Shown here piece after piece: positions 1-64,000 of a DNA stretch of 64,000 nt. This stretch comes from Synechococcus sp. CC9902 (GTDB lineage: Bacteria; Cyanobacteriota; Cyanobacteriia; PCC-6307; Cyanobiaceae), in the NCBI RefSeq assembly GCF_000012505.1, contig NC_007513.1, positions 1,116,001 through 1,180,000 of the forward strand, given 5' to 3'. Every line of letters begins with the position of its first letter. The stretch's first letter is position 1. Made by a program: the position numbers and the translations under genes. The notes beneath the pieces are model-generated. The model had not been told where the DNA came from. It saw only the letters and a list, made by a program, of their open reading frames with translations, and did no database searches.

Positions 1-157
1 AAGGGAGGGGTCCCAACGGGATGTCTGTTCAGTCATTGGCTGAGTGGTGGGCGTGACAAGTACGAAGACGTGATAATTTGATACGTAAGACTGGAAGTCG
101 TTTCGACTACGGGTTAGTCCCTCTCGGCTTCCGGTTAATCCTCACTGTATGACGATC

Positions 158-760
158 ATGACCGATAACGGTTGCCTGCGCGTGGGCCAAAAGGCCCCTG
201 ATTTCACTGCTACTGCTGTGGTGGATCAGGAATTCAAGGAGATTTCCTTATCTCAGTACAAAGGGAAGTACGTGGTGTTGTTCTTCTATCCGTTGGACTT
301 CACTTTTGTTTGCCCTACGGAGATCACCGCGTTTAGCGATCGCTATTCAGATTTCTCCAGCAAGAACACTGAAGTTCTTGGCGTCTCCGTAGACAGCCAA
401 TTCAGTCATCTGTCGTGGATTCAAACAGCTCGCAACCAGGGCGGCCTTGGCGACATCAACTATCCCTTGGTGTCTGACCTGAAGAAAGAAATTGCGACCG
501 CTTACAACGTTCTTGATGACGCAGAGGGTGTTGCCTTGCGTGGCTTGTTCATCATCGATCCTGATGGTGTAATCATGCATTCCACGATCAACAACCTGCC
601 CGTTGGTCGCAATGTTGATGAGACCCTTCGTGTGTTGCAGGCCTTCCAGTACGTCCAGGCTAATCCTGACGAAGTGTGCCCCGCAAACTGGACTCCTGGT
701 GAAAAAACAATGAAGCCAGACCCAGAAGGTAGCAAAGAATATTTTTCCGCAATTAGCTAA
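158..760 (+). CDS. Typical 2-Cys peroxiredoxin (200 aa)
   Basis: Thiol peroxidase that reduces H2O2 and alkyl hydroperoxides, normally recycled by thioredoxin in cyanobacteria. The peroxidatic Cys lies in FTFVCPTE (about residue 52) and the resolving Cys in EVCPANW near the C-terminus. It also carries the GGLG loop and a C-terminal YF motif, the pair that marks over-oxidation-sensitive 2-Cys enzymes. I chose the ATG at 158; an in-frame ATG at 149 would add three residues. The gene stands alone, is followed directly by a strong terminator, and its last 8 bases overlap the end of the convergent UPF0182 gene. Confidence 0.95.
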
Positions 761-3551
761 TTGATCGTTTTCTCGATTCGTCGAGTCGATCAGTTGAAAC
801 CCCTTCGGTTATGCCGTAAGGGGTTTTTTTTATGAGTCGGTCAATCGCCGCCGACAGATTTACATCCATGGCGATACCTCGGCCATCGCTTACGACGATA
901 CGAACCAACGATGGAAGACCACCCTTTGTGGCCTTTAGATAAACAGGCTCTACGTAAAGAAGGCTTGTCCCTACTGGTAAAACCAACAAATTACCTTGGA
1001 CAAGTTCTGAACCACCACCATCCCAAAGACTAAACACCTTGCTCACTTCAGGATCTTGATTGATGAGAGCTTGGATTTGTTCAGGTCCAAGAATTGGTCT
1101 GTCTTTTGGAAAATCGATCAACAACAATTCCCCATAATGTTCAGCATCATTCCGTGCTGCTAACCAAGCAGTTAAATTTGGCCTTGCCAGAGGTGTAAGA
1201 GGTTGAAGCAACAAAAACTCTGAACTATTATTTCCTTCTATTTGTGCAGTTATATGATACGGTTCAACGGATATCTGTTCTCCTCCATATACCTCTAAGG
1301 GCACTTGCCACACATCATCGCCGCTATAAAAAATCCGGGGATCTTCAACATGATATCTCTGGAGTTGACTCACCTGTACTTTGAAGAAATCTTCCGGGAC
1401 TAATAGATGTGCTTTGAGAATATTTGGCATGCTTTCAATTGATTCGAAAAGCTGTGGAAACAATTTTTGCCACGACTTAATGATCGGATCATCAGGTTCA
1501 CTCACAAATAGACGCATACTGCCGTTGTATGCATCTACTACCACCTTGACTGAGTTTCGTAAATATCGATCAGAGTCTGTTTTACTAACTGCAGCACTGT
1601 ACGCATAAGTAGCACTATGTGTATAACCCTCGGCAATCCAGAATTGGTGCTGGATTCTGTTTCCGCTGGTTCCTAATTCAAGATTGTCGCCAGGCACAGA
1701 AACCAAATAGGGATCTCCTCGTAGATCTAGGAATGGAGCGATGGCTCGAATGCGTTGCCTCACTTCACGGCGTAAAAGAACCCTTGAATCCTTCTGAATT
1801 GCTTTGGTTGTGAGAAGTCTGGGTTCCGCCAAATAAATCGAAGCGCACAACCTTTGTATCAACGAACCAATTGGCACGCCAGCAGATCCCGCGTAGTGAG
1901 AATAAACATTGAGATCTCCATCTGGATAATCGAATTCATCGACTTCAGTTGGCACAACTGCATAGGGTGAAGGCAGCATGCCGAAGTAAAGCGCTGCATT
2001 TTGTGCAGGTATGGCAGCTTCTACATCTTTACGCTTGATGCCAAGGTCACGATTGCCTTCGATCCGTGTATTCGAACCCAAATCACTGATCACATAGGAC
2101 GGAAGTCCATCAGTACCTCGTGTATTCACAGGACTGACAGTAAATCCATTCCCGTGGGTGAAAACAAAGTGTCTATTTTGCCAAGTTTTTGAACGTCGAG
2201 GTAGTGCTGATTGATCGAGTTCCCGCGCTGAGATAATCACCTGCTGCGATGTATCACTATCTGGAATTAATGGATAACGATCAACAGCAGCATTGGAAAA
2301 GCGGTAATAAACCCTTAGCTGTTGAAGCTGGCGGTTCGTTTCCAATAGAGGGCCGCTATCCCATAGGCGAACATTGCGCAGAGTGCTTGCTCCAGACTCC
2401 AAATCTTCTTCAGTGAGATCAACATTGGGTTCAGTTCTCCGCCGTTGGATGCGATCCAACTGAAAACCATGCCGTGTTGAACGAATCGCGGTTTCAAGGT
2501 ACGGCGCTTGAAGAGCCAATTCTTGTGGTCGCACCACCAGCCAGCGCGTCAGTGGCGTCAGGGTGCTTTCAATGATCACAATTGCGGCCACACACAGGAG
2601 GAGCAGACGTTGTAGGTGTCCTATCCCTCTGACGATGCAGCTCACGCCTAACACCAACAGAACAAAGGCGAGCAGGCTTCGGAATGGAAGGGTGAGGTGT
2701 TGTTGAAGCCAGCCGGCCCCTGCAACCAAGCCGTGCTGATGCCAAAGCAACTGATGTCGCGATAACCAAACCAGACCTGCCACACCAAGCAAATTTGTGC
2801 CGACCCCAATCGACAGCCATCGGTAGGAGCGGTTGCCAAGAGCCGGCATCGACCAATCCGACAGGTGCGGAGAGACCGTTACTCGTCCCCAAACAGCATG
2901 GGCTGTGGTGAACGTTCCAGAAAGAACAAGCAGCTCTAGGCCTAACTGGATTGCAGAAAATCGGCCGAGACCAAAACTGAGATCCGTACCAAGCAATGGC
3001 TCGCGGAGTCCTTCATCAGGGATCAACCAAGCCAGGCTCCACACTCCCCAGGCCCGAGACACCACCAACACCAGTGCAAACCCCATGGCAACAGCAACCC
3101 AGCGCCTCAATTGAGGTCGACACAACGACACTCCCGCTATGGCCAATTGAATTGGGAGCAGAGCCTTCCACTCCGAAGCCATCGAGTGTCCTGTGGATTG
3201 CCAGTGACTCAGGCTGAAGGGTTGTTTCCAAGCCAGGATCGCTAGATCACTCAGCACAACGCTGCAAGCAAGAAATGCCAAACCACTCACCATCAACACG
3301 AGGCTGAATCGCATCCCATCAATGGGGCGCTTCTGCTGACGCGGTGGATCGTCGATCCGATCAAAGGCTCGAAGCCAAAGCACCGCAAGAAAAACTGGTA
3401 TGGAGCCAGCCCCTGCAAACAGCAGTTGAAGCATCCAGCGTTGAAACAGAACCGACTGCCAGTTGAATTGGGCAAACCAAACCCACTCCACATGCATTCG
3501 TGCCACCACAACTAAAACCGGTGGCAACAGAATCCAGAGGAAGCGTTTCAT
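753..3551 (-). CDS. UPF0182 family large membrane protein (932 aa)
   Basis: Function unknown. The N-terminal third has about seven hydrophobic segments (first at residues 1-20, others up to about residue 340). A long, mostly hydrophilic domain follows, probably outside the cytoplasm. Length and layout fit UPF0182 (COG1615), widespread in cyanobacteria and actinobacteria. The start lies 1 base from the stop of the upstream ftsH-like gene on the same strand, so the two are probably cotranscribed. The 3' end reads through the peroxiredoxin terminator and overlaps that gene by 8 bases. Confidence 0.85.
797..831 (+). terminator. Rho-independent terminator of the peroxiredoxin gene
   Basis: The arms AACCCCTT and AAGGGGTT enclose a 12-base loop and run into eight T residues. 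The hairpin lies inside the 3' coding end of the convergent UPF0182 gene, where the same DNA encodes [12 protein letters not shown]. Confidence 0.85.
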
Positions 3552-3552
3552 G

Positions 3553-5403
3553 TCAGTTCAGTTCAGCCAGGCTCCGAAACCGCTCCCCGCTCAATGTTTC
3601 CTCTTCGATCAACGCTTCTACGAGCTGATCCATCAACTCACGCTTTGATTCCAACAACGACACAGCATGAGCCAAGGCGTTTTTGGCCAAAGTTCGAATT
3701 TGTCCATCGATTGCTTGACCAGTTGTTTCGGCATAACCGGGCCGTTGACTGAACCAATCACGTCCCAAGAACACCTCTGATCCAGCTCCTTCTAGCGCTA
3801 GTGGGCCGAGGCTAGAGAAGCCAAACCGAGTGACCATTTCTCGGGAGAGTTGGGCCACCATTTGTAAATCGCCACTGGCACCTTGGGTCACTTCCAACGG
3901 GCCGAACACCACCTGTTCTGCAGCTCGGCCGCCAAGGGCCACCACTAAGTCGGCCATGCAAGACGATCGGGTCACTAAACCCGAATCCAATTGTTCTTCA
4001 TCGGGCATAAATCGGGTGTATCCGCCGGCTCCACCACGCGGGAGAAGGGTCACTTTGTCCACGTCATTGGCAGCCGGAAGAAGCGTTGCCACGAGGGCAT
4101 GACCGATCTCGTGGTAGGCAATTAATCGCTTTTTGGCGTTGTCTTGCAAGGGACGATTGCTCAATCCCATGGTGATGCGTTCGAGAGCGCCCTCTAGGCA
4201 GCTGTCGTCAATTTCAGTGCTGTTGTGCCGGGCGGCGAGAATGGCCGCTTCGTTCAACAAATTGGCTAAGTCGGCACCTGAAAAGCCAGGGGTGCGACTC
4301 GCCCATTCCTCCAAATTCACCGCCAGGGCAAGGGGGCGACTTCTGGCATGCACAGCAAGAATGGCCGCGCGTCCCCGTCGATCTGGGAGACCCACATCGA
4401 TCCTTCGATCAAATCGACCAGGCCGCGTTAGAGCAGCATCCAGGACATCAGCACGGTTGGTTGCAGCTAAAAGAATGACCCCCGAGTTTTCCTCGAAGCC
4501 ATCCATCTCCGTTAGGAGTTGGTTCAAGGTTTGTTCCCGTTCATCGTTTCCTCCACCGATTCCGGCTCCCCGTTGACGACCAACGGCGTCGATCTCATCA
4601 ATAAAAACAATGCATGGAGCCTTCTCTTTGGCCTGACGGAATAAATCGCGAACCCGACTGGCACCGACACCTACGAACATCTCAACAAATTCAGAGGCTG
4701 CCATCGAGAAAAACGGAACCCCAGCCTCACAGGCGATGGCTTTGGCCAATAACGTTTTGCCAGTGCCCGGTGGACCGACCAACAACACTCCCCGGGGAAT
4801 CTTTGCCCCTAGCCGAATAAATGTTTCTGGTTGCTTGAGGAAGGTCACCACTTCCTCTAATTCTTGACGGGCATCATTGATGCCTTCCACGTCTTCGAAA
4901 CGAACTTGCAGGTCTTCCTGCGGTTTTAACCGTGGTTTGCTGCGACCAAACCCAAGGGCGCGGTTTGCCATTTGGGCTGAACGACGCAGCAATAACGACA
5001 AACCGATCACCACAAGCAGCACCACCAACAGGGTGCCGGCGAGATCTTTATTCGCCTGTTCGCGCCGACCATCCACCACCGTTAAGGGTGTATCAGAGCT
5101 TTCAGCGGCACGCAGGATGCGGTCGTCATTCGGAAAAATCGGAACGCTCACTTTGCGTCCGTCGTCGTACACAACTCGAACTTCCCGTCGCGCTGGGACG
5201 AGATCTAATTGCTTAATTTTTTTGTTGTCGATATCCCTGAGCAGCGTCGAATAGCTGACGCCTTCCTCTTTCTTCCATAATTTTTGGAAGAACGGTTGTG
5301 TCACCTGCTGGTTCGCGGGTGAATCCGATGACTGCGTCGAACCTGGAGCCACAACAACACAATGCTGAAATGAGCCTAGCGATTTGACGCAAGGCCTCTT
5401 CAA
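3553..5403 (-). CDS. ftsH: FtsH-family ATP-dependent zinc metalloprotease (616 aa)
   Basis: Membrane-anchored AAA+ protease for quality control of membrane proteins; cyanobacterial FtsH enzymes act in photosystem II repair. Walker A GPPGTGKT lies at residues 210-217, Walker B in FIDEIDAVG, the second region of homology in RPGRFDR, the zinc site HEIGH, and the third zinc ligand in SGDLQM. One membrane helix is clear at about residues 121-140. The first helix usual in FtsH is not evident: the N-terminus has only a short CVVVAP stretch. The open frame begins with TTG and has a stop 10 bases upstream, so no longer start exists in this frame. The enzyme class is certain; which cyanobacterial FtsH subtype is not. 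Confidence 0.9.
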
Positions 5404-5439
5404 GCGAGAGAATCATTTTTTGACGATCTCCAAGCCGCG

Positions 5440-5616
5440 ATGGCCGTTCCGAAGAAGAAAACATCGAAAGCCAAGCGCAATCAGCGCAGTGCCACTTGGA
5501 AAGGGAAAGCTGCGATAGCCGCAAAGCGCGCCATGTCGATCGGTAAGTCGGTTCTAAGCGGCCGTGCTCAAGGATTTGTGTACCCCGTTAGCGATACAGA
5601 CGAAGCCGAGGCCTAA
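5440..5616 (+). CDS. rpmF: 50S ribosomal protein L32 (58 aa)
   Basis: Small basic protein of the large ribosomal subunit. The product starts [18 protein letters not shown], the classic L32 N-terminus, and ends in an acidic DTDEAEA tail. The zinc-binding cysteines found in some bacterial L32 proteins are absent. It is divergent from the ftsH-like gene (36 bases between starts), so the two share a promoter region. Its stop overlaps the end of the convergent glycerate kinase gene by 4 bases. Confidence 0.95.
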
Positions 5617-6575
5617 GAGGCACGATTCAGACGGATTCGAGTCAGATCACGATTCGGATCCACGTCGAAAACAACATCAGCAGGAATGTTTTGGATGGTT
5701 CCTGAGGGGATCGCACTCAAAATCATTCTGATGAAGCCATCCAGAGCGCTCCCGTTAAGGGAGCTGCCTCGAGCCATCCGCATGGCATCTTCTTGTTGCC
5801 GTTTCCAAAGCTGAGGTGATTGATGGTCAGTGGCACGAAGTTGCCAAAGCTGATCAAGTTGATGCCAGATGGGTTGATAGCGCTGCAGGATCTCCTCAAT
5901 CTTTTTCCGGTAGGCCATTTCACTCCGGGTGAGAGGTGGATTCAGCCCCTCCTCCTGGATGGTGGGGTCGTATCCCGCTGGGCAGCCCACAAACCAGCCT
6001 TCGAGAACAAGGAGATCTGCATCGCAAGCACGCCAACCCGAGCGATCCCCCCGTCCATTCCGCAAGGCCTTGTCAAAACGAGGACATTCGACAGGGAACC
6101 CGTTTCGCCAATCTTCAAGGGTGCGTTGCAGCAGTATCAAGTCGTGACTCCCAGGCAAAGCACGCGGCACACCCCAAGGATTGCCTTGCATCGAACGTTC
6201 AAGTTGTTCGGCAGGAAAATAAAAGTCGTCAATTGAGACCACCTGCAGAGATAAACCCAATTTGTGCGCAGCAGCTTCAAGCCAATGACCCAAACTCGAC
6301 TTCCCGCAACCTGGAAGCGCACTCAAGCCAACTAATTTCTTGCGGCCCTGATACTTACGGGCCAGGCTCAACATCGGAATTCCAAGGGACCACAGCCAGT
6401 CAGAACTGCTGTTTGGATGCCAGGCCTCAAGCTCGAGATTGAGGTGTTGGCTAATCCAGGACTGCCGCCACTGATGAGGATCCTCAATTCCCAGAAAACG
6501 GAGCAATTTGCCCTGATCTTCCGCAGAAATGAGCTGACAACCTTCAGGATCCAACCTTGAAGGCCTCCAATACAA
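5613..6575 (-). CDS. glyK: D-glycerate 3-kinase, plant/cyanobacterial type (320 aa)
   Basis: Phosphorylates glycerate to 3-phosphoglycerate, the last step of the photorespiratory C2 cycle. The P-loop ALPGCGKSS lies at about residues 85-93, followed by [10 protein letters not shown] and the LVLEGWFVG segment typical of GLYK-type kinases of the P-loop/uridine kinase fold. The likely start is TTG at 6573-6575, which overlaps the 3' end of the DUF565 gene by 32 bases; a shorter start cannot be excluded. It is third in a minus-strand cluster of HAD hydrolase, DUF565 and glycerate kinase. The HAD neighbour could be a phosphatase of related metabolites, but that is inference. Confidence 0.85.
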
Positions 6576-6855
6576 CGGCGTAAATGAATCCCAATCTGAG
6601 GTAATCCAACCAGGGAGATCGTCGACGCATTAAGACGAGCAACTCACAAGCGAGTAAGGCAAAAAATGCACTAAACGTGCGAGCTCCTGTGGCGTTATCG
6701 AGGTGAACCGTGAGATTGCTACCGATAAAGAAGCCAGCGAGTAACAACAGAATTCGAGAACTTCGTCTCCACCAAGGTCCGCCAAAACTGGCTTTGAGCT
6801 GTTGGCCAACAGTGCGTTGAAGTGCCGCCAAACGAGTGCGCTGCAGCGTGCTCAT
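6544..6855 (-). CDS. DUF565 / Ycf20-like membrane protein (103 aa)
   Basis: Small membrane protein of the Ycf20/DUF565 family, conserved in cyanobacteria and plastids; algal and plant homologues have been linked to thermal energy dissipation. A basic amphipathic N-terminus (QRTRLAALQRTVGQQL) precedes two hydrophobic segments, about residues 30-47 and 53-70. The ATG at 6855 overlaps the stop of the upstream HAD gene as ATGA, so translation is probably coupled. The upstream in-frame M at 6915 would lie inside the HAD gene and is unlikely. Confidence 0.8.
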   Translation of the reverse strand: MSTLQRTRLAALQRTVGQQLKASFGGPWWRRSSRILLLLAGFFIGSNLTVHLDNATGARTFSAFFALLACELLVLMRRRSPWLDYLRLGFIYAVVLEAFKVGS

Positions 6856-7607
6856 GGACGTGAGTGAGGCAACAACGACTCCATGTAGTTCAGCGTCACC
6901 ATTCCATCCAGGCAAGGGGGGCCCTGCTGAAGCAGGGATGGATTGTTTTGGTCTCCAAGGTGGTTCAGAACGGCAGTGGCGAGATCACAACTGTCCGAAA
7001 GGTCCAGATCCCAAGGAGACGGGGTCAACACACATGGCAGGCCAGCAGTTGTTGCTGCCTTAAGACCTACAGCTGAATCTTCGATTGCTATCCCACAGCT
7101 CGAGTCAACCCCACTGCGCTTGAGTGCCAAACAGTAACCATCTGAACTGGGTTTTCCTCTGGCTACATCGTCAGATGTCACCACGCCATCGAAATCCGGG
7201 AGGACTCCTTTGGCTTGATGAAGCAGTGCCTGAACAGATGGCCCTCCACTGGAGGTCACGATCCATTGCTGGACATCGTGATCGTGCAATTCGTTCACAA
7301 GACGAACGACGCCTGTTCGCCACCGCACATGGCCTTCACGAACACGGGAAAAATAATGCTCGCGTTTCACATCTCGTAAGCGGTTCAGCTGGTGTTCTGT
7401 GAGGCTGATCCCCTGATCCTTCGCATAGATCGATACACGAGGAATGCCTCCCGCAATGGATAGCAGTTCGGAATACAGCTCCTTGTTCCAGTGAAATGGC
7501 AGCCCCAAATCACGAAAAGCCTGATTAAAAGCTGGACGATGTCCCTCCATCTCCGTGTCAGCAAGGGTGCCGTCTACATCCCAGAACACAGCTCTTAGAG
7601 CAGTCAT
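6852..7607 (-). CDS. HAD-superfamily hydrolase, CbbY-like (251 aa)
   Basis: Predicted phosphatase or phosphomutase-like enzyme. The catalytic motif I is DVDGTLADTE at residues 10-19, and the motif IV-like acidic site is AIEDSAVGLKAA. A helical cap follows motif I, as in the CbbY/PGMB subgroup. The substrate cannot be read from the sequence; the overlap with DUF565 and the linkage to glycerate kinase suggest sugar-phosphate or C2 metabolism. Confidence 0.85.
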   Translation of the reverse strand: MTALRAVFWDVDGTLADTEMEGHRPAFNQAFRDLGLPFHWNKELYSELLSIAGGIPRVSIYAKDQGISLTEHQLNRLRDVKREHYFSRVREGHVRWRTGVVRLVNELHDHDVQQWIVTSSGGPSVQALLHQAKGVLPDFDGVVTSDDVARGKPSSDGYCLALKRSGVDSSCGIAIEDSAVGLKAATTAGLPCVLTPSPWDLDLSDSCDLATAVLNHLGDQNNPSLLQQGPPCLDGMVTLNYMESLLPHSRP

Positions 7608-7664
7608 CGATCGCTAAGCCGAGGGCACAATGCAGCAATCATCCTGCTCAAGGTCACCGCACCG

Positions 7665-9563
7665 TTGCCAGTAGATCCCCCGAATTGGTGCTGGTCCCTA
7701 CCAGCGGTGGTCGATCCAGACCCATTGCCAGGGCTTGAACTCCCGCTACCACTTCGTGCCCTATTGCGACGTCGTGGATTTCGTTCGGTCGAAGAAGCCA
7801 AACAATTTCTGATCCCAACATCACTGCCGGAGGCAGAACTTCATTTTCCCGATCTAAAAAAAGCAACAAATCGCTTGGTCGAAGCGTGTCAGAACAACGA
7901 AACCGTGGCGATCTGCGGCGACTATGACGCCGATGGAATGACCAGTACTGCGTTGCTGTTGCGTGCCCTAGGGCCCTTAGGAGCTGCTCCTAGGGCAGCG
8001 ATCCCCTCTCGTATGGAAGAGGGCTATGGACTCAATCCGTCCATGGTTGATCGACAGCACCGCGATGGCGTCAAAATTCTCGTCACCGTGGACAACGGAG
8101 TTGCCGCGTCTGCTGCACTCCGGCGCGCCGCAGATTTGGGAATGGAAGTGATCGTGACGGACCATCACACCATTCCGGACAAACCAGCGCCGATGACAGC
8201 CCTGATCCACCCGGCAACAACACCTGATGGGTCTCCCTATCGAGGCTTGGCAGGTGTGGGGTTGGCCTACGTGTTGGCGCGAGCCGTTGCTGAACAACTG
8301 AATCAACCTGAAGCCATCTGTTCAGCCCGAGATCTCTTCTGCGTTGGCACCGTCGCCGATATGGCTCCACTCATCGGTGCCAACCGTGCGTGGTTGCTAG
8401 AGGGACTCAATCAACTTCATCGCACTGAATGCTTCGGCTTACAAGCACTTCAACGGCTTGCCGGTTTGGGGGAACACCCACTCACTGCAGACGACATTGG
8501 TTTTCAGCTCGCCCCACGCATAAACGCAGTTGGGCGCTTGGGTGAACCTCGTCTCGTTGTGGAGTTGTTAACCGCCGAAGAACCAACAACAGCCATGGCG
8601 TTGGCCCGACGTTGTGATGATTTCAACCGTCAACGACGTGATCTTTGCGATGCCATAGAGGCAGAGGCTGTTGCTTTGGTCGAAGCCGATTCTTCCGATC
8701 AGTTGCCCTCATTTCTTCTCTTGGCCCAGAGTCACTGGCACCACGGCGTGATCGGCATTGTTGCTGCTCGTTTGGTGGAGAGGTACCACCGACCAGCTGC
8801 CCTGCTTGCCGGCGATGGAGAGGGACTGATGCGCGCCTCGGTGCGATCGCCCCGCGGCTTTGCCGTTGATCAAGCGTTGAATCACTGCGCCACGCTTTTA
8901 GAACGATTTGGTGGTCATCCAGCAGCAGGAGGTTTCACTGTCCGAGCCGAGAATGTTCATGCCCTCCATGAACTGCTGTGTGATCAAGCTGATTCGTGGT
9001 TAAAGCAACAAGGCCAGGGTTTACCCATCCAACCCGACGCGCTGCTCCGGTTGGATGAAGTGAATTGGGATCTCTGGAAATCTCTTCAATCACTGGCCCC
9101 CTTTGGAATCGGCCATGAAGTTCCCCTGTTCTGGTCCAGGGATTGCACTGTTGAAGAGAGGCGTGACCTAAAAGGTGGGCACCTGGCACTCAGATTGCGT
9201 CAAGCCAAAACAGAGCGCAGGGCGATTGCCTGGCGATGGGATCCCGCTAGCCATGTTCCAGATCAGTGTGATGTGGCTTACCGCATCAGTGTGAATCGCT
9301 GGCAGGGCGAGCAAAGGCTCCAGTTGGAACTCAAGGCCATCCGAACGCACAGCGACTCTGTGATGCTCCAACGGGGTCTGAGAAATTATGTGGCGAAGCA
9401 GATTTCAAGCTCAACATTCACCCTCACCAACAGTGATGGGCAATCATTGCAAGCTGCAATCGACGACAACCTATCGCTCGTTAGCAATGATGAGCTTGCT
9501 AAGGATTCAAGGGTGAGTCAGTTGCTTGAAGAGGCTGTTTTAGGCCTAGGACTTCGTCCTTAA
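7665..9563 (+). CDS. recJ: Single-stranded-DNA exonuclease RecJ (632 aa)
   Basis: 5'-3' ssDNA exonuclease of recombination and mismatch repair. DHH-family metal motifs are present: GDYDADGMTS (about residue 85), TVDNGVAA, TDHHTIPD (about residue 166) and the DHHA1 motif GGHPAAGGFT (about residue 421). A RecJ-type OB domain follows. The likely start is TTG at 7665. It is divergent from the HAD gene, with 57 bases between. Confidence 0.92.
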   Translation: MPVDPPNWCWSLPAVVDPDPLPGLELPLPLRALLRRRGFRSVEEAKQFLIPTSLPEAELHFPDLKKATNRLVEACQNNETVAICGDYDADGMTSTALLLRALGPLGAAPRAAIPSRMEEGYGLNPSMVDRQHRDGVKILVTVDNGVAASAALRRAADLGMEVIVTDHHTIPDKPAPMTALIHPATTPDGSPYRGLAGVGLAYVLARAVAEQLNQPEAICSARDLFCVGTVADMAPLIGANRAWLLEGLNQLHRTECFGLQALQRLAGLGEHPLTADDIGFQLAPRINAVGRLGEPRLVVELLTAEEPTTAMALARRCDDFNRQRRDLCDAIEAEAVALVEADSSDQLPSFLLLAQSHWHHGVIGIVAARLVERYHRPAALLAGDGEGLMRASVRSPRGFAVDQALNHCATLLERFGGHPAAGGFTVRAENVHALHELLCDQADSWLKQQGQGLPIQPDALLRLDEVNWDLWKSLQSLAPFGIGHEVPLFWSRDCTVEERRDLKGGHLALRLRQAKTERRAIAWRWDPASHVPDQCDVAYRISVNRWQGEQRLQLELKAIRTHSDSVMLQRGLRNYVAKQISSSTFTLTNSDGQSLQAAIDDNLSLVSNDELAKDSRVSQLLEEAVLGLGLRP

Positions 9564-9574
9564 CCTCCCCTTGT

Positions 9575-9682
9575 TCAGAGCGCTCCTCGGCGGTAGAAGA
9601 GGATGAAGACAACCGCCGGACCTGCAAGAGCGATGAGGGCGAGGGCGGCGAAGTTGGCGATCAGGTGGAAATCGAAGCCCAT
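9575..9682 (-). CDS. psb30: Photosystem II protein Psb30/Ycf12 (35 aa)
   Basis: Single-helix thylakoid subunit at the periphery of photosystem II. The 35-residue product has one membrane span (about residues 8-30) with the family signature [10 protein letters not shown] followed by YRRGAL. It sits alone between recJ (convergent, 11 bases apart) and the cysteine-cluster gene (divergent). Confidence 0.88.
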
Positions 9683-9790
9683 GGCGAATGCGTGCGTTCC
9701 AACGACAGGTGTAGCACCAGGCTACGGGGCATTCGACCGAAGCCGGACACTCTTTCATTTTGACTGTGATGGCTTGTCACAGCCACACCC

Positions 9791-10165
9791 ATGAACAAGC
9801 AATCCCCATCGTGGCGCTGCATCCATCATTGCGGAGCCTGCTGCAGGCTTTGCCCCGAAGAACGAGGTGAAGCACTCGCGGCTCTCAGCGAAGAACAGCG
9901 AGTGACTTATCTATCCATGGTTGGGGATGATGGATGGTGCATCCATTACGACAGTGGGGGACAACGCTGCACCATTTATGCCGAACGTCCTGATTTTTGT
10001 CGCGTCAGTGAGTTGGGAACATTGTTTGACGTCCCCCCAGATGAATTGGATTCATTTGCTATTTCCTGTTGCAGACAACAGATTCGCGCCACCTATGGCG
10101 GACGGAGTGGCGTAATGCGTAGGTTTGATCGTGCCCAACGAACGGAAGTTGACCGACATGACTGA
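9791..10165 (+). CDS. YkgJ/UPF0153-family cysteine-cluster protein (124 aa)
   Basis: Putative zinc- or iron-binding protein. Cysteines cluster in CIHHCGACCRLC near the N-terminus, in RCTIYAERPDFC in the middle and in SCCRQQ near the end, the layout of the YkgJ (CxxxCxxCC) family. Function unknown. The end overlaps the ATG of the first GDT1 half gene by 8 bases, so the three genes to 10817 look like one operon; metal handling would be a consistent theme. Confidence 0.85.
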   Translation: MNKQSPSWRCIHHCGACCRLCPEERGEALAALSEEQRVTYLSMVGDDGWCIHYDSGGQRCTIYAERPDFCRVSELGTLFDVPPDELDSFAISCCRQQIRATYGGRSGVMRRFDRAQRTEVDRHD

Positions 10166-10496
10166 GCCAGGTGAAATAACTTCTGGACGCCCTGGCTTCG
10201 TCGCTGTTTTATTCAGCACCTTCACTACTGTTTTTCTTGCCGAGCTTGGAGACAAAACACAGCTCGCCACGCTTTTGTTGTCGGCTCAGTCCGGTTCGCC
10301 TGGCCTTGTTTTTCTCGGAGCAGCGCTGGCGTTGATCTGCTCAAGCCTTGTTGGTGTCTTGGTTGGTCAATGGCTCGCCAAAACTCTGCCCCCAGAACGC
10401 CTTGAATTGATGGCCGGCGTGCTCATGGTTTGCCTTGGTCTGTGGCTTGGACTCCAAGCCAGCCGATCACTTCTTGTTATCGGATCCCAGGCTTAA
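10158..10496 (+). CDS. GDT1/TMEM165 (UPF0016) half-size transporter, first copy (112 aa)
   Basis: Predicted cation/Ca2+ or Mn2+ exporter subunit. UPF0016 proteins carry the motif E-x-G-D-K/R-T/S in each half; here ELGDKTQLAT occurs once, in the first of about three membrane helices. In Synechocystis the related Mnx protein moves Mn2+ out of the cytoplasm. A 112-residue protein with a single motif must pair with a second half, presumably the product of the gene 3 bases downstream. The start at 10158 is preferred over 10125. Confidence 0.85.
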   Translation: MTEPGEITSGRPGFVAVLFSTFTTVFLAELGDKTQLATLLLSAQSGSPGLVFLGAALALICSSLVGVLVGQWLAKTLPPERLELMAGVLMVCLGLWLGLQASRSLLVIGSQA

Positions 10497-10499
10497 GCC

Positions 10500-10817
10500 A
10501 TGGACTTTGCTCTCCTCCTTTCCACATTCGTCACCGTTTTTCTCGCGGAACTGGGTGACAAAACCCAGCTAGCAACGGTCGCGATCAGTGGCACATCCGA
10601 TCGTCCACTCGCGGTTTTTCTTGGATCGTCTTCCGCTCTTGTTTTGGCGAGTTTGTTGGGAGCGCTTGCTGGTGGTTCTGTCGCCACTGTGATTCCCAGT
10701 GACCTACTGCAACTCGTAGCGTCACTTGGCTTTTTAGTGATCGGATCACGTCTTCTTTGGCCGTTACTGCGAGGTCAAGCGAAAGAGTCAGACGAAACCG
10801 ATCAGTCGAACTCTTAA
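10500..10817 (+). CDS. GDT1/TMEM165 (UPF0016) half-size transporter, second copy (105 aa)
   Basis: Second half-size member with the same ELGDKTQLAT motif in helix 1 and about three helices. It starts 3 bases after the stop of the first copy. The pair probably forms a heterodimer equal to the single-chain six-helix GDT1 proteins, with a likely Mn2+ or Ca2+ export role. The hydrophilic tail QAKESDETDQSNS lacks family similarity. Confidence 0.85.
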   Translation: MDFALLLSTFVTVFLAELGDKTQLATVAISGTSDRPLAVFLGSSSALVLASLLGALAGGSVATVIPSDLLQLVASLGFLVIGSRLLWPLLRGQAKESDETDQSNS

Positions 10818-10913
10818 ACTATCTGTCAGGTGGGGTTCTCTGCAGGCTTGACGGATTTGTCAGCCGCTCCATCTTCCCCCCGGTTCTGTTAACCGGTTTC
10901 TGCCTCTATATCG

Positions 10914-13268
10914 ATGAAATTCACGGTCGCCGATCTACTCGACCAGTTGTCCTCCAGTGATTCGGTTGAGACAGCTGTCGTTGCCAAAATACTGAAGCTG
11001 ACGAATCAATCAGATAAGAAATCTTTGGACATAGCGATTGATGCCCTCTCAAAAATGGGTGTTCTGACTCGCCGCGATGGAGATGTTGTTGCACTTTCTC
11101 GAAACGATGAATTGATTGATGCCCGACTTCGATGTAGCAGTAAGGGATTTTGTTTTGCGATTCGAGACGATGGCGGCGACGATATTTATATCCGAGATCA
11201 TCAACTCAACCATGCCTGGAACGGCGATCGAGTTCTTGTAAGGATTACGCGGGAAGGGGGTCGTCGTCGTTCTCCGGAAGGAGGTGTGCAGTGCATTTTG
11301 GAGCGTTCCACTACTTCACTTCTTGGACAGGTTGAACGTCGAGACGATCAATTGTTTGCTGTTCCACTCGACGATCGGATGCTCACCACCATCCGACTGC
11401 CGGATACAGCGATGGAACATTTGTCGAGTGAAGAGCCCACTGCAGTCGTTGAGGTTCTTGTCGATCGCTATCCAATTGCTCAACATCCGGCCATGGGGCA
11501 AGTGGTTCGTCCGCTTCCTCTGAATGGTGGACCAGCCGCAGATCGCGATCTTCTTTTAACCAAAGCAGGACTTCACCAACGTCCCTCGCCACCCCGTGGC
11601 TCTGGCAAGGCTCCTGCAGCGAAAGGTCGTGTCGACTTCACAGATCAACCCGCTTTGTTGTTGAGAAGTTGGACTGATTCGAGCGCACCTGGGCTTCCCG
11701 CTGTTCATGTGGAAGCGCGTGATGGAGGTTGTCGGCTTTGGTTGCATGCTCCTGCTGTTGCAGAGCGCATCATCGGGAGCAATGCTCTGGACCTCTGGTT
11801 GAGAGAACGGATGGAAGCCCTTTGTCTCGGAGAAAATTGGCAACCATTGCTCCAACCTTCGCTCAACGCCATAACCAACTTCGTACCTGGTGAAGAAGCT
11901 GAAGCCGTAACCGTTCGCATGGATATATCCCAAGAGGGTGAACTAACTGATTGGGAATTCAGTCTTTCAACTATCAAGCCGGCGGCTTTCATTGGGGTTG
12001 CACAACTGAAAGCCCTTGATGAACGCAAACCCAAGTCGCGAAGCATTCCGGCAGCGCTCAAAGGGATCAAAGATCATTTAGGTCAACTTGAGACACTGCG
12101 CTTTTGTGAAAGTTGCTTGAGGAAGAATGAGCAGGCTCAAGGTTTCGTTCAGTTGGACCTATGTCCACCGCAATTAGAAAGCTTGGCTGATCTGCGTTGG
12201 GCAGATCCGATTAGCTTGCGCCATCGCTGGATTGACGCACCAGTTTCTTCAGATCCTCATTCTCTCCTTCAGCCCTTGATTCGCGCTGCAGATCGTGCCT
12301 GGCAACTGCATCGTGAAGCACTGAAACTTCCAGGCATCACTACACACACAGGAGATCCAGATCCATCCCCCCTCACTGATGTAGCCAAAAGTGCAATTGC
12401 ACTTGAATTGCCCTTGGAATTGGATGAGGAAGGGAGCCCTTCTGCGCAGGAGTTAATCGGAGTGTTTAGTGAGTCACCGCATCGAAGGGTGCTCGAACAA
12501 CAACTCAGCCATGCCTTGCCAGCAATCAATTTTGTGGCTGTTGTACCAACGTTTGCACCCCTTGATGCAGAGCAAACTTTGCCTGAAGATTCCTTAGGGG
12601 ATCCTGGTCATGCGCCTGTTGAAATCCTCCAAAAAGTCTCTTCAACGCCATGGTGTTGCGCCACGATGAGTTATGCGCATCTGGTGAATCAACAAATCTT
12701 GGTGTCATTGCTCCAAGACGGTAAAGATCGACCAACAGTGCGCCAAAAAGAGAGATTGATTCTTGGCCGTCAAGGTTGCGAACAAGATCTCAGCTGGGCT
12801 TTATTCACCGGAAGTCAAAACGAAAAACTCAAGTCTTTGGTTAGCGATCGTTTAGTCCAACGGCTGAATGGTCGCCGGCGGCAAGTCTTGGAGCTTGAAA
12901 AAGATCTGTTATCCATGGTTCAGGCCCGCGCTGCTCAGCCTTTGGTGGGATTAACGACTGATGGTCGAATCAGTGGAGTTCAAAGCTATGGATTTTTTGT
13001 CGAAGTTGGTGAAAGTCGTGTGGAAGGTTTGGTGCACGTCAGCTCACTAAACGATGATTGGTATGAATATCGTTCACGACAAAATCGTCTCGTTGGTCGG
13101 AAAAACAAACGCGTCTATCAACTTGGAGATACGGTTCAAGTCCGTGTAATCAAGGTGGATGTTTTACGCAACCAAATTGATCTTGAGGTGGATCCTGTGT
13201 TCTTTGACAAACCAACGGATCAAGGAGAAATTCCTCAATCTGCATCGATCCCATTCGACAATCAATAA
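10914..13268 (+). CDS. zam: Zam, catalytically degenerate RNB-family protein (784 aa)
   Basis: Cyanobacterial member of the RNase II/R family, named for acetazolamide resistance and reported to influence photosynthetic pigment composition. An N-terminal helix-turn-helix and cold-shock-like segment precedes the RNB-like domain (about residues 230-640). A C-terminal S1 domain (GRISGVQSYGFFVEV to about residue 770) follows. Where active enzymes carry the run of metal-binding aspartates, this protein reads LLRSWTDSSAPGLPAV, so nuclease activity is unlikely. A CxxC pair at 398/401 (CESC) and a CC pair (WCCATM) are candidates for the redox-active cysteines described for Zam. Confidence 0.85.
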   Translation: MKFTVADLLDQLSSSDSVETAVVAKILKLTNQSDKKSLDIAIDALSKMGVLTRRDGDVVALSRNDELIDARLRCSSKGFCFAIRDDGGDDIYIRDHQLNHAWNGDRVLVRITREGGRRRSPEGGVQCILERSTTSLLGQVERRDDQLFAVPLDDRMLTTIRLPDTAMEHLSSEEPTAVVEVLVDRYPIAQHPAMGQVVRPLPLNGGPAADRDLLLTKAGLHQRPSPPRGSGKAPAAKGRVDFTDQPALLLRSWTDSSAPGLPAVHVEARDGGCRLWLHAPAVAERIIGSNALDLWLRERMEALCLGENWQPLLQPSLNAITNFVPGEEAEAVTVRMDISQEGELTDWEFSLSTIKPAAFIGVAQLKALDERKPKSRSIPAALKGIKDHLGQLETLRFCESCLRKNEQAQGFVQLDLCPPQLESLADLRWADPISLRHRWIDAPVSSDPHSLLQPLIRAADRAWQLHREALKLPGITTHTGDPDPSPLTDVAKSAIALELPLELDEEGSPSAQELIGVFSESPHRRVLEQQLSHALPAINFVAVVPTFAPLDAEQTLPEDSLGDPGHAPVEILQKVSSTPWCCATMSYAHLVNQQILVSLLQDGKDRPTVRQKERLILGRQGCEQDLSWALFTGSQNEKLKSLVSDRLVQRLNGRRRQVLELEKDLLSMVQARAAQPLVGLTTDGRISGVQSYGFFVEVGESRVEGLVHVSSLNDDWYEYRSRQNRLVGRKNKRVYQLGDTVQVRVIKVDVLRNQIDLEVDPVFFDKPTDQGEIPQSASIPFDNQ

Positions 13269-13271
13269 TCC

Positions 13272-13880
13272 ATGCATCCTTATGTTCTCGCTGTTACTGG
13301 TGCATCAGCACAACCCTTGGCTGAACGAGCGCTTCAGCTCCTCTTGGCGAATGATCGGAAAGTTCATTTAGTGCTAAGTCGCGGAGCGCATGAAGTATTT
13401 CGCGCTGAGCAAGGACTTTCGATCCCAGTCGATCCAGAACAACAAATTCCTTTTTGGAGAGAACGTCTAAAGGTTGAGGATGGCGAGCTCATTTGCCATC
13501 GATGGAATGATCAAAGTTCGTCGATCGCCAGTGGAAGTTACCGAACGAAAGCCATGGTGATTGTTCCTTGCAGCATGGGAACTGTTGGACGAATTAATGC
13601 TGGCATTGCCACAGACTTGATTGAACGATGTGCCGATGTTCATCTCAAAGAACGGCGTCCCCTTGTGATTGCTCCAAGAGAAACTCCTTGGAATTTGATT
13701 CACCTACGCAATCTCACTGCCTTAGCGGAGGCCGGAGCCACGATTGCCCCGCCAACCCCTGCTTGGTACACCCAACCAAAATCGTTGGACGACATGGTGG
13801 ACTTTCTGGTCGTTCGTTTATTTGATGGCCTAGACGAAGACCTGGCTCCACTTCAGCGCTGGACTGGGCCGATTCAATGA
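13272..13880 (+). CDS. ubiX: Flavin prenyltransferase UbiX (202 aa)
   Basis: Makes prenylated FMN, the cofactor of UbiD-type decarboxylases (plastoquinone-type pathways in cyanobacteria). The N-terminal VTGASAQPLAERAL flavin loop, the PCSMGTVGRINAGIATDL segment and ERRPLVIAPRETPWNLIHLRN are all hallmarks of UbiX/Pad1. It starts 3 bases after zam and overlaps the next gene by 4 bases, so it is part of one transcription unit. Confidence 0.92.
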   Translation: MHPYVLAVTGASAQPLAERALQLLLANDRKVHLVLSRGAHEVFRAEQGLSIPVDPEQQIPFWRERLKVEDGELICHRWNDQSSSIASGSYRTKAMVIVPCSMGTVGRINAGIATDLIERCADVHLKERRPLVIAPRETPWNLIHLRNLTALAEAGATIAPPTPAWYTQPKSLDDMVDFLVVRLFDGLDEDLAPLQRWTGPIQ

Positions 13881-14407
13881 AGCTTCTCCAGCGAGTTCTG
13901 CTGATCCCGAGTTTGCTGCCCCTTTTGGTTGTTCTGGTGCTGTCGGCTCTTCACCGTGGTGAACCAACCCGTCTGCATTTATTGGGTTGGTCATCTCCAG
14001 AAGCCCCACTTGGCGTTTGGACTGCTCTTGCTGCAACCGGTTCAGCAGCTCTTGCAGCCTCAAGTGCACTGTTTTTGATGCCATCACAGCAGCCGTTGCG
14101 ACGACGTCTGCATCGGTCTTATGAGCCTCCTGCCCCGTCTAATTGGCAAGAGGATGGCGTTGATCAACAGAATTCCGTTCCCGCTCCGCCCCAACGCGAT
14201 CTGCGCGATCCAGCTCCAACAGTGGCCGTGACCTATCGCATCATCAAACGTGGGGCTCCCCACAAGAAATCTCGAGATTCAGCCGATACGGAATCAGTTC
14301 AAGCCGTTAGAGGGCCTGTTCCCCGAGCTGTTTCCGCCCCACCTGTCCCAGAGTCCTCAGGGAGTGAAGCGTCTGATTGGGGAGACGATCCAAATCGCGG
14401 CTGGTAG
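13877..14407 (+). CDS. Two-helix membrane protein with disordered tail (176 aa)
   Basis: Function unknown. Two hydrophobic segments (about residues 6-25 and 42-65) form an N-terminal hairpin. They are followed by a Pro/Ser/Arg-rich cytoplasmic tail with a small conserved-looking TVAVTYRIIKRG block near residue 115. The layout resembles LapA-domain membrane anchors, but I do not assign it firmly. The ATG overlaps the ubiX stop as ATGA, indicating coupled translation. Confidence 0.75.
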   Translation: MKLLQRVLLIPSLLPLLVVLVLSALHRGEPTRLHLLGWSSPEAPLGVWTALAATGSAALAASSALFLMPSQQPLRRRLHRSYEPPAPSNWQEDGVDQQNSVPAPPQRDLRDPAPTVAVTYRIIKRGAPHKKSRDSADTESVQAVRGPVPRAVSAPPVPESSGSEASDWGDDPNRGW

Positions 14408-14452
14408 ACAGTCAGTGGATCTGCGTACAGTTACCGAAGTGATTGCGATCCG

Positions 14453-14860
14453 GTGAGCGAAGCGCCAGCAAACAAACCAGCTGCCAAGCCAAAACCACCG
14501 AAACCGGAGGACAAACCTTTTCCGGAGTTCATCGACACGTTGTTTTTGCCTGCGGTGGCAAAACAGCTTTTAGAAAATGGCATCACTGCTGATCGTCTCG
14601 AACGCGTTGAAGGTGATCGACCTGTTGTTGGCGGTCGTTGCCCGATGGTTGTGGGCGACCTCCCTGGTGGGCGCAGATTTTGGCTTTGTTTTGCCAAGGA
14701 AGACATCAACAGTGGCAAGGTGATTGCCTTGGCCGATCCAGGCAGTGATCCCACCTTGTTGGAGAGCTTCCTAATCGACGAGAAGCGGATGTCGCTGCCC
14801 TTGCTTGTCTCCCGCCTGTTGCAGCGATTAAACGGGCAGAAATGGTTGGGGAGTAATTAA
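14453..14860 (+). CDS. DUF2996 family protein (135 aa)
   Basis: Cyanobacterial/plastid family of unknown function. A Lys/Pro-rich N-terminus (residues 1-22) precedes the conserved region FPEFIDTLFLPAVAKQL and GRRFWLCFAKEDINSGKV. GTG start at 14453. It lies upstream of acsF on the same strand with a 70-base gap. Confidence 0.8.
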   Translation: MSEAPANKPAAKPKPPKPEDKPFPEFIDTLFLPAVAKQLLENGITADRLERVEGDRPVVGGRCPMVVGDLPGGRRFWLCFAKEDINSGKVIALADPGSDPTLLESFLIDEKRMSLPLLVSRLLQRLNGQKWLGSN

Positions 14861-14930
14861 GCCACAAGTCATGTGCACCCCCTTCATGCGCTGACACGCC
14901 TACATTGGAGAGATCGCGTTATTGGAGCCG

Positions 14931-16010
14931 ATGGTCCCTCCCACCGCAGTGGCTAACCAGACGGCTGAAAGTGCCGTTTCAACAAAGGATCCTGTCAAGG
15001 ACACGATCCTGACGCCACGCTTTTACACGACAGATTTCGAGGCCATGGCGGCCATGGACCTGCGTCCCAACGAAGCGGAATTGGAAGCTATATGTGAAGA
15101 ATTTCGGAAAGATTACAACCGACACCATTTTGTCCGGAATGAGGAATTTGATGGGGCTGCGGACAAACTTGACCCTGAAACGCGAAAAGTATTTGTTGAA
15201 TTCCTTGAGCAAAGTTGCACATCTGAGTTCTCTGGGTTCTTGCTCTACAAAGAATTAAGCCGTCGAATCAAAACAACCAATCCACTGCTGGCTGAATGTT
15301 TTGGTCACATGGCCCGTGATGAAGCCCGCCATGCAGGATTTTTAAATAAATCGATGAGCGATTTTGGAATGCAGCTCGACCTTGGATTCCTAACCGCAAG
15401 CAAGAATTACACCTTCTTTAAACCTAAATTTATCTTTTACGCTACCTATCTATCTGAGAAGATTGGATATTGGCGTTATATCGCTATTTTCCGTCATCTC
15501 GAGAAAAACCCGGATAGCAAAATTTTCCCTATCTTTAATTTCTTCGAAAACTGGTGCCAAGACGAAAATCGTCATGGAGATTTCTTCGATGCCCTGATGA
15601 AGGCTCAACCCGATACTGTTCGTGGCCCCGTTGCCAAGTTGTGGTGCAGATTTTTCTTATTGGCCGTCTTCGCCACGATGTACGTCAGGGACGTTGCACG
15701 AAAGGAGTTTTATGAGTCACTTGGCTTAGACGCAAGGACTTACGACAAAATGGTGATCGAAAAAACGAACGACACATCAGCAAGAGTGTTCCCAGTGGTT
15801 CTTGACGTGAATAACAAGAAGTTTTGGATTCGTCTCGAGCGGTTAGTGAATAACAATGCAGCACTGAATGCTGCCGATGCAAGTGATTCACCAGCACCGA
15901 TCAAATTGATTCGTAAACTCCCCTATTGGGTTGCCAATGGTGCTGAGATGGCAAAGCTCTTCTTGATGCCGGCCATTGATAGTTCCAAATATCAGCCTGC
16001 AGTGCGCTGA
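14931..16010 (+). CDS. acsF: Mg-protoporphyrin IX monomethyl ester aerobic cyclase AcsF (359 aa)
   Basis: O2-dependent cyclase that forms the isocyclic ring E of chlorophyll, acting at the thylakoid membrane. Diiron-site motifs typical of AcsF/CHL27 are present: DEARHAGF (about residue 133) and DENRHGDFF (about residue 213), with an upstream glutamate in SCTSEFSGF. Length and the conserved [19 protein letters not shown] block fit the family. I prefer ATG 14931; TTG 14922 would add three residues. Confidence 0.93.
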
Positions 16011-16045
16011 TCTCCACCGTTATTAGGCACCATTACTTCGATCAA

Positions 16046-17458
16046 TTGACTGACGTTTTTTCAAACCACTGGAAGGATCTTCTTGAGACCCTTCTCAACC
16101 GCGGTGCTGGAGCTGGAGCTGATCTCGTTGAAGTGTTTCTTGAACGAACAAATCATGTCGGTGTTTTAGCCGAACAGGATCAAATTACCAGTGTGAATCC
16201 CTCATTCGCCAAGGGTGCAGGATTACGCGTTTTTCGTGGTGGGAGAGATGGATTTGTCAGCACAAATGATTTAACTCAGGACGGATTAACCCGCGCACTC
16301 GATCAAGCCCTTGCCATGCTTGGTCTAGATGTGAACTCCCTCTCCAGCAGTGATGACCGTTTCAATGGTTTGGATTCACTGATCGATCATGGTGTTACCA
16401 AAAACGATTGGCTGAGTCGGTGCCCCACTCTTGTGAGTGCCAGTCAGCGACTCTTAGAAGGAACAAGCGAGCTCGAACGAATCGGGCAACATCTTCAGGT
16501 TCGACGCGGCAGCTACTCGCGGGATTGGCAAGAGGTCTTGGTCGCTGCTTCAGATGGCACGTTTGCTCGTGACATACGACTTCATCAATCCACGGGCCTG
16601 TCAGTATTAGCGGCTGATGGTGATCATCGTTCGAGCGTTGGTCGTCGATACGGCAGCACAGATCGACCCGATGATCTTTTGCAATGGAATGTCGAAACGA
16701 GTGCGGCGGAAGTTTGTGAAAGTGCAGGAACAATGCTGCGCGCTGATTATGTCGACGCTGGGCAAATGCCAGTTGTGTTAGCCAATCGTTTTGGAGGTGT
16801 AATTTTCCATGAAGCTTGTGGGCACTTACTCGAAACCACCCAAATTGAACGGGGCACAACACCGTTTGCTGATCAAGTTGGATCGCTGATCGCACACCCA
16901 TCTGTCACAGCTGTCGACGAGGGCCTGAGCGGAGGAGCATTCGGATCGTTATCGATGGATGACGAAGGCATGGAACCTCAACGCACGGTTTTGATCAAGG
17001 ATGGGATTCTTCAGCGATTCATCAGTGATCGGGCTGGCGAACTTCGCACCGGTCATCAACGAACAGGCAGTGGACGTCGACAAAGCCATGCATTTGCAGC
17101 TGCAAGTCGGATGAGAAACACATTTATTGCCGCTGGTCCTCACAAACCAAAAGATCTGCTTGCTTCTGTCGATCGTGGTTTGTATTGCAAGGCGATGGGC
17201 GGCGGAAGTGTTGGCCCAACAGGTCAATTTAATTTTTCAGTTGAGGAAGGATATCTCATTGAAAATGGCGAACTCACGAAACCTGTGAAAGGAGCAACTC
17301 TTATTGGTGATGCCAAAGAGGTCATGCCGAGAATTTCGATGTGTGCCGATGATCTTGAGTTAGCCGCTGGATTTTGCGGATCTGTAAGCGGAAGTATTTT
17401 CGTCACCGTTGGTCAGCCCCACATCAAAGTGGACTCAATTACTGTTGGAGGACGTTGA
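16046..17458 (+). CDS. tldD: TldD metalloprotease subunit (470 aa)
   Basis: Zinc-dependent subunit of the TldD/TldE peptidase complex. The catalytic motif HEACGH lies at about residue 255, followed by the conserved DEGLSGGAFGSLSMDDEG region. The start is probably TTG at 16046. The partner gene follows 2 bases downstream. In some bacteria TldDE matures modified peptides; no peptide precursor is evident beside it here. Confidence 0.9.
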   Translation: MTDVFSNHWKDLLETLLNRGAGAGADLVEVFLERTNHVGVLAEQDQITSVNPSFAKGAGLRVFRGGRDGFVSTNDLTQDGLTRALDQALAMLGLDVNSLSSSDDRFNGLDSLIDHGVTKNDWLSRCPTLVSASQRLLEGTSELERIGQHLQVRRGSYSRDWQEVLVAASDGTFARDIRLHQSTGLSVLAADGDHRSSVGRRYGSTDRPDDLLQWNVETSAAEVCESAGTMLRADYVDAGQMPVVLANRFGGVIFHEACGHLLETTQIERGTTPFADQVGSLIAHPSVTAVDEGLSGGAFGSLSMDDEGMEPQRTVLIKDGILQRFISDRAGELRTGHQRTGSGRRQSHAFAAASRMRNTFIAAGPHKPKDLLASVDRGLYCKAMGGGSVGPTGQFNFSVEEGYLIENGELTKPVKGATLIGDAKEVMPRISMCADDLELAAGFCGSVSGSIFVTVGQPHIKVDSITVGGR

Positions 17459-17460
17459 TC

Positions 17461-18828
17461 ATGGCAACAAATAACGGTCTTAATGCCTCTGCTCTGCGCG
17501 ACTCATTGCAAAAATTAGCGACTCGTGAAGGGATCAGTTCTTGGGATCTTGGTGCCGCATGTAGTGATGACTGTTCTGTCCAAGTTGATCGCGGTGAAGC
17601 GAAACAACTCAAGGCATCCCAACGATCTTCCATCACCGTGCGTGTATGGAACAACGATGGCCTTGTCGGCATAACCAGTACGACAGATTTGTCTGATGCG
17701 GGTCTTGAACAGGCATTGATCGGAGCCCATGAGGCAAGCCGCTTCGGAAACCCCGATGACATCCCTCATTTTTCACCCCTCGCGAAAGCACCTCTTCCCG
17801 AATTAAATCGTCCTCTTCAAGAGCGACGTGGAATCCTTCCACTTCTCGAGACGCTTCGAGAAGCGGAAGCTGATTTGCTTAGTCGTCATCCGTCGATTCA
17901 AACCGTTCCTTACAACGGTTTGGCTGAATCACTGTCTCAGAGTCTTTATCTGAATAGTGATGGAGCTCTTCGCGAGATGGAGCGCACCCAGGCCAGTTTG
18001 TACCTCTATGCAAGAGCTGAAGAAGCAGGGCGCAAACCTCGTAGCGGGGGGGCGTTACGTGTTGGATTAGGGAGTGCAGGTTTGGATATCGCTGGCTGTA
18101 TTGATGAAGCTGTTGATCGGACGGTTAGTCACCTTGCCTACCAGCCCATCGAGACAGGGACCTACAACGTTTGCTTTACGCCGGAGGCATTTCTATCTCT
18201 AATAGGTGCCTTCAGCAGCATTTTTAATGCGCGATCGGTTCTCGATGGTGTGAGCTTAAGTAAACGAGAGTCGATTGGAGAAACTCTCGCGGTGCCGTTC
18301 TTATCCTTGCATGATGATGGCCTTCATCCAGGTCATATCAGTGCTGCACCATTTGATGGTGAAGGGACGCCAACAAAGAATCTTTGCTTGATTAATCGTG
18401 GCATTTTGAAGAGCTTTCTTCACTCTGAAGCGACGGCACGAGCCTTTCATGTTCAACCCACTGGACATGCTGGCCTCGGTGCGAAAGTATCTGTGGGCCC
18501 CGATTGGTTTGTTCTAGGTACCAGCGAAGGATGTTCCAGTGGTAATACGCTTGATCAATCGACTGAGAAAGATACGTTTGTGTTGATTGAGGATCTTTCG
18601 GCATTGCATGCAGGGGTCAAGGCCACGCAAGGCTCCTTCTCACTCCCATTTGATGGTTGGTTAGTCAAGGGTGGAGAACGCATCTCAGTTGAAGCTGCCA
18701 CTGTTGCAGGTGACATTCGTACCGTTTTAAATTCAATCCTTCACCTTGAATCGAACTGCGAAGTAACTCATCGAGGTATCTCACCTCATGTTTGGGTCGA
18801 AGGATTATCAATCACTGGCGAAGCGTAA
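17461..18828 (+). CDS. tldE: TldE/PmbA subunit (455 aa)
   Basis: Partner of TldD: same fold, but it lacks the HExxxH metal motif, as expected for TldE/PmbA. Conserved blocks include SLYLNSDGALREMERTQ, DGEGTPTKN and the C-terminal WLVKGGERISVEAATVAGD. ATG at 17461 follows the tldD stop by 2 bases. Upstream in-frame codons from 17374 lie inside tldD and are not used. Confidence 0.9.
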   Translation: MATNNGLNASALRDSLQKLATREGISSWDLGAACSDDCSVQVDRGEAKQLKASQRSSITVRVWNNDGLVGITSTTDLSDAGLEQALIGAHEASRFGNPDDIPHFSPLAKAPLPELNRPLQERRGILPLLETLREAEADLLSRHPSIQTVPYNGLAESLSQSLYLNSDGALREMERTQASLYLYARAEEAGRKPRSGGALRVGLGSAGLDIAGCIDEAVDRTVSHLAYQPIETGTYNVCFTPEAFLSLIGAFSSIFNARSVLDGVSLSKRESIGETLAVPFLSLHDDGLHPGHISAAPFDGEGTPTKNLCLINRGILKSFLHSEATARAFHVQPTGHAGLGAKVSVGPDWFVLGTSEGCSSGNTLDQSTEKDTFVLIEDLSALHAGVKATQGSFSLPFDGWLVKGGERISVEAATVAGDIRTVLNSILHLESNCEVTHRGISPHVWVEGLSITGEA

Positions 18829-18846
18829 GATCAACTTTGACTAACA

Positions 18847-19863
18847 ATGAAGATCCTTTATTGGGGTACACCTGAATATGCCGTTCCAACATTACTTGCA
18901 CTACATGCCGCGGGGCATGAAATTGTTGGCGTTGTAACCCAGCCAGATCGAAGACGGGGACGTGGAAAACAATTAATGCCTTCAGCAATCAAAGTCTGTG
19001 CACAATCTCTCGGACTTGCTGTCTTTACCCCAGAAAGAATCAAGACTGACGTTGGCTGTCAAAAAGAACTTGCCGATCTCAATGCAGACGTATCAGTTGT
19101 TGTGGCATTTGGACAAATCCTTCCGAAATCAGTCCTTGAACAACCACCACTCGGTTGCTGGAATGGCCATGGCTCACTTCTGCCACGTTGGAGAGGTGCC
19201 GGTCCAATTCAGTGGGCCTTGTTGGAGGGGGATTCTGAAACAGGAGTAGGAATTATGGCAATGGAAGAAGGATTGGATACAGGACCGGTCCTACTCGAGC
19301 AAAGACTTCCAATTTCCCTGGATCAAAACTCTCATGATCTAGGAGAGAAATTAAGCCAGCTCACAGCGACACTCATGGTGGAGGCGGTGGATTTAATACT
19401 TAAGGCTGGTGTTGGCACTGAGCCTGAACGTTTAGAACGCTTAAATGTCAGATATCAAGGACAAGAAATGAGTTATGCAAGGATGCTCAAAAAAGAAGAT
19501 TTTCAAATCAAATGGGGCGATCCAGCTCTCCGTACGCACAGAAGAGTGATGGGTTTATACCCAAGCGCAATGACAGGTTGGCGTAATAAACGGTTAAAAG
19601 TTCTTGAGACTGAGCCGTTGATTGAACGGCTCAGTGATGAGATCTCAGAGGAGGCCCGTGCTCTGCTGGGACGTTGGCGAACAGGAGAAGATCATCCTGG
19701 CACTGTTTTGGGTTGTATTAATAATGTTGGTATTGTTGTGAGCACAAGTGGTTGTCCAATTCTGATTCGAGAGGCACAGCTGGAAGGCAAAGGACGATGC
19801 CGAGCGCAAGGATTAGTACAACAGTTGGCAGCATCAGTCGGTGATCGATTCCAGTCGTTCTGA
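18847..19863 (+). CDS. fmt: Methionyl-tRNA formyltransferase (338 aa)
   Basis: Formylates initiator Met-tRNA using 10-formyl-THF. The signature HGSLLPRWRGAGPIQWAL near residue 100 and the EEGLDTGPVLL segment are diagnostic, and an Fmt C-terminal domain follows from about residue 205. It starts 18 bases after tldE. It is convergent with the riboflavin-kinase-like gene, 11 bases apart. Confidence 0.95.
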   Translation: MKILYWGTPEYAVPTLLALHAAGHEIVGVVTQPDRRRGRGKQLMPSAIKVCAQSLGLAVFTPERIKTDVGCQKELADLNADVSVVVAFGQILPKSVLEQPPLGCWNGHGSLLPRWRGAGPIQWALLEGDSETGVGIMAMEEGLDTGPVLLEQRLPISLDQNSHDLGEKLSQLTATLMVEAVDLILKAGVGTEPERLERLNVRYQGQEMSYARMLKKEDFQIKWGDPALRTHRRVMGLYPSAMTGWRNKRLKVLETEPLIERLSDEISEEARALLGRWRTGEDHPGTVLGCINNVGIVVSTSGCPILIREAQLEGKGRCRAQGLVQQLAASVGDRFQSF

Positions 19864-19874
19864 CTCTTTAATTT

Positions 19875-20522
19875 TTAGGTTTCTGTATAGAGAGTCTTGG
19901 CCTGATTCCATACATAGTCAAGATCCTTATTTGGGAGAATAAGAAACTCTGGATTGGTCTTACTTAGCCATTCCCGTATTCCAAGATGGGATGAGTTGGC
20001 AAAAAAATGATCGGGAGAAGCCAAAACTCTAAATTTTAAAAACTCAAGGAGCTTGGCCCGCAATCGAGCGCCATCAATTAATTGCAGACATCCCTCGCTT
20101 GCTTTGACTTGAAGAGGACTCCCCTCACCCAAATTTGTCATGCGTGGTGCAAGGATTTCCAAGACAGAGGATGACTGCCAGTGTCTAGCTTTCGTTTCAG
20201 GATGTGGATAGTAAATCAATCCTGTAATATTATGATTATCAATAGTGCGTAGTTTAATATTCCAAAACGAAAACGTTTCCGGAGGATGTAGATCGGTCCA
20301 ATACATATTCTCAAAGGTAATATCTGGATTCCTTAAAACAATTTCTAGCGGCTTAAAACTGAGATTGATTGTGCCCTGCCAATAGCAAGAAAGATCCAAT
20401 CCAAGAGCTTTGAAGAATGGTGTTTGAATTGAAATCGAGCCTTTCGGATATGGGGATTCAGAATTCGCTCCAGACGCCACACCGTGGCCGTGTTGAAGTA
20501 CACCCTCAATCCATCCTGGCAT
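19875..20522 (-). CDS. Riboflavin-kinase-like (DUF120-type) protein (215 aa)
   Basis: Residues 3-140 match by eye the archaeal CTP-dependent riboflavin kinase (RibK/DUF120) barrel. There is a Gly-rich start (GVLQHGHGVASG, 7-18), FFKALGLDL (36-44), the Mg/phosphate motif GTINLSF (50-56), an ITGLIYYP strand (99-106), LEILAPRM (121-128), then LGEGSPLQVKA. The Thr and Asn of GTxN that bind Mg in archaeal enzymes are kept. A 65-residue C-terminal extension has no recognised match. The ATG overlaps the upstream stop as TGATG, which fixes the start over the M ten codons earlier. Activity and substrate are inferred only. Confidence 0.6.
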   Translation of the reverse strand: MPGWIEGVLQHGHGVASGANSESPYPKGSISIQTPFFKALGLDLSCYWQGTINLSFKPLEIVLRNPDITFENMYWTDLHPPETFSFWNIKLRTIDNHNITGLIYYPHPETKARHWQSSSVLEILAPRMTNLGEGSPLQVKASEGCLQLIDGARLRAKLLEFLKFRVLASPDHFFANSSHLGIREWLSKTNPEFLILPNKDLDYVWNQAKTLYTET

Positions 20523-20866
20523 CACTTCAACCGTGCCTCGAAATGGCTGCATTGATCACAGGGACCATCGGGCCAAACAACACAACGCAATAGAGGACTT
20601 AGCGCATTGAAACGACATGCCGGATCACCAATTACCCAGCCATGACGCCATGCTATGGCATCCAAAGGACGTGATTGAGGCTTAACAATTAGCGCAATAG
20701 AGGAAAGTTGATACATCCCTCCTTTTAGAGAATATCGATGCTGGCGCTGCATGATCAAGTAAGACGATCCATCCAACTCAAGCCATGAACCTGGATGGGG
20801 AGGCTCATCCAACTGAATGCGGTTAACCAGGATTCCGCTTGCTGCGTCTCTGAGCTCAACCAGCAT
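20522..20866 (-). CDS. Cyanobacterial cysteine-motif protein, DUF6464-like (114 aa)
   Basis: Conserved cyanobacterial protein of unknown function. The N-terminal part is beta-rich with a RHRYSLKGGMYQLSSIALIV block. The C-terminal GDPACRFNALSPLLRCVVWPDGPC followed by QC carries four cysteines that could bind a metal. The family name is from memory and tentative. It overlaps the end of terC by 11 bases and the start of the riboflavin-kinase-like gene by one base, so the three genes are translated as a unit. Confidence 0.7.
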   Translation of the reverse strand: MLVELRDAASGILVNRIQLDEPPHPGSWLELDGSSYLIMQRQHRYSLKGGMYQLSSIALIVKPQSRPLDAIAWRHGWVIGDPACRFNALSPLLRCVVWPDGPCDQCSHFEARLK

Positions 20867-21596
20867 GGGGTGGATCGATCATCGTTTCAGTTTTTTTAAT
20901 GGATAAACCCCAGCTAAAGAATACTAAGACAACAATTAATGTCAACCAGTCTGGTTGATTGAGGAAAGGAAGAACAACATGTAAAATAAGTCTTAAGGCA
21001 ACAAAAGCAACAGCAAGAAAACCAGCAGTCTCCAACCTTGGGTATTCATCAAGCCATCTTATAAATAGACCTGAGGTAAAGCGTAGAGCTACAATTCCAA
21101 TGATGGCTCCGGTTACAATCAAAATTACCTGGTCGCTTATGGCCACAGCTGCAGCGACACTGTCGATCGAAAAAGCTAGATCAGTAAAGGCAAGTAAAAC
21201 TACGGTTTTAACAAGACCTCGCGGCATTTTTTTTATATCTTGATCATCCGATTCAATCTCAGCTTCCTTGTGATTACGTTGCCAAAAGTGGTCAAAAACA
21301 AGCCACATCAAATAAACTGCAGCAACAAGTTGAACCCAAGGATGTTGTAATACCCATTGTGCAACAACAATGAGACCAATTCTTAAGACCAGTGCCAAAG
21401 TTATGCCAATATTGAGCGATAAGCGCTCTCGCTCTGGGGCATTTCCACTTCGAGCGATCGCAGCCAAAGCCACAGCATTGTCGGCGGAAAGCACAACCTC
21501 TAATAAAACCAACACTGGCAATAGAGAAAGCACCTCCCGCCATTGGTCAGCCCCCTCATAAAAGTCCGATAGGGAAGGAAGCGCTGTGATATCCAT
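20856..21596 (-). CDS. TerC-family membrane protein (246 aa)
   Basis: Integral membrane protein of the TerC/Alx/YkoY group, linked to metal (often Mn2+) export and, in plants, thylakoid biogenesis. About seven helices; the charged in-membrane motifs LSADNAVALAA (about residue 38) and SIDSVAAAVAIS (about residue 122) are the family signature. First gene of a three-gene overlapping operon. Confidence 0.88.
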   Translation of the reverse strand: MDITALPSLSDFYEGADQWREVLSLLPVLVLLEVVLSADNAVALAAIARSGNAPERERLSLNIGITLALVLRIGLIVVAQWVLQHPWVQLVAAVYLMWLVFDHFWQRNHKEAEIESDDQDIKKMPRGLVKTVVLLAFTDLAFSIDSVAAAVAISDQVILIVTGAIIGIVALRFTSGLFIRWLDEYPRLETAGFLAVAFVALRLILHVVLPFLNQPDWLTLIVVLVFFSWGLSIKKTETMIDPPHAG

Positions 21597-21628
21597 CCCG
21601 CCAGCCTAGAAAGAGCTTGCGATGATCC

Positions 21629-22426
21629 ATGGGGATGAATATCCGGGTTGAACTGTGTCACGTCGACACCCTGCGTTGCGTTGTCCGCGTTGAAGCGTGG
21701 AACGATTCACAGTTGATTGGATCATCACTTGGAGAAGCCGCGACGGCTGAAGAAGCAGAGGATCGTGCATGGCAACGGCTCAGTCACCGTCTCGAGATCC
21801 AGAAGCCTGAGCCACAGCAGCACGAAGCAACAGCAAAGGCTTCAGCATCGACATCTCGAAGTTCCACTCCAGAGCTGATACGAAAGGAATCTCCAAATCC
21901 TCAGCAATCCAGTCCAGCGCCACTCCCCGAGCAACCCACAAAAGCGTTGACCTCTCCATCGGGTGCAGGTTCTGTTGTTCAACAGGTCGAGGGAGACGTA
22001 CGGACGTTGACCGAGACACCATCTGAATCACCCACCGATCCAGACGACTGGAGTGAAGAACTGACTGCCATTGACTTTGAGTTAAAGCGCATTGGCTGGA
22101 CCAGAGAGCAGGAACGTCAATATCTCGAACGCGCCTTTGGGCACGGCAGTCGTCATCGTTTAACCCGATATGCCGACCTAGTGGCGTTTCTTCGACAACT
22201 ACGACAGATCCAACCGGGTGACACCCCCGATCAATCAGCGGTTCCGATCCGTCGAAGTGATTTGATTACGCAAGGAGATCAAATGTTGTCGAATCTTGGT
22301 TGGACAGGCGAACAGGCGAGATCTTTCCTTCAGCAAAATCTAAATTCGACAAGTCGGCAACAGTTAAGTGACGAGCAGTTATTACAATTCAATATGCTTC
22401 TTGAAGAACAAGCACTCAAGAAATAA
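21629..22426 (+). CDS. Unknown protein with duplicated C-terminal helical unit (265 aa)
   Basis: I do not recognise the family. Residues 1-55 look like a small alpha/beta domain. Residues 58-130 are a low-complexity Gln/Ser/Pro/Thr linker. Two related helical units follow, recognisable as IGWTREQERQYLERAFG and LGWTGEQARSFLQQNLN, each continuing with a basic R-x(3)-L segment. The repeat suggests a tandem protein- or nucleic-acid-binding module. It is divergent from terC with 32 bases between. Confidence 0.7.
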   Translation: MGMNIRVELCHVDTLRCVVRVEAWNDSQLIGSSLGEAATAEEAEDRAWQRLSHRLEIQKPEPQQHEATAKASASTSRSSTPELIRKESPNPQQSSPAPLPEQPTKALTSPSGAGSVVQQVEGDVRTLTETPSESPTDPDDWSEELTAIDFELKRIGWTREQERQYLERAFGHGSRHRLTRYADLVAFLRQLRQIQPGDTPDQSAVPIRRSDLITQGDQMLSNLGWTGEQARSFLQQNLNSTSRQQLSDEQLLQFNMLLEEQALKK

Positions 22427-22792
22427 TGATGAATATTCCATTATATATCTAAATATGTACTCAATTCTTGGACCGCAGCAAGATGTGAACTGAATTCTTG
22501 GGGCATTCAAGACCAACGCACTACAGCTCCAATATTTTGCATTACTTGCATAAAGGTTATTGCGAACAGTGTCGTGACGGATAGTCAACGAAAGTGTTCT
22601 TGCCGGAGGGAGCGATCTTCGGCATAAGTGGCTCAGCATCTACGTTTAACTGTAGATGCAGGGCCCTTTCTTTATTTTTAGCGAAAGAAGAAGTTACCGA
22701 TTGTTCAATGGTGCTTAATTTATCAATTACACAAGATTATTATTGCTGAATAATAATTTCGTACTTATGCTTTTGTTGATTTACTTCATCGC
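22427..22792. other. AT-rich gap with one hairpin
   Basis: No gene is supported in these 366 bases. An 8-bp perfect hairpin (GCATCTAC / GTAGATGC, 22636-22659) is followed by a T-rich tract from 22668. It may be a weak terminator or the end of an unannotated transcript on the plus strand. Confidence 0.4.
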
Positions 22793-23086
22793 TTATTTTA
22801 GCAAAGCTATTTTATCTACACTTGAACCGATGCATTGAACTAAAAATCGCTGCATCCCATCTTGGTTGGTATCAGGTACGAGCTTCAGAAGATAGCCATT
22901 GACCCAAGCGGTTTCTTCATTATTTTCTTCATGCCCCCGATCGTGGAAGTTCTCTTTTTGATTCATTATATAGAGCAATATTTGTAAAGCATGTTTTTTG
23001 GACAAGCTTTCTGGATCAATAGTGGGAAGGTATTCCCGGACATCCATGAATAATATTTGGCCTGAGTAATCAAAATCATTTTCCAT
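22793..23086 (-). CDS. Small protein of unknown function (97 aa)
   Basis: Acidic, soluble, no signal peptide or recognised motif. Residues 20-45 are helical (DPESLSKKHALQILLYIM). It is flanked by AT-rich DNA without other genes, and its composition is more AT-rich than the core genes. It is likely an accessory orphan gene, and could be a spurious ORF. Confidence 0.5.
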   Translation of the reverse strand: MENDFDYSGQILFMDVREYLPTIDPESLSKKHALQILLYIMNQKENFHDRGHEENNEETAWVNGYLLKLVPDTNQDGMQRFLVQCIGSSVDKIALLK

Positions 23087-23437
23087 TGATGCACCTTTGT
23101 TTAATTCCTTTAAAAGCCAAGAATAGAAGTAAAAACTAAATGCTTCAATCCTTTTGATAATCCTAACACCCTAACACTTGTTCTACTTCTCCATGGCATC
23201 CATGATTCATCTTAATTTCTCAGTCATGAGGAAGCACAGTGGTTTTCAGATGCAGCTAGAGATTGCAATTTAGTGAAATTAAAATTTAAATTGATGGCTT
23301 CCTAAAGCAATATCTCAAATTAATTTTTTCATTTATGGGTTAGAAGCACAAGAATGATCTAAACGATCAGATGTGCCTAATGCTTTACATGCTCGTTCGA
23401 TATTGTCCAACTAAATTTTTTACCTCGAGTTGCCTGC
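23087..23437. other. AT-rich intergenic gap
   Basis: I see no ORF, RNA gene or clear repeat in this 351-base AT-rich stretch between two small minus-strand genes. Confidence 0.5.
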
Positions 23438-23677
23438 CTAGGTGATTTGCCTTGAACGCCTCAACGGTGGTTGAGGATTCGGGTCGAATAGCAGTGGGAT
23501 TGAGGATGCAACCAGCACACTCCCCACAGCGAGAAGTACCAAAAGCGGAATCGCCTTCACAACAGGCTGTTTCTCTAATGGTGTTCGACAGCTTGCACAG
23601 ATCGGAATCGCCCCTTTCGGAGGGTGCAAAACGAGAGCTGAACCGCAGCAGCAGGAAGGGCAGCGGTATCGAGGCAT
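23438..23677 (-). CDS. Zinc-ribbon membrane protein (79 aa)
   Basis: The N-terminus YRCPSCC followed by PICASCRTPL gives two CxxC knuckles, a rubredoxin/zinc-ribbon-like motif. One hydrophobic helix follows (VVKAIPLLVLLAVGSVLVAS, about residues 44-63) and then a basic tail. Similar small ribbon-plus-helix proteins occur in cyanobacteria. An overlapping longer frame on the same strand (23385-23681) lacks these features and is rejected. Confidence 0.65.
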   Translation of the reverse strand: MPRYRCPSCCCGSALVLHPPKGAIPICASCRTPLEKQPVVKAIPLLVLLAVGSVLVASSIPLLFDPNPQPPLRRSRQIT

Positions 23678-23805
23678 TCACTCAACAAAATCGTTAAACA
23701 TGATCTTAAATGAATTCTTCAAGTTCAGCAGACGTTCAACTCCTCCAAACGCCCAAAGAATTGATAGAGAAAAACAAGAATATTTAAGATATTACAAATT
23801 CAAAC

Positions 23806-24255
23806 CTAAAATTCTAAACCAGTAAATAGCTCTCTATGAACAGCAAAAGTATGATACAGCGCTGTACCTGAAACAGGAGAAATCTCTTCACCATCGCAAT
23901 TATAGACGATACTACAAACCAGATTTCCATCCCAGGCTATTGCATCTGTACTTCGAGATTTCGACCATGAGCGTATGTTTAAAAAATACTCAGGAATCTT
24001 TTCTCCGATTTTCTCGCATGCAGTTGCTAACAACCACAGTGCTGGTGGTTTAGAGGGAAGTGAAAGGTCTTTCCTCATTTTAAGTTCATCAAAAACCCCC
24101 GTATATCGAATATAATCTATGATTGATTCTTCCTCATTCGTTAGCAATGCTTCTGCCAACGCCATATTAAATCTGGACACTTCTATCAAAGGCCTTTTGA
24201 GCGGTGATAAGTTAGTCATTCTATATTTGACGAGTCGAACAATAAATTCTAACAA
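23806..24255 (-). CDS. Protein of unknown function (149 aa)
   Basis: Soluble protein with no recognised motif. The first half is helical (LIEVSRFNMALAEALL) and the second half is beta-rich, ending SGTALYHTFAVHRELFTGLEF. The start may instead be the Met at residue 13. It lies in the AT-rich accessory patch upstream of mfd and is probably an orphan. Confidence 0.55.
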   Translation of the reverse strand: MLEFIVRLVKYRMTNLSPLKRPLIEVSRFNMALAEALLTNEEESIIDYIRYTGVFDELKMRKDLSLPSKPPALWLLATACEKIGEKIPEYFLNIRSWSKSRSTDAIAWDGNLVCSIVYNCDGEEISPVSGTALYHTFAVHRELFTGLEF

Positions 24256-24586
24256 TCCATGCTCACGTCCTAAATGACGAGTTTCAGAATTAGAAGTTTT
24301 CTGATAAACGTGATATGTGTTTTACTCAAATTCACCAAGCAATGAAGTCGCTGTCGGTCCCTGCCATGCCGCATGGCGCGATGTGCATTGCTTGCAGACA
24401 CTGAAATCCGGCGTTACGTCTTTGTGCCTGAGTCAACCGTTGCGGGGCTACGTTCTTTGTGTGCACGTATTAGTGTAGTTATCAACACGAAATTAACACT
24501 ACAACTCTCAAAATGCGTTGACATTCCCCATTGTCAACAGTCAATGCTCGCCCGTTGCGAAGATCAATCAACTTCGTTGTGAGCCC
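24256..24586. other. mfd upstream region with inverted repeat
   Basis: No gene is seen in these 331 bases. An inverted repeat GTTGAC-N10-GTCAAC at 24517-24538 lies about 50 bases before the mfd ATG. Its first arm overlaps a TTGACA hexamer that could serve as a -35 element, so it is a candidate operator or promoter part. Confidence 0.35.
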
Positions 24587-27500
24587 ATGCCTCTTCGTTC
24601 CCTGGTGCGTCAGCTGAGGGACGGGGCGCTAACGGGCGAATTGTTAGAGCGCAGCCGACGATCAGAACGGCTCTTGATGCGGGGTGCAGGTCGTAATTGC
24701 CGCGCACTCATCGCCAGCGCTATGGCGCAACGCGATGGATCTCCCTTGCTTGTAGTGGTTCCAACTCTGGAAGAAGCCGGGCGTTGGACAGCTCTGCTCG
24801 AGCTAATGGGCTGGTCACTCGCCAGTCTTTACCCAACAAGTGAAGGGTCTCCCTATGAGCCATTTGACCCCACTAGTGAAATTATCTGGGGCCAGTTACA
24901 GGTTCTCAGCGACCTCCTGAATGACCCTGAATCCAGTGGACGCGCCATTGTTGCGACTGAACGTTGCCTGCAACCTCACCTACCACCACCGGACGCTTTA
25001 AAGGCGACCTGTCGTGTATTGACTCGCGGCGATGAGGTTGAGCTGGAGTCACTTGCTGAAACACTTGCGAAACTCGGATATGAGCGCGTATCGACGATTG
25101 ATCAGGAGGGTACTTGGAGTCGTCGGGGGGACATTGTTGATATTTTTTCGGTCAGTAGTGAGTTGCCAGTTCGTCTTGAATTTTTTGGTGAAGAGCTTGT
25201 CAAGCTACGTGAGTTCGATCCGTCAACGCAACGATCTCTTGATCCTATTGATCAACTAAGGCTTACACCTACTGGCTTTAATCCACTCATTGCTGACCAA
25301 CTTCGCGCCACAATGCCAGATGGGCTGTCTTCCTTACTTGGAGAGCAAGCCACCGATGAACTCTTAGAGGGTGGCACCCCTGAGGGGATGCGTCGCCTGA
25401 TGGGATTGGCCTGGAATGAGCCCGCTTCCCTGTTGGATTATCTCCCCGATGTCACCACCGTTGTGATCGACGAACGGCGCCAGGGTCTTGCCCATGGGCA
25501 GCTTTGGTTGGATCACGCGATTGAGCACCATAAAGAAATGGCCATCGAGGTTGGTCTATCTGAGCAGGATCGTGATTTGCTTTGGCCCGGAGTTCTTCAT
25601 CGCGACGTTGTTGCTGCCTATGGCTTAGCAGAAGTGTTTGATGGGTTCGATCTTGCAGAACTTCTCGAGGAGGACAACCACCCAAACTCCTTCGATTTCG
25701 CCAGTCGACCCGTTCCTGCTTACCCAAATCAATTCGGCAAACTCGGTGAATTAATCAAGGGGTTTCAGAGAGATCGCATGTCTGTCTGGCTGATTTCGGC
25801 TCAGCCAAGTCGTGCCGTCGCCCTTCTTGAAGAACATGACTGCATCAGTCGATTTATTCCCAACGCAGGTGATCTTCCTGCCATTGAACGACTCATCGAA
25901 CAAAACACTCCAGTTGCCCTCAAAGCGAAAGGCAACGCAGAACTTGAAGGAGTGCTCTTGCCCGCTTGGCGCGTCGCCCTGGTTACAGATCGAGAGTTTT
26001 TTGGCCAGCAAACTCTTACTTCCACGGGGTATGTCCGACGTCGACGCAAAGCCGCAAGTCGCACGGTCGATCCCAACAAGATGCGACCAGGTGATTTTGT
26101 TGTTCATCGCAACCATGGAATTGGTCGCTTCAAAGCCATGGACAAACTCGCTCTTTCCGGTGATGTCCGCGACTATCTGGTCGTCCAATACGCCGATGGA
26201 ATTCTCCGAGTTGCGGCAGATCAATTAGGCAGCCTGGGTCGTTACCGGGCGACGAGTGAATCACCGCCTCAACTCAGTCGCATGGGTGGAGCAGCTTGGA
26301 CGAAGGCCAAAGACCGGGCCAAGAAGGCCGTTCGAAAGGTGGCTCTTGATCTTGTGAAGCTCTATGCCGAACGCCAACAGTCGAATGGATTTGCATTTCC
26401 ACCTGATGGCCCCTGGCAGACCGAACTGGAGGAGTCATTTCCCTACGAGCCAACCCCAGACCAGTTGAAATCCACCACGGACGTCAAGCGCGATATGGAG
26501 AGGGCCGAACCCATGGATCGTCTGGTGTGTGGAGATGTCGGCTTCGGCAAAACTGAAGTGGCGATTCGAGCCATTTTTAAAGCCATTACCGCCGGAAAGC
26601 AGGTGGCCATGTTGGCGCCCACAACAGTTTTGGCCCAACAACATTGGCGGACCCTTTCCGAACGATTTGCCCCCTATCCGATCAAAGTGGCACTCCTGAA
26701 TCGCTTTCGTACAACGACGGAACGTAAAAGCATTCTTGAGGGGTTAAAACAGGGAACCATTGATGCGGTAGTTGGCACTCACCAACTTTTAAGTAAAAGT
26801 ACAAGCTTTCAACAGCTCGGACTCCTAGTTGTTGACGAAGAACAGCGTTTTGGAGTTAATCAGAAAGAAAAAATCAAAGTTCTCCGTAAGGATGTTGATG
26901 TTTTAACTCTCTCAGCAACACCCATTCCCCGCACCCTTTATATGAGTTTGTCGGGTGTTCGGGAGATGAGCTTAATCACAACACCTCCCCCTCTTCGTCG
27001 ACCGATTAAAACGCATTTAGCCTCCCTCGACCCAGAGGCGGTGCGAAGTGCAATCCGTCAGGAATTGGATCGTGGTGGACAAGTGTTTTATGTGGTTCCA
27101 CGGGTGGAAGGGATTGAAGATGTTGCTAATGGCCTTAGAACCATGCTTCCTGGACTCAAACTTCTTGTTGCCCATGGTCAAATGGCCGAAGGAGAGTTGG
27201 AAAGTGCCATGGTGGCCTTCAACGCTGGTGAAGCAGATGTGATGCTTTGCACCACAATTGTTGAAAGTGGTCTTGATATACCGCGTGTTAATACGATTTT
27301 GATTGAAGATGCGCATCGATTTGGATTAGCGCAGCTGTATCAACTTCGTGGTCGCGTAGGTCGCAGTGGTATTCAGGCTCATGCATGGCTATTTTATCCA
27401 GGAAATGCGTCACTTAGTGATAACGCAAGGCAACGACTGCGTGCTATTCAGGAATTTGCACAACTTGGTAGTGGTTATCAACTAGCGATGCGAGATATGG

Positions 27501-28165
27501 AGATTCGCGGTGTCGGCAATCTTCTAGGTGTTGAACAAAGTGGTCAGATGGAAACGATCGGATTTGACCTCTATATGGAGATGTTGCAAGAGTCCCTAGC
27601 CGAGATCCAGGGTCAAGACATCCCATCGGTTGATGACACCCAGGTTGATTTGCCAGTCACTGCTTTTGTACCTGCCGACTGGATTACTGATCCCGATGAA
27701 AAAATAGCGGCCTACAGGGCAGCAGCCGACTGCACATCCTCCGAAGCGCTGGTGGAGTTGGCGGCCGGCTGGGCCGATCGTTTTGGAGCCATTCCCGCGG
27801 CTGTTCAGTCGCTGTTGCAACTTATGGAACTGAAGATGCTGGCGAAGCGGTGTGGTTTCTCCAGGATCAAGCCGGAGAAACCCAACATCGTGCTGGAAAC
27901 CCCAATGGAAGAGCCAGCCTTCCGGCTTCTGCGGCAAGGACTCCCTCAGCATCTCCACGGGCGCTTTGTGTACCAACCCGGCAGTGGTCTTCAGCACAAA
28001 GCATTGGCGCGTGGCCTTGGGGTGTTGCCGATGGAGAAACAATTGGAGCAACTGATGGATTGGCTGAAGCTGATGGCAGCACAAATCCCTGACACAGACG
28101 GGCTTACGGCCGACCAGCGGGACCGCCAAAAAGCTGAGAAAAACGATTCCGTCATCAGGGTGTAG
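24587..28165 (+). CDS. mfd: Transcription-repair coupling factor Mfd (1192 aa)
   Basis: Removes RNA polymerase stalled at lesions and recruits nucleotide excision repair. The UvrB-like N-terminal domains (about residues 1-340) are followed by the RNA-polymerase-interacting module MRPGDFVVHRNHGIGRF (about residue 505). RecG-like motor domains carry GDVGFGKTEVAIRA (Walker A, about residue 650), VVDEEQRFG, LSATPIPRTLYMS and RGRVGRSG, and a C-terminal autoinhibitory domain ends the protein. ATG 24587 matches the usual LRSLVRQL-type N-terminus; the upstream M at 24518 is not needed. Confidence 0.95.
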   Translation: MPLRSLVRQLRDGALTGELLERSRRSERLLMRGAGRNCRALIASAMAQRDGSPLLVVVPTLEEAGRWTALLELMGWSLASLYPTSEGSPYEPFDPTSEIIWGQLQVLSDLLNDPESSGRAIVATERCLQPHLPPPDALKATCRVLTRGDEVELESLAETLAKLGYERVSTIDQEGTWSRRGDIVDIFSVSSELPVRLEFFGEELVKLREFDPSTQRSLDPIDQLRLTPTGFNPLIADQLRATMPDGLSSLLGEQATDELLEGGTPEGMRRLMGLAWNEPASLLDYLPDVTTVVIDERRQGLAHGQLWLDHAIEHHKEMAIEVGLSEQDRDLLWPGVLHRDVVAAYGLAEVFDGFDLAELLEEDNHPNSFDFASRPVPAYPNQFGKLGELIKGFQRDRMSVWLISAQPSRAVALLEEHDCISRFIPNAGDLPAIERLIEQNTPVALKAKGNAELEGVLLPAWRVALVTDREFFGQQTLTSTGYVRRRRKAASRTVDPNKMRPGDFVVHRNHGIGRFKAMDKLALSGDVRDYLVVQYADGILRVAADQLGSLGRYRATSESPPQLSRMGGAAWTKAKDRAKKAVRKVALDLVKLYAERQQSNGFAFPPDGPWQTELEESFPYEPTPDQLKSTTDVKRDMERAEPMDRLVCGDVGFGKTEVAIRAIFKAITAGKQVAMLAPTTVLAQQHWRTLSERFAPYPIKVALLNRFRTTTERKSILEGLKQGTIDAVVGTHQLLSKSTSFQQLGLLVVDEEQRFGVNQKEKIKVLRKDVDVLTLSATPIPRTLYMSLSGVREMSLITTPPPLRRPIKTHLASLDPEAVRSAIRQELDRGGQVFYVVPRVEGIEDVANGLRTMLPGLKLLVAHGQMAEGELESAMVAFNAGEADVMLCTTIVESGLDIPRVNTILIEDAHRFGLAQLYQLRGRVGRSGIQAHAWLFYPGNASLSDNARQRLRAIQEFAQLGSGYQLAMRDMEIRGVGNLLGVEQSGQMETIGFDLYMEMLQESLAEIQGQDIPSVDDTQVDLPVTAFVPADWITDPDEKIAAYRAAADCTSSEALVELAAGWADRFGAIPAAVQSLLQLMELKMLAKRCGFSRIKPEKPNIVLETPMEEPAFRLLRQGLPQHLHGRFVYQPGSGLQHKALARGLGVLPMEKQLEQLMDWLKLMAAQIPDTDGLTADQRDRQKAEKNDSVIRV

Positions 28166-28246
28166 GGCGATGGCCCATCGCGTTTCTGAGAAAAACTTCA
28201 CAGACCCGCAATTCTTCGTTACATTGGCGTCAGGTTCAGTTTTTCC

Positions 28247-28414
28247 ATGGGCGAATTCATTGAAATCGGGGTCAATGGGGCGTCAATGCAGGTTGTTAGC
28301 GGTGTGTTCTGCGCAGCAGCCTTAGGCATTTATGCCTTGATGCAACCCGACGCATCCGACGACGATGATTCCAACGGCGGTGGCGGCGGTGGATTAATGC
28401 AGCCAATTTCGTAA
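28247..28414 (+). CDS. Small single-helix protein with Gly tail (55 aa)
   Basis: Short protein: an N-terminal segment MGEFIEIGVNGASMQ, one hydrophobic helix (VVSGVFCAAALGIYALM, about residues 16-32), then an Asp/Gly-rich tail (DASDDDDSNGGGGGG). The tidy signal/helix/tail layout and the position 82 bases after mfd suggest a real gene. Function unknown. Confidence 0.6.
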   Translation: MGEFIEIGVNGASMQVVSGVFCAAALGIYALMQPDASDDDDSNGGGGGGLMQPIS

Positions 28415-28475
28415 TTTTTTAGTAACGAAGATTTCTTCTTCATTGCAAATAATATTTCAAAGTTGCAATTAGTTT

Positions 28476-29765
28476 TTAATTTATTTTTTTAATCAGTTCG
28501 TTTTTTGCGTCAATATATTGAGAGTCTTGACTTGTACCTAACTTTTCAATCGTAAAACCTTTTAACTGCTTTTCACTCATCTCAGACTTGATATCTGGTT
28601 CGATACCGTTTTTGTGAATATCCGTTCCCTTCGGAGTGAGATATTTAGCGATTGTCACCGTCAAACCAGAGCCGTCAGATAATCCACGCACAGCCTGTAC
28701 TAACCCTTTGCCAAACGTTTTCTGACCAACCAATTGAGCTCGACCATTGTCTTGCAATGAGCCAGACAGGATTTCACTAGCACTGGCTGAGCCTTGGTCA
28801 ATTAAAACAACCAAGGGCTTATCTGTGATGGCACTACCTGTAGCGCGTCGGACATCACGAATACCTTCTCTCGTTCGTGTACTCACAATGATTCCTTCGT
28901 TCAACCATTGGCGAGCTATATCAATACTTGCTTCTAATAATCCTCCGGGATTGCCCCGCAAATCCAGTACGTAACCATCAACATCTTGCGCCTCAAGCGC
29001 CTTTGCTGCTTCGCGCATTTCCTTTGCTGCATTTGCATTAAATTGCTTGAGGCGAATATATCCAACTTTATGTTGATCTCGCGTAGTATTTAGCTTGTAG
29101 GAAACAGCATTAATCTCTATTCTGGCACGCGTCAAAGGAACATCTATTAGTTCATCACCACGGCGAAGACCTAAAATTACTGCTGACCCTTCCGGCCCAC
29201 GAATTAACTTAACAGCATCCTCAGTGTTCATTCCTTCTGTGGACTTGCCATCGATAGAAACAATCACATCCTTAGAAAGAACCCCTGCTCGTGATGCAGG
29301 AGTTCCTTCAATTGGAGATACAACAACTAATTTTTTAGTTGCTTTGTCAAGACTCAATTGAATGCCTACTCCCATCAGTTCACCGGACGTATCAATTCGC
29401 ATTTCCTTGAATTGTTTTGGATCAAGGAAACGGGTATATGGATCATTCAAGCTTGCAAGCATTCCACGAATTGCTTCGTAGGACTCAGCGCTTCCGGCGA
29501 AAGATTTTTTTAGGAGATCGCGACGTAATTGTCGCCATGACGATTCATCATAGTCACCACTTGAATCAAGGTAATCCCGATAGACGATCTGCCAAACCTG
29601 ATCGATCACCTCTTTAGGGCTATCGCTAATCGATCCACCGCTAGCACTCGGAAGGGTGAACCCTGGCGCGCCCAGAGTGATAGCAGTGGTGACGCCACCT
29701 AAACCGAGAATTAGCAGTAGAGGTGTTGTGCGAAGAAACGATCGCCACTTCACTGACTTAGCCAT
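28476..29765 (-). CDS. ctpA: Carboxyl-terminal processing protease, S41 family (429 aa)
   Basis: Serine protease of the Prc/CtpA family; cyanobacterial members work in the lumen or periplasm and one matures the D1 protein of photosystem II. There is an N-terminal signal or anchor (FLRTTPLLLILGLGGVTTAI), a PDZ domain (about residues 110-190), and the S41 catalytic Ser/Lys in GSASASEILSG and GQKTFGKGLV. The start at 29765 leaves 31 bases after ispG. Which Ctp paralogue this is cannot be told by eye. Confidence 0.88.
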   Translation of the reverse strand: MAKSVKWRSFLRTTPLLLILGLGGVTTAITLGAPGFTLPSASGGSISDSPKEVIDQVWQIVYRDYLDSSGDYDESSWRQLRRDLLKKSFAGSAESYEAIRGMLASLNDPYTRFLDPKQFKEMRIDTSGELMGVGIQLSLDKATKKLVVVSPIEGTPASRAGVLSKDVIVSIDGKSTEGMNTEDAVKLIRGPEGSAVILGLRRGDELIDVPLTRARIEINAVSYKLNTTRDQHKVGYIRLKQFNANAAKEMREAAKALEAQDVDGYVLDLRGNPGGLLEASIDIARQWLNEGIIVSTRTREGIRDVRRATGSAITDKPLVVLIDQGSASASEILSGSLQDNGRAQLVGQKTFGKGLVQAVRGLSDGSGLTVTIAKYLTPKGTDIHKNGIEPDIKSEMSEKQLKGFTIEKLGTSQDSQYIDAKNELIKKIN

Positions 29766-29796
29766 ATCCGTCTTGTCTTCAGTCTGTGCGTTCAGA

Positions 29797-31002
29797 TTAC
29801 CGAGTTTCATCAGGATCGACCCAGAGACCATCCTCCTGAATCAATTGGATCAGGGCTTGAACACCTTCTTTTTCTGGAACTTTACGAATTTCTTCTCGAC
29901 CTCGGTACAAAGCAATGATTCCAGGTCCTTTACCCACATAGCCATAGTCGGCATCGGCCATCTCGCCTGGACCATTCACAATGCATCCCATCACTGCAAT
30001 GTCGAGACCTTTTAGATGAGATGTAGCGTTGCGAACTTTATGGAGGACATCCTCCAGGTTGAACAACGTGCGGCCACAACTTGGACAGGCAATATATTCA
30101 ACCATTGTCTTTCGTAAGCCGAGAGACTGAAGAATTGAATAACAAACAGGGATCTCTTTTTCGGGCGCTTCAGTAAGTGAAACTCGGATGGTATCACCCA
30201 AACCCTCTGCTAAGAGTGTGGCAATTCCGGCCGTACTTTTAATCCGTCCATAATCGCCATCCCCAGCCTCAGTTACCCCAAGGTGAAGCGGATAATTGAA
30301 TCCTTCTTGATCCATGGTATCGGCCATTAATCGATAGGCCGAAAGCATCACTGGTGCCCGTGAAGCTTTCATCGATATCACGATGTTATGAAAATCTAGA
30401 TCGTCGCAAATGCGAACGAATTCCATCGCCGACTCCACCATTCCCTTCGGTGTATCTCCATATGTAAACAGCATGCGTTCAGCCAATGAGCCATGGTTAA
30501 CACCAATACGCAACGCTTTATTTTGCTCTCGCAAGAGTTTTACTAAAGGCTCAAATGTCTCTCTAATACGTGTTCCGATTTCAGCAAATTCAGATTCTGT
30601 AAATTCCTGACGATTTGGATCAGGCTTATCGAATACAAATAGTCCAGGATTGATACGGACTTTGTCGACGTGCTGAGCGACCTCTAAGGCAATCTTTGTT
30701 CCGTTGTGGTGAACATCAGCCACTAAGGGAACATTGCATCCCTTAGCCGAGAGTTCCGCTTTAATTTTTCCCATGGCCTTGGCATGACCAATCGACGGGG
30801 TCGTCACTCGAACGATCTCACATCCAGCATCGACAAGACGGATGATTCCAGCGACTGATCCATCGATATCGAGGGTGTCCTCGTTAATCATCGACTGCAC
30901 CGCAATCGGGTGCTCGCTGCCGATCGGGACACTTCCCACCATCACGGTCCGTGTGACTCGACGATGGATCTGGGTGTCGTAGCGCCGATCTAGGGCGGTC
31001 AT
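29797..31002 (-). CDS. ispG: 4-hydroxy-3-methylbut-2-enyl diphosphate synthase IspG (401 aa)
   Basis: [4Fe-4S] enzyme of the MEP isoprenoid pathway (ferredoxin-dependent in cyanobacteria). Cluster cysteines lie in [10 protein letters not shown] and [20 protein letters not shown]; the TIM-barrel N-terminus has [18 protein letters not shown]. The start at 31002 lies 22 bases after the uracil-DNA glycosylase gene. It sits in a minus-strand cluster VOC-UDG-ispG-ctpA. Confidence 0.95.
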
Positions 31003-31024
31003 GTGTAGCCGTTCCAGATGCACG

Positions 31025-31588
31025 TCAACGTTCGCACAGCTTGGTACGCACAGCGGAAAGATCTTGGCGTGTGAGTTCAACTGGTCCGCCTTCCTTTGCC
31101 GACGCGTGACGGAGCAGATAAGCCGGATGAAAGATGGGCATCACCGAACGACCTTGCCAGGTCTGCCACTTCCCTCGTAACTCTGTCATTGCAGTTTTCA
31201 GTTCCAAGAGAGCCTGAACCGCAGTTGCGCCAGTCAGCACGATCACAGCAGGATTCACTTCGGCAATTTGCTTGTCAAGCCAGGGACGACATGCCGTGAG
31301 CTCAGTTTTTTTTGGGCGGCGATTGTTCGGCGGCCGGCATTTCACCGCATTGCAGATGTAGAGGTCCTTCTCGATGTTGAAACCCGCCTCGATCAGCAAA
31401 CGATCGAGGGCTTGTCCGGATCGGCCCTTAAACGGCAGACCGGTTTGATCTTCCTGCGCACCGGGAGCTTCTCCGATCAACATCAGTGGTGCTTTTGGAT
31501 TGCCCCGATAGACCACCACCTTTTGGCGCGTTGTGGCTAACTCACAGGCTGAGCAGCGCAAACATGCATCCAAATCGAAGGACGTCAT
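31025..31588 (-). CDS. Family 4 uracil-DNA glycosylase (187 aa)
   Basis: Excises uracil from DNA. Fe-S cysteines are in CLRCSACEL at the N-terminus plus CNAVKCRPP and CRPW. The catalytic-site motif [20 protein letters not shown] is the family 4/5 signature, and FHPAYLLR is the second motif. Its ATG overlaps the stop of the VOC gene as ATGA. Confidence 0.9.
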
Positions 31589-31986
31589 GCACTCCCTTCC
31601 GATCGTGCAATGGGAATCAGCAATAAAAAAGCATTGCCTTCTGGATCATTCATCCAACATTCAGCACCGAAAGGTTCCAACCGAGCCGGCTCCACAACAG
31701 AGCCTCCCAAACTGAGCGCATGGCTGACGTGGTGCTCCAATTCAACCAAAGGAGTGGGGTGGGCAGGACGCTTTAGACAGACCGACAACGCACGACCTGC
31801 CACCGGGAATGGGCGATGTTGTGATGGCCGATAAATCTCAAGCCTTAAGCCATTGCCAAGGTCAAGAATCTTGTGGTGGTCTGCTTTTCCAGCACAAATG
31901 GTCGCGTTAAAAAGAGCTGCATAAAAATGGCTTAAGGCTTTGGGGTTATGTGCCGCGAGAACCAAGCTGATTTGCAAGGGATTCAT
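31585..31986 (-). CDS. Glyoxalase/VOC-fold protein (133 aa)
   Basis: Small vicinal-oxygen-chelate protein: an N-terminal ISLVLAAHNPKALSHFYAALF strand-helix and the C-terminal ECWMNDPEGNAFLLLIP typical of the fold. Metal ligands are incomplete by eye, so the enzymatic role is open. The start at 31986 is preferred over 32001. First gene of the VOC-UDG-ispG-ctpA cluster. Confidence 0.75.
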   Translation of the reverse strand: MNPLQISLVLAAHNPKALSHFYAALFNATICAGKADHHKILDLGNGLRLEIYRPSQHRPFPVAGRALSVCLKRPAHPTPLVELEHHVSHALSLGGSVVEPARLEPFGAECWMNDPEGNAFLLLIPIARSEGSA

Positions 31987-32067
31987 GGCCTGCGTGAACA
32001 AAGGGTTGTTTGGGTCACTGCTTGAGGCAGGATGAGATTTTTAAACGCACCCCGGGGAGGTGCGTTG

Positions 32068-33249
32068 ATGATCTTGCGCCCCCCAGAACTCTCCCATCGG
32101 GCGATTGCCCTTAAGCCCTCGCTGACCCTCGAGATCAGCGCCAAAGCCAAAGCGCTTAAGGCCGAAGGCCGAGATATTTGCAGCCTTAGTGCTGGGGAGC
32201 CTGATTTCAATACCCCAGGGTTCATCGTCGAGGCGGCAAGGGAGGCTCTATCCCAGGGCATCACCCGTTACGGCCCAGCGGCGGGTGATCCTGAGTTACG
32301 AGCGGCTCTCGCCGACAAACTCACCCATGAAAACGATATTGCGACAAAGCCTGAGCAGGTTCTGATCTGCAACGGCGGTAAACAAGCGATTTACAACCTT
32401 TTCCAGGTGGTGCTGAACCCCGGCGATGAAGTTTTACTCCCTTCGCCCTATTGGTTGAGTTATCCAGAAATGGCTGCCCTGGCTGGTGCCAGCACGGTGT
32501 TGATTCCATCTTCAGCTTCTGATGGATTCAGACTCGATCTCGATGCTTTGGAAGCAAGGATCACCCCCAAAAGCCGACTTTTGGTGATCAACAGTCCAGG
32601 GAATCCCACGGGTCGCGTCATGCAGCGACAAGAACTCGAGGCTCTGGCTGAGCTGGTTGCTCGACACCCCAATCTCTTGGTGATGAGTGACGAAATCTAT
32701 GAATATCTTTTGGCTGAGGGAGAGCAACACATCAGTTTTGCCTCCGTATCGGAAGCGATCAAGGATCGTTGCTTCACGGTGAATGGCTTCGCCAAGGGTT
32801 GGGCCATGACTGGGTGGCGCCTGGGCTACCTCGCTGGCAACGCGACGGTGATCAAAGCGGCTTCAGCACTACAAAGCCAAAGCACCAGCAATGTTTGCAG
32901 TTTTGCCCAAAAAGGAGCGCTCGCTGCCATTCGTGGATCGCGGGAGTGTGTTGCAGATATGGCCTGCAGCTACAACTTGCGGAGAAATTTTCTGATCGAA
33001 GGACTGCAATCCATTCCAGGCATCACCTTGATTCCTCCGAAAGGTGCGTTCTATGCCTTTCCGCAGCTGCCGGAGGGCATTACCGATTCGATGGAATTTT
33101 GTCGTCGTGCTTTAGAAGACGAAGGCCTTGCCGTTGTGCCAGGTATTGCCTTCGGAGACGACCGCTGCATTCGTCTGTCGTGTGCCGTCTCGCATGAGAG
33201 CATCACAAATGGTTTGGAACGACTGCAGCGGATGCTCAGCAAGTTCTGA
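32068..33249 (+). CDS. aspC: Class I/II aminotransferase, aspartate-type (393 aa)
   Basis: PLP enzyme, probably aspartate or related aminotransferase. SAGEPDFNTPGFI near the N-terminus, NSPGNPTGRV, SDEIYEYL and the PLP-lysine region FAKGWAMTGWRLGYLAG (about residue 240) match the family. ATG 32068 gives the usual N-terminus; 32032 would add 12 residues. Confidence 0.9.
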   Translation: MILRPPELSHRAIALKPSLTLEISAKAKALKAEGRDICSLSAGEPDFNTPGFIVEAAREALSQGITRYGPAAGDPELRAALADKLTHENDIATKPEQVLICNGGKQAIYNLFQVVLNPGDEVLLPSPYWLSYPEMAALAGASTVLIPSSASDGFRLDLDALEARITPKSRLLVINSPGNPTGRVMQRQELEALAELVARHPNLLVMSDEIYEYLLAEGEQHISFASVSEAIKDRCFTVNGFAKGWAMTGWRLGYLAGNATVIKAASALQSQSTSNVCSFAQKGALAAIRGSRECVADMACSYNLRRNFLIEGLQSIPGITLIPPKGAFYAFPQLPEGITDSMEFCRRALEDEGLAVVPGIAFGDDRCIRLSCAVSHESITNGLERLQRMLSKF

Positions 33250-33271
33250 CTGACCGAAAGACGTCACATCA

Positions 33272-34195
33272 ATGCCTACTCAAAAACTTCAGCTCTCTTT
33301 GGCTGCACGTCTTCTGACTGGCATCGTCGTTGCGACCGCCGTGGCGAGCTGTGGTTCAGGTCCTTTAGGCACAGAGTCACCAGTCCTTCACATCGGGGCA
33401 ATTCCGGATCAGAACCCGGAGAAGCTCAACCGTCTTTACAGCTCACTTTCAGCCGAACTCAGTGATCAGCTGAAGGTTCCGGTGGAGTACGTACCTGTGA
33501 GCAACTACCCCGCTGCGGTGACTGCGTTTCGAACCGGCAGCCTCGACTTGGTTTGGTTCGGTGGCCTCACGGGCGTACAGGCCCGGTTACAAACCCCTGG
33601 AGCCAAGGTTTTGGCGCAACGCGATATCGACGCCAAGTTCACAAGCGTCTTCATTGCCAATGGCGCCAGCGGACTTCGCCCATTCAGCACTGGTGATCAG
33701 CTCACAAATCTGAAAGGACGACGCCTTTCTTTTGGATCAGAGAGCTCAACATCAGGTCGGCTGATGCCTCAATACTTCATGAGCCAAAACGGTGTTGGCA
33801 CCGATGAGCTCGCCGGTGGTGCTCCTGGGTTCAGCGGAAGCCATGACGCCACAATCGCCGTGGTGCAGAGCGGTGCCTACGAGGTCGGAGCCTTGAACGA
33901 ACAGGTTTGGAAAAGCAATGTTGAAGATGGTCGCGCTGACCCCAACAAGGTCTCAGTCATTTGGAGAACGCCTCCATACGTCGACTACCACTGGGTGGCT
34001 CGTCCCGATCTCGATGAACGATTCGGTAATGGCTTTACCAACAAGGTCCAAACCGCTCTGCTAGCGATCACTGCGGATACGCCTCGAGGTGAAACCATCC
34101 TCGAACTGTTTGGTGCCGCTGAGTTCATTCCTGCTCAGAATTCCGATTACGACAAAATCGAAGCGGTGGGTCGTCAACTCGGCAAGATCCGTTGA
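33272..34195 (+). CDS. PhnD-family ABC substrate-binding lipoprotein (307 aa)
   Basis: Periplasmic binding protein of the phosphonate/phosphite (PhnD) family. A lipoprotein signal ends in VATAVASC, and the mature part contains IGAIPDQNPEKL, LDLVWFGGLTGVQ and GSESSTSGRLMPQYF, as in PhnD. The ligand cannot be fixed by eye: relatives bind phosphonate, phosphite, or are labelled selenate-type. First gene of a three-gene importer operon. Confidence 0.82.
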   Translation: MPTQKLQLSLAARLLTGIVVATAVASCGSGPLGTESPVLHIGAIPDQNPEKLNRLYSSLSAELSDQLKVPVEYVPVSNYPAAVTAFRTGSLDLVWFGGLTGVQARLQTPGAKVLAQRDIDAKFTSVFIANGASGLRPFSTGDQLTNLKGRRLSFGSESSTSGRLMPQYFMSQNGVGTDELAGGAPGFSGSHDATIAVVQSGAYEVGALNEQVWKSNVEDGRADPNKVSVIWRTPPYVDYHWVARPDLDERFGNGFTNKVQTALLAITADTPRGETILELFGAAEFIPAQNSDYDKIEAVGRQLGKIR

Positions 34196-34896
34196 CAGCG
34201 CTCCTGGAGTTGAACCAGGTGAGCCTGGACCAACGACTCCAAACGACCAGTCTCACCATCAGGGCTGATGAACGGGTGGTTTTACTTGGAGCCAGTGGCG
34301 CAGGAAAAACCACCCTCATCAAACTCTGCAACGGGAGCCTGCAACCCTCGCGGGGCGCCCTCCAATGGCGTGGTCAACCGCTCAAGAGATTGCCGCGTCA
34401 TGAACGGCGATCAATTGGCACGTTTTGGCAGGACTTACGACTGGTTGAGGAGCTGAGCGTGGTCCAAAACATCAATAGCGGTGCCCTTGGGCGTCATGGC
34501 TTGATGTGGGCCTTGAGAAATCTGCTTGGTGCCCTGGAAAAGGACGCGTGTCTCGCGGTAATGCAAGAGGTCCACCTAGAGCCTTCACTGCTCAAACGAG
34601 CCGTGACCGAACTCTCAGGAGGTCAGCGACAACGCGTTGCTTTGGCTCGATTGCTGCGCCAAAGGCCTGAACTAGTGCTCGCGGATGAACCTTTGTCGGC
34701 CCTGGATCCTGTCATCGCCAGGGATGTCTTGGACACACTGCTTTCACTTCCAGGGTGTCTGATCAGCTTGCATCGCCCTGATCTCATCCATCGATTTGAA
34801 CGCGTCCTGGGTCTACGTAACGGAGCCCTTGTTCTTGACGCGGCACCAGACATGATCAGCAAGACGCAATTGGAATGGTTGTACGGACGTTCGTAA
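34192..34896 (+). CDS. PhnC-type ABC transporter ATPase (234 aa)
   Basis: ATP-binding subunit: Walker A GASGAGKTT (about residue 35), signature ELSGGQRQRVALARLL, Walker B LVLADEPLSALD. Start TTG at 34192, overlapping the upstream stop (TTGA) by 4 bases. It overlaps the permease gene by 22 bases. Confidence 0.85.
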   Translation: MTALLELNQVSLDQRLQTTSLTIRADERVVLLGASGAGKTTLIKLCNGSLQPSRGALQWRGQPLKRLPRHERRSIGTFWQDLRLVEELSVVQNINSGALGRHGLMWALRNLLGALEKDACLAVMQEVHLEPSLLKRAVTELSGGQRQRVALARLLRQRPELVLADEPLSALDPVIARDVLDTLLSLPGCLISLHRPDLIHRFERVLGLRNGALVLDAAPDMISKTQLEWLYGRS

Positions 34897-36404
34897 AACC
34901 AGCTTTACCGCTGCTCACTCTGCTACCGGGACTTTGTCTGATTCCTGTGGTGGCCATCCTCGTTCGAGATGGCCATGGCGGTGGGCTCCCGTTGTTAATC
35001 CAGTTTGCTCAAGGTGCTGTTCAGCCTTCCTTCGATCCGACTCTTCTCAAGAGCCTTTGGCAAGGACTTCAGATCACCTTCGTGACAGCGGTTCTCTCCT
35101 GGGCCATTAGTAGTGGTCTGGGATTGATCTTCGGCTTTTTGGGTTCACGCACCCTTTGGCGAACCCTCTTGGGAACTGCATGGCCAGCACTGCTTGTTCG
35201 GCGACTGTTGTCCCCCTTCCGAGCCATTCATGAGTTGATTTGGGGGTTGCTCTTACTTCAGGTTTATGGACTCAACGGTTGGGTTGCTATCGCGGCGATT
35301 GTTATCCCGTACAGCGCCTTGATGGCAAGGGTGCTTGCTGATCAAATTGATTGCCATGATTCGCCAGCCCTACCGGTCCTTCAAGGCAGCGGAGGGCCGG
35401 CGATGGCAGTGCTTCTGACGGCTGTCTTTCCAGCAGTGTTTGCCTCGATCAAACATCACATTGGCCATCGCCTCGATTGCGCTCTTCGATCAGCTTTGAT
35501 CCTGGGCGTGTTTGGGCTTGGGGGGCTAGGAACCGATTTGATGTTGAGCCTTCAATCCCTCCAATTCAGAGATATGTGGAGTGGGTTGTGGTTGTTAGCC
35601 ATAGCCATGGTGTTACTTGATTTCATCCTTCAGACCATTCCGCGCAGGCCACGGCATGGTTTTGTCGTGGGGATTGCGCTGGTGTTGTTAGTGGTTTGGA
35701 GTGCCTCTCTGAATTTGGATCTTTCTTGGCCGAGCGAAAGCTTTGGTCCTGTGTTCAGTGGGTTAGTGGCTGACCGCAACGCAGCAACTGCGGCACTGTT
35801 TGAGATCAATTGGGGAGCTGCGATCGGCTCAACACTTCTCATCACCCTGATGGCCAGCTGCATCGCTACGGCAGTTCCTCCACTACTTCTCTTGCTTTCG
35901 CCGAGCCAAAGCAGCCTTCGGCTTCAAAGCCTGATCTGGGGCGCATTGCGCTTAGTGCCAACTCCTTTGACTGCACTGTTACTCCTGGTGATGGCTAAGC
36001 CGAGCCTGCCCCTCGCAGCTCTGGCCCTAGGGCTCCATCACAGCGGGGTGATGGGTCGTGTGCTGATGAAAGACATCCGCGAAACAGGTTTAGGTTCGGC
36101 ACAGATCTTGGAACGGTCTGGAGCGACTGTTCGAATGAGCTGGCTTTACGGCCCATTGGCCGAAGTCAGTCGGAGTTATCTCGCCTATGCGTCGTACCGG
36201 TGCGACGTCATCCTCAGAGACACTGTGGTTGTAGGGATTGTGGGAAGTGCGGGATTGGGCTGGCAATTAATCGACGCTTTGTCGTCCTTTCACTGGTGGC
36301 TCGTTGCTTGGTTGGTCCTGGCATTCATTGTTTTGACACTCTGCGGAGAAACCATCACGGAACAGTTGCAACAACGCTTGAACTGCAAGGCTGTAGGCCT
36401 GTGA
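34875..36404 (+). CDS. PhnE-type ABC permease, two fused permease domains (509 aa)
   Basis: Membrane subunit of the importer. About 12 hydrophobic segments form two halves, each with a binding-protein-dependent transport signature region. In the first half this is ALRSALILGVFGLGGLG (about residue 205), and in the second half RDTVVVGIVGSAGLGWQL (about residue 450). PhnE proteins are usually about 260-290 aa single-domain permeases that dimerise, so this is a fused pair. Operon partner of the PhnD and PhnC homologues. Confidence 0.85.
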   Translation: MVVRTFVKPALPLLTLLPGLCLIPVVAILVRDGHGGGLPLLIQFAQGAVQPSFDPTLLKSLWQGLQITFVTAVLSWAISSGLGLIFGFLGSRTLWRTLLGTAWPALLVRRLLSPFRAIHELIWGLLLLQVYGLNGWVAIAAIVIPYSALMARVLADQIDCHDSPALPVLQGSGGPAMAVLLTAVFPAVFASIKHHIGHRLDCALRSALILGVFGLGGLGTDLMLSLQSLQFRDMWSGLWLLAIAMVLLDFILQTIPRRPRHGFVVGIALVLLVVWSASLNLDLSWPSESFGPVFSGLVADRNAATAALFEINWGAAIGSTLLITLMASCIATAVPPLLLLLSPSQSSLRLQSLIWGALRLVPTPLTALLLLVMAKPSLPLAALALGLHHSGVMGRVLMKDIRETGLGSAQILERSGATVRMSWLYGPLAEVSRSYLAYASYRCDVILRDTVVVGIVGSAGLGWQLIDALSSFHWWLVAWLVLAFIVLTLCGETITEQLQQRLNCKAVGL

Positions 36405-36411
36405 AGGCAGT

Positions 36412-36457
36412 GTCTTGTGAAAGAAGAAGTGGTCTTGTGAAAGAAGTGGTCTTGTGA
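36412..36457 (+). repeat. Short tandem repeat before the GDSL gene
   Basis: Three direct copies of GTCTTGTGA start at 36412, 36432 and 36449, followed by AAGAAGAAGTG, AAGAAGTG and then the coding ATGG. The third copy supplies the GTG/ATG start of the next gene. The unit probably arose by slippage. Confidence 0.75.
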
Positions 36458-37140
36458 TGGCGGCAACCATGGGACCGAGACAACTCGTGGTTTTGGGTGA
36501 TAGCGGCGTTCTTGGCTGGGGGGATCGGGACGGTGGTGGTTGGTGCCAGCGATTACGGATGGATTGGATGCAACTTCCTTCCGCACCGGTGATCTATCCA
36601 CTCGGTGTTCGAGGCGATGGAATTGAACGGATTGCAGCGCGATGGCGGCATGAATGGTTGTGTCGCGGGGAACTTCGGCGACAACACCCCGACGGTTTGC
36701 TGCTGAGTGTTGGCCTCAATGACACAGCCCGAATCGGTCGCAGTGATGGCCGCCCCCAACTAGAGCCAGACGCCTTCGCCTTTGGCATCAGCCAACTTCT
36801 GATGGAGATGAGATCCGTAACGAACGTTTTCGTTCTTGGGCTCACTCCAGTGGATGAACATGTGATGCCCTTTGCGGAGTGCCTTTGGTACAGCAACAAG
36901 GCAATTGCCGCGACGGAAGCAGCTCTAGCGGAACAGTGTCGTGAGGCCAATGTGCCGTTCTATGCCCTTCATGCCGAAATCCAGGCACAAACCGATTGGT
37001 TGCAGTGGATCGAGCCCGACGGGATTCACCTCAATACGAACGGCCATTCCTGGATCTACAACGCACTCCAGCACTGGCCACCGCTGTTGAATTGGGCAGG
37101 ACTTTCACCACTGAACACACCCACCCCGATCAATGGGTAA
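36454..37140 (+). CDS. SGNH/GDSL-family hydrolase (228 aa)
   Basis: Esterase or lipase-like enzyme with the block I motif VVLGDSGVLGWGD (catalytic Ser, about residue 17), block III SVGLNDTAR (Gly and Asn of the oxyanion hole) and the block V pair DGIHLNTNGH (Asp and His). The start is GTG 36454 or ATG 36457, both inside the third copy of the short tandem repeat. Substrate unknown. Confidence 0.85.
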   Translation: MMAATMGPRQLVVLGDSGVLGWGDRDGGGWCQRLRMDWMQLPSAPVIYPLGVRGDGIERIAARWRHEWLCRGELRRQHPDGLLLSVGLNDTARIGRSDGRPQLEPDAFAFGISQLLMEMRSVTNVFVLGLTPVDEHVMPFAECLWYSNKAIAATEAALAEQCREANVPFYALHAEIQAQTDWLQWIEPDGIHLNTNGHSWIYNALQHWPPLLNWAGLSPLNTPTPING

Positions 37141-37190
37141 GGCACCCGAGCCCCAGCTAGTGTGTGAATTCGCTAACAAGTGGGATCAGC

Positions 37191-37358
37191 ATGGAGCTCA
37201 ATACTTCTCTTCAGTTCACCAACAAAAAGCCACCCGCTCAACGCAAAACCACGCTGAAGTGGGATGACAATGGTGACCTCACAGCGGTTGATATGGCACG
37301 CATCATTGATCGGCTAACGACACCTGAGCTGAATCGCTGTGAATTGGATCAGTCCTGA
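37191..37358 (+). CDS. Small protein of unknown function (55 aa)
   Basis: Short soluble protein (MELNTSLQFTNKKPPAQRKT start) with a central TLKWDDNGDLTAVDMARIIDRL block that looks structured. ATG 37191 is preferred; the frame is open from 37164. Convergent with the PCP_red gene, 6 bases apart. I do not recognise the family. Confidence 0.5.
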   Translation: MELNTSLQFTNKKPPAQRKTTLKWDDNGDLTAVDMARIIDRLTTPELNRCELDQS

Positions 37359-37364
37359 ATCGCT

Positions 37365-37556
37365 CTATTTCGGCGCCATGCTCGCCTTGGCTTCGCGATA
37401 AAAGTCAAGACATACATCCGCTCGGCCAGCTTCCATGGCCATCGATTCGACGCGGCGTCGCACCGCAGGGCGGACAAAAAATGGCACATCTTTTTTGAGC
37501 GCTGTTAGTGCTTCTGGTTGCCAATCCATTCGTAAACCACAGGTCCAACTCATCAT
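37365..37556 (-). CDS. PCP_red (protochlorophyllide-reductase-like) domain protein (63 aa)
   Basis: Nearly the whole protein is the small helical PCP_red domain known from the C-terminus of the light-independent protochlorophyllide reductase subunit ChlB: DWQPEALTALKKDVPFFVRPAVRRRVESMA, then a final helix. Stand-alone PCP_red proteins exist in cyanobacteria; their role is not settled. The start may be 37556 or 37553. Divergent from the sigma factor gene at 37644. Confidence 0.65.
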   Translation of the reverse strand: MMSWTCGLRMDWQPEALTALKKDVPFFVRPAVRRRVESMAMEAGRADVCLDFYREAKASMAPK

Positions 37557-37643
37557 CGAGCACATTTGTGCCGGATTGAGGTCCTGCGGTGGGCAGGCTT
37601 TCACGGATTGCCTGGCAACCGTGAAAGCAGTTGTTTTGATTGC

Positions 37644-38404
37644 ATGGTTCTCAATGCCCGTCAACGCCATGAAGAGCGGCGCTGCTTACCGCCTGGCACC
37701 AATCAGCGAAATCAAAAGGTTCTTCAGCACTTGGGGTTGGCCCATTGCGTGGCGATGCGTCAACGTCATCGTGGACCGGAAGAACGGGACGATCTCCTTC
37801 AAGAAGCCTGCCTTGGCTTGATTCAAGGTCTGCAAAAGTTTGACCCGTCCCGTGGCTTGCGCCCCAGCAGCTACTTGATGAGCCGAGCGAACGGCCAGGT
37901 TTTGCACTACCGGCGAGACCGATCGCGCATGGTGCGCATTCCTTGGCGACTCCAAGACCTTTATGTCTCCGGTCAACGCCTGCAACAAGAACGGACGCAA
38001 AAGGGTCACCTCCTCTGAGCGATCGATCCATTGCGGTGCGCTTAAAAGTGAGTCCCCAACGATGGCTGGATGCCTGTGCAGCGGAAGTCAGTAAAAAAAT
38101 GATGGGGATTGAGGATTTGGACTTACAAGCCCCTAGTGGCCGCAATCCAGATCCTCAAGCGGAGTGGCTTCATGGTGTTCTACCTAAGCTCGCCCCAATC
38201 CATCAGACATTGCTGAAGCAACATTGGATTGAAGGGGTTCGTCTTCGGGAACTAGCCCAATCCCATCGGATCAGCCAACGACGCTTGAAGCAGATGCTGG
38301 AAGATGCGATTACAACCCTGCGATTGTTGGCAGCACAAGATGGCTTGCTAGTGCCGTCCAGCCCATTGCCAAACCAGCTGCCAGAAGCGTTTGCAGCGCA
38401 TTAA
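37644..38404 (+). pseudogene. Sigma-70 family factor split by a -1 frameshift
   Basis: Two frames together make one small sigma factor. The first (37644-38018) encodes region 2: HRGPEERDDLLQEACLGLIQGLQKFDPSRG, SSYLMSRANGQVLHYRRDRS. It stops at 38016. The -1 frame (open from about 37943 to 38404) encodes regions 3-4: LSDRSIAVRLKVSPQRW, LAPIHQTLLKQHWIEGVRLRELAQSHRISQRRLKQMLEDA. The frames join naturally at A-AAG-GGT (38000-38006), a canonical X-XXY-YYZ slippery heptamer. It is either an inactivated gene, a sequence error, or programmed -1 frameshifting. Confidence 0.7.
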
Positions 38405-39095
38405 TCAGCTCATTGCTCAGCCACCCCACGCGGTTTTGAACAACGGCTCCCATGACACTTTCAGCAAGGGTGGCCAGTAGACCCACCACCATCACCACTC
38501 CAGCTGCCATGGCGTTGGGGATCAGGGGGAGTTGAGACGAACTGAGCCCCCAAAGCGCAAAGGTCATCACCACACTGCCAGCAGCGCTCGCCATGGTTCC
38601 TTCCAGACTGATCGCACCATCGGTTCCAGGTGCGACCGGCCTGAGTGTGGTGATCAACAGGGTCGTACGACCCCAACGCTTGCCAATTTCACTGCCAAAA
38701 GTATCGGCCAGTTTGGCGGCAAAACTTGCCGAAAATCCAATCAACACAACCTGGCGCCAAAGACTGGCGTCTTCCGGTGAAGCCGCAAGAACGAGAGCCA
38801 GACCCGCACCGACCGCTGCTGAGCCCCAGACGTTTTCAGGGCCTCGTCGTCCCTCACGGGCTTCGGCCAACCCACGGCGTTGCTTGTTCTTGAAGCCAAT
38901 GCGCGTCACCAAGCTTCCTACAACCAAATACACAACAACGGCCAACCAACCACGCCAACCGAGGCTCCCCCACAAGATCGTTCCAAGGGCTGCCGCGTGG
39001 ATCCATCCTTGTGTTGTGAGAAGCGGGGTGCGCTGGGCAAAGCTGATAAGAACACCATTCACGACCAGGGCTTCAATCCACATCCAGAGCATCAC
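38310..39095 (-). CDS. DUF92 family membrane protein, VTE6-like (261 aa)
   Basis: Polytopic membrane protein (about six helices). DUF92 includes plant VTE6, a phytyl-phosphate kinase needed for tocopherol and phylloquinone synthesis from chlorophyll-derived phytol. Key stretches are SFAAKLADTFGSEIGKRWG, LRPVAPGTDGAISLEGT and ESVMGAVVQNR. Its 3' end overlaps the 3' end of the sigma gene by 95 bases on the opposite strand. Confidence 0.8.
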   Translation of the reverse strand: MMLWMWIEALVVNGVLISFAQRTPLLTTQGWIHAAALGTILWGSLGWRGWLAVVVYLVVGSLVTRIGFKNKQRRGLAEAREGRRGPENVWGSAAVGAGLALVLAASPEDASLWRQVVLIGFSASFAAKLADTFGSEIGKRWGRTTLLITTLRPVAPGTDGAISLEGTMASAAGSVVMTFALWGLSSSQLPLIPNAMAAGVVMVVGLLATLAESVMGAVVQNRVGWLSNELINALQTLLAAGLAMGWTALASHLVLPTIAGL

Positions 39096-39179
39096 GCGTG
39101 TTGCAGTGCTCTAAGCATCTCTTGTGAACGACAAATAGAGGAGGAGAATCATCCAGTCTTCAATGGATGGGTCGAGCGG

Positions 39180-39671
39180 ATGGTGTTTAACAACGACAAG
39201 AGTTTCTTCCTGACTCTTGATGGCGAAGCTGCACCGGCCAAGATCGATCTGCCCACAGAGCCGATGGAGACCGAGGAGAGCCAAGACACACCACAAGCAG
39301 CATCAGCCCCAACGCTGCTCGTCGCACCGTCTAATCAAGGTGATGGTGCTGCCTCCTCCGCCTCGGTAACAGTTTCAACGGCGATATCGACGGACCGTTC
39401 TGCCGTTCAAAACAATCAGAACGCAACCGTCCAGGCCTCAGAGCCCAAGAGCACAGAGCCAGTCGTTACACCCAAGAGCGATGGCCTCACCACAGCAGAA
39501 GCCATCGCCGCGGATCTTGCAGTCGCCGAAGCTGCTCGGCCTGAAATGACCTACAGCACGTATGCCCCTGACAATCTCACGCCAGGCTCAGTTTTGAATC
39601 AGCGCAGGCGGGCACCTGGTGCTGCAGTGAAAAACTTCCGCAACATGGCAGAAGATCTGTTCAGGAGTTGA
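39180..39671 (+). CDS. Low-complexity protein with conserved ends (163 aa)
   Basis: The first 25 residues (MVFNNDKSFFLTLDGEAAPAKIDLP) and the last 40 (EMTYSTYAPDNLTPGSVLNQRRRAPGAAVKNFRNMAEDLFRS in part) look structured. The 90 residues between are Ala/Ser/Thr/Pro-rich and probably disordered. Function unknown. The frame is open further upstream, but 39180 is the first ATG after the DUF92 promoter region. It overlaps the end of rsmE by 11 bases. Confidence 0.65.
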   Translation: MVFNNDKSFFLTLDGEAAPAKIDLPTEPMETEESQDTPQAASAPTLLVAPSNQGDGAASSASVTVSTAISTDRSAVQNNQNATVQASEPKSTEPVVTPKSDGLTTAEAIAADLAVAEAARPEMTYSTYAPDNLTPGSVLNQRRRAPGAAVKNFRNMAEDLFRS

Positions 39672-40392
39672 GTTGATGCTCACGCCAACGAATTAGTTCA
39701 ACGGCCCCAGCCACTGCGGCGGTGGACGTTCGCAGAATTGAAGGTCCCAAATGGATCGGGACGACTGAATGATCGTTCAGTGCTTCGAGTTCAGCCACCG
39801 TCCAGCCTCCTTCGGGACCAACAATCAACCATGTGGTTTGACCTGGAGCGGCCTTCTGCTGAAACCAATCCTTCAGTGGGCCAACGTTGGGCGTCCGCGT
39901 TACACCAACAGCTTTCTGGCCAGAACAGGAATTCAGCCACGAATCAAGGGAGTTGAGCTCCAAAACGGTTGGTTTCCAAAGGCGCTCACACTGTTCGACC
40001 GCTTCACGAACAATCGTGTTCCAGCGATCTGGACGGTGCTCAGCCTGCGGAACAGTCCGTTCACATCGAAGCGGTTGAATCGCATCGATGCCGAGTTCAC
40101 AGGCCATCCTCACCACATCGTCAAAACCACGACGGATGATCGACACAGCAAGTCCCAATCTTGGATGAGGTTGAACGACCTGTTCGCATGGATGGGGTTG
40201 GGTCTTCACTGTGTATTCATCGACCAGTTCTGCCTGCCAGAGCTGGCCACAGCCATCGGAAATCGCCAGGGGATCACCAATCCGCAAGCGAAGCACACGT
40301 CGGAGGTAGTGGGATTCATCGTTCTGGAGCGTTAACAGCTCCGATCCAACGAATCGGTCAGGCTGAATCAACAGACGTCTGAGTTCACGCAC
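39661..40392 (-). CDS. rsmE: 16S rRNA m3U1498 methyltransferase RsmE (243 aa)
   Basis: SPOUT-class methyltransferase. The N-terminal PUA-like part begins RELRRLLIQPDRFVG, and the knot region holds LIVGPEGGWTVAELEAL and LGPSILRTSTAAVAG, the SAM site. I place the start at GTG 40392, which overlaps the end of the DUF3531 gene by 8 bases; the M at 40440 is too far upstream. Confidence 0.9.
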   Translation of the reverse strand: MRELRRLLIQPDRFVGSELLTLQNDESHYLRRVLRLRIGDPLAISDGCGQLWQAELVDEYTVKTQPHPCEQVVQPHPRLGLAVSIIRRGFDDVVRMACELGIDAIQPLRCERTVPQAEHRPDRWNTIVREAVEQCERLWKPTVLELNSLDSWLNSCSGQKAVGVTRTPNVGPLKDWFQQKAAPGQTTWLIVGPEGGWTVAELEALNDHSVVPIHLGPSILRTSTAAVAGAVELIRWREHQLNS

Positions 40393-40834
40393 CGGCAGGG
40401 AAGACGCTGTCGGGATGATCTTCAACAGGCCAATCTTCATTCACTCCACCTACCACCATCTCGACAAGTTGAACCACATCAGCATCGAGTTGACGTAATG
40501 CATTAATCAAAATATCGAGCGATACGCCATCACTTGTACCCAGGTCAATCCAACACCTCGCCCATTCTTCTTGGTATTCCATTTGCCCCATGTTGTGCAT
40601 CAGCGCCGGCATCACCGAATCGGCTTCCTCGTTGTTGTATCCCATCCAACTCATATCAGCGCCTTCGTCATGCACCTGCAGATTCTCAGCGTTAAAACCC
40701 CCGAGACGACCGATCACGTACCAGCTGTCAAAAATTCCATCCACATAATTTCGTTCCCCTTGACTCGGAACGTCTGCAAAACGCAGCCAAACCCAACAAT
40801 TAAAAGGATCCACTTCACGGAATCGAACGTCCAT
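40385..40834 (-). CDS. DUF3531 family protein (149 aa)
   Basis: Conserved in cyanobacteria and plants, function unknown. Characteristic opening DVRFREVDPFNCWVWLRF, then a Trp/Glu-rich middle (YNNEEADSVMPALMHNMGQMEYQEEWARCW). Soluble. Upstream gene of rsmE with an 8-base overlap, and divergent from the ABC ATPase gene (41 bases). Confidence 0.8.
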   Translation of the reverse strand: MDVRFREVDPFNCWVWLRFADVPSQGERNYVDGIFDSWYVIGRLGGFNAENLQVHDEGADMSWMGYNNEEADSVMPALMHNMGQMEYQEEWARCWIDLGTSDGVSLDILINALRQLDADVVQLVEMVVGGVNEDWPVEDHPDSVFPAGA

Positions 40835-40875
40835 AGACCCAAGGCATACACCTCATCATCGTTCAAGCTGAGCTG

Positions 40876-41514
40876 ATGCTTCAACTGTCTGATGTCACCT
40901 ACGCACCCGCGACGGTTGCGTCGCCCGTGCTTCGGGGTGCCAGTTTCCATGCTGAGCGAGGAAAACCGCTTTTGATTGCAGGAGCCAGTGGGTCTGGAAA
41001 GACATCTTTACTAGAGGTGATCAGTGGCTTATCAGCCCCGCGATCTGGTTCGATTTCCTGGGAAGGAAAGGTGATGAACCGGCGACAAAGAAGGGGGCTT
41101 TGCGGAATGGTGTTTCAGTTCCCTGAACGCCATTTTCTTGGATTGAATGTGAGCCAAGAACTGCGTTTAGGGCACCGGCGCTTGGGAAGCGATCGCCAAG
41201 ATCAGGTGCTTCATCGGGTTGGGTTGCAGAAGATCTCGCGTATGACGCCTCCGGAACAACTGAGCGGAGGACAACAACGCCGCTTGGCTTTGGCTGTTCA
41301 ACTGTTGCGCGGTGCTGAAGTTTTACTCCTTGATGAACCCACTGCTGGCTTGGATTGGTCGGTCCGCTCCGAGGTGTTGAAGCTTTTGTCAGACCTCGCG
41401 CAAGAGCAAGTTTTGATCGTGGTGACCCATGAGCCTGAATTATTCAATCGATGGGATTCGGATCGATTACGACTGGAGAACGGCCAGCTGACTTCGATGA
41501 CTACATTGATTTGA
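40876..41514 (+). CDS. ECF-type ABC transporter ATPase, ABCI11-like (212 aa)
   Basis: Stand-alone ATPase: Walker [12 protein letters not shown] (about residue 37), the Q-loop [14 protein letters not shown] (the FPE Q-loop is typical of ECF/cobalt transporters), signature [16 protein letters not shown] and Walker [13 protein letters not shown]. Plant ABCI11/NAP14 belongs to the same group. No membrane partner is adjacent. hslO starts 14 bases downstream. Confidence 0.82.
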
Positions 41515-41528
41515 GCTTGGTAAACGTT

Positions 41529-42446
41529 ATGGCTGACCGGCTGGTGAGAGCAACAGCCGCCGGAGGTGGCATACGGCTTGTTGCAGTCTCCACCACCGAA
41601 ACACTGCGAGAAGCACAAGCCCGACATGGGTTGTCCTTGCTCACCGCAGTGATGTTGGGTCGGGCCATGAGCGCGGGATTGATGCTGGCCAGTTCAATGA
41701 AAGTGCGTCACGGCCGAGTGAACCTACGGCTTGGATCGGATGGACCGATCAAAGGATTGATGGTGGATGCGGGTCGTGACGGAACTGTTCGGGGCTACGT
41801 CGGGGAGCCAGCCTTAGAACTCGACCCCATTTCCGATGAAAAAGGAAACTATGGATTTAATTTCAAAGCCGCTGCAGGCACAGGATATTTACATGTGATG
41901 CGCGATGACGGCAAAGGTGAGCCGTTCAACAGCACCGTGGAACTCGTTGGGGGTGCCATTGGTGAAGATGTGGCCTCCTACCTGCTTCATTCCGAACAGA
42001 CGCCGTCTGGTGTGTTTGTTGGTGAAAAAATCAATCGTGATGGGATTTTATGCAGCGGGGGGTTACTCGTACAGATTCTTCCCAAGGCAGCAGAAGAACC
42101 GGCACTCGTTGAGCTGATTGAACAACGATGTCGTGAAATCGAGGGGTTCAGCGAGCGCCTTGCCGCTTGCAACAACAATCTTGAAGATCTACTGATTGAT
42201 GTATTTCCCGACCTTGACCCACAACCTTTAACAGATACTGAGGCCACTCAGGATGTCCGATTTAAATGCCGTTGCACACGAGAGCGGAGTATCGGGGCAC
42301 TGTTATTGCTCGGTCGAAAAGAATTATCTGAAATGCTGGAGGCTGACGGACAAGCTGAACTGACATGCCACTTCTGCAACAACCGTTATGTGGTTGAGCG
42401 TGAGGAATTAATAGGGATTATTGAAGGACTACCCGCAGCTGTTTAA
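41529..42446 (+). CDS. hslO: Redox-regulated chaperone Hsp33 (305 aa)
   Basis: Oxidation-activated holdase. The C-terminal zinc centre reads CRCTRE and CHFCNN (CxC and CxxC). The N-terminal domain has [20 protein letters not shown] and the SVKVxHGR-like [22 protein letters not shown] 41529 gives the usual N-terminus. It overlaps the convergent CPP1-like gene by 4 bases. Confidence 0.93.
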
Positions 42447-43138
42447 GCCAAAAACAGTGCAGCAAGCCAAAGCAAAGCCGCTGCAGGCAATGCCTGAATT
42501 TGTGCGGGAGTGATCGACAACTGCTGAAGAGCTGTCGGAGACAATGCAATCGTGAACAACGATCCCACCACGAGCCCCACCAGCAGGGCGAGAAGGGTCC
42601 ATCCCAATGACGCCAAAGGGCGTCGTCCGCGTCTGACTTGGCTCAGGAAAACCCCAATGCAGGCCAACGCCAGGACCAGTTGAACACTGGCAACGGAGAC
42701 GACGAGCAAGCCAAGCCCAGCAATGCCGGCGATGACTCGAACAAGCCGACCTTGGCCTTCCACCAACGACCACTGAGGTGTCAAAGAGGCCAACGATTGG
42801 CTTGGATCTGGGAGATTGGTGCGTAATTTCTGCAGAACACTGGTGCCCGGGAAGGAAGGACCCGTTAAGGAAGCAGAGCCAACACCTTCTTCACGTTGAG
42901 ACGCGGTGGCCGCAGCTGGGCTGACCTGACCTTGCTGACGTCCTCGCAACCGGGCCATCAGAACAGCGTCGTAGGCAGCTTCAACACGGGCACGGGCTTG
43001 ATCGTCACCGTCAACATCAGCGATACAACGGGCTTTAGCCGCTTGAACCTGCTCAAAGGTGGCGTCTTGGCTAAGGCCAAGCCGGATATATGGATCTTCC
43101 GAACCGGACTCTGAACCTGATTCGCCCACCGCGGCCAT
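42443..43138 (-). CDS. CPP1-like (J-domain-like) membrane protein (231 aa)
   Basis: The N-terminus [28 protein letters not shown] resembles the J-like domain of CPP1, the plastid chaperone-like protein that stabilises POR. A 50-residue linker follows, then three or four membrane helices (about residues 135-231). Cyanobacterial relatives are common and poorly studied. Confidence 0.75.
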
Positions 43139-43179
43139 GGCCTAAATCAACTCACTATCAAAACAATATCGAGGATTGC

Positions 43180-43479
43180 TCAAAAAAGAGGTGCTCCATG
43201 TCGATATCCCTCACTTCGTTCGAGGCGTCTTCGACAAGATTGCGCATCGGCACGGTTTAACCACTTCCGACGTTTGATAAAAGGCATCTGTGGGGGCAAG
43301 TGATAGCCCTCCAACATTTCCACAGGTTCATCACCCCCTCGGAAAAGCACGTAATCGGTACCACCGTCGGTGCTGCGACGCAGTAGCCAGAGGGAATCCA
43401 CAACCGATCGCTGAACTTTGATCAGTCTGGCGATCTCAGAGCGTCGCTGTGGACCGCTCTTGAAGATCCGCAGATGCAC
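43180..43479 (-). CDS. Conserved-looking small basic protein (99 aa)
   Basis: Basic soluble protein. A possible helix (RRSEIARLIKVQRSVVDSLWLL) is followed by a strand-rich middle (TDYVLFRGGDEPVEML) and an RRKWLNRADAQSCRRRLERSEGY end. No recognised family. It starts 17 bases after the prfC stop on the same strand, so is probably cotranscribed. Confidence 0.65.
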   Translation of the reverse strand: MHLRIFKSGPQRRSEIARLIKVQRSVVDSLWLLRRSTDGGTDYVLFRGGDEPVEMLEGYHLPPQMPFIKRRKWLNRADAQSCRRRLERSEGYRHGAPLF

Positions 43480-43496
43480 TTTCGGCAGTGAAGTTG

Positions 43497-45143
43497 CTAC
43501 AGGCTGATGGGCTCAACACCACTCACGACAGGAGCAACGTTGCTCAATTCAAACTCGGGATGATCTTGATTCAGCTGATTGAGGTTCCACTCATTTTTAA
43601 ATAAAAGCACTGGCCGATTCCACGCATCGCGAACTGTTTTGCAATTAAAAATGCGCCCCAAACGATCGAGTTCTGGCCAGCCCCCTGTTACCCAACGAGC
43701 CACTTGATATCCAAGCGGTTCTAATCGTGTTTCAACGCCATACTCATTTTCAAGTCGGTGCTGCACAACTTCGAGTTGTAGTTGACCCACAGCAGCAAGT
43801 ATTGGATCCCGCTTACTTTCATCAGTGTCGTAGAGAATTTGTACAGCACCCTCCTCACGCAGTTCATTAACCCCCTTTCGAAAATTCTTAAAAGCGGAGG
43901 GGTTCGGATTACGAAGCCAGCTGAAGATTTCTGGGCTGAAGCAAGGAATTCCCTCAAATTCCACCTTTGACCCCACATAAAGGGTGTCGCCGATTGCGAA
44001 CATTCCCGGATTGTTCAAACCAATCACATCCCCGGGGTAAGCATCTTCAACGACTTCACGATCCTGTCCAAAAAGTTTTTGGGGACGCGATAAGCGAATC
44101 GCTTTACCGCTTCGAGCGTGTTTCACCGTCATATCGCGGGCAAAACGACCACTGCAAACACGAACAAAAGCGACGCGATCGCGATGGCGCGGATCCATGT
44201 TGGCCTGCAACTTAAAGACAAATCCCGAGAAATCTTCTCGAAGCGGATCAATCATTCCGTCGCTGCTTGAACGACCAATCGGTCGTTGAGCGAGCTCCAA
44301 AAATGCGTCGAGGAAGGGACGAACACCAAAGTTGGTCATGGCCGAACCAAAAAAGACCGGTGTCAAATCGCCTGAATGCACCGCCTCTAAATCCAAATCG
44401 GCACCTGCAGCCTCCAGCAGCTCAAGTTCTTCAATGGCTAGATCGAGAAGGTCCTCCTCGACCAGTTCACGTAGGGCCGGATCATTCAGCGACAACTTTC
44501 GTTCCGTGGCCTGTTGACCTCGACCGGCACGACTAAACAAGATCACCTCGCGGGTGCGGCGATCGATGACACCTCGGAATTGTTCACCGCTACCGATGGG
44601 CCAGTTCACAGCCCAAGGAATCAGGCCAAGTTCAGATTCAATTTCATCAAGCAAACTCAGCGGATCGCGGCAGGGGCGATCCATTTTGTTGATGAACGTG
44701 AAAATCGGGATCTGTCGCATTCGACAAACCTCAAACAACTTGCGCGTTTGCGGTTCAAGCCCCTTCGCAGCGTCCTCCAACATCACAGCGTTATCTGCAG
44801 CCGCCAAGGTCCGGTAGGTGTCTTCGGAGAAATCTTGGTGTCCAGGCGTATCGAGCAGATTGATCGTTGTTGTGCCGTAGTCGAATTGGAGAACAGTGGA
44901 GGTAATCGAGATTCCCCTCTGCTTTTCAAGTTCCATCCAGTCGGACGTCACCTTGCGTTGCTCCCCCCGCGCCTTCACGGCACCGGCTTGCTGAATGGCA
45001 CCGCCATACAACAGAAGCTTCTCGGTGAGTGTTGTTTTACCAGCATCGGGGTGGGAGATGATCGCGAAATTGCGACGTCGATCCACGGCATCAGCCAATT
45101 GCTTGGCCAAATCAATATCTAGGGGTGCTTGGCTGCTACTCAT
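43497..45143 (-). CDS. prfC: Peptide chain release factor 3 (548 aa)
   Basis: Translational GTPase that recycles RF1/RF2. G1 [13 protein letters not shown] (about residue 31), G3 [17 protein letters not shown]4 [11 protein letters not shown], and the RF3-specific domains 2-3 ([25 protein letters not shown]). Length fits the family. It follows a methyltransferase gene by 9 bases. Confidence 0.95.
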
Positions 45144-45152
45144 CGGATCTCT

Positions 45153-45827
45153 TCAACCCACTAAGCCTGACACCACCAGATATCGATCGTCCTCAGACCA
45201 TGCCTTGGCGCATTTCATCTCAGCACGACGCAATTGCTGATCGACCTCATCCGTGGTGTATGCGGCCACGAGAGACGCGGTGAAGTCCTGAATCAAAACC
45301 GACGGTGCTTTAGGCAAGTGTTGCTGCTGCAGGCGATGCACCTCAGCCAGACTCGTTGGACGTCGCAAATCTCGGTGCAAGACGCGGCAACCAGGCTTGG
45401 CAATCGATTGCGTTACAGACCAAAGCAGATCGGGCTTCTTGAGGTGGTGCAACAAGCTGTTACTCACCACCAAATCTGCCAAATCCTTGAGTTCAACTTC
45501 GATTTCGTGCAGTTGAAGGCGGATGAACTTCAAGTTGTTTGAAGTACGAATGGAACGTCGCTTGGCCACCGCAAGCATCGGCTCGGAACCATCAATCCCA
45601 ATCACCTGGGCGTTTGGCAACAACTCGGCCAAACGAATGGTGATGTTCCCTGGGCCACAGCCGAGGTCGACAATCAGAGGATCCTTTGGCAGCGGACCTG
45701 TCTCATCCAGCAATTGTTCAATTAAGGCAACCGTTCTGGAATCACCACTGCTGAAATCAGCATCCGCGTAAGCATCCACCTGTTCGTGGGCAGTCATGAG
45801 CTCCGGCTCAGGTATGCGCTGCATCAA
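45153..45827 (-). CDS. Class I SAM-dependent methyltransferase (224 aa)
   Basis: SAM motif I IVDLGCGPGNITIRLAE (about residue 47), acidic motif II VIGIDGSEPML, and a later LVVSNSLLHHL. The substrate cannot be inferred; it resembles the broad UbiE/BioC-like group. Upstream of prfC. Confidence 0.85.
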   Translation of the reverse strand: MMQRIPEPELMTAHEQVDAYADADFSSGDSRTVALIEQLLDETGPLPKDPLIVDLGCGPGNITIRLAELLPNAQVIGIDGSEPMLAVAKRRSIRTSNNLKFIRLQLHEIEVELKDLADLVVSNSLLHHLKKPDLLWSVTQSIAKPGCRVLHRDLRRPTSLAEVHRLQQQHLPKAPSVLIQDFTASLVAAYTTDEVDQQLRRAEMKCAKAWSEDDRYLVVSGLVG

Positions 45828-45942
45828 TGGCTGCCAATTCTGAAATCAGTTTGAACTGGACACTGCAGATGGTGGTAAAGAGAACTTGCTCCCCCCATCT
45901 ATGGCGTTAGGGTTCGACCATTAGTTGTGCCCCTTACCGCAC

Positions 45943-48270
45943 GTGACCCTGACCCCCAATCGTGTGGAGCCCACCGCAGAACAGTGCCTCAGCTTCGGGG
46001 ACTTTCCAGCAACGGCTCCAGCAGCAAACCCTGTTTTTTATCGGACTTACAGCCGACGAACCCCCAACGGACGGGAAAGCTGGAGCCAAGTTGGCTCCAG
46101 AAACCTCGATGGCCTTCAGAAGCTTGGCAATCTCACGGAGGCCGAGCTCACGTTGATGGCCCGCATGCAGGCCGAAAAGAAGGCCTTGCCTTCTGGTCGT
46201 TGGCTATGGATCGGCGGAACTCCGTGGATTGAAAAGCCCGAGAACTTTTCTGGCTCCTACAACTGCACCTCCACCAACCTTGTGGATTGGGAAGCCTTTG
46301 GTCTGATGATGGACCTGGCGATGATGGGTTGCGGCACTGGAGCAATCATCGAGCCGCGGCTGATTGATCAACTTCCGATCGTCCAGAACACGCTGAGCGT
46401 TGTTTCAGTGAGCGACATCGGCATTACTCCAGCCGAGTCTCGCCAAGACGCCTGCACGCACAGCATTAACGGCAATAAAGTCCAAATCAAGGTCGGTGAC
46501 ACTCGGCGGGGCTGGGTCGATAGTTATCAGCTTCTCCTCGAATTGAGCAGCGACCCCCAATTCAACGGCGGCACTGTTGAGATTACGGTTGATCTGAATG
46601 ATGTACGTCCCGTCGGCGAAACCCTGAAGGGCTTCGGTGGGATGGCCAATCCCGTCAAACTCAAGGATCTCTACGGGCGCGTCGCAAGACTTCTGAATAA
46701 AGCGATTGGACGGCGTCTGTCTTCAGTCGAGTGTTGTTTGCTGATCGATGAAGCCGCCGTCACGATTGTGGCGGGCAACATCCGCCGCAGCGCAGGAATG
46801 CGCCAGTTTGCCGCTGACGACCACGCTGCTGCATCAGCGAAGGACAATCTTTGGCAGCAGGATGGTGAGGGGAATTGGCGAATCGACCCCGAGCGGGATT
46901 CGCTTCGCATGGCAAACCACACCCGCGTTTACCACACTCGCCCAACTAAAGAGGTTGTTCACGCCGCCGTCACCAAGCAATTTATGTCTGGGGAAGGGGC
47001 TATTCAATTCGCCCCTGAAGCGATCGCACGCTCGAACGCCGATCTCCTCAAGACGCCTGAATTGCGTCAAGAATTTATCGAGATTTATTGCGATCAAGGC
47101 CGGGACGAAGCGGGCCGTTGGCTCTGCACGAACCACGGTGAAATGAGTGATGCTGAGCTCGATCATCGATTGAGTCGTTATGGACTCAATCCCTGTGGCG
47201 AAATTCTTGGGGCCGACTTCCACTGCAACCTTGCGGAAGTTCACCTCAATCAAATCGACCCCAGCGATGAAAAGGGTCAAGCGGATGCGTTCCGTGCCGG
47301 TGCTCTCTCCGTGGCGTGCTTGCTGAACCATCGCTTCGAAGTGGAGCGCTACCGCCAGAGCCGGGAGTGGGATCCCATCGTGGGAGTGAGCTTCACCGGG
47401 TTATTCGACTTCTTTGTGCATGCCTTCGGCACCGAATGGCTGAACTGGTGGGAAGCCGGCCGTCCGGATACCGATCAAGGGCTTGCTTTTAAATCCCAGG
47501 AAGCTGCTTATCTGGCTCGCTGGAAAGCCATCGTTAATGAAACCGTTTGGGAATACTGCGATCGCGAAGGTCTTCGCCGTCCTAATCGCTGCACAACTGT
47601 TCAGCCAGCTGGAACGAAAAGCCTGCTGACCGGTGCCGCACCTGGCTGGCACCCTCCCAAAGCACAGCGCTTCATTCGTCGGATCACGTTCAGAAAAGAT
47701 GATCCCGTCGCAATGGCCTGTATGGATTACGGCTACACCATCGTTCCTTCCCAATCCGACAAAGATGACGAGGGTCGTTTGCTCAACGATCCCTTTGACC
47801 CCCGTTGCACTGAATGGCTGGTTGAAATTCCAACTGAAGTGAGCTGGGCCAACCTCCCCGGTGCTGATGCCGTTGATATCAATGGCTTCTCAGCAATGGC
47901 GCAATTTGACTTCTACATGCAAGTTCAACGTCATTACACCGCTCACAACACCTCAGCCACGATCGAATTTCGTGAGAACGAAATTGAACCGATTTCTGAG
48001 GCACTCTTCAAAGCGATGAACAACGGAGAGGGGTACATCTCTGCTGCACTGCTGGCGCGTTTCGACGCCAACGCGACGTTCCCACGGCTTCCATTCGAAC
48101 CGATCGACGCTGAAACCTATGAAAAGCTTCAGTCTGAGGTTGTAGAACGGCGCGTGAGCAGCAACTTCTTTGACGCTTTACAGCGCTACGACCAAGGGGA
48201 ACTCACCGAGGCTGGCCCAGCCGGATGTGATTCAGATAAATGTCTGCTTCCACTGGCCAAACCGAACTAG
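45943..48270 (+). CDS. nrdJ: Adenosylcobalamin-dependent (class II) ribonucleoside-triphosphate reductase (775 aa)
   Basis: Makes deoxynucleotides using a B12 radical. The length fits the monomeric RTPR type. Active-site cysteines lie in SGSYNCTSTN (about residue 110) and in NPCGEILGADFHCNLAEV (about residue 420), and the C-terminal shuttle pair is CDSDKC. Class II enzymes are characteristic of marine picocyanobacteria. Start GTG 45943 is chosen; TTG 45925 would add six residues. No cobalamin riboswitch is visible upstream. Confidence 0.92.
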   Translation: MTLTPNRVEPTAEQCLSFGDFPATAPAANPVFYRTYSRRTPNGRESWSQVGSRNLDGLQKLGNLTEAELTLMARMQAEKKALPSGRWLWIGGTPWIEKPENFSGSYNCTSTNLVDWEAFGLMMDLAMMGCGTGAIIEPRLIDQLPIVQNTLSVVSVSDIGITPAESRQDACTHSINGNKVQIKVGDTRRGWVDSYQLLLELSSDPQFNGGTVEITVDLNDVRPVGETLKGFGGMANPVKLKDLYGRVARLLNKAIGRRLSSVECCLLIDEAAVTIVAGNIRRSAGMRQFAADDHAAASAKDNLWQQDGEGNWRIDPERDSLRMANHTRVYHTRPTKEVVHAAVTKQFMSGEGAIQFAPEAIARSNADLLKTPELRQEFIEIYCDQGRDEAGRWLCTNHGEMSDAELDHRLSRYGLNPCGEILGADFHCNLAEVHLNQIDPSDEKGQADAFRAGALSVACLLNHRFEVERYRQSREWDPIVGVSFTGLFDFFVHAFGTEWLNWWEAGRPDTDQGLAFKSQEAAYLARWKAIVNETVWEYCDREGLRRPNRCTTVQPAGTKSLLTGAAPGWHPPKAQRFIRRITFRKDDPVAMACMDYGYTIVPSQSDKDDEGRLLNDPFDPRCTEWLVEIPTEVSWANLPGADAVDINGFSAMAQFDFYMQVQRHYTAHNTSATIEFRENEIEPISEALFKAMNNGEGYISAALLARFDANATFPRLPFEPIDAETYEKLQSEVVERRVSSNFFDALQRYDQGELTEAGPAGCDSDKCLLPLAKPN

Positions 48271-48329
48271 CTGCCAAAGGGTGTCCGAATACAATGGTCG
48301 TGCAATGCCTTGTGTTGCACGACCCCTTT

Positions 48330-48416
48330 GGAGAGGTGGTCGAGTGGTTTATGGCTCTGGTCTTGAAAACCAGCGTGGGTGCAAGCCCACCGTCGGTTCG
48401 AATCCGACCCTCTCCG
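48330..48416 (+). tRNA. tRNA-Ser (UGA)
   Basis: The acceptor arms GGAGAGG and CCTCTCC pair fully. The anticodon loop CTTGAAA holds TGA. A long variable arm (GTGGGTGCAAGCCCAC) marks a class II tRNA, and the T-arm is CGGTTCGAATCCG. The discriminator is G and no CCA is encoded. It lies 59 bases after nrdJ. Confidence 0.95.
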
Positions 48417-48422
48417 CTTTTT

Positions 48423-48449
48423 AGCCCAGTCGATGACTGGGCTTTTTTT
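48423..48449 (+). terminator. Terminator after tRNA-Ser
   Basis: The arms AGCCCAGT and ACTGGGCT with a 5-base loop are followed by seven T residues, 6 bases after the tRNA. Confidence 0.9.
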
Positions 48450-48510
48450 ATGCCAGACAGGATTCTCAGGGCAGCTGCACTGCTTCAAATCGGAGCATGT
48501 TGTGGCCAGA

Positions 48511-48675
48511 ATGTGTCGATGCCACCCCGAGATACTCGCAACTTCCGTTGTGACTAATGCCATTGATGCTGTGTTAGCTGAGTTGGATGCTCGCTGCAGA
48601 CTGATCAGCCTTGCGGGGCTCGAAATGGATGGGTTCTTTTCAGAAGACTTCGATCAAGAATTGGTGGATCGCTGA
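48511..48675 (+). CDS. Small protein of unknown function (54 aa)
   Basis: Short acidic protein with a helical middle (SVVTNAIDAVLAELDARCRLISLAGLEMDGFF). ATG 48511 lies 60 bases after the tRNA terminator, and an upstream extension of the frame runs through the tRNA and is rejected. Followed at once by repeat copy A. Confidence 0.5.
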   Translation: MCRCHPEILATSVVTNAIDAVLAELDARCRLISLAGLEMDGFFSEDFDQELVDR

Positions 48676-48679
48676 GTGA

Positions 48680-48995
48680 TCGCGGCCCTGGTTTCATTCG
48701 ATGCACCGATTCGTCGAATGTGATCCAAAGCGGGGCGAGGGTTTGATCAAAGTTGGTTCAGTTCATCGATTCCAGGCGATGAACTTGATCCATCGCGATA
48801 TGTAGGAGTCTCTGCGGTGGATCAGTTGGAGGCCGTAGCCCCTACCTTCTCGGGGGCTACACCTCGCCGCGCAAGCGTGATCGTTGCAAGTACATAGGAG
48901 CTAAGCGACCTGAACTTGTCGGTTGGTCATTCATCCATTCGGGCGCCTGGTATCAAATGTCAAAAGAAGAGGGCAGTCCTGCATTAGCTGTATGA
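48680..48995 (+). repeat. Structured repeat family, copy A
   Basis: First of four imperfect copies in this region. The core has a perfect 9-bp stem, AGTTCATCG (48760-48768) with CGATGAACT (48777-48785). A second stem, GTAGCCCC (48835-48842) with GGGGCTAC (48853-48860), follows. Both stems recur with compensatory or wobble changes in copies B-D. Similarity to copy C continues downstream (AAAGAAGAGGG near 48962). The copy lies directly upstream of the small gene at 49015. Confidence 0.75.
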
Positions 48996-49014
48996 GATTA
49001 GAGAGGCAAACTCA

Positions 49015-49209
49015 ATGGATGCATCCAACAAGCTCCAACGCGTAGAACTACTGAATTACACAAAAGCTAGTGGTGAGGAGCTTGTTGGTCTCGCCGTTGA
49101 ATTAATAGAAGACGTTAATGGGGGTGTTCAGGTTCAAGTCCTGATGGATTCAAATGTTGTCAGTGGTGTGAATGTTGTTGCCTTGCAGCAAGGTGGCTGT
49201 TGCGAATAA
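49015..49209 (+). CDS. Small protein ending in a CC motif (64 aa)
   Basis: Short beta-rich looking protein: LNYTKASGEELVGLAVELIEDVNGGVQVQVLMDSNVVSG followed by the C-terminus QQGGCCE. No signal peptide. The adjacent terminal cysteines hint at metal binding or a link site, but the family is not recognised. It sits just after repeat copy A. Confidence 0.55.
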   Translation: MDASNKLQRVELLNYTKASGEELVGLAVELIEDVNGGVQVQVLMDSNVVSGVNVVALQQGGCCE

Positions 49210-49555
49210 TTAGCAAGGCCGCAAAGGGAGATCAAAATCAGCCATCACCCCTTCGGCGGACATCGCTTCCACCCATTGGGCACGGGCTGACGGCATCTTA
49301 TTTGCTATCCGCCAGACCTTGCTTAATGGAGGTTCCTCAGCCGACCGAGGGCATGCTGCAGCGCATGTAGATCAACAAGTAGGTGGTTCTTATTCGGCAT
49401 GACTCAACGATGGCAAGAGGAATAACTCGTAGACGATTAATGCCGCCCAGCGGCTCTTTTCGGGACACTGTTCTCAGCAGGGGATAACAAGATTCAGTCG
49501 CAACAGACAGACGTTCTATTGGAATCGCCAGAATGGTGAAACTACAAATAAAGAA
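49210..49555. other. Gap with possible remnant reading frame
   Basis: No convincing gene in these 346 bases. On the minus strand a 28-codon ORF (49210-49296) extends as an open frame upstream without a start codon, which could be a decayed gene. Confidence 0.35.
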
Positions 49556-49744
49556 ATGAGATTCGTAATTACCGCTCTGCTTTCACTAGTGGCACTCACT
49601 ATTGTTCTGCTGACTAGCACTAAGGACAACTACACAATCCATATCGGCTCAAGGACGCCCCCTGTAGAGGCTGGTTGTCGCCAGATCAGTCAGCAAAGAA
49701 CCGATGAAGGAAAAGCGCTTGGCATCTATTCCTGTCCTGCATAG
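49556..49744 (+). CDS. Small membrane-anchored or secreted protein (62 aa)
   Basis: An N-terminal hydrophobic segment (VITALLSLVALTIVLL, residues 4-19) is followed by a short hydrophilic domain with two cysteines (AGCRQ and YSCPA) that could form a disulfide. ATG start with an AAAGAAATG context. Unknown function. Confidence 0.5.
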   Translation: MRFVITALLSLVALTIVLLTSTKDNYTIHIGSRTPPVEAGCRQISQQRTDEGKALGIYSCPA

Positions 49745-50494
49745 CCAACTCTCTCGGTTGACTCTTCTTTTTGCTCAGGCCACAACGAAACTGGCGACAG
49801 GTACGACCAAGCGGCCCAGGTCGCTCCCTCAGCAGCAAAAGACGTTGTAGGCAGTTGGTTGGGGGTGCTGCACACGAGAACGATGGTTGAGCAGCTAACT
49901 CAAAATGCGTTGAAAGGAGACCGCTCCACAGCATCTAAGTTTTTCCACGTTCATCACGAGGCGAGCTGGCAAAGAGCAGCACTGGAGGGAGATGGCGCAA
50001 GCCGCCATCGCACCGGGCGGTGGCTGGAATGAGGTAGGAACCAAAAGCCTGGAAGCGGGATTTTTCAACCACTCCTTACCCCTGTTGGGCCAGAAGGTGC
50101 TGCCTTTTGTATCTGGGAAGTCCGCTAGAGAGTATTGCGGAGGAATTTAAAGAGTCCATCGACGGTCCTAACGGCATGAACTTCGGGCTGGGAGCCTGGA
50201 TGAAACCGGCAAGGAGATCAACCATGAACTGGCAAGGAATACGCCATACGCCAGAAAGTTATGAAGCGACTTAAGAGCTTGATGCATGGCTTTCGAATTC
50301 GTTCCTCATCCATAAGAGTTAGAGGCTCAAGCCTGAGTGCAACTGCACAAGCCTGTTCGACTTTCCCTCAACAACCAGTGGACTTATTCTGACCTCCATC
50401 AGCTCAATTAATACAGCTCTTTGACGTTCTTTAAGACCAAAAATGAGCCAACATTAAAGGCAATCGGCATCCTTTGATTCAGAAGGAGAAGAAA
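49745..50494. other. Non-coding or decayed stretch
   Basis: These 750 bases hold no supported ORF, RNA or long repeat. Short open stretches in several frames, interrupted by stops, look like decayed coding DNA. Confidence 0.4.
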
Positions 50495-50770
50495 TTACAT
50501 CATCTCACCATGTGAAAATACTACATCCATTGAATCAATCTTTGTGCTTACTATTTTGACTGCCTCAATGTCATCACTTTCATCGGCTAATTCAATTTGA
50601 TGAATTTCTTTTAAAGTATTTAAATATGTAAGACAATGCTGACGTATCTCCATAAGTTCTGCGAAACAATTTTTTGCAGCAGCATTAGCTCGCAAGTCAG
50701 AATCAGGCTTGATTACAGACTCAGTGAATAGTTCAAGGGCCTGCTGATAAGAGCCGGAAGAAGAAGACAT
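50495..50770 (-). CDS. Small helical protein of unknown function (91 aa)
   Basis: Predominantly helical acidic protein (YQQALELFTESVIKPDSDLRANAAAKNCFAELMEI) with a TPR-like feel in the first half. No signal peptide. AT-rich relative to the core genes. Stands alone. Confidence 0.55.
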   Translation of the reverse strand: MSSSSGSYQQALELFTESVIKPDSDLRANAAAKNCFAELMEIRQHCLTYLNTLKEIHQIELADESDDIEAVKIVSTKIDSMDVVFSHGEMM

Positions 50771-51058
50771 CTTTGTTAACTTTTAGCCAATGTAAATCGA
50801 GGACTAGACCAATTGCAGTATAAACGCTTACATATATTGACCAGAATAAATACTTATATTTGTGATTTGATGTTGGTTCTGGACGTTATTTATTTAAGAA
50901 CAAACATCACCAGTCTTACTTCTCACCACATCTCCTATTTGGGAGATACCGCACTCTACCTTCTCCCGCTGGGATAATTAAGGCTATTTTAATCAGAACT
51001 CTTGAATACTGGTCTTTCCATGAAAGATGACTAGGATATTTGAAGGCTGTCCTTTGTC

Positions 51059-51331
51059 ATGAGTAACCTCTTCACAGTGGTAATGGACGATGGCGATGAA
51101 GCCAATGAACTAGAATCGTTCCCTACCCATAATGAGGCATTAGCTTATCTAAAGCAGCAGGTTAATGATTGGAACCATACAGATAAATGGGATAAAACAA
51201 AAAAAAGACTGGCAATGGTTATTGCTGAAAATGGCTTAGAGTTAGAAGTAATCGAAGAAACACCATCATCTGATTACGAATATCATGAGACTTGGAATTC
51301 AATACACGGCTGGAGTGGTGACAGTCAATAG
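51059..51331 (+). CDS. Small acidic protein of unknown function (90 aa)
   Basis: Alternates strand and helix: LFTVVMDDGDEANELESFPTHNEALAYLKQQV, then a KKRLAMVIAENGLELEVIEE strand pair and a Trp/Tyr-rich acidic tail. The composition of a folded protein supports a real gene. Not recognised. Confidence 0.55.
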   Translation: MSNLFTVVMDDGDEANELESFPTHNEALAYLKQQVNDWNHTDKWDKTKKRLAMVIAENGLELEVIEETPSSDYEYHETWNSIHGWSGDSQ

Positions 51332-51485
51332 GTAAATCTCAATTAAACCGATGTCGATGTTGAAAATATTAAGAGCCAGCGGATACTACTTTATCTATGA
51401 CATCGATTGCAGAACAAAAACACCATCAAGCGTCGTAGTGTTATTTATTTTGCCTCAGGTATTGTATTGAAGCGTGATCAGTCAC

Positions 51486-51510
51486 TAAAAACCCCGCCTT
51501 GCGACGGGGT
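51486..51510 (-). terminator. Terminator of the cupin gene
   Basis: Read on the minus strand, ACCCCG and CGGGGT arms with an 8-base loop run into five T residues, about 55 bases after the cupin stop. Confidence 0.7.
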
Positions 51511-51563
51511 GAACTGTGTGAGGTTAGGGAATTAATATTAAAAAATTTTACCCAGCGCCGTCT

Positions 51564-52010
51564 CTATGGCTTTGCCATAACCACAGTTTCAAGACCTTCA
51601 GCGGCTACCGCATTAACAAGCATTACTGCATATCCCTCCCCCACATTCTCCATGGTGTGAGCGGGGGTTTGGTCAGCGATAACAAATGATTCACCAGACA
51701 GGAAGACATATTTTTTGCCACCTGGCTTCACTAGAGCAATTTTTCCTTGCTGGATGTATCCAGTCAGAGGCATTGGATGGGTATGGAGCGGGAATCCAGT
51801 GCCAGGCGGGAATGAAACACGATAGAGACGTAATTCAGAAACACCTTCTGGATAAGAAAAAGAATCACCCTCAAGTGTTTTAGATGTGCCCATAATCTGC
51901 TTAACTTCAACGGCAGGACCATCTGCGGTCGTTCCATGCCCATCAGCCATTGCAGCTGGAACTGCAATAATCAATCCAGAAATGGAAGCAATTAACGCCT
52001 TGAAAAACAT
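51564..52010 (-). CDS. Exported cupin-domain protein (148 aa)
   Basis: A signal peptide (MFFKALIASISGLIIAVPAAMA) is followed by a single cupin barrel. Motif 1 is GTGFPLHTHPMPLTGYIQQG (two His, Gln in place of the usual Glu) and motif 2 is VIADQTPAHTMENVG (His). Probably a periplasmic metal-binding protein of unknown role. The start at 52010 is chosen because the signal peptide begins there. Confidence 0.8.
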   Translation of the reverse strand: MFFKALIASISGLIIAVPAAMADGHGTTADGPAVEVKQIMGTSKTLEGDSFSYPEGVSELRLYRVSFPPGTGFPLHTHPMPLTGYIQQGKIALVKPGGKKYVFLSGESFVIADQTPAHTMENVGEGYAVMLVNAVAAEGLETVVMAKP

Positions 52011-52399
52011 TAAAAAAGAAAAGGTTGATCCCATTAACCATAGCTATTTAAATCAGTACAGAGAAATATGTTACGTGCCGTATGTATCAAACGACACTTA
52101 ATTCCATGCACCAGCTGGCGTGCTTGCCTTCTTTGATTCGCCATGACTCAGCTCGGTCACTGGACAGAAAGGAAGAACTAGTAATGGGGTCTCGTCAAAG
52201 AAGAACAGCATCTGCTCTGTTAATAGCTGTTTTGCCAATACAACCCCGCCCAGAGAACGGTTGATGTTGATTTAGTGCAAGATCTGGCGACCTGTCGAAT
52301 GTCTTCCTGCTTTCTGTGACTGATACCTTGTGATCGGTACTAAGTGATGAAGGCAGTGGTTGCATTCGATGCTGCGCCCTGTTGCTTGTGATGCGAGAT

Positions 52400-52550
52400 A
52401 AGTCGGAGCGTTCATCAGAGTTCATTCAGTTCATCGATTCCAGACGATGAATAGGGTCTATTGGTGCGTGGCTGCCTCAATAGATTTCGCATTGGAGGTT
52501 ATGGCTCTTACTCCAGAGGGGGAGTCATAGCTTTCGTGTGAGTCAAGGAA
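52400..52550 (+). repeat. Structured repeat family, copy B
   Basis: Stem 1 AGTTCATCG (52428-52436) pairs with CGATGAAT (52445-52452), 8 of 9 positions including one G-U. Stem 2 TATGGCTC (52500-52507) pairs with GAGTCATA (52522-52529), all eight positions with one G-U. Shares 23 identical bases with copy D around stem 1. Lies head-to-tail with copy C. Confidence 0.7.
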
Positions 52551-52555
52551 TGCTG

Positions 52556-52870
52556 AATGATCGAGGCTTTGGTTTCATCCGATGCACCAATCCGTCGGTT
52601 CTGATGTGGGGAGGGTCCGGGACCTGATCAGAGTTGATGTAGTTCATCGTTCTCCGCTGCGATGGATAGATTCCACCGAGGTTTGGAGATCACCGGTGGA
52701 TTCGCAACAGGGTCGTGTGCCTCCCCTGCACGGGAGGCCGCACCTTGCTTCACAGGAATGAACGCATCCCGTGCATCAGCTTCATGAAGCCTGGCGTTGT
52801 CAGTTGATCACGCAGCGCCAGTTGATGAAAGAAGAGGGAAAATCTAATTTCAGTTGTATAACTATTGCCA
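52556..52870 (+). repeat. Structured repeat family, copy C
   Basis: Stem 1 AGTTCATCG (52641-52649) pairs with CGATGGAT (52660-52667) using two G-U pairs. Stem 2 joins the segments around 52715-52725 and 52732-52743 (core CCTCCC/GGGAGG closed by GTG/CAC). The opening block GGTTTCATCCGATGCACC matches copy A. Downstream, AAAGAAGAGGG and a TTGTATAACT element match the end of copy A. Confidence 0.75.
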
Positions 52871-53013
52871 TGAAACTAAAGCAACAAATATTGGTAACCG
52901 AGTATGGCACTGAGGCGTGAGCCACATCAGATGGATCAACACAAAGGCTCCCATTTCAACAAGGGCGCCATTTCTCCATGAAATCCGCCATATTGCGCGT
53001 CGTTCCAATTGAA

Positions 53014-53226
53014 ATGATGAGCGAACTCAACTTAGAGCCAAAACCACTCCTTCTCAAGATATGGAAAATCATCACTTGGCGTTGGAGATTGCAAATTGCC
53101 ATTAATGCTCCTTTTGGGATTTTGTGGCTTGCAGACAAAACGAACCCTGCTGTTCATGAGTTCGATATTGCTCTGCTTACAGCAATACATGCGGAATGGA
53201 TGGCACCAATGATTGGCATTAGCTAG
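53014..53226 (+). CDS. Small membrane-associated protein (70 aa)
   Basis: Basic-aromatic stretch LLLKIWKIITWRWRLQIAINAPFGILWLA, then ALLTAIHAEWMAPMIGIS; one moderately hydrophobic helix around residues 20-38. ATG 53014 or 53017. The first gene after repeat copy C. Family not recognised. Confidence 0.5.
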   Translation: MMSELNLEPKPLLLKIWKIITWRWRLQIAINAPFGILWLADKTNPAVHEFDIALLTAIHAEWMAPMIGIS

Positions 53227-53716
53227 GGACGACTCTGACTGATCAGGATTGCGAGAGTAGTGTTCAATTTCGACGTCGACGAAACGTTCCAAACTTGGAA
53301 CGGCGAATCGTCACACTCTTAAGTTGAATATATCTCGTAGTAACAAGGGTGATGAACGCTATTTCAACTGTATAAAGCCAAGTTGGAATTTCCATTTCTA
53401 GGTTCTATCAAGGGCTGGAGGCTGGCTTGCCTTAATTGCTACAGGAAAGAGCTTCAGATGAAACCGATTCAACAAACGCTCAGTGCCGACCACTGCTGAA
53501 GTTTGGCAAATTTATCTATTTCCCTACTCAGTTCGCAGGCTCATGAATAAATCCATGCCTTAGTGAAGCATCAAATGTGGTAAGAGTGAAAATTTTAGTT
53601 ATCTACTCGTATCTCGTTCTAATGCCAGTTAATCAGCGGCTATGGGTAAATATGTCACCCGTACAACAAACGTTTGTCACTCAGATCCCCACGCGAACAG
53701 TCAATATTGAGCAGTC
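53227..53716. other. Gap with an 18-base palindrome
   Basis: No supported gene. At 53285-53302 CGTTCCAA and TTGGAACG flank a 2-base spacer, a perfect dyad that could be a protein-binding site. An ORF at 53577-53801 with GTG start lacks protein-like features and is rejected. Confidence 0.35.
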
Positions 53717-53902
53717 GTCCTTGGACGGGATCGACAGGTCAAACAAACATCCATCTCTGTTGGTGAATGCAGGGGTGGATGGACCTTTCATGGATTTGTA
53801 GCAATCGTACTCACAATTCACACTGACCACCTATTACAAGTTATAAGTAGTTATCCCGTCCAAGGACACGTGGAAAGCCCCAGCATTGACTGGGGCTTTC
53901 TG
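53717..53902 (+). ncRNA. Candidate structured RNA with terminator
   Basis: A perfect 15-bp helix forms between 53717-53731 (GTCCTTGGACGGGAT) and 53853-53867, enclosing 121 bases. Inside, CATCCATC (53748-53755) pairs with GGTGGATG (53774-53781) with one G-U. A terminator hairpin follows 5 bases after the closing helix. The layout suggests a roughly 190-nt independent transcript; its identity is unknown to me. Confidence 0.5.
53873..53902 (+). terminator. Terminator hairpin after the RNA candidate
   Basis: The arms AAAGCCCCAG and CTGGGGCTTT with a 6-base loop are followed by a short T/C tract. Symmetric enough to work in both directions. Confidence 0.65.
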
Positions 53903-54194
53903 CTGGCAATGTCTGAGCAAGATTTCTGACATTCATTTTAAATACTGAACCAAGTCGTCCGTCATGAGGAAGAGAGAGGCAGTTAAAGATCGTTAACTGC
54001 CATCCTCTTGCGAAGTTGTCGGTGCATATTGGCCCGCACCTGGCAGTTAGGCCAATCGACTACTTCCACTTCAGTATGTGTACTCGACATGGAGCTTCTA
54101 GTAACTTCAGCTGCAAATCGCAGTATCAAAACTGTGTTGATGCCATGAACATGGACAGGGCTGATCACTTTATTCGTTTCCAAGCGGAGTCACA

Positions 54195-54400
54195 TCGGAT
54201 GCATCGATCGGTCAGTTCTGATCCAAAGAAGATCGTTGGACTAATCAGAGTTCATTCAGTTCATCGTTTGGCCAATGCGATGAGTTAGGGGGCCATCGGC
54301 AACGGTGGCTTTCGCAACAGGGCCGCAGCTCCCCAAACGGCTTCGGCGGGGCTGCTCCTTGCTGCACAACCTGAACGCTGCTAGTCGATCAAATCAGTGG
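54195..54400 (+). repeat. Structured repeat family, copy D
   Basis: Stem 1 AGTTCATCG (54258-54266) pairs with CGATGAGTT (54278-54286) at all nine positions with two G-U pairs. Stem 2 GCAGCTCC (54325-54332) pairs with GGGGCTGC (54348-54355). The block TTCGCAACAGGGCCG before stem 2 is shared with copy C. Followed about 185 bases later by the DUF4278 gene. Confidence 0.75.
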
Positions 54401-54585
54401 AGGAATGCCAAACCCCAACGGTTGATCTCGCTGAGTTAAGTCTGTAACGACATGAACATCAGAAGGGTTGACGGATGCGCTATCAAAGGTCTGTAGCAAC
54501 AGCTACAAACGTTCACCTTGCATCCGCAAGGCGCAGTCAAGCCAGGCCACGGAACGGGGACCTGGATTTCTTCGAGGAACTCGAC

Positions 54586-54756
54586 ATGACAGCTCTTCTC
54601 TACAGAGGTCAAACCTACGGCGCCAGCCAGCCTGCTTCACCCAAGAAGTGCGTTGAGCTCACCTACCGCCACGAGCACTACAACACATGCCGTGATCATG
54701 TCTCTCGAGACATGCATCCAACACTTCAGTATCGCGGTGTTGCCTACACCAAGTAA
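54586..54756 (+). CDS. DUF4278 family protein (56 aa)
   Basis: Starts MTALLYRGQTYGAS and ends LQYRGVAYTK: the YRGxxY motif at both ends is the DUF4278 signature seen in many small cyanobacterial proteins. ATG 54586 is chosen because the family begins at this Met. Function unknown. A terminator follows. Confidence 0.75.
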   Translation: MTALLYRGQTYGASQPASPKKCVELTYRHEHYNTCRDHVSRDMHPTLQYRGVAYTK

Positions 54757-54776
54757 TACATTTCTCATGATCTGAG

Positions 54777-54803
54777 AAGCCCTGCCTCGGTGGGGCTTTT
54801 TTT
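54777..54803 (+). terminator. Terminator after the DUF4278 gene
   Basis: AAGCCC and GGGCTT arms with a 10-base loop followed by seven T residues, 20 bases after the stop. Confidence 0.8.
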
Positions 54804-54895
54804 ATGGCCGAAATCAGCCTCTCTCCAAAAGTAAATAGGAACATCGACGAGTCGAGACTGATGCAGCGAGTGTGGCTGCGTCGCAAATTATCTAC

Positions 54896-55156
54896 TTACT
54901 TAGATATCATCATATAAAGATTGGGAAATTTTGACTTATTCTTCTTTGCATACTTTTTAAATTCATAGAAGCAGGACTGACCCGTGTATCCAATGGAATT
55001 TTTCATTGAATCAAGAACAATCTCCCACGACTCACCGTTATTCAGCATCTCCTCGAAGTCTCCCGAATAAAGATACGGATCACATGCCAGTACTGGTGAT
55101 AGCGACAGAATTTGCAATGTGATGATCGATGAGGCCGCAATTATGGATCTGACCAT
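54896..55156 (-). CDS. Small secreted protein (86 aa)
   Basis: A signal peptide (MVRSIIAASSIITLQILSLSPVLA) precedes a short mature part with two cysteines (ACDPYLY and QSCFYEF) and a Lys-rich end. The start at 55156 gives a clean signal peptide; the frame is open to 55255. Unknown family. Confidence 0.6.
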   Translation of the reverse strand: MVRSIIAASSIITLQILSLSPVLACDPYLYSGDFEEMLNNGESWEIVLDSMKNSIGYTGQSCFYEFKKYAKKNKSKFPNLYMMISK

Positions 55157-55490
55157 CACTAAAGCTCTGAATCTATTGATCACGACGATCCTAGCAATGA
55201 ATGCTTCATAACTACTCGCAAACTTAGAGTATGAAATATTCCCAGGAAAATACATCTTTCAGCCATCTCGCTAACAACCATAGGTACGATTCAATGCTGG
55301 CTCATTGATCTCATATTTAATCTATTAGCAGATAATTTAATTATAAAGGCCATGGGATAATTTTTATGCGAATGGATATTTTGAAATCAAATCAGTTCGC
55401 ATCGATAAGGAATCAACGGCAGCTCATGATTGGCACAGTGCCACTTATTCCGAGTTTAGGATTCATTCAGGCTATCCACTGCTAAAAATA

Positions 55491-55563
55491 GGGGGTTGTT
55501 CTCCTCACACAAGAGATCAACACCTCACACACCCAATGCCACTCGTTGAGTGGCATTTTTTAT
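55491..55563 (+). ncRNA. yfr1: Yfr1-like small regulatory RNA
   Basis: Layout of cyanobacterial Yfr1: stem-loop 1 (GTTG/CAAC plus TCTC/GAGA, 55495-55521) with loop CTCACACAA, a single-stranded segment ACCTCACACACCC (55522-55534), then a terminator stem-loop. The Yfr1 core ACUCCUCACAC is matched at 10 of 11 positions in the linker (ACACCTCACAC, 55520-55530). A second match, CTCCTCACAC, sits at 55501-55510 in stem-loop 1. Yfr1 is an Hfq-independent trans-acting repressor of outer-membrane protein mRNAs in Prochlorococcus. Exact ends are inferred. Confidence 0.7.
55535..55562 (+). terminator. Terminator stem-loop of the Yfr1-like RNA
   Basis: Perfect AATGCCACTC/GAGTGGCATT hairpin with a 3-base loop followed by T residues; also helix 2 of the Yfr1-like RNA. 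Confidence 0.9.
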
Positions 55564-55636
55564 GGGTTTGGAACCCGGCTGCTAACCGAGCAGTCCCTTT
55601 CGTTCGGACGAAGGTGACCGAACCACTCTCGAGTGA

Positions 55637-56173
55637 TTAGCGAAAACGGTCATTCCGGTAGACGTGAAGACGTAGGGTCGGTCCCTCGCTAGCCAGGGCA
55701 TCGATACCACTAGGAATCAGTCTGGTGGCCCATTGGTAGATGCCCTCATCTGGGTTAAAACTTCGAAAGACGATATTGACCTGGTCACCGGGGGGAACCG
55801 GAGGAATGAGATTGATCGTCAGCTCACTTCCTACCGTTGAAAACGACGATGTAGCAAGACCTGCGCTGACGCCACCTCGCAGTGCATAGCGGCCTTTATA
55901 AACCTGAGGTGGATGCTTCCCCCAATACCACTGATCAGGATTAGGAAGTTGAGACAACACAACTGTTTCAAGTTCTGCCCCAGCATCAGAGGGAACACGA
56001 ATACAGATTGTGGTGCGGTTTCTCTCACCTTGGAGCGAGGATGGATTATGGATCGATAGCTGAACAGGTGGTCGGCGGAAAAACGATTGCGCCTTTGTCC
56101 ATGGCCCGAACCAAAGCAAGCTCGAAAGAATGATCAGCTGCAAGGCGAACCGGCTCAAAAGTGTTCCAGCCAA
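55637..56173 (-). CDS. DUF2808 exported protein (178 aa)
   Basis: A signal peptide (LQLIILSSLLWFGPWTKAQS) is followed by a beta-rich domain typical of DUF2808 in cyanobacteria: YYVTV-like TICIRVPSDAGAELETVVLSQ, then PPVPPGDQVNIVFRSFNPDEGIYQWATRLIPSG. Probably periplasmic or envelope associated; function unknown. Confidence 0.8.
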   Translation of the reverse strand: MAGTLLSRFALQLIILSSLLWFGPWTKAQSFFRRPPVQLSIHNPSSLQGERNRTTICIRVPSDAGAELETVVLSQLPNPDQWYWGKHPPQVYKGRYALRGGVSAGLATSSFSTVGSELTINLIPPVPPGDQVNIVFRSFNPDEGIYQWATRLIPSGIDALASEGPTLRLHVYRNDRFR

Positions 56174-56350
56174 TTACCTAGCCTAAACACATTCACCTCA
56201 TCCGCAAAAGAATCATATGCATGGATAATTCGCCAAATGAGGATAATAAGAATAAGGATTGGACCCCGCTTCAAATCGTGCAATGGTACAAATCGAACAG
56301 TCTTGATTGCACGGTTGAACTGATCGGATCAAACTTTAAAAAAAGAAATC

Positions 56351-56785
56351 TTGAAACTCTCCGTTCTCGCTGCATCGTCCGCTTGCGTTTTGTCCCTTGG
56401 GCTCGGTGCCTGTGGTCCTTCAAAACAAGACGTGGCCTTGGCGGAGGCAAAAGCTGCCATGGTTCAAGCCTGTGAAGACTCAGAGACAGCAATCAAAATC
56501 GCAGGAAAAGGCTATGAAAATGGATTAAACGATGTTCTCGCTTTGAAAGCCGAGCTGCTCGAGAACATCCAAGGAGATAACCCAACTGACTGGCGGAAGA
56601 AATACTCAGATTTTTCATCACAACTTGTCGCGGTTAGGCAGGATTTTGTCGTGAATTATGGTGATTTACGAGAAACATATGGGAGCGAATGCACCGACGC
56701 TTCACGTAGAGCTGAGTTCAATGACGCATACGTCATTCCATTCAACAAACGGCTCGTTGTATTGGCCAACAAACTCCATAGCTAG
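56351..56785 (+). CDS. Small lipoprotein (144 aa)
   Basis: Signal peptide with lipobox LGLGAC (Cys at about residue 21), then a helical mature domain with two further cysteines (QACEDSE, SECTDAS). Likely TTG start at 56351. Function unknown. No close neighbour on the same strand. Confidence 0.65.
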   Translation: MKLSVLAASSACVLSLGLGACGPSKQDVALAEAKAAMVQACEDSETAIKIAGKGYENGLNDVLALKAELLENIQGDNPTDWRKKYSDFSSQLVAVRQDFVVNYGDLRETYGSECTDASRRAEFNDAYVIPFNKRLVVLANKLHS

Positions 56786-56972
56786 ATCTTTCACCACGAG
56801 AGGACCCTTAAGGGCTCGATTCCCAGTCAGCCTGCCCCTACTCGAGACCATTGGAGTGGAGAGATTGCGCCAACAAATGTCACGCCTATAAGCATAAATA
56901 CTTAATAATTGACTCAAGGGGTTGATGAAGCTGTAGTCCTGTATCTGAATTAGAGAGCCCAACTCGCGTTGT

Positions 56973-57122
56973 ATGTCAGAGGCACGAATCGCTCAACTCC
57001 TTCAGGAGGCAGAGGAACATCTTCGTCAACGCAATTGCAGACAGAGATACGAAAGAGCCGTGGAGCGTCTTCCCGACAGCCGACGTGGCATTTGGTACGG
57101 CGACGACAAACGCGCTGCTTAG
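56973..57122 (+). CDS. Small basic helical protein (49 aa)
   Basis: Frame begins MSEARIAQLLQEAEEHLRQR and ends RRGIWYGDDKRAA. A single charged helix with a well-formed start, stop and a terminator 54 bases later supports a real gene. Function unknown. Confidence 0.6.
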   Translation: MSEARIAQLLQEAEEHLRQRNCRQRYERAVERLPDSRRGIWYGDDKRAA

Positions 57123-57175
57123 CTCAATTCGATTGCGGTACCGAGTCTCACTGCTTCGACCCAACTTGATTCCCC

Positions 57176-57206
57176 ACCAGGCCTTCTGCAGGGCCTGGTT
57201 TTTTTA
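57176..57206 (+). terminator. Terminator after the 49-aa gene
   Basis: ACCAGGCC and GGCCTGGT arms with an 8-base loop and seven T residues. Confidence 0.9.
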
Positions 57207-57333
57207 GGCCCCGTTGCTGCATGGCACCAGAATTAGGCTAGCAACCCCGAAGCAACCCCAGAGATACTGCGGGGATACCCTGAAGTTGCTTTAAGCAGAA
57301 AAGCACGTTAAGTTAACCCAAAAGGCGTGTGCC

Positions 57334-57570
57334 ATGGTCAAAACGACCACTCGGGAAAATCAAGTGAAGCTGACGGTCTCTGTGCCGCCCAGCCTTCATG
57401 TTTTATTGCGCAGTTGGGCCATATGCGAAGGCCGTGAACTCACGAGTGTGGTGCTCCAGTGCGTTGAGTATTCAGTGCGGCAGCTCAAAAGCAATGGATC
57501 AATACCAGGGGCTGCGATCCGTCATTACGAGTCGTCCTGCGACGAACGCCTTGCCATTGGTGGGCCATGA
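57334..57570 (+). CDS. Ribbon-helix-helix-like protein (78 aa)
   Basis: The N-terminus QVKLTVSVPPSLHVLLRSWAICEGRELTSVVLQCVEYSV fits a ribbon-helix-helix DNA-binding fold (beta strand, two helices). It is followed by a short tail. Its stop overlaps the ATG of the next gene (ATGA), so the two are coupled. It could be an autoregulator of the pair. Confidence 0.65.
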   Translation: MVKTTTRENQVKLTVSVPPSLHVLLRSWAICEGRELTSVVLQCVEYSVRQLKSNGSIPGAAIRHYESSCDERLAIGGP

Positions 57571-57980
57571 CTGTTGAATTAGCCCTGATTGAGCATGCAC
57601 TACAGGGTTTAACCATGGACGTGGTCATCAACCTGACGGAACATGTTCAGACACTGGAGCTGAGGCCCAACGGACAACTTTTTACAGCATATCGGGATAT
57701 TGATCAAACACTTTTGATTGGATACAGCGACGACTTGGCAGCAGAAAAATTAAGTCTTAGCCAACGACATTTTTATACAACGGGTACACGTCGCGGCACT
57801 AAAAGAGAACATCGATTACTTTTACATACCCTTAAAGATTTGAATATTCGAGGAACATATAATGAAAGTTGTTTTCCAGTAAATAACGATCTAATTAAAA
57901 ATCTTATCAATTTAAACTGGCCTGTTGGTGAGATCAAAACAAGAACTACACAATCATTACATGAAAAAAATTATGAATAA
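57567..57980 (+). CDS. Unknown protein coupled to the RHH gene (137 aa)
   Basis: Soluble alpha/beta protein: VVINLTEHVQTLELRPNGQLFTAYRDIDQTLLIGYSDD, then a basic TTGTRRGTKREHRLLL segment. The 3' half is clearly more AT-rich than its neighbours. No recognised family. It overlaps the convergent HIT gene by 10 bases. Confidence 0.6.
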   Translation: MTVELALIEHALQGLTMDVVINLTEHVQTLELRPNGQLFTAYRDIDQTLLIGYSDDLAAEKLSLSQRHFYTTGTRRGTKREHRLLLHTLKDLNIRGTYNESCFPVNNDLIKNLINLNWPVGEIKTRTTQSLHEKNYE

Positions 57981-58435
57981 TGAGAAATTGTCCCCTTGAT
58001 TTCTCGAGCCTTGACAACAAACTTGTTGAGTTGATCGGGCAAGACTGGGGGAAATTTACCAGAATCAACAGATCGATAATGATCGGCGATGGACCAAGCT
58101 TTTGTTGCTGGATTAGAAATCAATCGAGGGATCAGATGAAGATGCAAGTGCTGTGCCCCTTCACCAAAAGCAATTGTATAAATCCGATCGCACTGGGTTA
58201 GTTGTTTTATCAAAGTGCAAGCATCACGAACAGCTATTCCCCAATTTGATGACTCATTGGCCGAAAAATCAATGGGGCCCGAACAATGTCGCAAGGAATC
58301 CAAAAGCAGCCAGCCAACAAGTGGAGCTGGTGCTGGGTGATGACGCAAGACCCAAAGATCATCCCTATAAATCTCATATTTTTTCTGTTGATCAATATCG
58401 CGATGCAGATTACAGATTGGGCAACTTAGAGTCAT
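57971..58435 (-). CDS. HIT-like nucleotide hydrolase (154 aa)
   Basis: Histidine-triad motif HLHLHLIPR at about residue 99, N-terminal zinc-knuckle-like CPICNL. Predicted to hydrolyse a nucleotide or dinucleoside polyphosphate; the exact substrate is unknown. Convergent with the gene at 57567. Confidence 0.85.
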   Translation of the reverse strand: MTLSCPICNLHRDIDQQKKYEIYRDDLWVLRHHPAPAPLVGWLLLDSLRHCSGPIDFSANESSNWGIAVRDACTLIKQLTQCDRIYTIAFGEGAQHLHLHLIPRLISNPATKAWSIADHYRSVDSGKFPPVLPDQLNKFVVKAREIKGTISHYS

Positions 58436-58481
58436 AGCAGAAATCCAAACAGATCAGCAATGATGGATTTACAAATTATTT

Positions 58482-58814
58482 TTATCGCTTAGCTATCCCT
58501 CTACCATTTCCCAATAAACCAAGATCAATAATTACGCCAAAAGCCACAATTAGTATTCCACTAAACGAAGATAGACCGCCAAAGGATGCTGTTGCCCAAC
58601 AGAAACCCAATGTAGTTGTTGGGAGAAAGACCAAGCCCGCAATCGGAAGCACGGGGTTTGGAACTCCAAATCCCTCAAATGGCTGAAGTACGAAGACACT
58701 GTTGAAAAACCACATCAAAACAAGAATCAAACGGGGCGCCAGCAGACCAACAGCAGCAAAAAGGCACATGGGGAGACGTTGAACCAATTCATGCTTAGCC
58801 ACATTTGCTGCCAA
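58482..58814 (-). CDS. Small membrane protein (110 aa)
   Basis: Three hydrophobic segments (about residues 17-43, 56-72 and 80-101) with the conserved-looking PNPVLPIAGLVFLPTTTLGFCWA. TTG or GTG start; no ATG in the region. Related small proteins occur in cyanobacteria, but I cannot name the family. Confidence 0.65.
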   Translation of the reverse strand: MAANVAKHELVQRLPMCLFAAVGLLAPRLILVLMWFFNSVFVLQPFEGFGVPNPVLPIAGLVFLPTTTLGFCWATASFGGLSSFSGILIVAFGVIIDLGLLGNGRGIAKR

Positions 58815-58862
58815 TTAGCCAAAGTCGAAACGGCTCAGAACATCTCAGCTCAAGGGCATCGC

Positions 58863-59558
58863 TCAATATTCCAAAGCGCAATTCAATGCCACTTCAAAAG
58901 GGATTGCTGCATTGGGCAGTGCCAAAAGTTGGCTGGAAAGAGCCGCAAGGTCAGAGGGTTGCGTCATCTCCGCGGCGGAAACACGACTAACTTCATGGGC
59001 CATATCTGTATTGACCCAACTCGGACAAAAAGCCGTTACACGTATTCCTTGATCCCAGCCCGTGTTTCGCATGCTTTGACAGAGACCCATCAGGGCAAAC
59101 TTGCTTACGGGATAGCCGGCCATCTGACCTTTGACCCTCTTTCCACTCATCGATACCAAAACTTGAATTCGACCTTCACCAGAACGACACAACTCAGACC
59201 AAGCCGCCTTCGTTAGCCACCAAGGTCCCATCACATTTACGTTCCATAGGTCATCAAGATCGTCTTCTTCCCCATCGCGAAATAGAAGTGGTGTAGTGCG
59301 AAGAATGCCAGCGCAATGAATGAGTCCGTCGAGCCTCCCCCATGCCTTAACTGTCGCGTTGACCCAAGCCGATGCACTGTCAGGATCCTGTGCGTCATAG
59401 GGGTGGCAGAGCACTTGGTCACAATCGAAGCAGGTTCCATTCAGGGCCTCGGGATTTCGAACTCCCAAGCTGAGTTGATAGCCGTCAGAGAGCAAACGCT
59501 CCGCAATCGAGCGACCGATTCCACGGCTAGAACCGCTAACAAGAATTGTTTTAGTCAT
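58863..59558 (-). CDS. SDR-family oxidoreductase (231 aa)
   Basis: NAD(P)-binding SGSSRGIGRSIAE at residues 8-20, the LIHCAGI strand, and catalytic YPVSK (about residue 154) preceded by a Ser in VLVSMSGKR. Substrate unknown. Overlaps the LOG-family gene by 8 bases. Confidence 0.87.
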   Translation of the reverse strand: MTKTILVSGSSRGIGRSIAERLLSDGYQLSLGVRNPEALNGTCFDCDQVLCHPYDAQDPDSASAWVNATVKAWGRLDGLIHCAGILRTTPLLFRDGEEDDLDDLWNVNVMGPWWLTKAAWSELCRSGEGRIQVLVSMSGKRVKGQMAGYPVSKFALMGLCQSMRNTGWDQGIRVTAFCPSWVNTDMAHEVSRVSAAEMTQPSDLAALSSQLLALPNAAIPFEVALNCALEY

Positions 59559-60099
59559 TACTTTGCTGCATCATCAAAGCGAGCAGATCTTCAGGTGTTG
59601 CAGCTTGAAGCAACAAATTGCGATTGGCCGTCGACAAAAACTCTTGATTTGTGGCTTGATCCAGGAACGACAACAATGGGTCGTAGTAGCCGTTGACATT
59701 GAGAACGGCACAAGGCTTTTGATGCAACTTCAATTGACACCAGGCCAGAGCTTCAAATAGCTCTTCCAAGGTGCCAAAGCCTCCCGGTAAGGCCATCAAA
59801 CCATCACCTAACTCCAGCATCCTGGACTTGCGTTGTTGGATCGAATCCACAACTTCTAAGCGCGTGAGTCCTTGATGAACAAGGTTGGCTTGATTGAGTG
59901 GTTTGGGAATGATTCCAACGACATCACCGCCTGCTCCGAGAACAGAATCGGCCAATGCTCCCATCAGTCCAATTTGAGCCCCCCCGTAGACAAGGGTGAT
60001 CTTCCGTTCAGCAAGGCAGGTGCCAAGCCGTTGGGCCGCTTCTACATAACACCGATGATTTCCTGAATAGGAGCCGCAGTAAACAGTGAGTGCTTGCAT
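59551..60099 (-). CDS. LOG-family (TIGR00730) protein (182 aa)
   Basis: Rossmann-fold nucleotide 5'-monophosphate phosphoribohydrolase, the family of cytokinin-activating LOG enzymes. Motifs YGGAQIGLMGALAD (about residue 38) and LPGGFGTLEELFEALAW (about residue 103, PGGxGTxxE). Confidence 0.88.
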   Translation of the reverse strand: MQALTVYCGSYSGNHRCYVEAAQRLGTCLAERKITLVYGGAQIGLMGALADSVLGAGGDVVGIIPKPLNQANLVHQGLTRLEVVDSIQQRKSRMLELGDGLMALPGGFGTLEELFEALAWCQLKLHQKPCAVLNVNGYYDPLLSFLDQATNQEFLSTANRNLLLQAATPEDLLALMMQQSND

Positions 60100-60200
60100 G
60101 CATCCTTCCTATGACATGGTTCGTTCATTCTGCCCCCGCGAGCAACTAAACTTGTTACAAACATAGTCCATAATATTTAGTTATTACTGCGGTATTTAAT

Positions 60201-61043
60201 TTGACTCGCAAGCTACAGCTCGAACTTCTTGAGCACCATCCAATCAGAGATACAGCAAGCGGTCTGAATGAACCATCAGGCCTCGCACTCGATCGACAAG
60301 GAACAAGCTTTTATACCGTTAGTGATGATACAAAGATTATTTTTAATTTAGACCTCCAGGGGAGGATTATCCCTGATTCATCATTTCTTATCAACATCAA
60401 AGATTTAGAGGGGGTCGCTGTTACAGCAGACGACAAAATGATCCTAGCGGTTCAAGAGGAATCAAATTCAATCGTTCAATTTGACATTATCAGCAGGAAA
60501 GAAATCCAACAAATTCCGCTTAGAACTCTGAAGAACTACGATCAAATTGCGGTGTACTTTAATCATAAGAATCAAAACAAAGGCCTAGAGGGGATCACTA
60601 TTAATTTCAACAACAATCATATATTTGTCGTCAAGGAGGGGGAGCCCGGCCTACTCATCGAACTAGATTCAAAACGCGAAACGATCATCAACCATTGCAA
60701 GCTTAATGAAAAACATGGTTTCAAACATCCAAGAATTAAATCTGAAAAGCTCGATTTTTCAGGCCTAAGTTATGATTATACCAGCGATACAATTTGGATT
60801 ACCAGTGACAAAGGAGAATGCCTCTTTCATTTCAACTTTGTTGACAAGAAAGTTTTAAACCGCTTGGATCTACCCCGTGAGTCAGACACTCAATCCAAAC
60901 GCGTTGCCAAATCGGAAGGAATTGCTTTTGATCCCAACAATCGGCGTCTTTACATTGTGAGTGAACGGGACTGCGAGCTCTACATTTATCAACTACATGA
61001 CCACAACGAAGCCGCTACGAATTTTGATGACGGGTGCCAATAG
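60201..61043 (+). CDS. SdiA-regulated-like beta-propeller protein (280 aa)
   Basis: Repeated blade-like units (GLALDRQGTSFYTVSDDTKII, DLEGVAVTADDKMILAVQEES, GLEGITINFNNNHIFVVKEGEPG, FSGLSYDYTSDTIWITSDKGE, SEGIAFDPNNRRLYIVSERDCELY) form a propeller of the SdiA-regulated/SMP-30-like type. No signal peptide is seen. TTG start; AT-rich. Its 3' end overlaps the POR-like gene by 47 bases. Confidence 0.7.
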   Translation: MTRKLQLELLEHHPIRDTASGLNEPSGLALDRQGTSFYTVSDDTKIIFNLDLQGRIIPDSSFLINIKDLEGVAVTADDKMILAVQEESNSIVQFDIISRKEIQQIPLRTLKNYDQIAVYFNHKNQNKGLEGITINFNNNHIFVVKEGEPGLLIELDSKRETIINHCKLNEKHGFKHPRIKSEKLDFSGLSYDYTSDTIWITSDKGECLFHFNFVDKKVLNRLDLPRESDTQSKRVAKSEGIAFDPNNRRLYIVSERDCELYIYQLHDHNEAATNFDDGCQ

Positions 61044-61965
61044 TGGCATCGGTGAAGCTGCGGCACGCCACCTCCAGGAAAGCGGACATGCCCTGACTGT
61101 CGTCTGCAGAAGTCGTGAACGCGCTGAACAGAGCTTGGATTGGCTTCAAGACCCGAGCAAAATCCTGATTGCAGATCTCGCAGATCTGATCGCTGTGAAA
61201 AAAATGGCTCATCAGCTTGGTCTCGATGGCCAGCAGTTTGATGTTCTTGTTTTGAATGCAGGTCTTCAATACGCCGGGGTCGATACACCCCGTTGGAGCC
61301 AACAGGGATTTGAACTCACCTGGGCTGTCAATCACCTAGCGCACCAGTGCCTCCTTCAGCTGGTCCTACCCCTCTTGCAAGACAGTCCGTCGCCGCGTGT
61401 GGTGATTACAGCGTCGGAAGTGCATAACCCCACGACGGGAGGTGGTCGGGTCGGACAGCCTGCTGGTCTTGGCACCCTGGCAGGACTGAATCAAGGAAAA
61501 GGTGCATCCATGGTTGATGGCACCAGCCCCTTCAGTGCTGACAAGGCCTACAAAGACAGCAAATTATGCAATCTATTGATGGGACTTGAACTCTCCCATC
61601 GACAACCACAACTACCCGTTTTGTGCTGGAGTCCTGGCCTCGTTATTCCTCGAAGCAAGGATGGTTTTTTCCGCGAGAGTCGGAAAGCAAACCCCTGGGG
61701 CCAAGCTGTATTCGGCTTCATCGCAAGAGATCTCTTTCGGCTCACAGAACAACCAGAACGGGCTGGGAACCTTCTTGTTTCCCTGGTAATGGGTCATCAC
61801 GATGCAACGGGCATGCGCTACTTGAGCAATCACGTTGTAGCTCCTGGAAAACACATTTTTGAATCGACTGAACCCTCGCCAGAAGCAACGGACATGGATT
61901 TAGCCCGCACGCTTTGGCAACTCAGCGAAAACCTGATCAAAACCAGTTTGCAAACCCCAGCCTGA
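60997..61965 (+). CDS. Light-dependent protochlorophyllide reductase-like SDR (322 aa)
   Basis: SDR with TGANSGIGEAAARHL (about residue 12) and catalytic Tyr185/Lys189 in DKAYKDSKLCN, the motif characteristic of LPOR. A Gly-rich insertion just before it (TTGGGRVGQPAGLGTLAGLNQG) resembles the LPOR-specific loop. Other regions, such as the NAG segment (VLNAGLQYAG) and the C-terminus, diverge from canonical POR, so it may be a paralogue with a related substrate. Start by the ATG at 60997, inside the propeller gene. Confidence 0.65.
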   Translation: MTTTKPLRILMTGANSGIGEAAARHLQESGHALTVVCRSRERAEQSLDWLQDPSKILIADLADLIAVKKMAHQLGLDGQQFDVLVLNAGLQYAGVDTPRWSQQGFELTWAVNHLAHQCLLQLVLPLLQDSPSPRVVITASEVHNPTTGGGRVGQPAGLGTLAGLNQGKGASMVDGTSPFSADKAYKDSKLCNLLMGLELSHRQPQLPVLCWSPGLVIPRSKDGFFRESRKANPWGQAVFGFIARDLFRLTEQPERAGNLLVSLVMGHHDATGMRYLSNHVVAPGKHIFESTEPSPEATDMDLARTLWQLSENLIKTSLQTPA

Positions 61966-61978
61966 GGGGTCTTAGCCC

Positions 61979-62830
61979 TTGTTTATTGGACATCAAGCTG
62001 CACTGGCCGCAGCCATGGCATGGACCACAGCCAGTGCCCTTTGGCGCTCCCTATCTCAATTCGGGACGGCCATCGAACTCAACGGCCTGAAGAACGGGCT
62101 AGCGCTCCTGTTCTTTCTGCCCTTTTTATTCACCCTTCCTTGGACCGATCAAACCGGCGCCATCGTCGTGCTTCTGCTGAGCGGAGTGATTGGGATTGCT
62201 GCAGGGGATAGTTTTTATCTAGGTGGATTACGACGGCTGGGTACGCAGCGGGCTCTCACCGTTGAGGCCATTGGTCCTGTTTTGGCCAGCATGGGAGGCG
62301 TGTTGATGATGGGAGACACGGTTCGACCAGCGGCCTGGGCGGGGGCTTTGCTGGTGAGTTGTGCCGTTGTTTTGGTGGCACAGCAGTCCAAAGCGTCGTC
62401 AGCCACCAACGGAACAGCTTTTGGTCTTCTGCTGTGCGTGCTGGCGGTGATGTGTGGCCTAAGCGGTGCATTTCTGTCACGGCATGTTCTGATCACGAGC
62501 TCGCTCAGCCCAATGCAAACGGCTGCCGTTCGCCTGTTGGGGGGATGGCTTGGATTGCTCCCACTGCTTCGCGGACGTCTTAGTCCCAAACATTTGCCAA
62601 AGGGTGTAGTGGCAAAGGTCGTCCTTGCGACCCTTTTGGGCACCAACCTCGGCATCGTTCTTCAGCAGATTGTCTTTCAAAGCCTTCCCGTTGGCCAGGG
62701 AATCACCTTGATGAGTACGGCACCGGTGATGGCCCTTTTTCTCCATCGTCTGGAGGGGGAATCACTTCAATGGCAGGGGGTCGTTGCCGGGCTCTTAGCC
62801 GTATCGGGCGTTGCATTAAGCAGCCTTTGA
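61979..62830 (+). CDS. EamA-type (DMT) transporter (283 aa)
   Basis: Ten-helix drug/metabolite transporter with two EamA repeats (first ends around residue 130, second starts around residue 145 with GLLLCVLAVMCGLSGAF). TTG start at 61979 or a later ATG. Substrate unknown. Overlaps the convergent CobW gene by 64 bases at the 3' ends. Confidence 0.8.
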   Translation: MFIGHQAALAAAMAWTTASALWRSLSQFGTAIELNGLKNGLALLFFLPFLFTLPWTDQTGAIVVLLLSGVIGIAAGDSFYLGGLRRLGTQRALTVEAIGPVLASMGGVLMMGDTVRPAAWAGALLVSCAVVLVAQQSKASSATNGTAFGLLLCVLAVMCGLSGAFLSRHVLITSSLSPMQTAAVRLLGGWLGLLPLLRGRLSPKHLPKGVVAKVVLATLLGTNLGIVLQQIVFQSLPVGQGITLMSTAPVMALFLHRLEGESLQWQGVVAGLLAVSGVALSSL

Positions 62831-63882
62831 AGCCCTGATTCCAGGGCTGAACTCGCCGCATCATTCAAGGCAAGAACAACCAAATCAACGCCTGTGCCGG
62901 AGGTTGGACGCCAAGCGTCCTTGGGAGCTGCTTCAAACCAGCTGTTCAAGCGAGGGCCCACCATTTGCAGCTGAAGCGGGAGGGGCTTACCCGCGAGCCA
63001 CACACGCCCCTTCAGGCGAATCACCTGGTGTTGACGCACCAGCTCGGGGAGGATTGATTCAAGCGCTTTTCGATCCCAATCCCCTTCCATTCGCACGCCT
63101 TGGCCGATGACCTCGACATGGCTGTGGTCATGGTGGTGGTGGTCGTCATCGTGATGATGATCATGATCGTCGTGGGCATGGGCCACGGAGTGGTGCTCAA
63201 TGCCCAACACGACGGAGGAATCCAGAGCACCGTTCGACACCGGTAACAGGGTGGTTCCCGGCCTGACCTTCGGTGCGATGGCCGCCTGCACGGACTCGAG
63301 TTTCGCCGCAGACAACGTGTCAGCACGGCTGATCAGCACCAAATCTGCCGCTTGCAATTGATCCCGAAACAATTCATCAATGGCCGTGATGTGATCGAGG
63401 CTTGGATCCTCCGCCCGTTGTCGTTCCAGCGCTTCTCGATCTGCCACAGGACTCCCTTCAGAGAGGGCTTCGCCATCCACCAAGGTGACGACACCATTGA
63501 CGTGAACCCGACTGCGAATCTCGGGCCAATCCAACGCTTGCAGCAGGGGGCGTGGCAAGGCCAAACCACTCGTTTCCACAACGATTCCGTCCAGCCGATC
63601 AGAACGCTCGAGCAACTTCTCCATGGTGGGGAGAAAGTCGTCCTGAACCGTGCAGCAAAGGCAGCCGTTGTTGAGTTCAACTAAGCGGTTTTCAACCTCC
63701 TCGTCCGGACAGAAACCACAACTCCGAATCAGATCACCATCCAAACCAACGCTGCCGAACTCATTCACCATCACCGCCAAGCGTTGGCCGCTGTTGGTTA
63801 ACAGGTGGCGCAGAACAGTGGTTTTACCAGCACCAAGAAACCCTGTGATGACCGTGACAGGAAGTCGATTCGCCATGACCAA
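62767..63882 (-). CDS. CobW-like G3E GTPase with His-rich loop (371 aa)
   Basis: COG0523 metallochaperone-type GTPase: Walker A GFLGAGKTTVL (about residue 13), metal motif NNGCLCCTVQDD (CxCC, about residue 71), then a loop of alternating His and Asp (about residues 230-255) and a CobW C-terminal domain. It could act in zinc or cobalt supply, which would fit the need for B12 of NrdJ or zinc limitation, but the metal is inferred only. Confidence 0.85.
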   Translation of the reverse strand: MVMANRLPVTVITGFLGAGKTTVLRHLLTNSGQRLAVMVNEFGSVGLDGDLIRSCGFCPDEEVENRLVELNNGCLCCTVQDDFLPTMEKLLERSDRLDGIVVETSGLALPRPLLQALDWPEIRSRVHVNGVVTLVDGEALSEGSPVADREALERQRAEDPSLDHITAIDELFRDQLQAADLVLISRADTLSAAKLESVQAAIAPKVRPGTTLLPVSNGALDSSVVLGIEHHSVAHAHDDHDHHHDDDHHHHDHSHVEVIGQGVRMEGDWDRKALESILPELVRQHQVIRLKGRVWLAGKPLPLQLQMVGPRLNSWFEAAPKDAWRPTSGTGVDLVVLALNDAASSALESGLQRLLNATPDTAKSPATTPCH

Positions 63883-64000
63883 TTACTCAAGGACGACACC
63901 CGAGACTTTCACGGGTAGAGACCCCACTCTGAGGGTTCACACCATCGGCAGAGCTACACAGAGCCCTTTGTTGGGGGAGGTCGATCACTGCATCGGTGAA

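What the first reader, a model, noticed from the sequence alone, without database searches (positions are those of the whole stretch)
48680..54400. Four-copy repeat family conserving two RNA stems
Copies at 48680, 52400, 52556 and 54195, all on the plus strand, share sequence blocks (for example TTCAGTTCATCG, and a TTCGCAACAGGG block in C and D). Stem 1 pairs AGTTCATCG with a CGATGA-type arm; the 3' arm varies (CGATGAACT, CGATGAAT, CGATGGAT, CGATGAGTT) yet 8 or 9 positions still pair, using G-U in B, C and D. Stem 2 differs in sequence in every copy but still pairs. That pattern suggests selection on RNA structure: a small-RNA family, mobile non-coding element or regulatory leader. Three copies precede small genes (49015, 53014, 54586). 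I know of no description.
Basis: partly seen in the sequence, partly recalled or inferred. Interest (0 to 1): 0.8.

Follow-up and report, generated by a model that had tools for sequence, protein, structure and literature searches.

The report
Clade-specific three-hairpin RNA repeat family
A group of open-ocean cyanobacteria carries a previously uncatalogued family of small folded RNAs, repeated up to nine times per genome in changeable stretches of DNA, whose hairpins appear to be preserved by natural selection even while their letters and neighbouring genes change.

Summary
The four copies are real and belong to a larger family. I found 27 copies in four closely related marine Synechococcus-type genomes (9, 8, 9 and 1). 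I found no convincing copy in the other 30 of 34 genus genomes, elsewhere in samples of 400 family and 388 class genomes (20 family genomes had weak matches), or in two viral pattern scans. Rfam does not match the window copies.

Stems 2 and 3 covary strongly; stem 1 is nearly fixed. G-U cells outnumber A-C cells 110 to 7, so the plus strand folds. Between sister genomes the hairpin halves differ by 1.8-5.5%, most nearby non-coding stretches by 16-19%.

The copies are not evidently coding, nor an evident leader: neighbours differ, and copy D's downstream gene has its own glutamine-II riboswitch. A sister genome has an A/B hybrid copy and lacks the 3.67 kb between A and B, so copies also recombine.

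Best reading: a clade-restricted multicopy small-RNA family, probably trans-acting. Transcription and targets are untested.

The parts
48674..48872 (+). Copy A: stem 1 about 48760-48785, stem 2 about 48786-48824, stem 3 about 48829-48865
   Evidence: R2 158.5 bits; fold z -4.31 for 48740-48872
52342..52540 (+). Copy B: stem 1 about 52429-52452, stem 2 about 52454-52487, stem 3 in 52488-52540
   Evidence: R2 159.1 bits; fold z -3.32; part from stem 1 on 5.5% diverged from the sister genome
52555..52753 (+). Copy C, in tandem with B: stem 1 about 52642-52667, stem 2 about 52669-52703, stem 3 about 52708-52747
   Evidence: R2 170.8 bits; fold z -2.62; hairpin half 1.8% diverged from the sister genome
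54172..54367 (+). Copy D: stem 1 about 54260-54284, stem 2 about 54288-54313, stem 3 about 54314-54365
   Evidence: R2 157.2 bits; fold z -3.21; hairpin half 4.5% diverged
48783..52451 (.). About 3.67 kb between copies A and B that is absent from sister genome G002, where one A/B hybrid copy stands instead
   Evidence: blastn collinearity ends at 48783 and resumes at 52340, both sides ending in G002 1588836-1588947; hybrid alignment
52754..52880 (+). Tail of copy C: probably the decayed start of a DUF3104 gene (copy A's tail, from about 48873, is similar)
   Evidence: Local alignment to the tail of the G002 RNA-DUF3104 unit exceeds all 200 shuffles for A, C, bB and cA; DUF3104 by Pfam on the G002 gene; C tail 15.7% diverged
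49015..49209 (+). 64-aa ORF in the A-B segment, with a 75%-identical homologue between two copies in genome G013
   Evidence: no Pfam match
54507..54566 (+). Glutamine-II riboswitch, between copy D and the DUF4278 gene at 54586
   Evidence: Rfam RF01704, 62.7 bits; DUF4278

Best explanation
The copies are members of a multicopy, clade-restricted structured non-coding RNA family read from the plus strand. Shown: a conserved 5' half without supported structure, then a 3' half of three hairpins, two of them kept by compensatory change, with low divergence at each of the three copies that could be compared between sister genomes; dispersal over several variable loci, some copies in tandem; and a hybrid copy, so the repeats recombine with each other. 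Inferred: each copy is a stand-alone small RNA gene acting in trans. The near-invariant stem 1 and the conserved unpaired 5' sequence would be the parts that contact a protein or target RNAs, and stems 2 and 3 a scaffold whose shape, not letters, matters. The 5' half could instead hold the promoter, but I saw no consensus promoter there. Copies spread by recombination along with small island genes, not by a transposase of their own.
For: 27 distinct copies in 4 genomes at 31 bits or more. On 21 of the 26 copies known at that time: 93.3% of cells paired versus 85.9 +/- 0.8 in shuffles and 30.3-46.2% in slid controls; 16 pairs with double changes versus 5.3 +/- 1.6; 0 of 500 shuffles as high on any of the five measures. 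RNAalifold column-shuffle z on 18 non-redundant rows: stem 1 -8.8, stem 2 -22.2, stem 3 -13.9, 5' half -0.4. A helix scan without a given structure ranks stems 2 and 3 first and second by covariation; stem 1 is not in its top 15. 110 G-U cells versus 7 A-C cells fix the strand. Divergence from G002 of hairpin halves is 1.8% (C), 4.5% (D) and 5.5% (B), against 16.5-18.8% in three intergenic stretches, 3.3% in the riboswitch and 2.9-5.8% in three likely genes. The tails after C and D drift at 15.7% and 17.3%, and contexts differ (psaE, DUF3104, other small ORFs), which favours action independent of neighbours.
Against: No transcript data. No sigma-70-like promoter or U-tract terminator lies at any of the four window copies (3 promoter-like sites in the region versus 10.5 expected). 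Trans action and targets are untested. Copy F ends about 20 nt before psaE in the same orientation, and G002 has an intact RNA-DUF3104 unit, so some copies could act in cis. Divergence comes from two genomes and about 110 sites per copy; two further non-coding blocks (53700-53905, 5.8%; 53906-54160, 6.7%) are about as slow as the copies, and one ORF (54896-55255) is at 15.3%. Copies are related, so cell counts overstate independent events. The best reading frame of the 5' half has fewer stops than the other two.
Confidence: 0.55

Rival explanations
1. A cis-acting 5' leader, originally of DUF3104 genes, that regulates whatever gene lies downstream.
For: G002 has an RNA copy followed by an intact DUF3104 gene. 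Tails of A, C, bB (the orthologue of C) and cA match that unit's tail above all 200 shuffles (4 of 26 tails tested). Copy F ends about 20 nt before psaE. A, C and D precede small ORFs.
Against: 22 of 26 tails show no such match (D and dA come nearest). Of 30 DUF3104 loci searched with R2 (15 of them from the four genomes with the family), 3 hold a copy, and 2 of those 3 are DUF3104 fragments. D's downstream gene has its own glutamine-II riboswitch. The RNA is conserved while the tails drift. B is followed by C, not by a gene.
Confidence: 0.2
2. A recombination site of a gene-cassette system: crossovers occur in the conserved stem 1 inverted repeat, shuffling small genes between islands, as attC sites do in integrons.
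For: The G002 hybrid copy matches A up to stem 1 and B after it, and the 3.67 kb between them is missing. A's 3' half resembles bE's, and B's stem 3 region resembles cG's, while their 5' halves do not; 5' and 3' distances correlate 0.40 over 210 pairs. One locus holds about 355 bp, 1.34 kb and 19 kb in three genomes, with 0, 1 and 5 good copies. The 49015 gene recurs between copies at that other locus in G013.
Against: Stem 1 is also the most nearly identical stretch, so ordinary homologous recombination explains the hybrid. Stem 1 spacing varies. The tyrosine recombinase of one island has matches (many distant) in 25 of 34 genus genomes at E up to 1e-10, 22 of them without the repeat, and none in G002, which has 8 copies. 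Strand-specific G-U pairing points to RNA. GTT is on the outer, not the inner, side of the arms, unlike attC as I recall it.
Confidence: 0.12
3. A non-autonomous mobile repeat (MITE-like, with RNA-like hairpins as a by-product of its folding DNA).
For: Dispersed and tandem copies in non-orthologous loci. In bD and cA, and less well in A, the start of the copy (GCTGARTGATYGA type) is complementary to a stretch in the tail (seen by eye), like short terminal inverted repeats or a closing helix; this was not tested.
Against: No target duplications were seen by eye in the flanks printed. The three copies comparable between sister genomes are held at 1.8-5.5% divergence in their hairpin halves while the tails after C and D drift at about 16-17%, which a dead insert would not show. 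The G-U over A-C bias is strand specific.
Confidence: 0.1

Closest known systems
Cyanobacterial Yfr small RNAs (recalled, and in titles or abstracts listed) and the Cyano-1/Cyano-2 motifs (RF01701, RF01702)
   Same: Non-coding RNAs of marine picocyanobacteria; Cyano-1 and Cyano-2 are listed as marine cyanobacterial motifs in PMC2864571 (passages seen).
   Different: No Rfam family matched copies A-D at the gathering score or at E up to 5 (copies in other genomes were not scanned). The present family was found in one small clade and has a 5' half without supported structure.
Glutamine-II (Downstream-peptide) riboswitch, RF01704
   Same: Structured RNA before small genes in the same organisms; one begins 140 nt after copy D.
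   Different: A separate element, 60 positions long; the repeats do not match its model.
Integron attC sites (recalled)
   Same: Repeated inverted-repeat elements between small genes, with exchange of flanks at a conserved hairpin.
   Different: The island recombinase tested does not track the copies, arm polarity differs (recalled), and covariation is of RNA type.
Dispersed intergenic repeats with RNA-like folds (ERIC, bcr1; recalled, no call)
   Same: 100-250 nt, intergenic, multicopy, hairpin-rich.
   Different: Here covariation and low divergence at fixed loci are measured; no target duplications were seen.

Membership tests
Any Rfam 15 family | Covariance-model score at or near gathering threshold | tested here: not met
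   No match over copies A-D in the whole-window scan nor at E up to 5 in 48000-55000; copies outside the window not scanned
Structured non-coding RNA | Compensatory changes in the predicted helices beyond shuffles | tested here: met
Structured non-coding RNA | Strand-specific G-U pairing | tested here: met
   110 G-U versus 7 A-C cells
Trans-acting small RNA | Independent transcript with own promoter and end | tested here: inconclusive
   No consensus promoter or U-tract terminator at the window copies; no RNA data available
Cis-acting leader | Constant class of downstream gene | tested here: not met
Integron cassette array | Associated integron integrase | tested here: not met
   The recombinase of the 1404 kb island gives no match at E up to 1e-10 in G002, which has 8 copies; the three other PF00589 places in G000 lie over 20 kb from any copy
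Integron cassette array | Exchange of flanks at a fixed point in the repeat | tested here: inconclusive
   One clear case and some suggestive ones
Transposon or MITE | Precise ends with target-site duplication | tested here: inconclusive
   No duplication seen by eye in flanks; a possible inverted pair of ends in bD, cA and A, untested; no clean empty site found
Decayed protein-coding repeat | Third-position bias and open frame across copies | tested here: not met
   Entropy 0.84/0.95/0.97 by position; stop in 13 of 21 copies in the best frame

The most novel reading that the evidence does not exclude
The element has two linked roles: a selected, transcribed three-hairpin RNA, and a recombination site, its near-invariant stem 1 being the crossover point by which a clade of marine cyanobacteria shuffles small-gene cassettes among hypervariable islands without an integron.
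Probability: 0.1. Interest if true: 0.85.

Novelty: new member of a known kind. Interest (0 to 1): 0.52.

Why it matters
Marine Synechococcus are major primary producers, and their islands are where ecotypes differ (general knowledge). A conserved RNA family with up to nine copies per genome in one clade, and none found in the related genomes searched, is a candidate ecotype-specific regulator. It is also a marker for how island genes are exchanged. It can be tested directly in clade IV cultures.

Tried and rejected
Coding origin: not supported by codon-position entropy and stops. Alternative pairing of stem 1 arms with stem 2 arms (a switch, suggested by their similar letters): 87.1% of cells can pair, far above slid controls, but there is no double change and no excess over shuffles, so it is not supported. 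Structure in the 5' half: none. Viral source: two exact patterns, 0 hits each in viral contigs; the 49015 protein gave no relative there either. Island recombinase as the repeat's recombinase: not supported by its distribution. DUF3104 as an obligate partner: not supported. Weak R2 hits (15.1-21.5 bits) in 20 further family genomes were mostly short or gapped matches; I treated them as chance and did not follow them up, so a diverged wider family is not excluded. The searches also scored only 64 or 6 candidates per genome, and the pattern scans of genome contigs and viral contigs may leave out near records.

Print: searches for the repeat, small RNAs or islands of these strains (two searches listed 15 of 22 and 12 of 339 papers) and for DUF3104 listed no paper that, from title and start of abstract, describes this family. 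Passages only were seen of PMC2441476 and PMC2864571; supplements were not seen. The library holds open-licence papers only.

Rows dropped: alignment A2 uses 21 of the 26 copies then known; five diverged or truncated ones (L018, L032, L036, L037, L039) were left out before counting. drop three further near-identical orthologues. One search covered 6.5 kb of the 20 kb in L088. In one search, 32 matches include one copy seen in two overlapping loci and four of 10.5-22.4 bits that I do not count.
Full report
The window is G000:C1:1116001-1180000 of a single-contig genome of 2,234,828 bases. The closest genome with copies, G002, has 2,285,034 bases and is 90.7% and 89.2% identical over the two blocks that flank the A-B segment. 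These figures agree with Synechococcus CC9902 (2.23 Mb) and BL107 (2.28 Mb), clade IV, ANI 91.3%, as given in passages of PMC2441476. The two other genomes with copies have contigs of the same number and length as records titled Synechococcus sp. AG-683-C23 and AG-679-D13. The first two names are inference.

One search returns the four copies as one direct-repeat family. A covariance model from the four (R1) found five more places in the same genome at E up to 10 and copies in 4 of 34 genomes of the genus at E up to 0.01. Model R2, built from 21 of the 26 copies then known, gives 27 distinct copies at 31 bits or more in the loci fetched: 9 in G000, 8 in G002, 9 in G013 and 1 in G015. In a sample of 400 family genomes the strong matches are in those four genomes only. 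Twenty others have single matches of 15.1-21.5 bits, mostly short or gapped, which I take for chance without proof. In a sample of 388 class genomes at E up to 1e-6 only G000 and G002 match. Two exact patterns found nothing in viral contigs. Rfam 15 has no match to copies A-D; copies outside the window were not scanned.

Anatomy. The 5' half, about 85 nt, is conserved in sequence but does not fold better than shuffles, alone or as an alignment. The 3' half holds three hairpins. Stem 1 is almost fixed in sequence (99.3% of cells paired, 2 of 7 pairs with any double change). Stem 2 (11 pairs, 8 with double changes) and stem 3 (8 pairs, 6 with double changes) carry the covariation. Overall 93.3% of cells pair against 85.9 +/- 0.8 in shuffles and 30.3-46.2% when partners are slid; 16 pairs change on both sides against 5.3 +/- 1.6; no shuffle of 500 reaches any of the five observed values. 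A search for helices with no structure supplied puts stems 2 and 3 at ranks one and two by covariation; stem 1 is not in the 15 listed. G-U cells number 110 and A-C cells 7, so the plus strand is the one that folds. The copies are related, so these counts exceed the number of independent events.

Selection at fixed loci. Between the window and G002 the hairpin halves differ by 1.8% (C), 4.5% (D) and 5.5% (B); the 5' halves of C and D by 6.9% and 8.3%. The glutamine-II riboswitch differs by 3.3%, and three likely genes by 2.9-5.8%; a further ORF (54896-55255) by 15.3%. Three intergenic stretches differ by 16.5-18.8%, and the tails after C and D by 15.7% and 17.3%. Two other non-coding blocks are also slow: 53700-53905 (5.8%) and 53906-54160 (6.7%); see noticed in passing. 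The RNA thus looks held by selection at each of these three places, while the sequence straight after C and D drifts. This rests on two genomes and about 110 sites per copy.

Neighbours. In G002 copy bD is followed by an intact DUF3104 gene. Tails of A, C, bB and cA match that tail above all 200 shuffles; the other 22 of 26 tails do not, D and dA coming nearest. Fragments of DUF3104 also lie between copies F and G and about 1 kb downstream of cF and dA. But of 30 DUF3104 loci searched with R2, unfiltered (15 of them from the four genomes with the family), three hold a copy, and two of these three are fragments. Copy F ends about 20 nt before psaE, copy D stands before a glutamine-II riboswitch and its DUF4278 gene, and B before C. 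The family is thus often near small island genes but has no constant partner, which speaks against a leader as its main role.

Recombination. Window and G002 are collinear to 48783 and again from 52340. The single G002 copy there matches A up to stem 1 and B after it, so about 3.67 kb is missing in G002 or gained here. At the locus of copy E the three genomes have about 355 bp (G002), 1.34 kb (G000) and 19 kb (G013) between the same flanks, with 0, 1 and 5 good copies. The homologue of the 49015 gene lies between two copies at that locus in G013. Distances between copies in the 5' and 3' halves correlate 0.40 over 210 pairs, and several copies have different nearest relatives for the two halves. 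Homologous recombination between repeats explains this. A dedicated site-specific system is not excluded, but the tyrosine recombinase of one island does not track the repeat, and spacing between the stem 1 arms varies.

Conclusion. What is shown is a new structured RNA family, folding on the plus strand, covarying in two stems, little diverged at fixed loci, found in one small clade as far as searched, and recombining between copies. What is inferred is that it is transcribed as a stand-alone small RNA acting in trans. No sigma-70-like promoter or U-tract terminator was found at the window copies and no RNA data could be examined.

Noticed in passing
window 53700-53905: A second candidate structured element: a long inverted repeat followed by a GC-rich hairpin, fold z about -7 on both strands, 5.8% diverged from G002, with matches (many only to its first 25-75 bases) in 18 of 34 genus genomes. 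Not in Rfam at gathering score.
   Followed up: partly
window 53950-54160: Block upstream of copy D with low divergence from G002 (one 100-nt stretch, 54042-54141, at 1%), also shared with the upstream of copy cE of G013; nature unknown.
   Followed up: no
window 48420-55600: About 7 kb downstream of tRNA-Ser with few convincing long genes, unlike its flanks.
   Followed up: partly
L070 and L071 (G013 C13:11685-30651): About 19-kb island with five copies and what look like an isiA/CP43-type chlorophyll-binding protein gene and a phycobilisome-linker-like gene (recognised by eye from the translation; no family search).
   Followed up: no
L093 about 1600-1640 (G000 about 720.1 kb): A palindromic AGTAC-GTACT motif like a cyanobacterial LexA box (recalled consensus) upstream of an intact DUF3104 gene.
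   Followed up: no
L087 5069-5290: psaE preceded by copy F, which ends about 20 nt before it, with a second copy (G) divergent about 117 nt upstream of F.
   Followed up: partly
L076 3150-3415 (copy bD), also cA and window copy A: Start of the copy (GCTGARTGATYGA type) is complementary to a stretch in the tail, as terminal inverted repeats or a closing helix would be; seen by eye.
   Followed up: no
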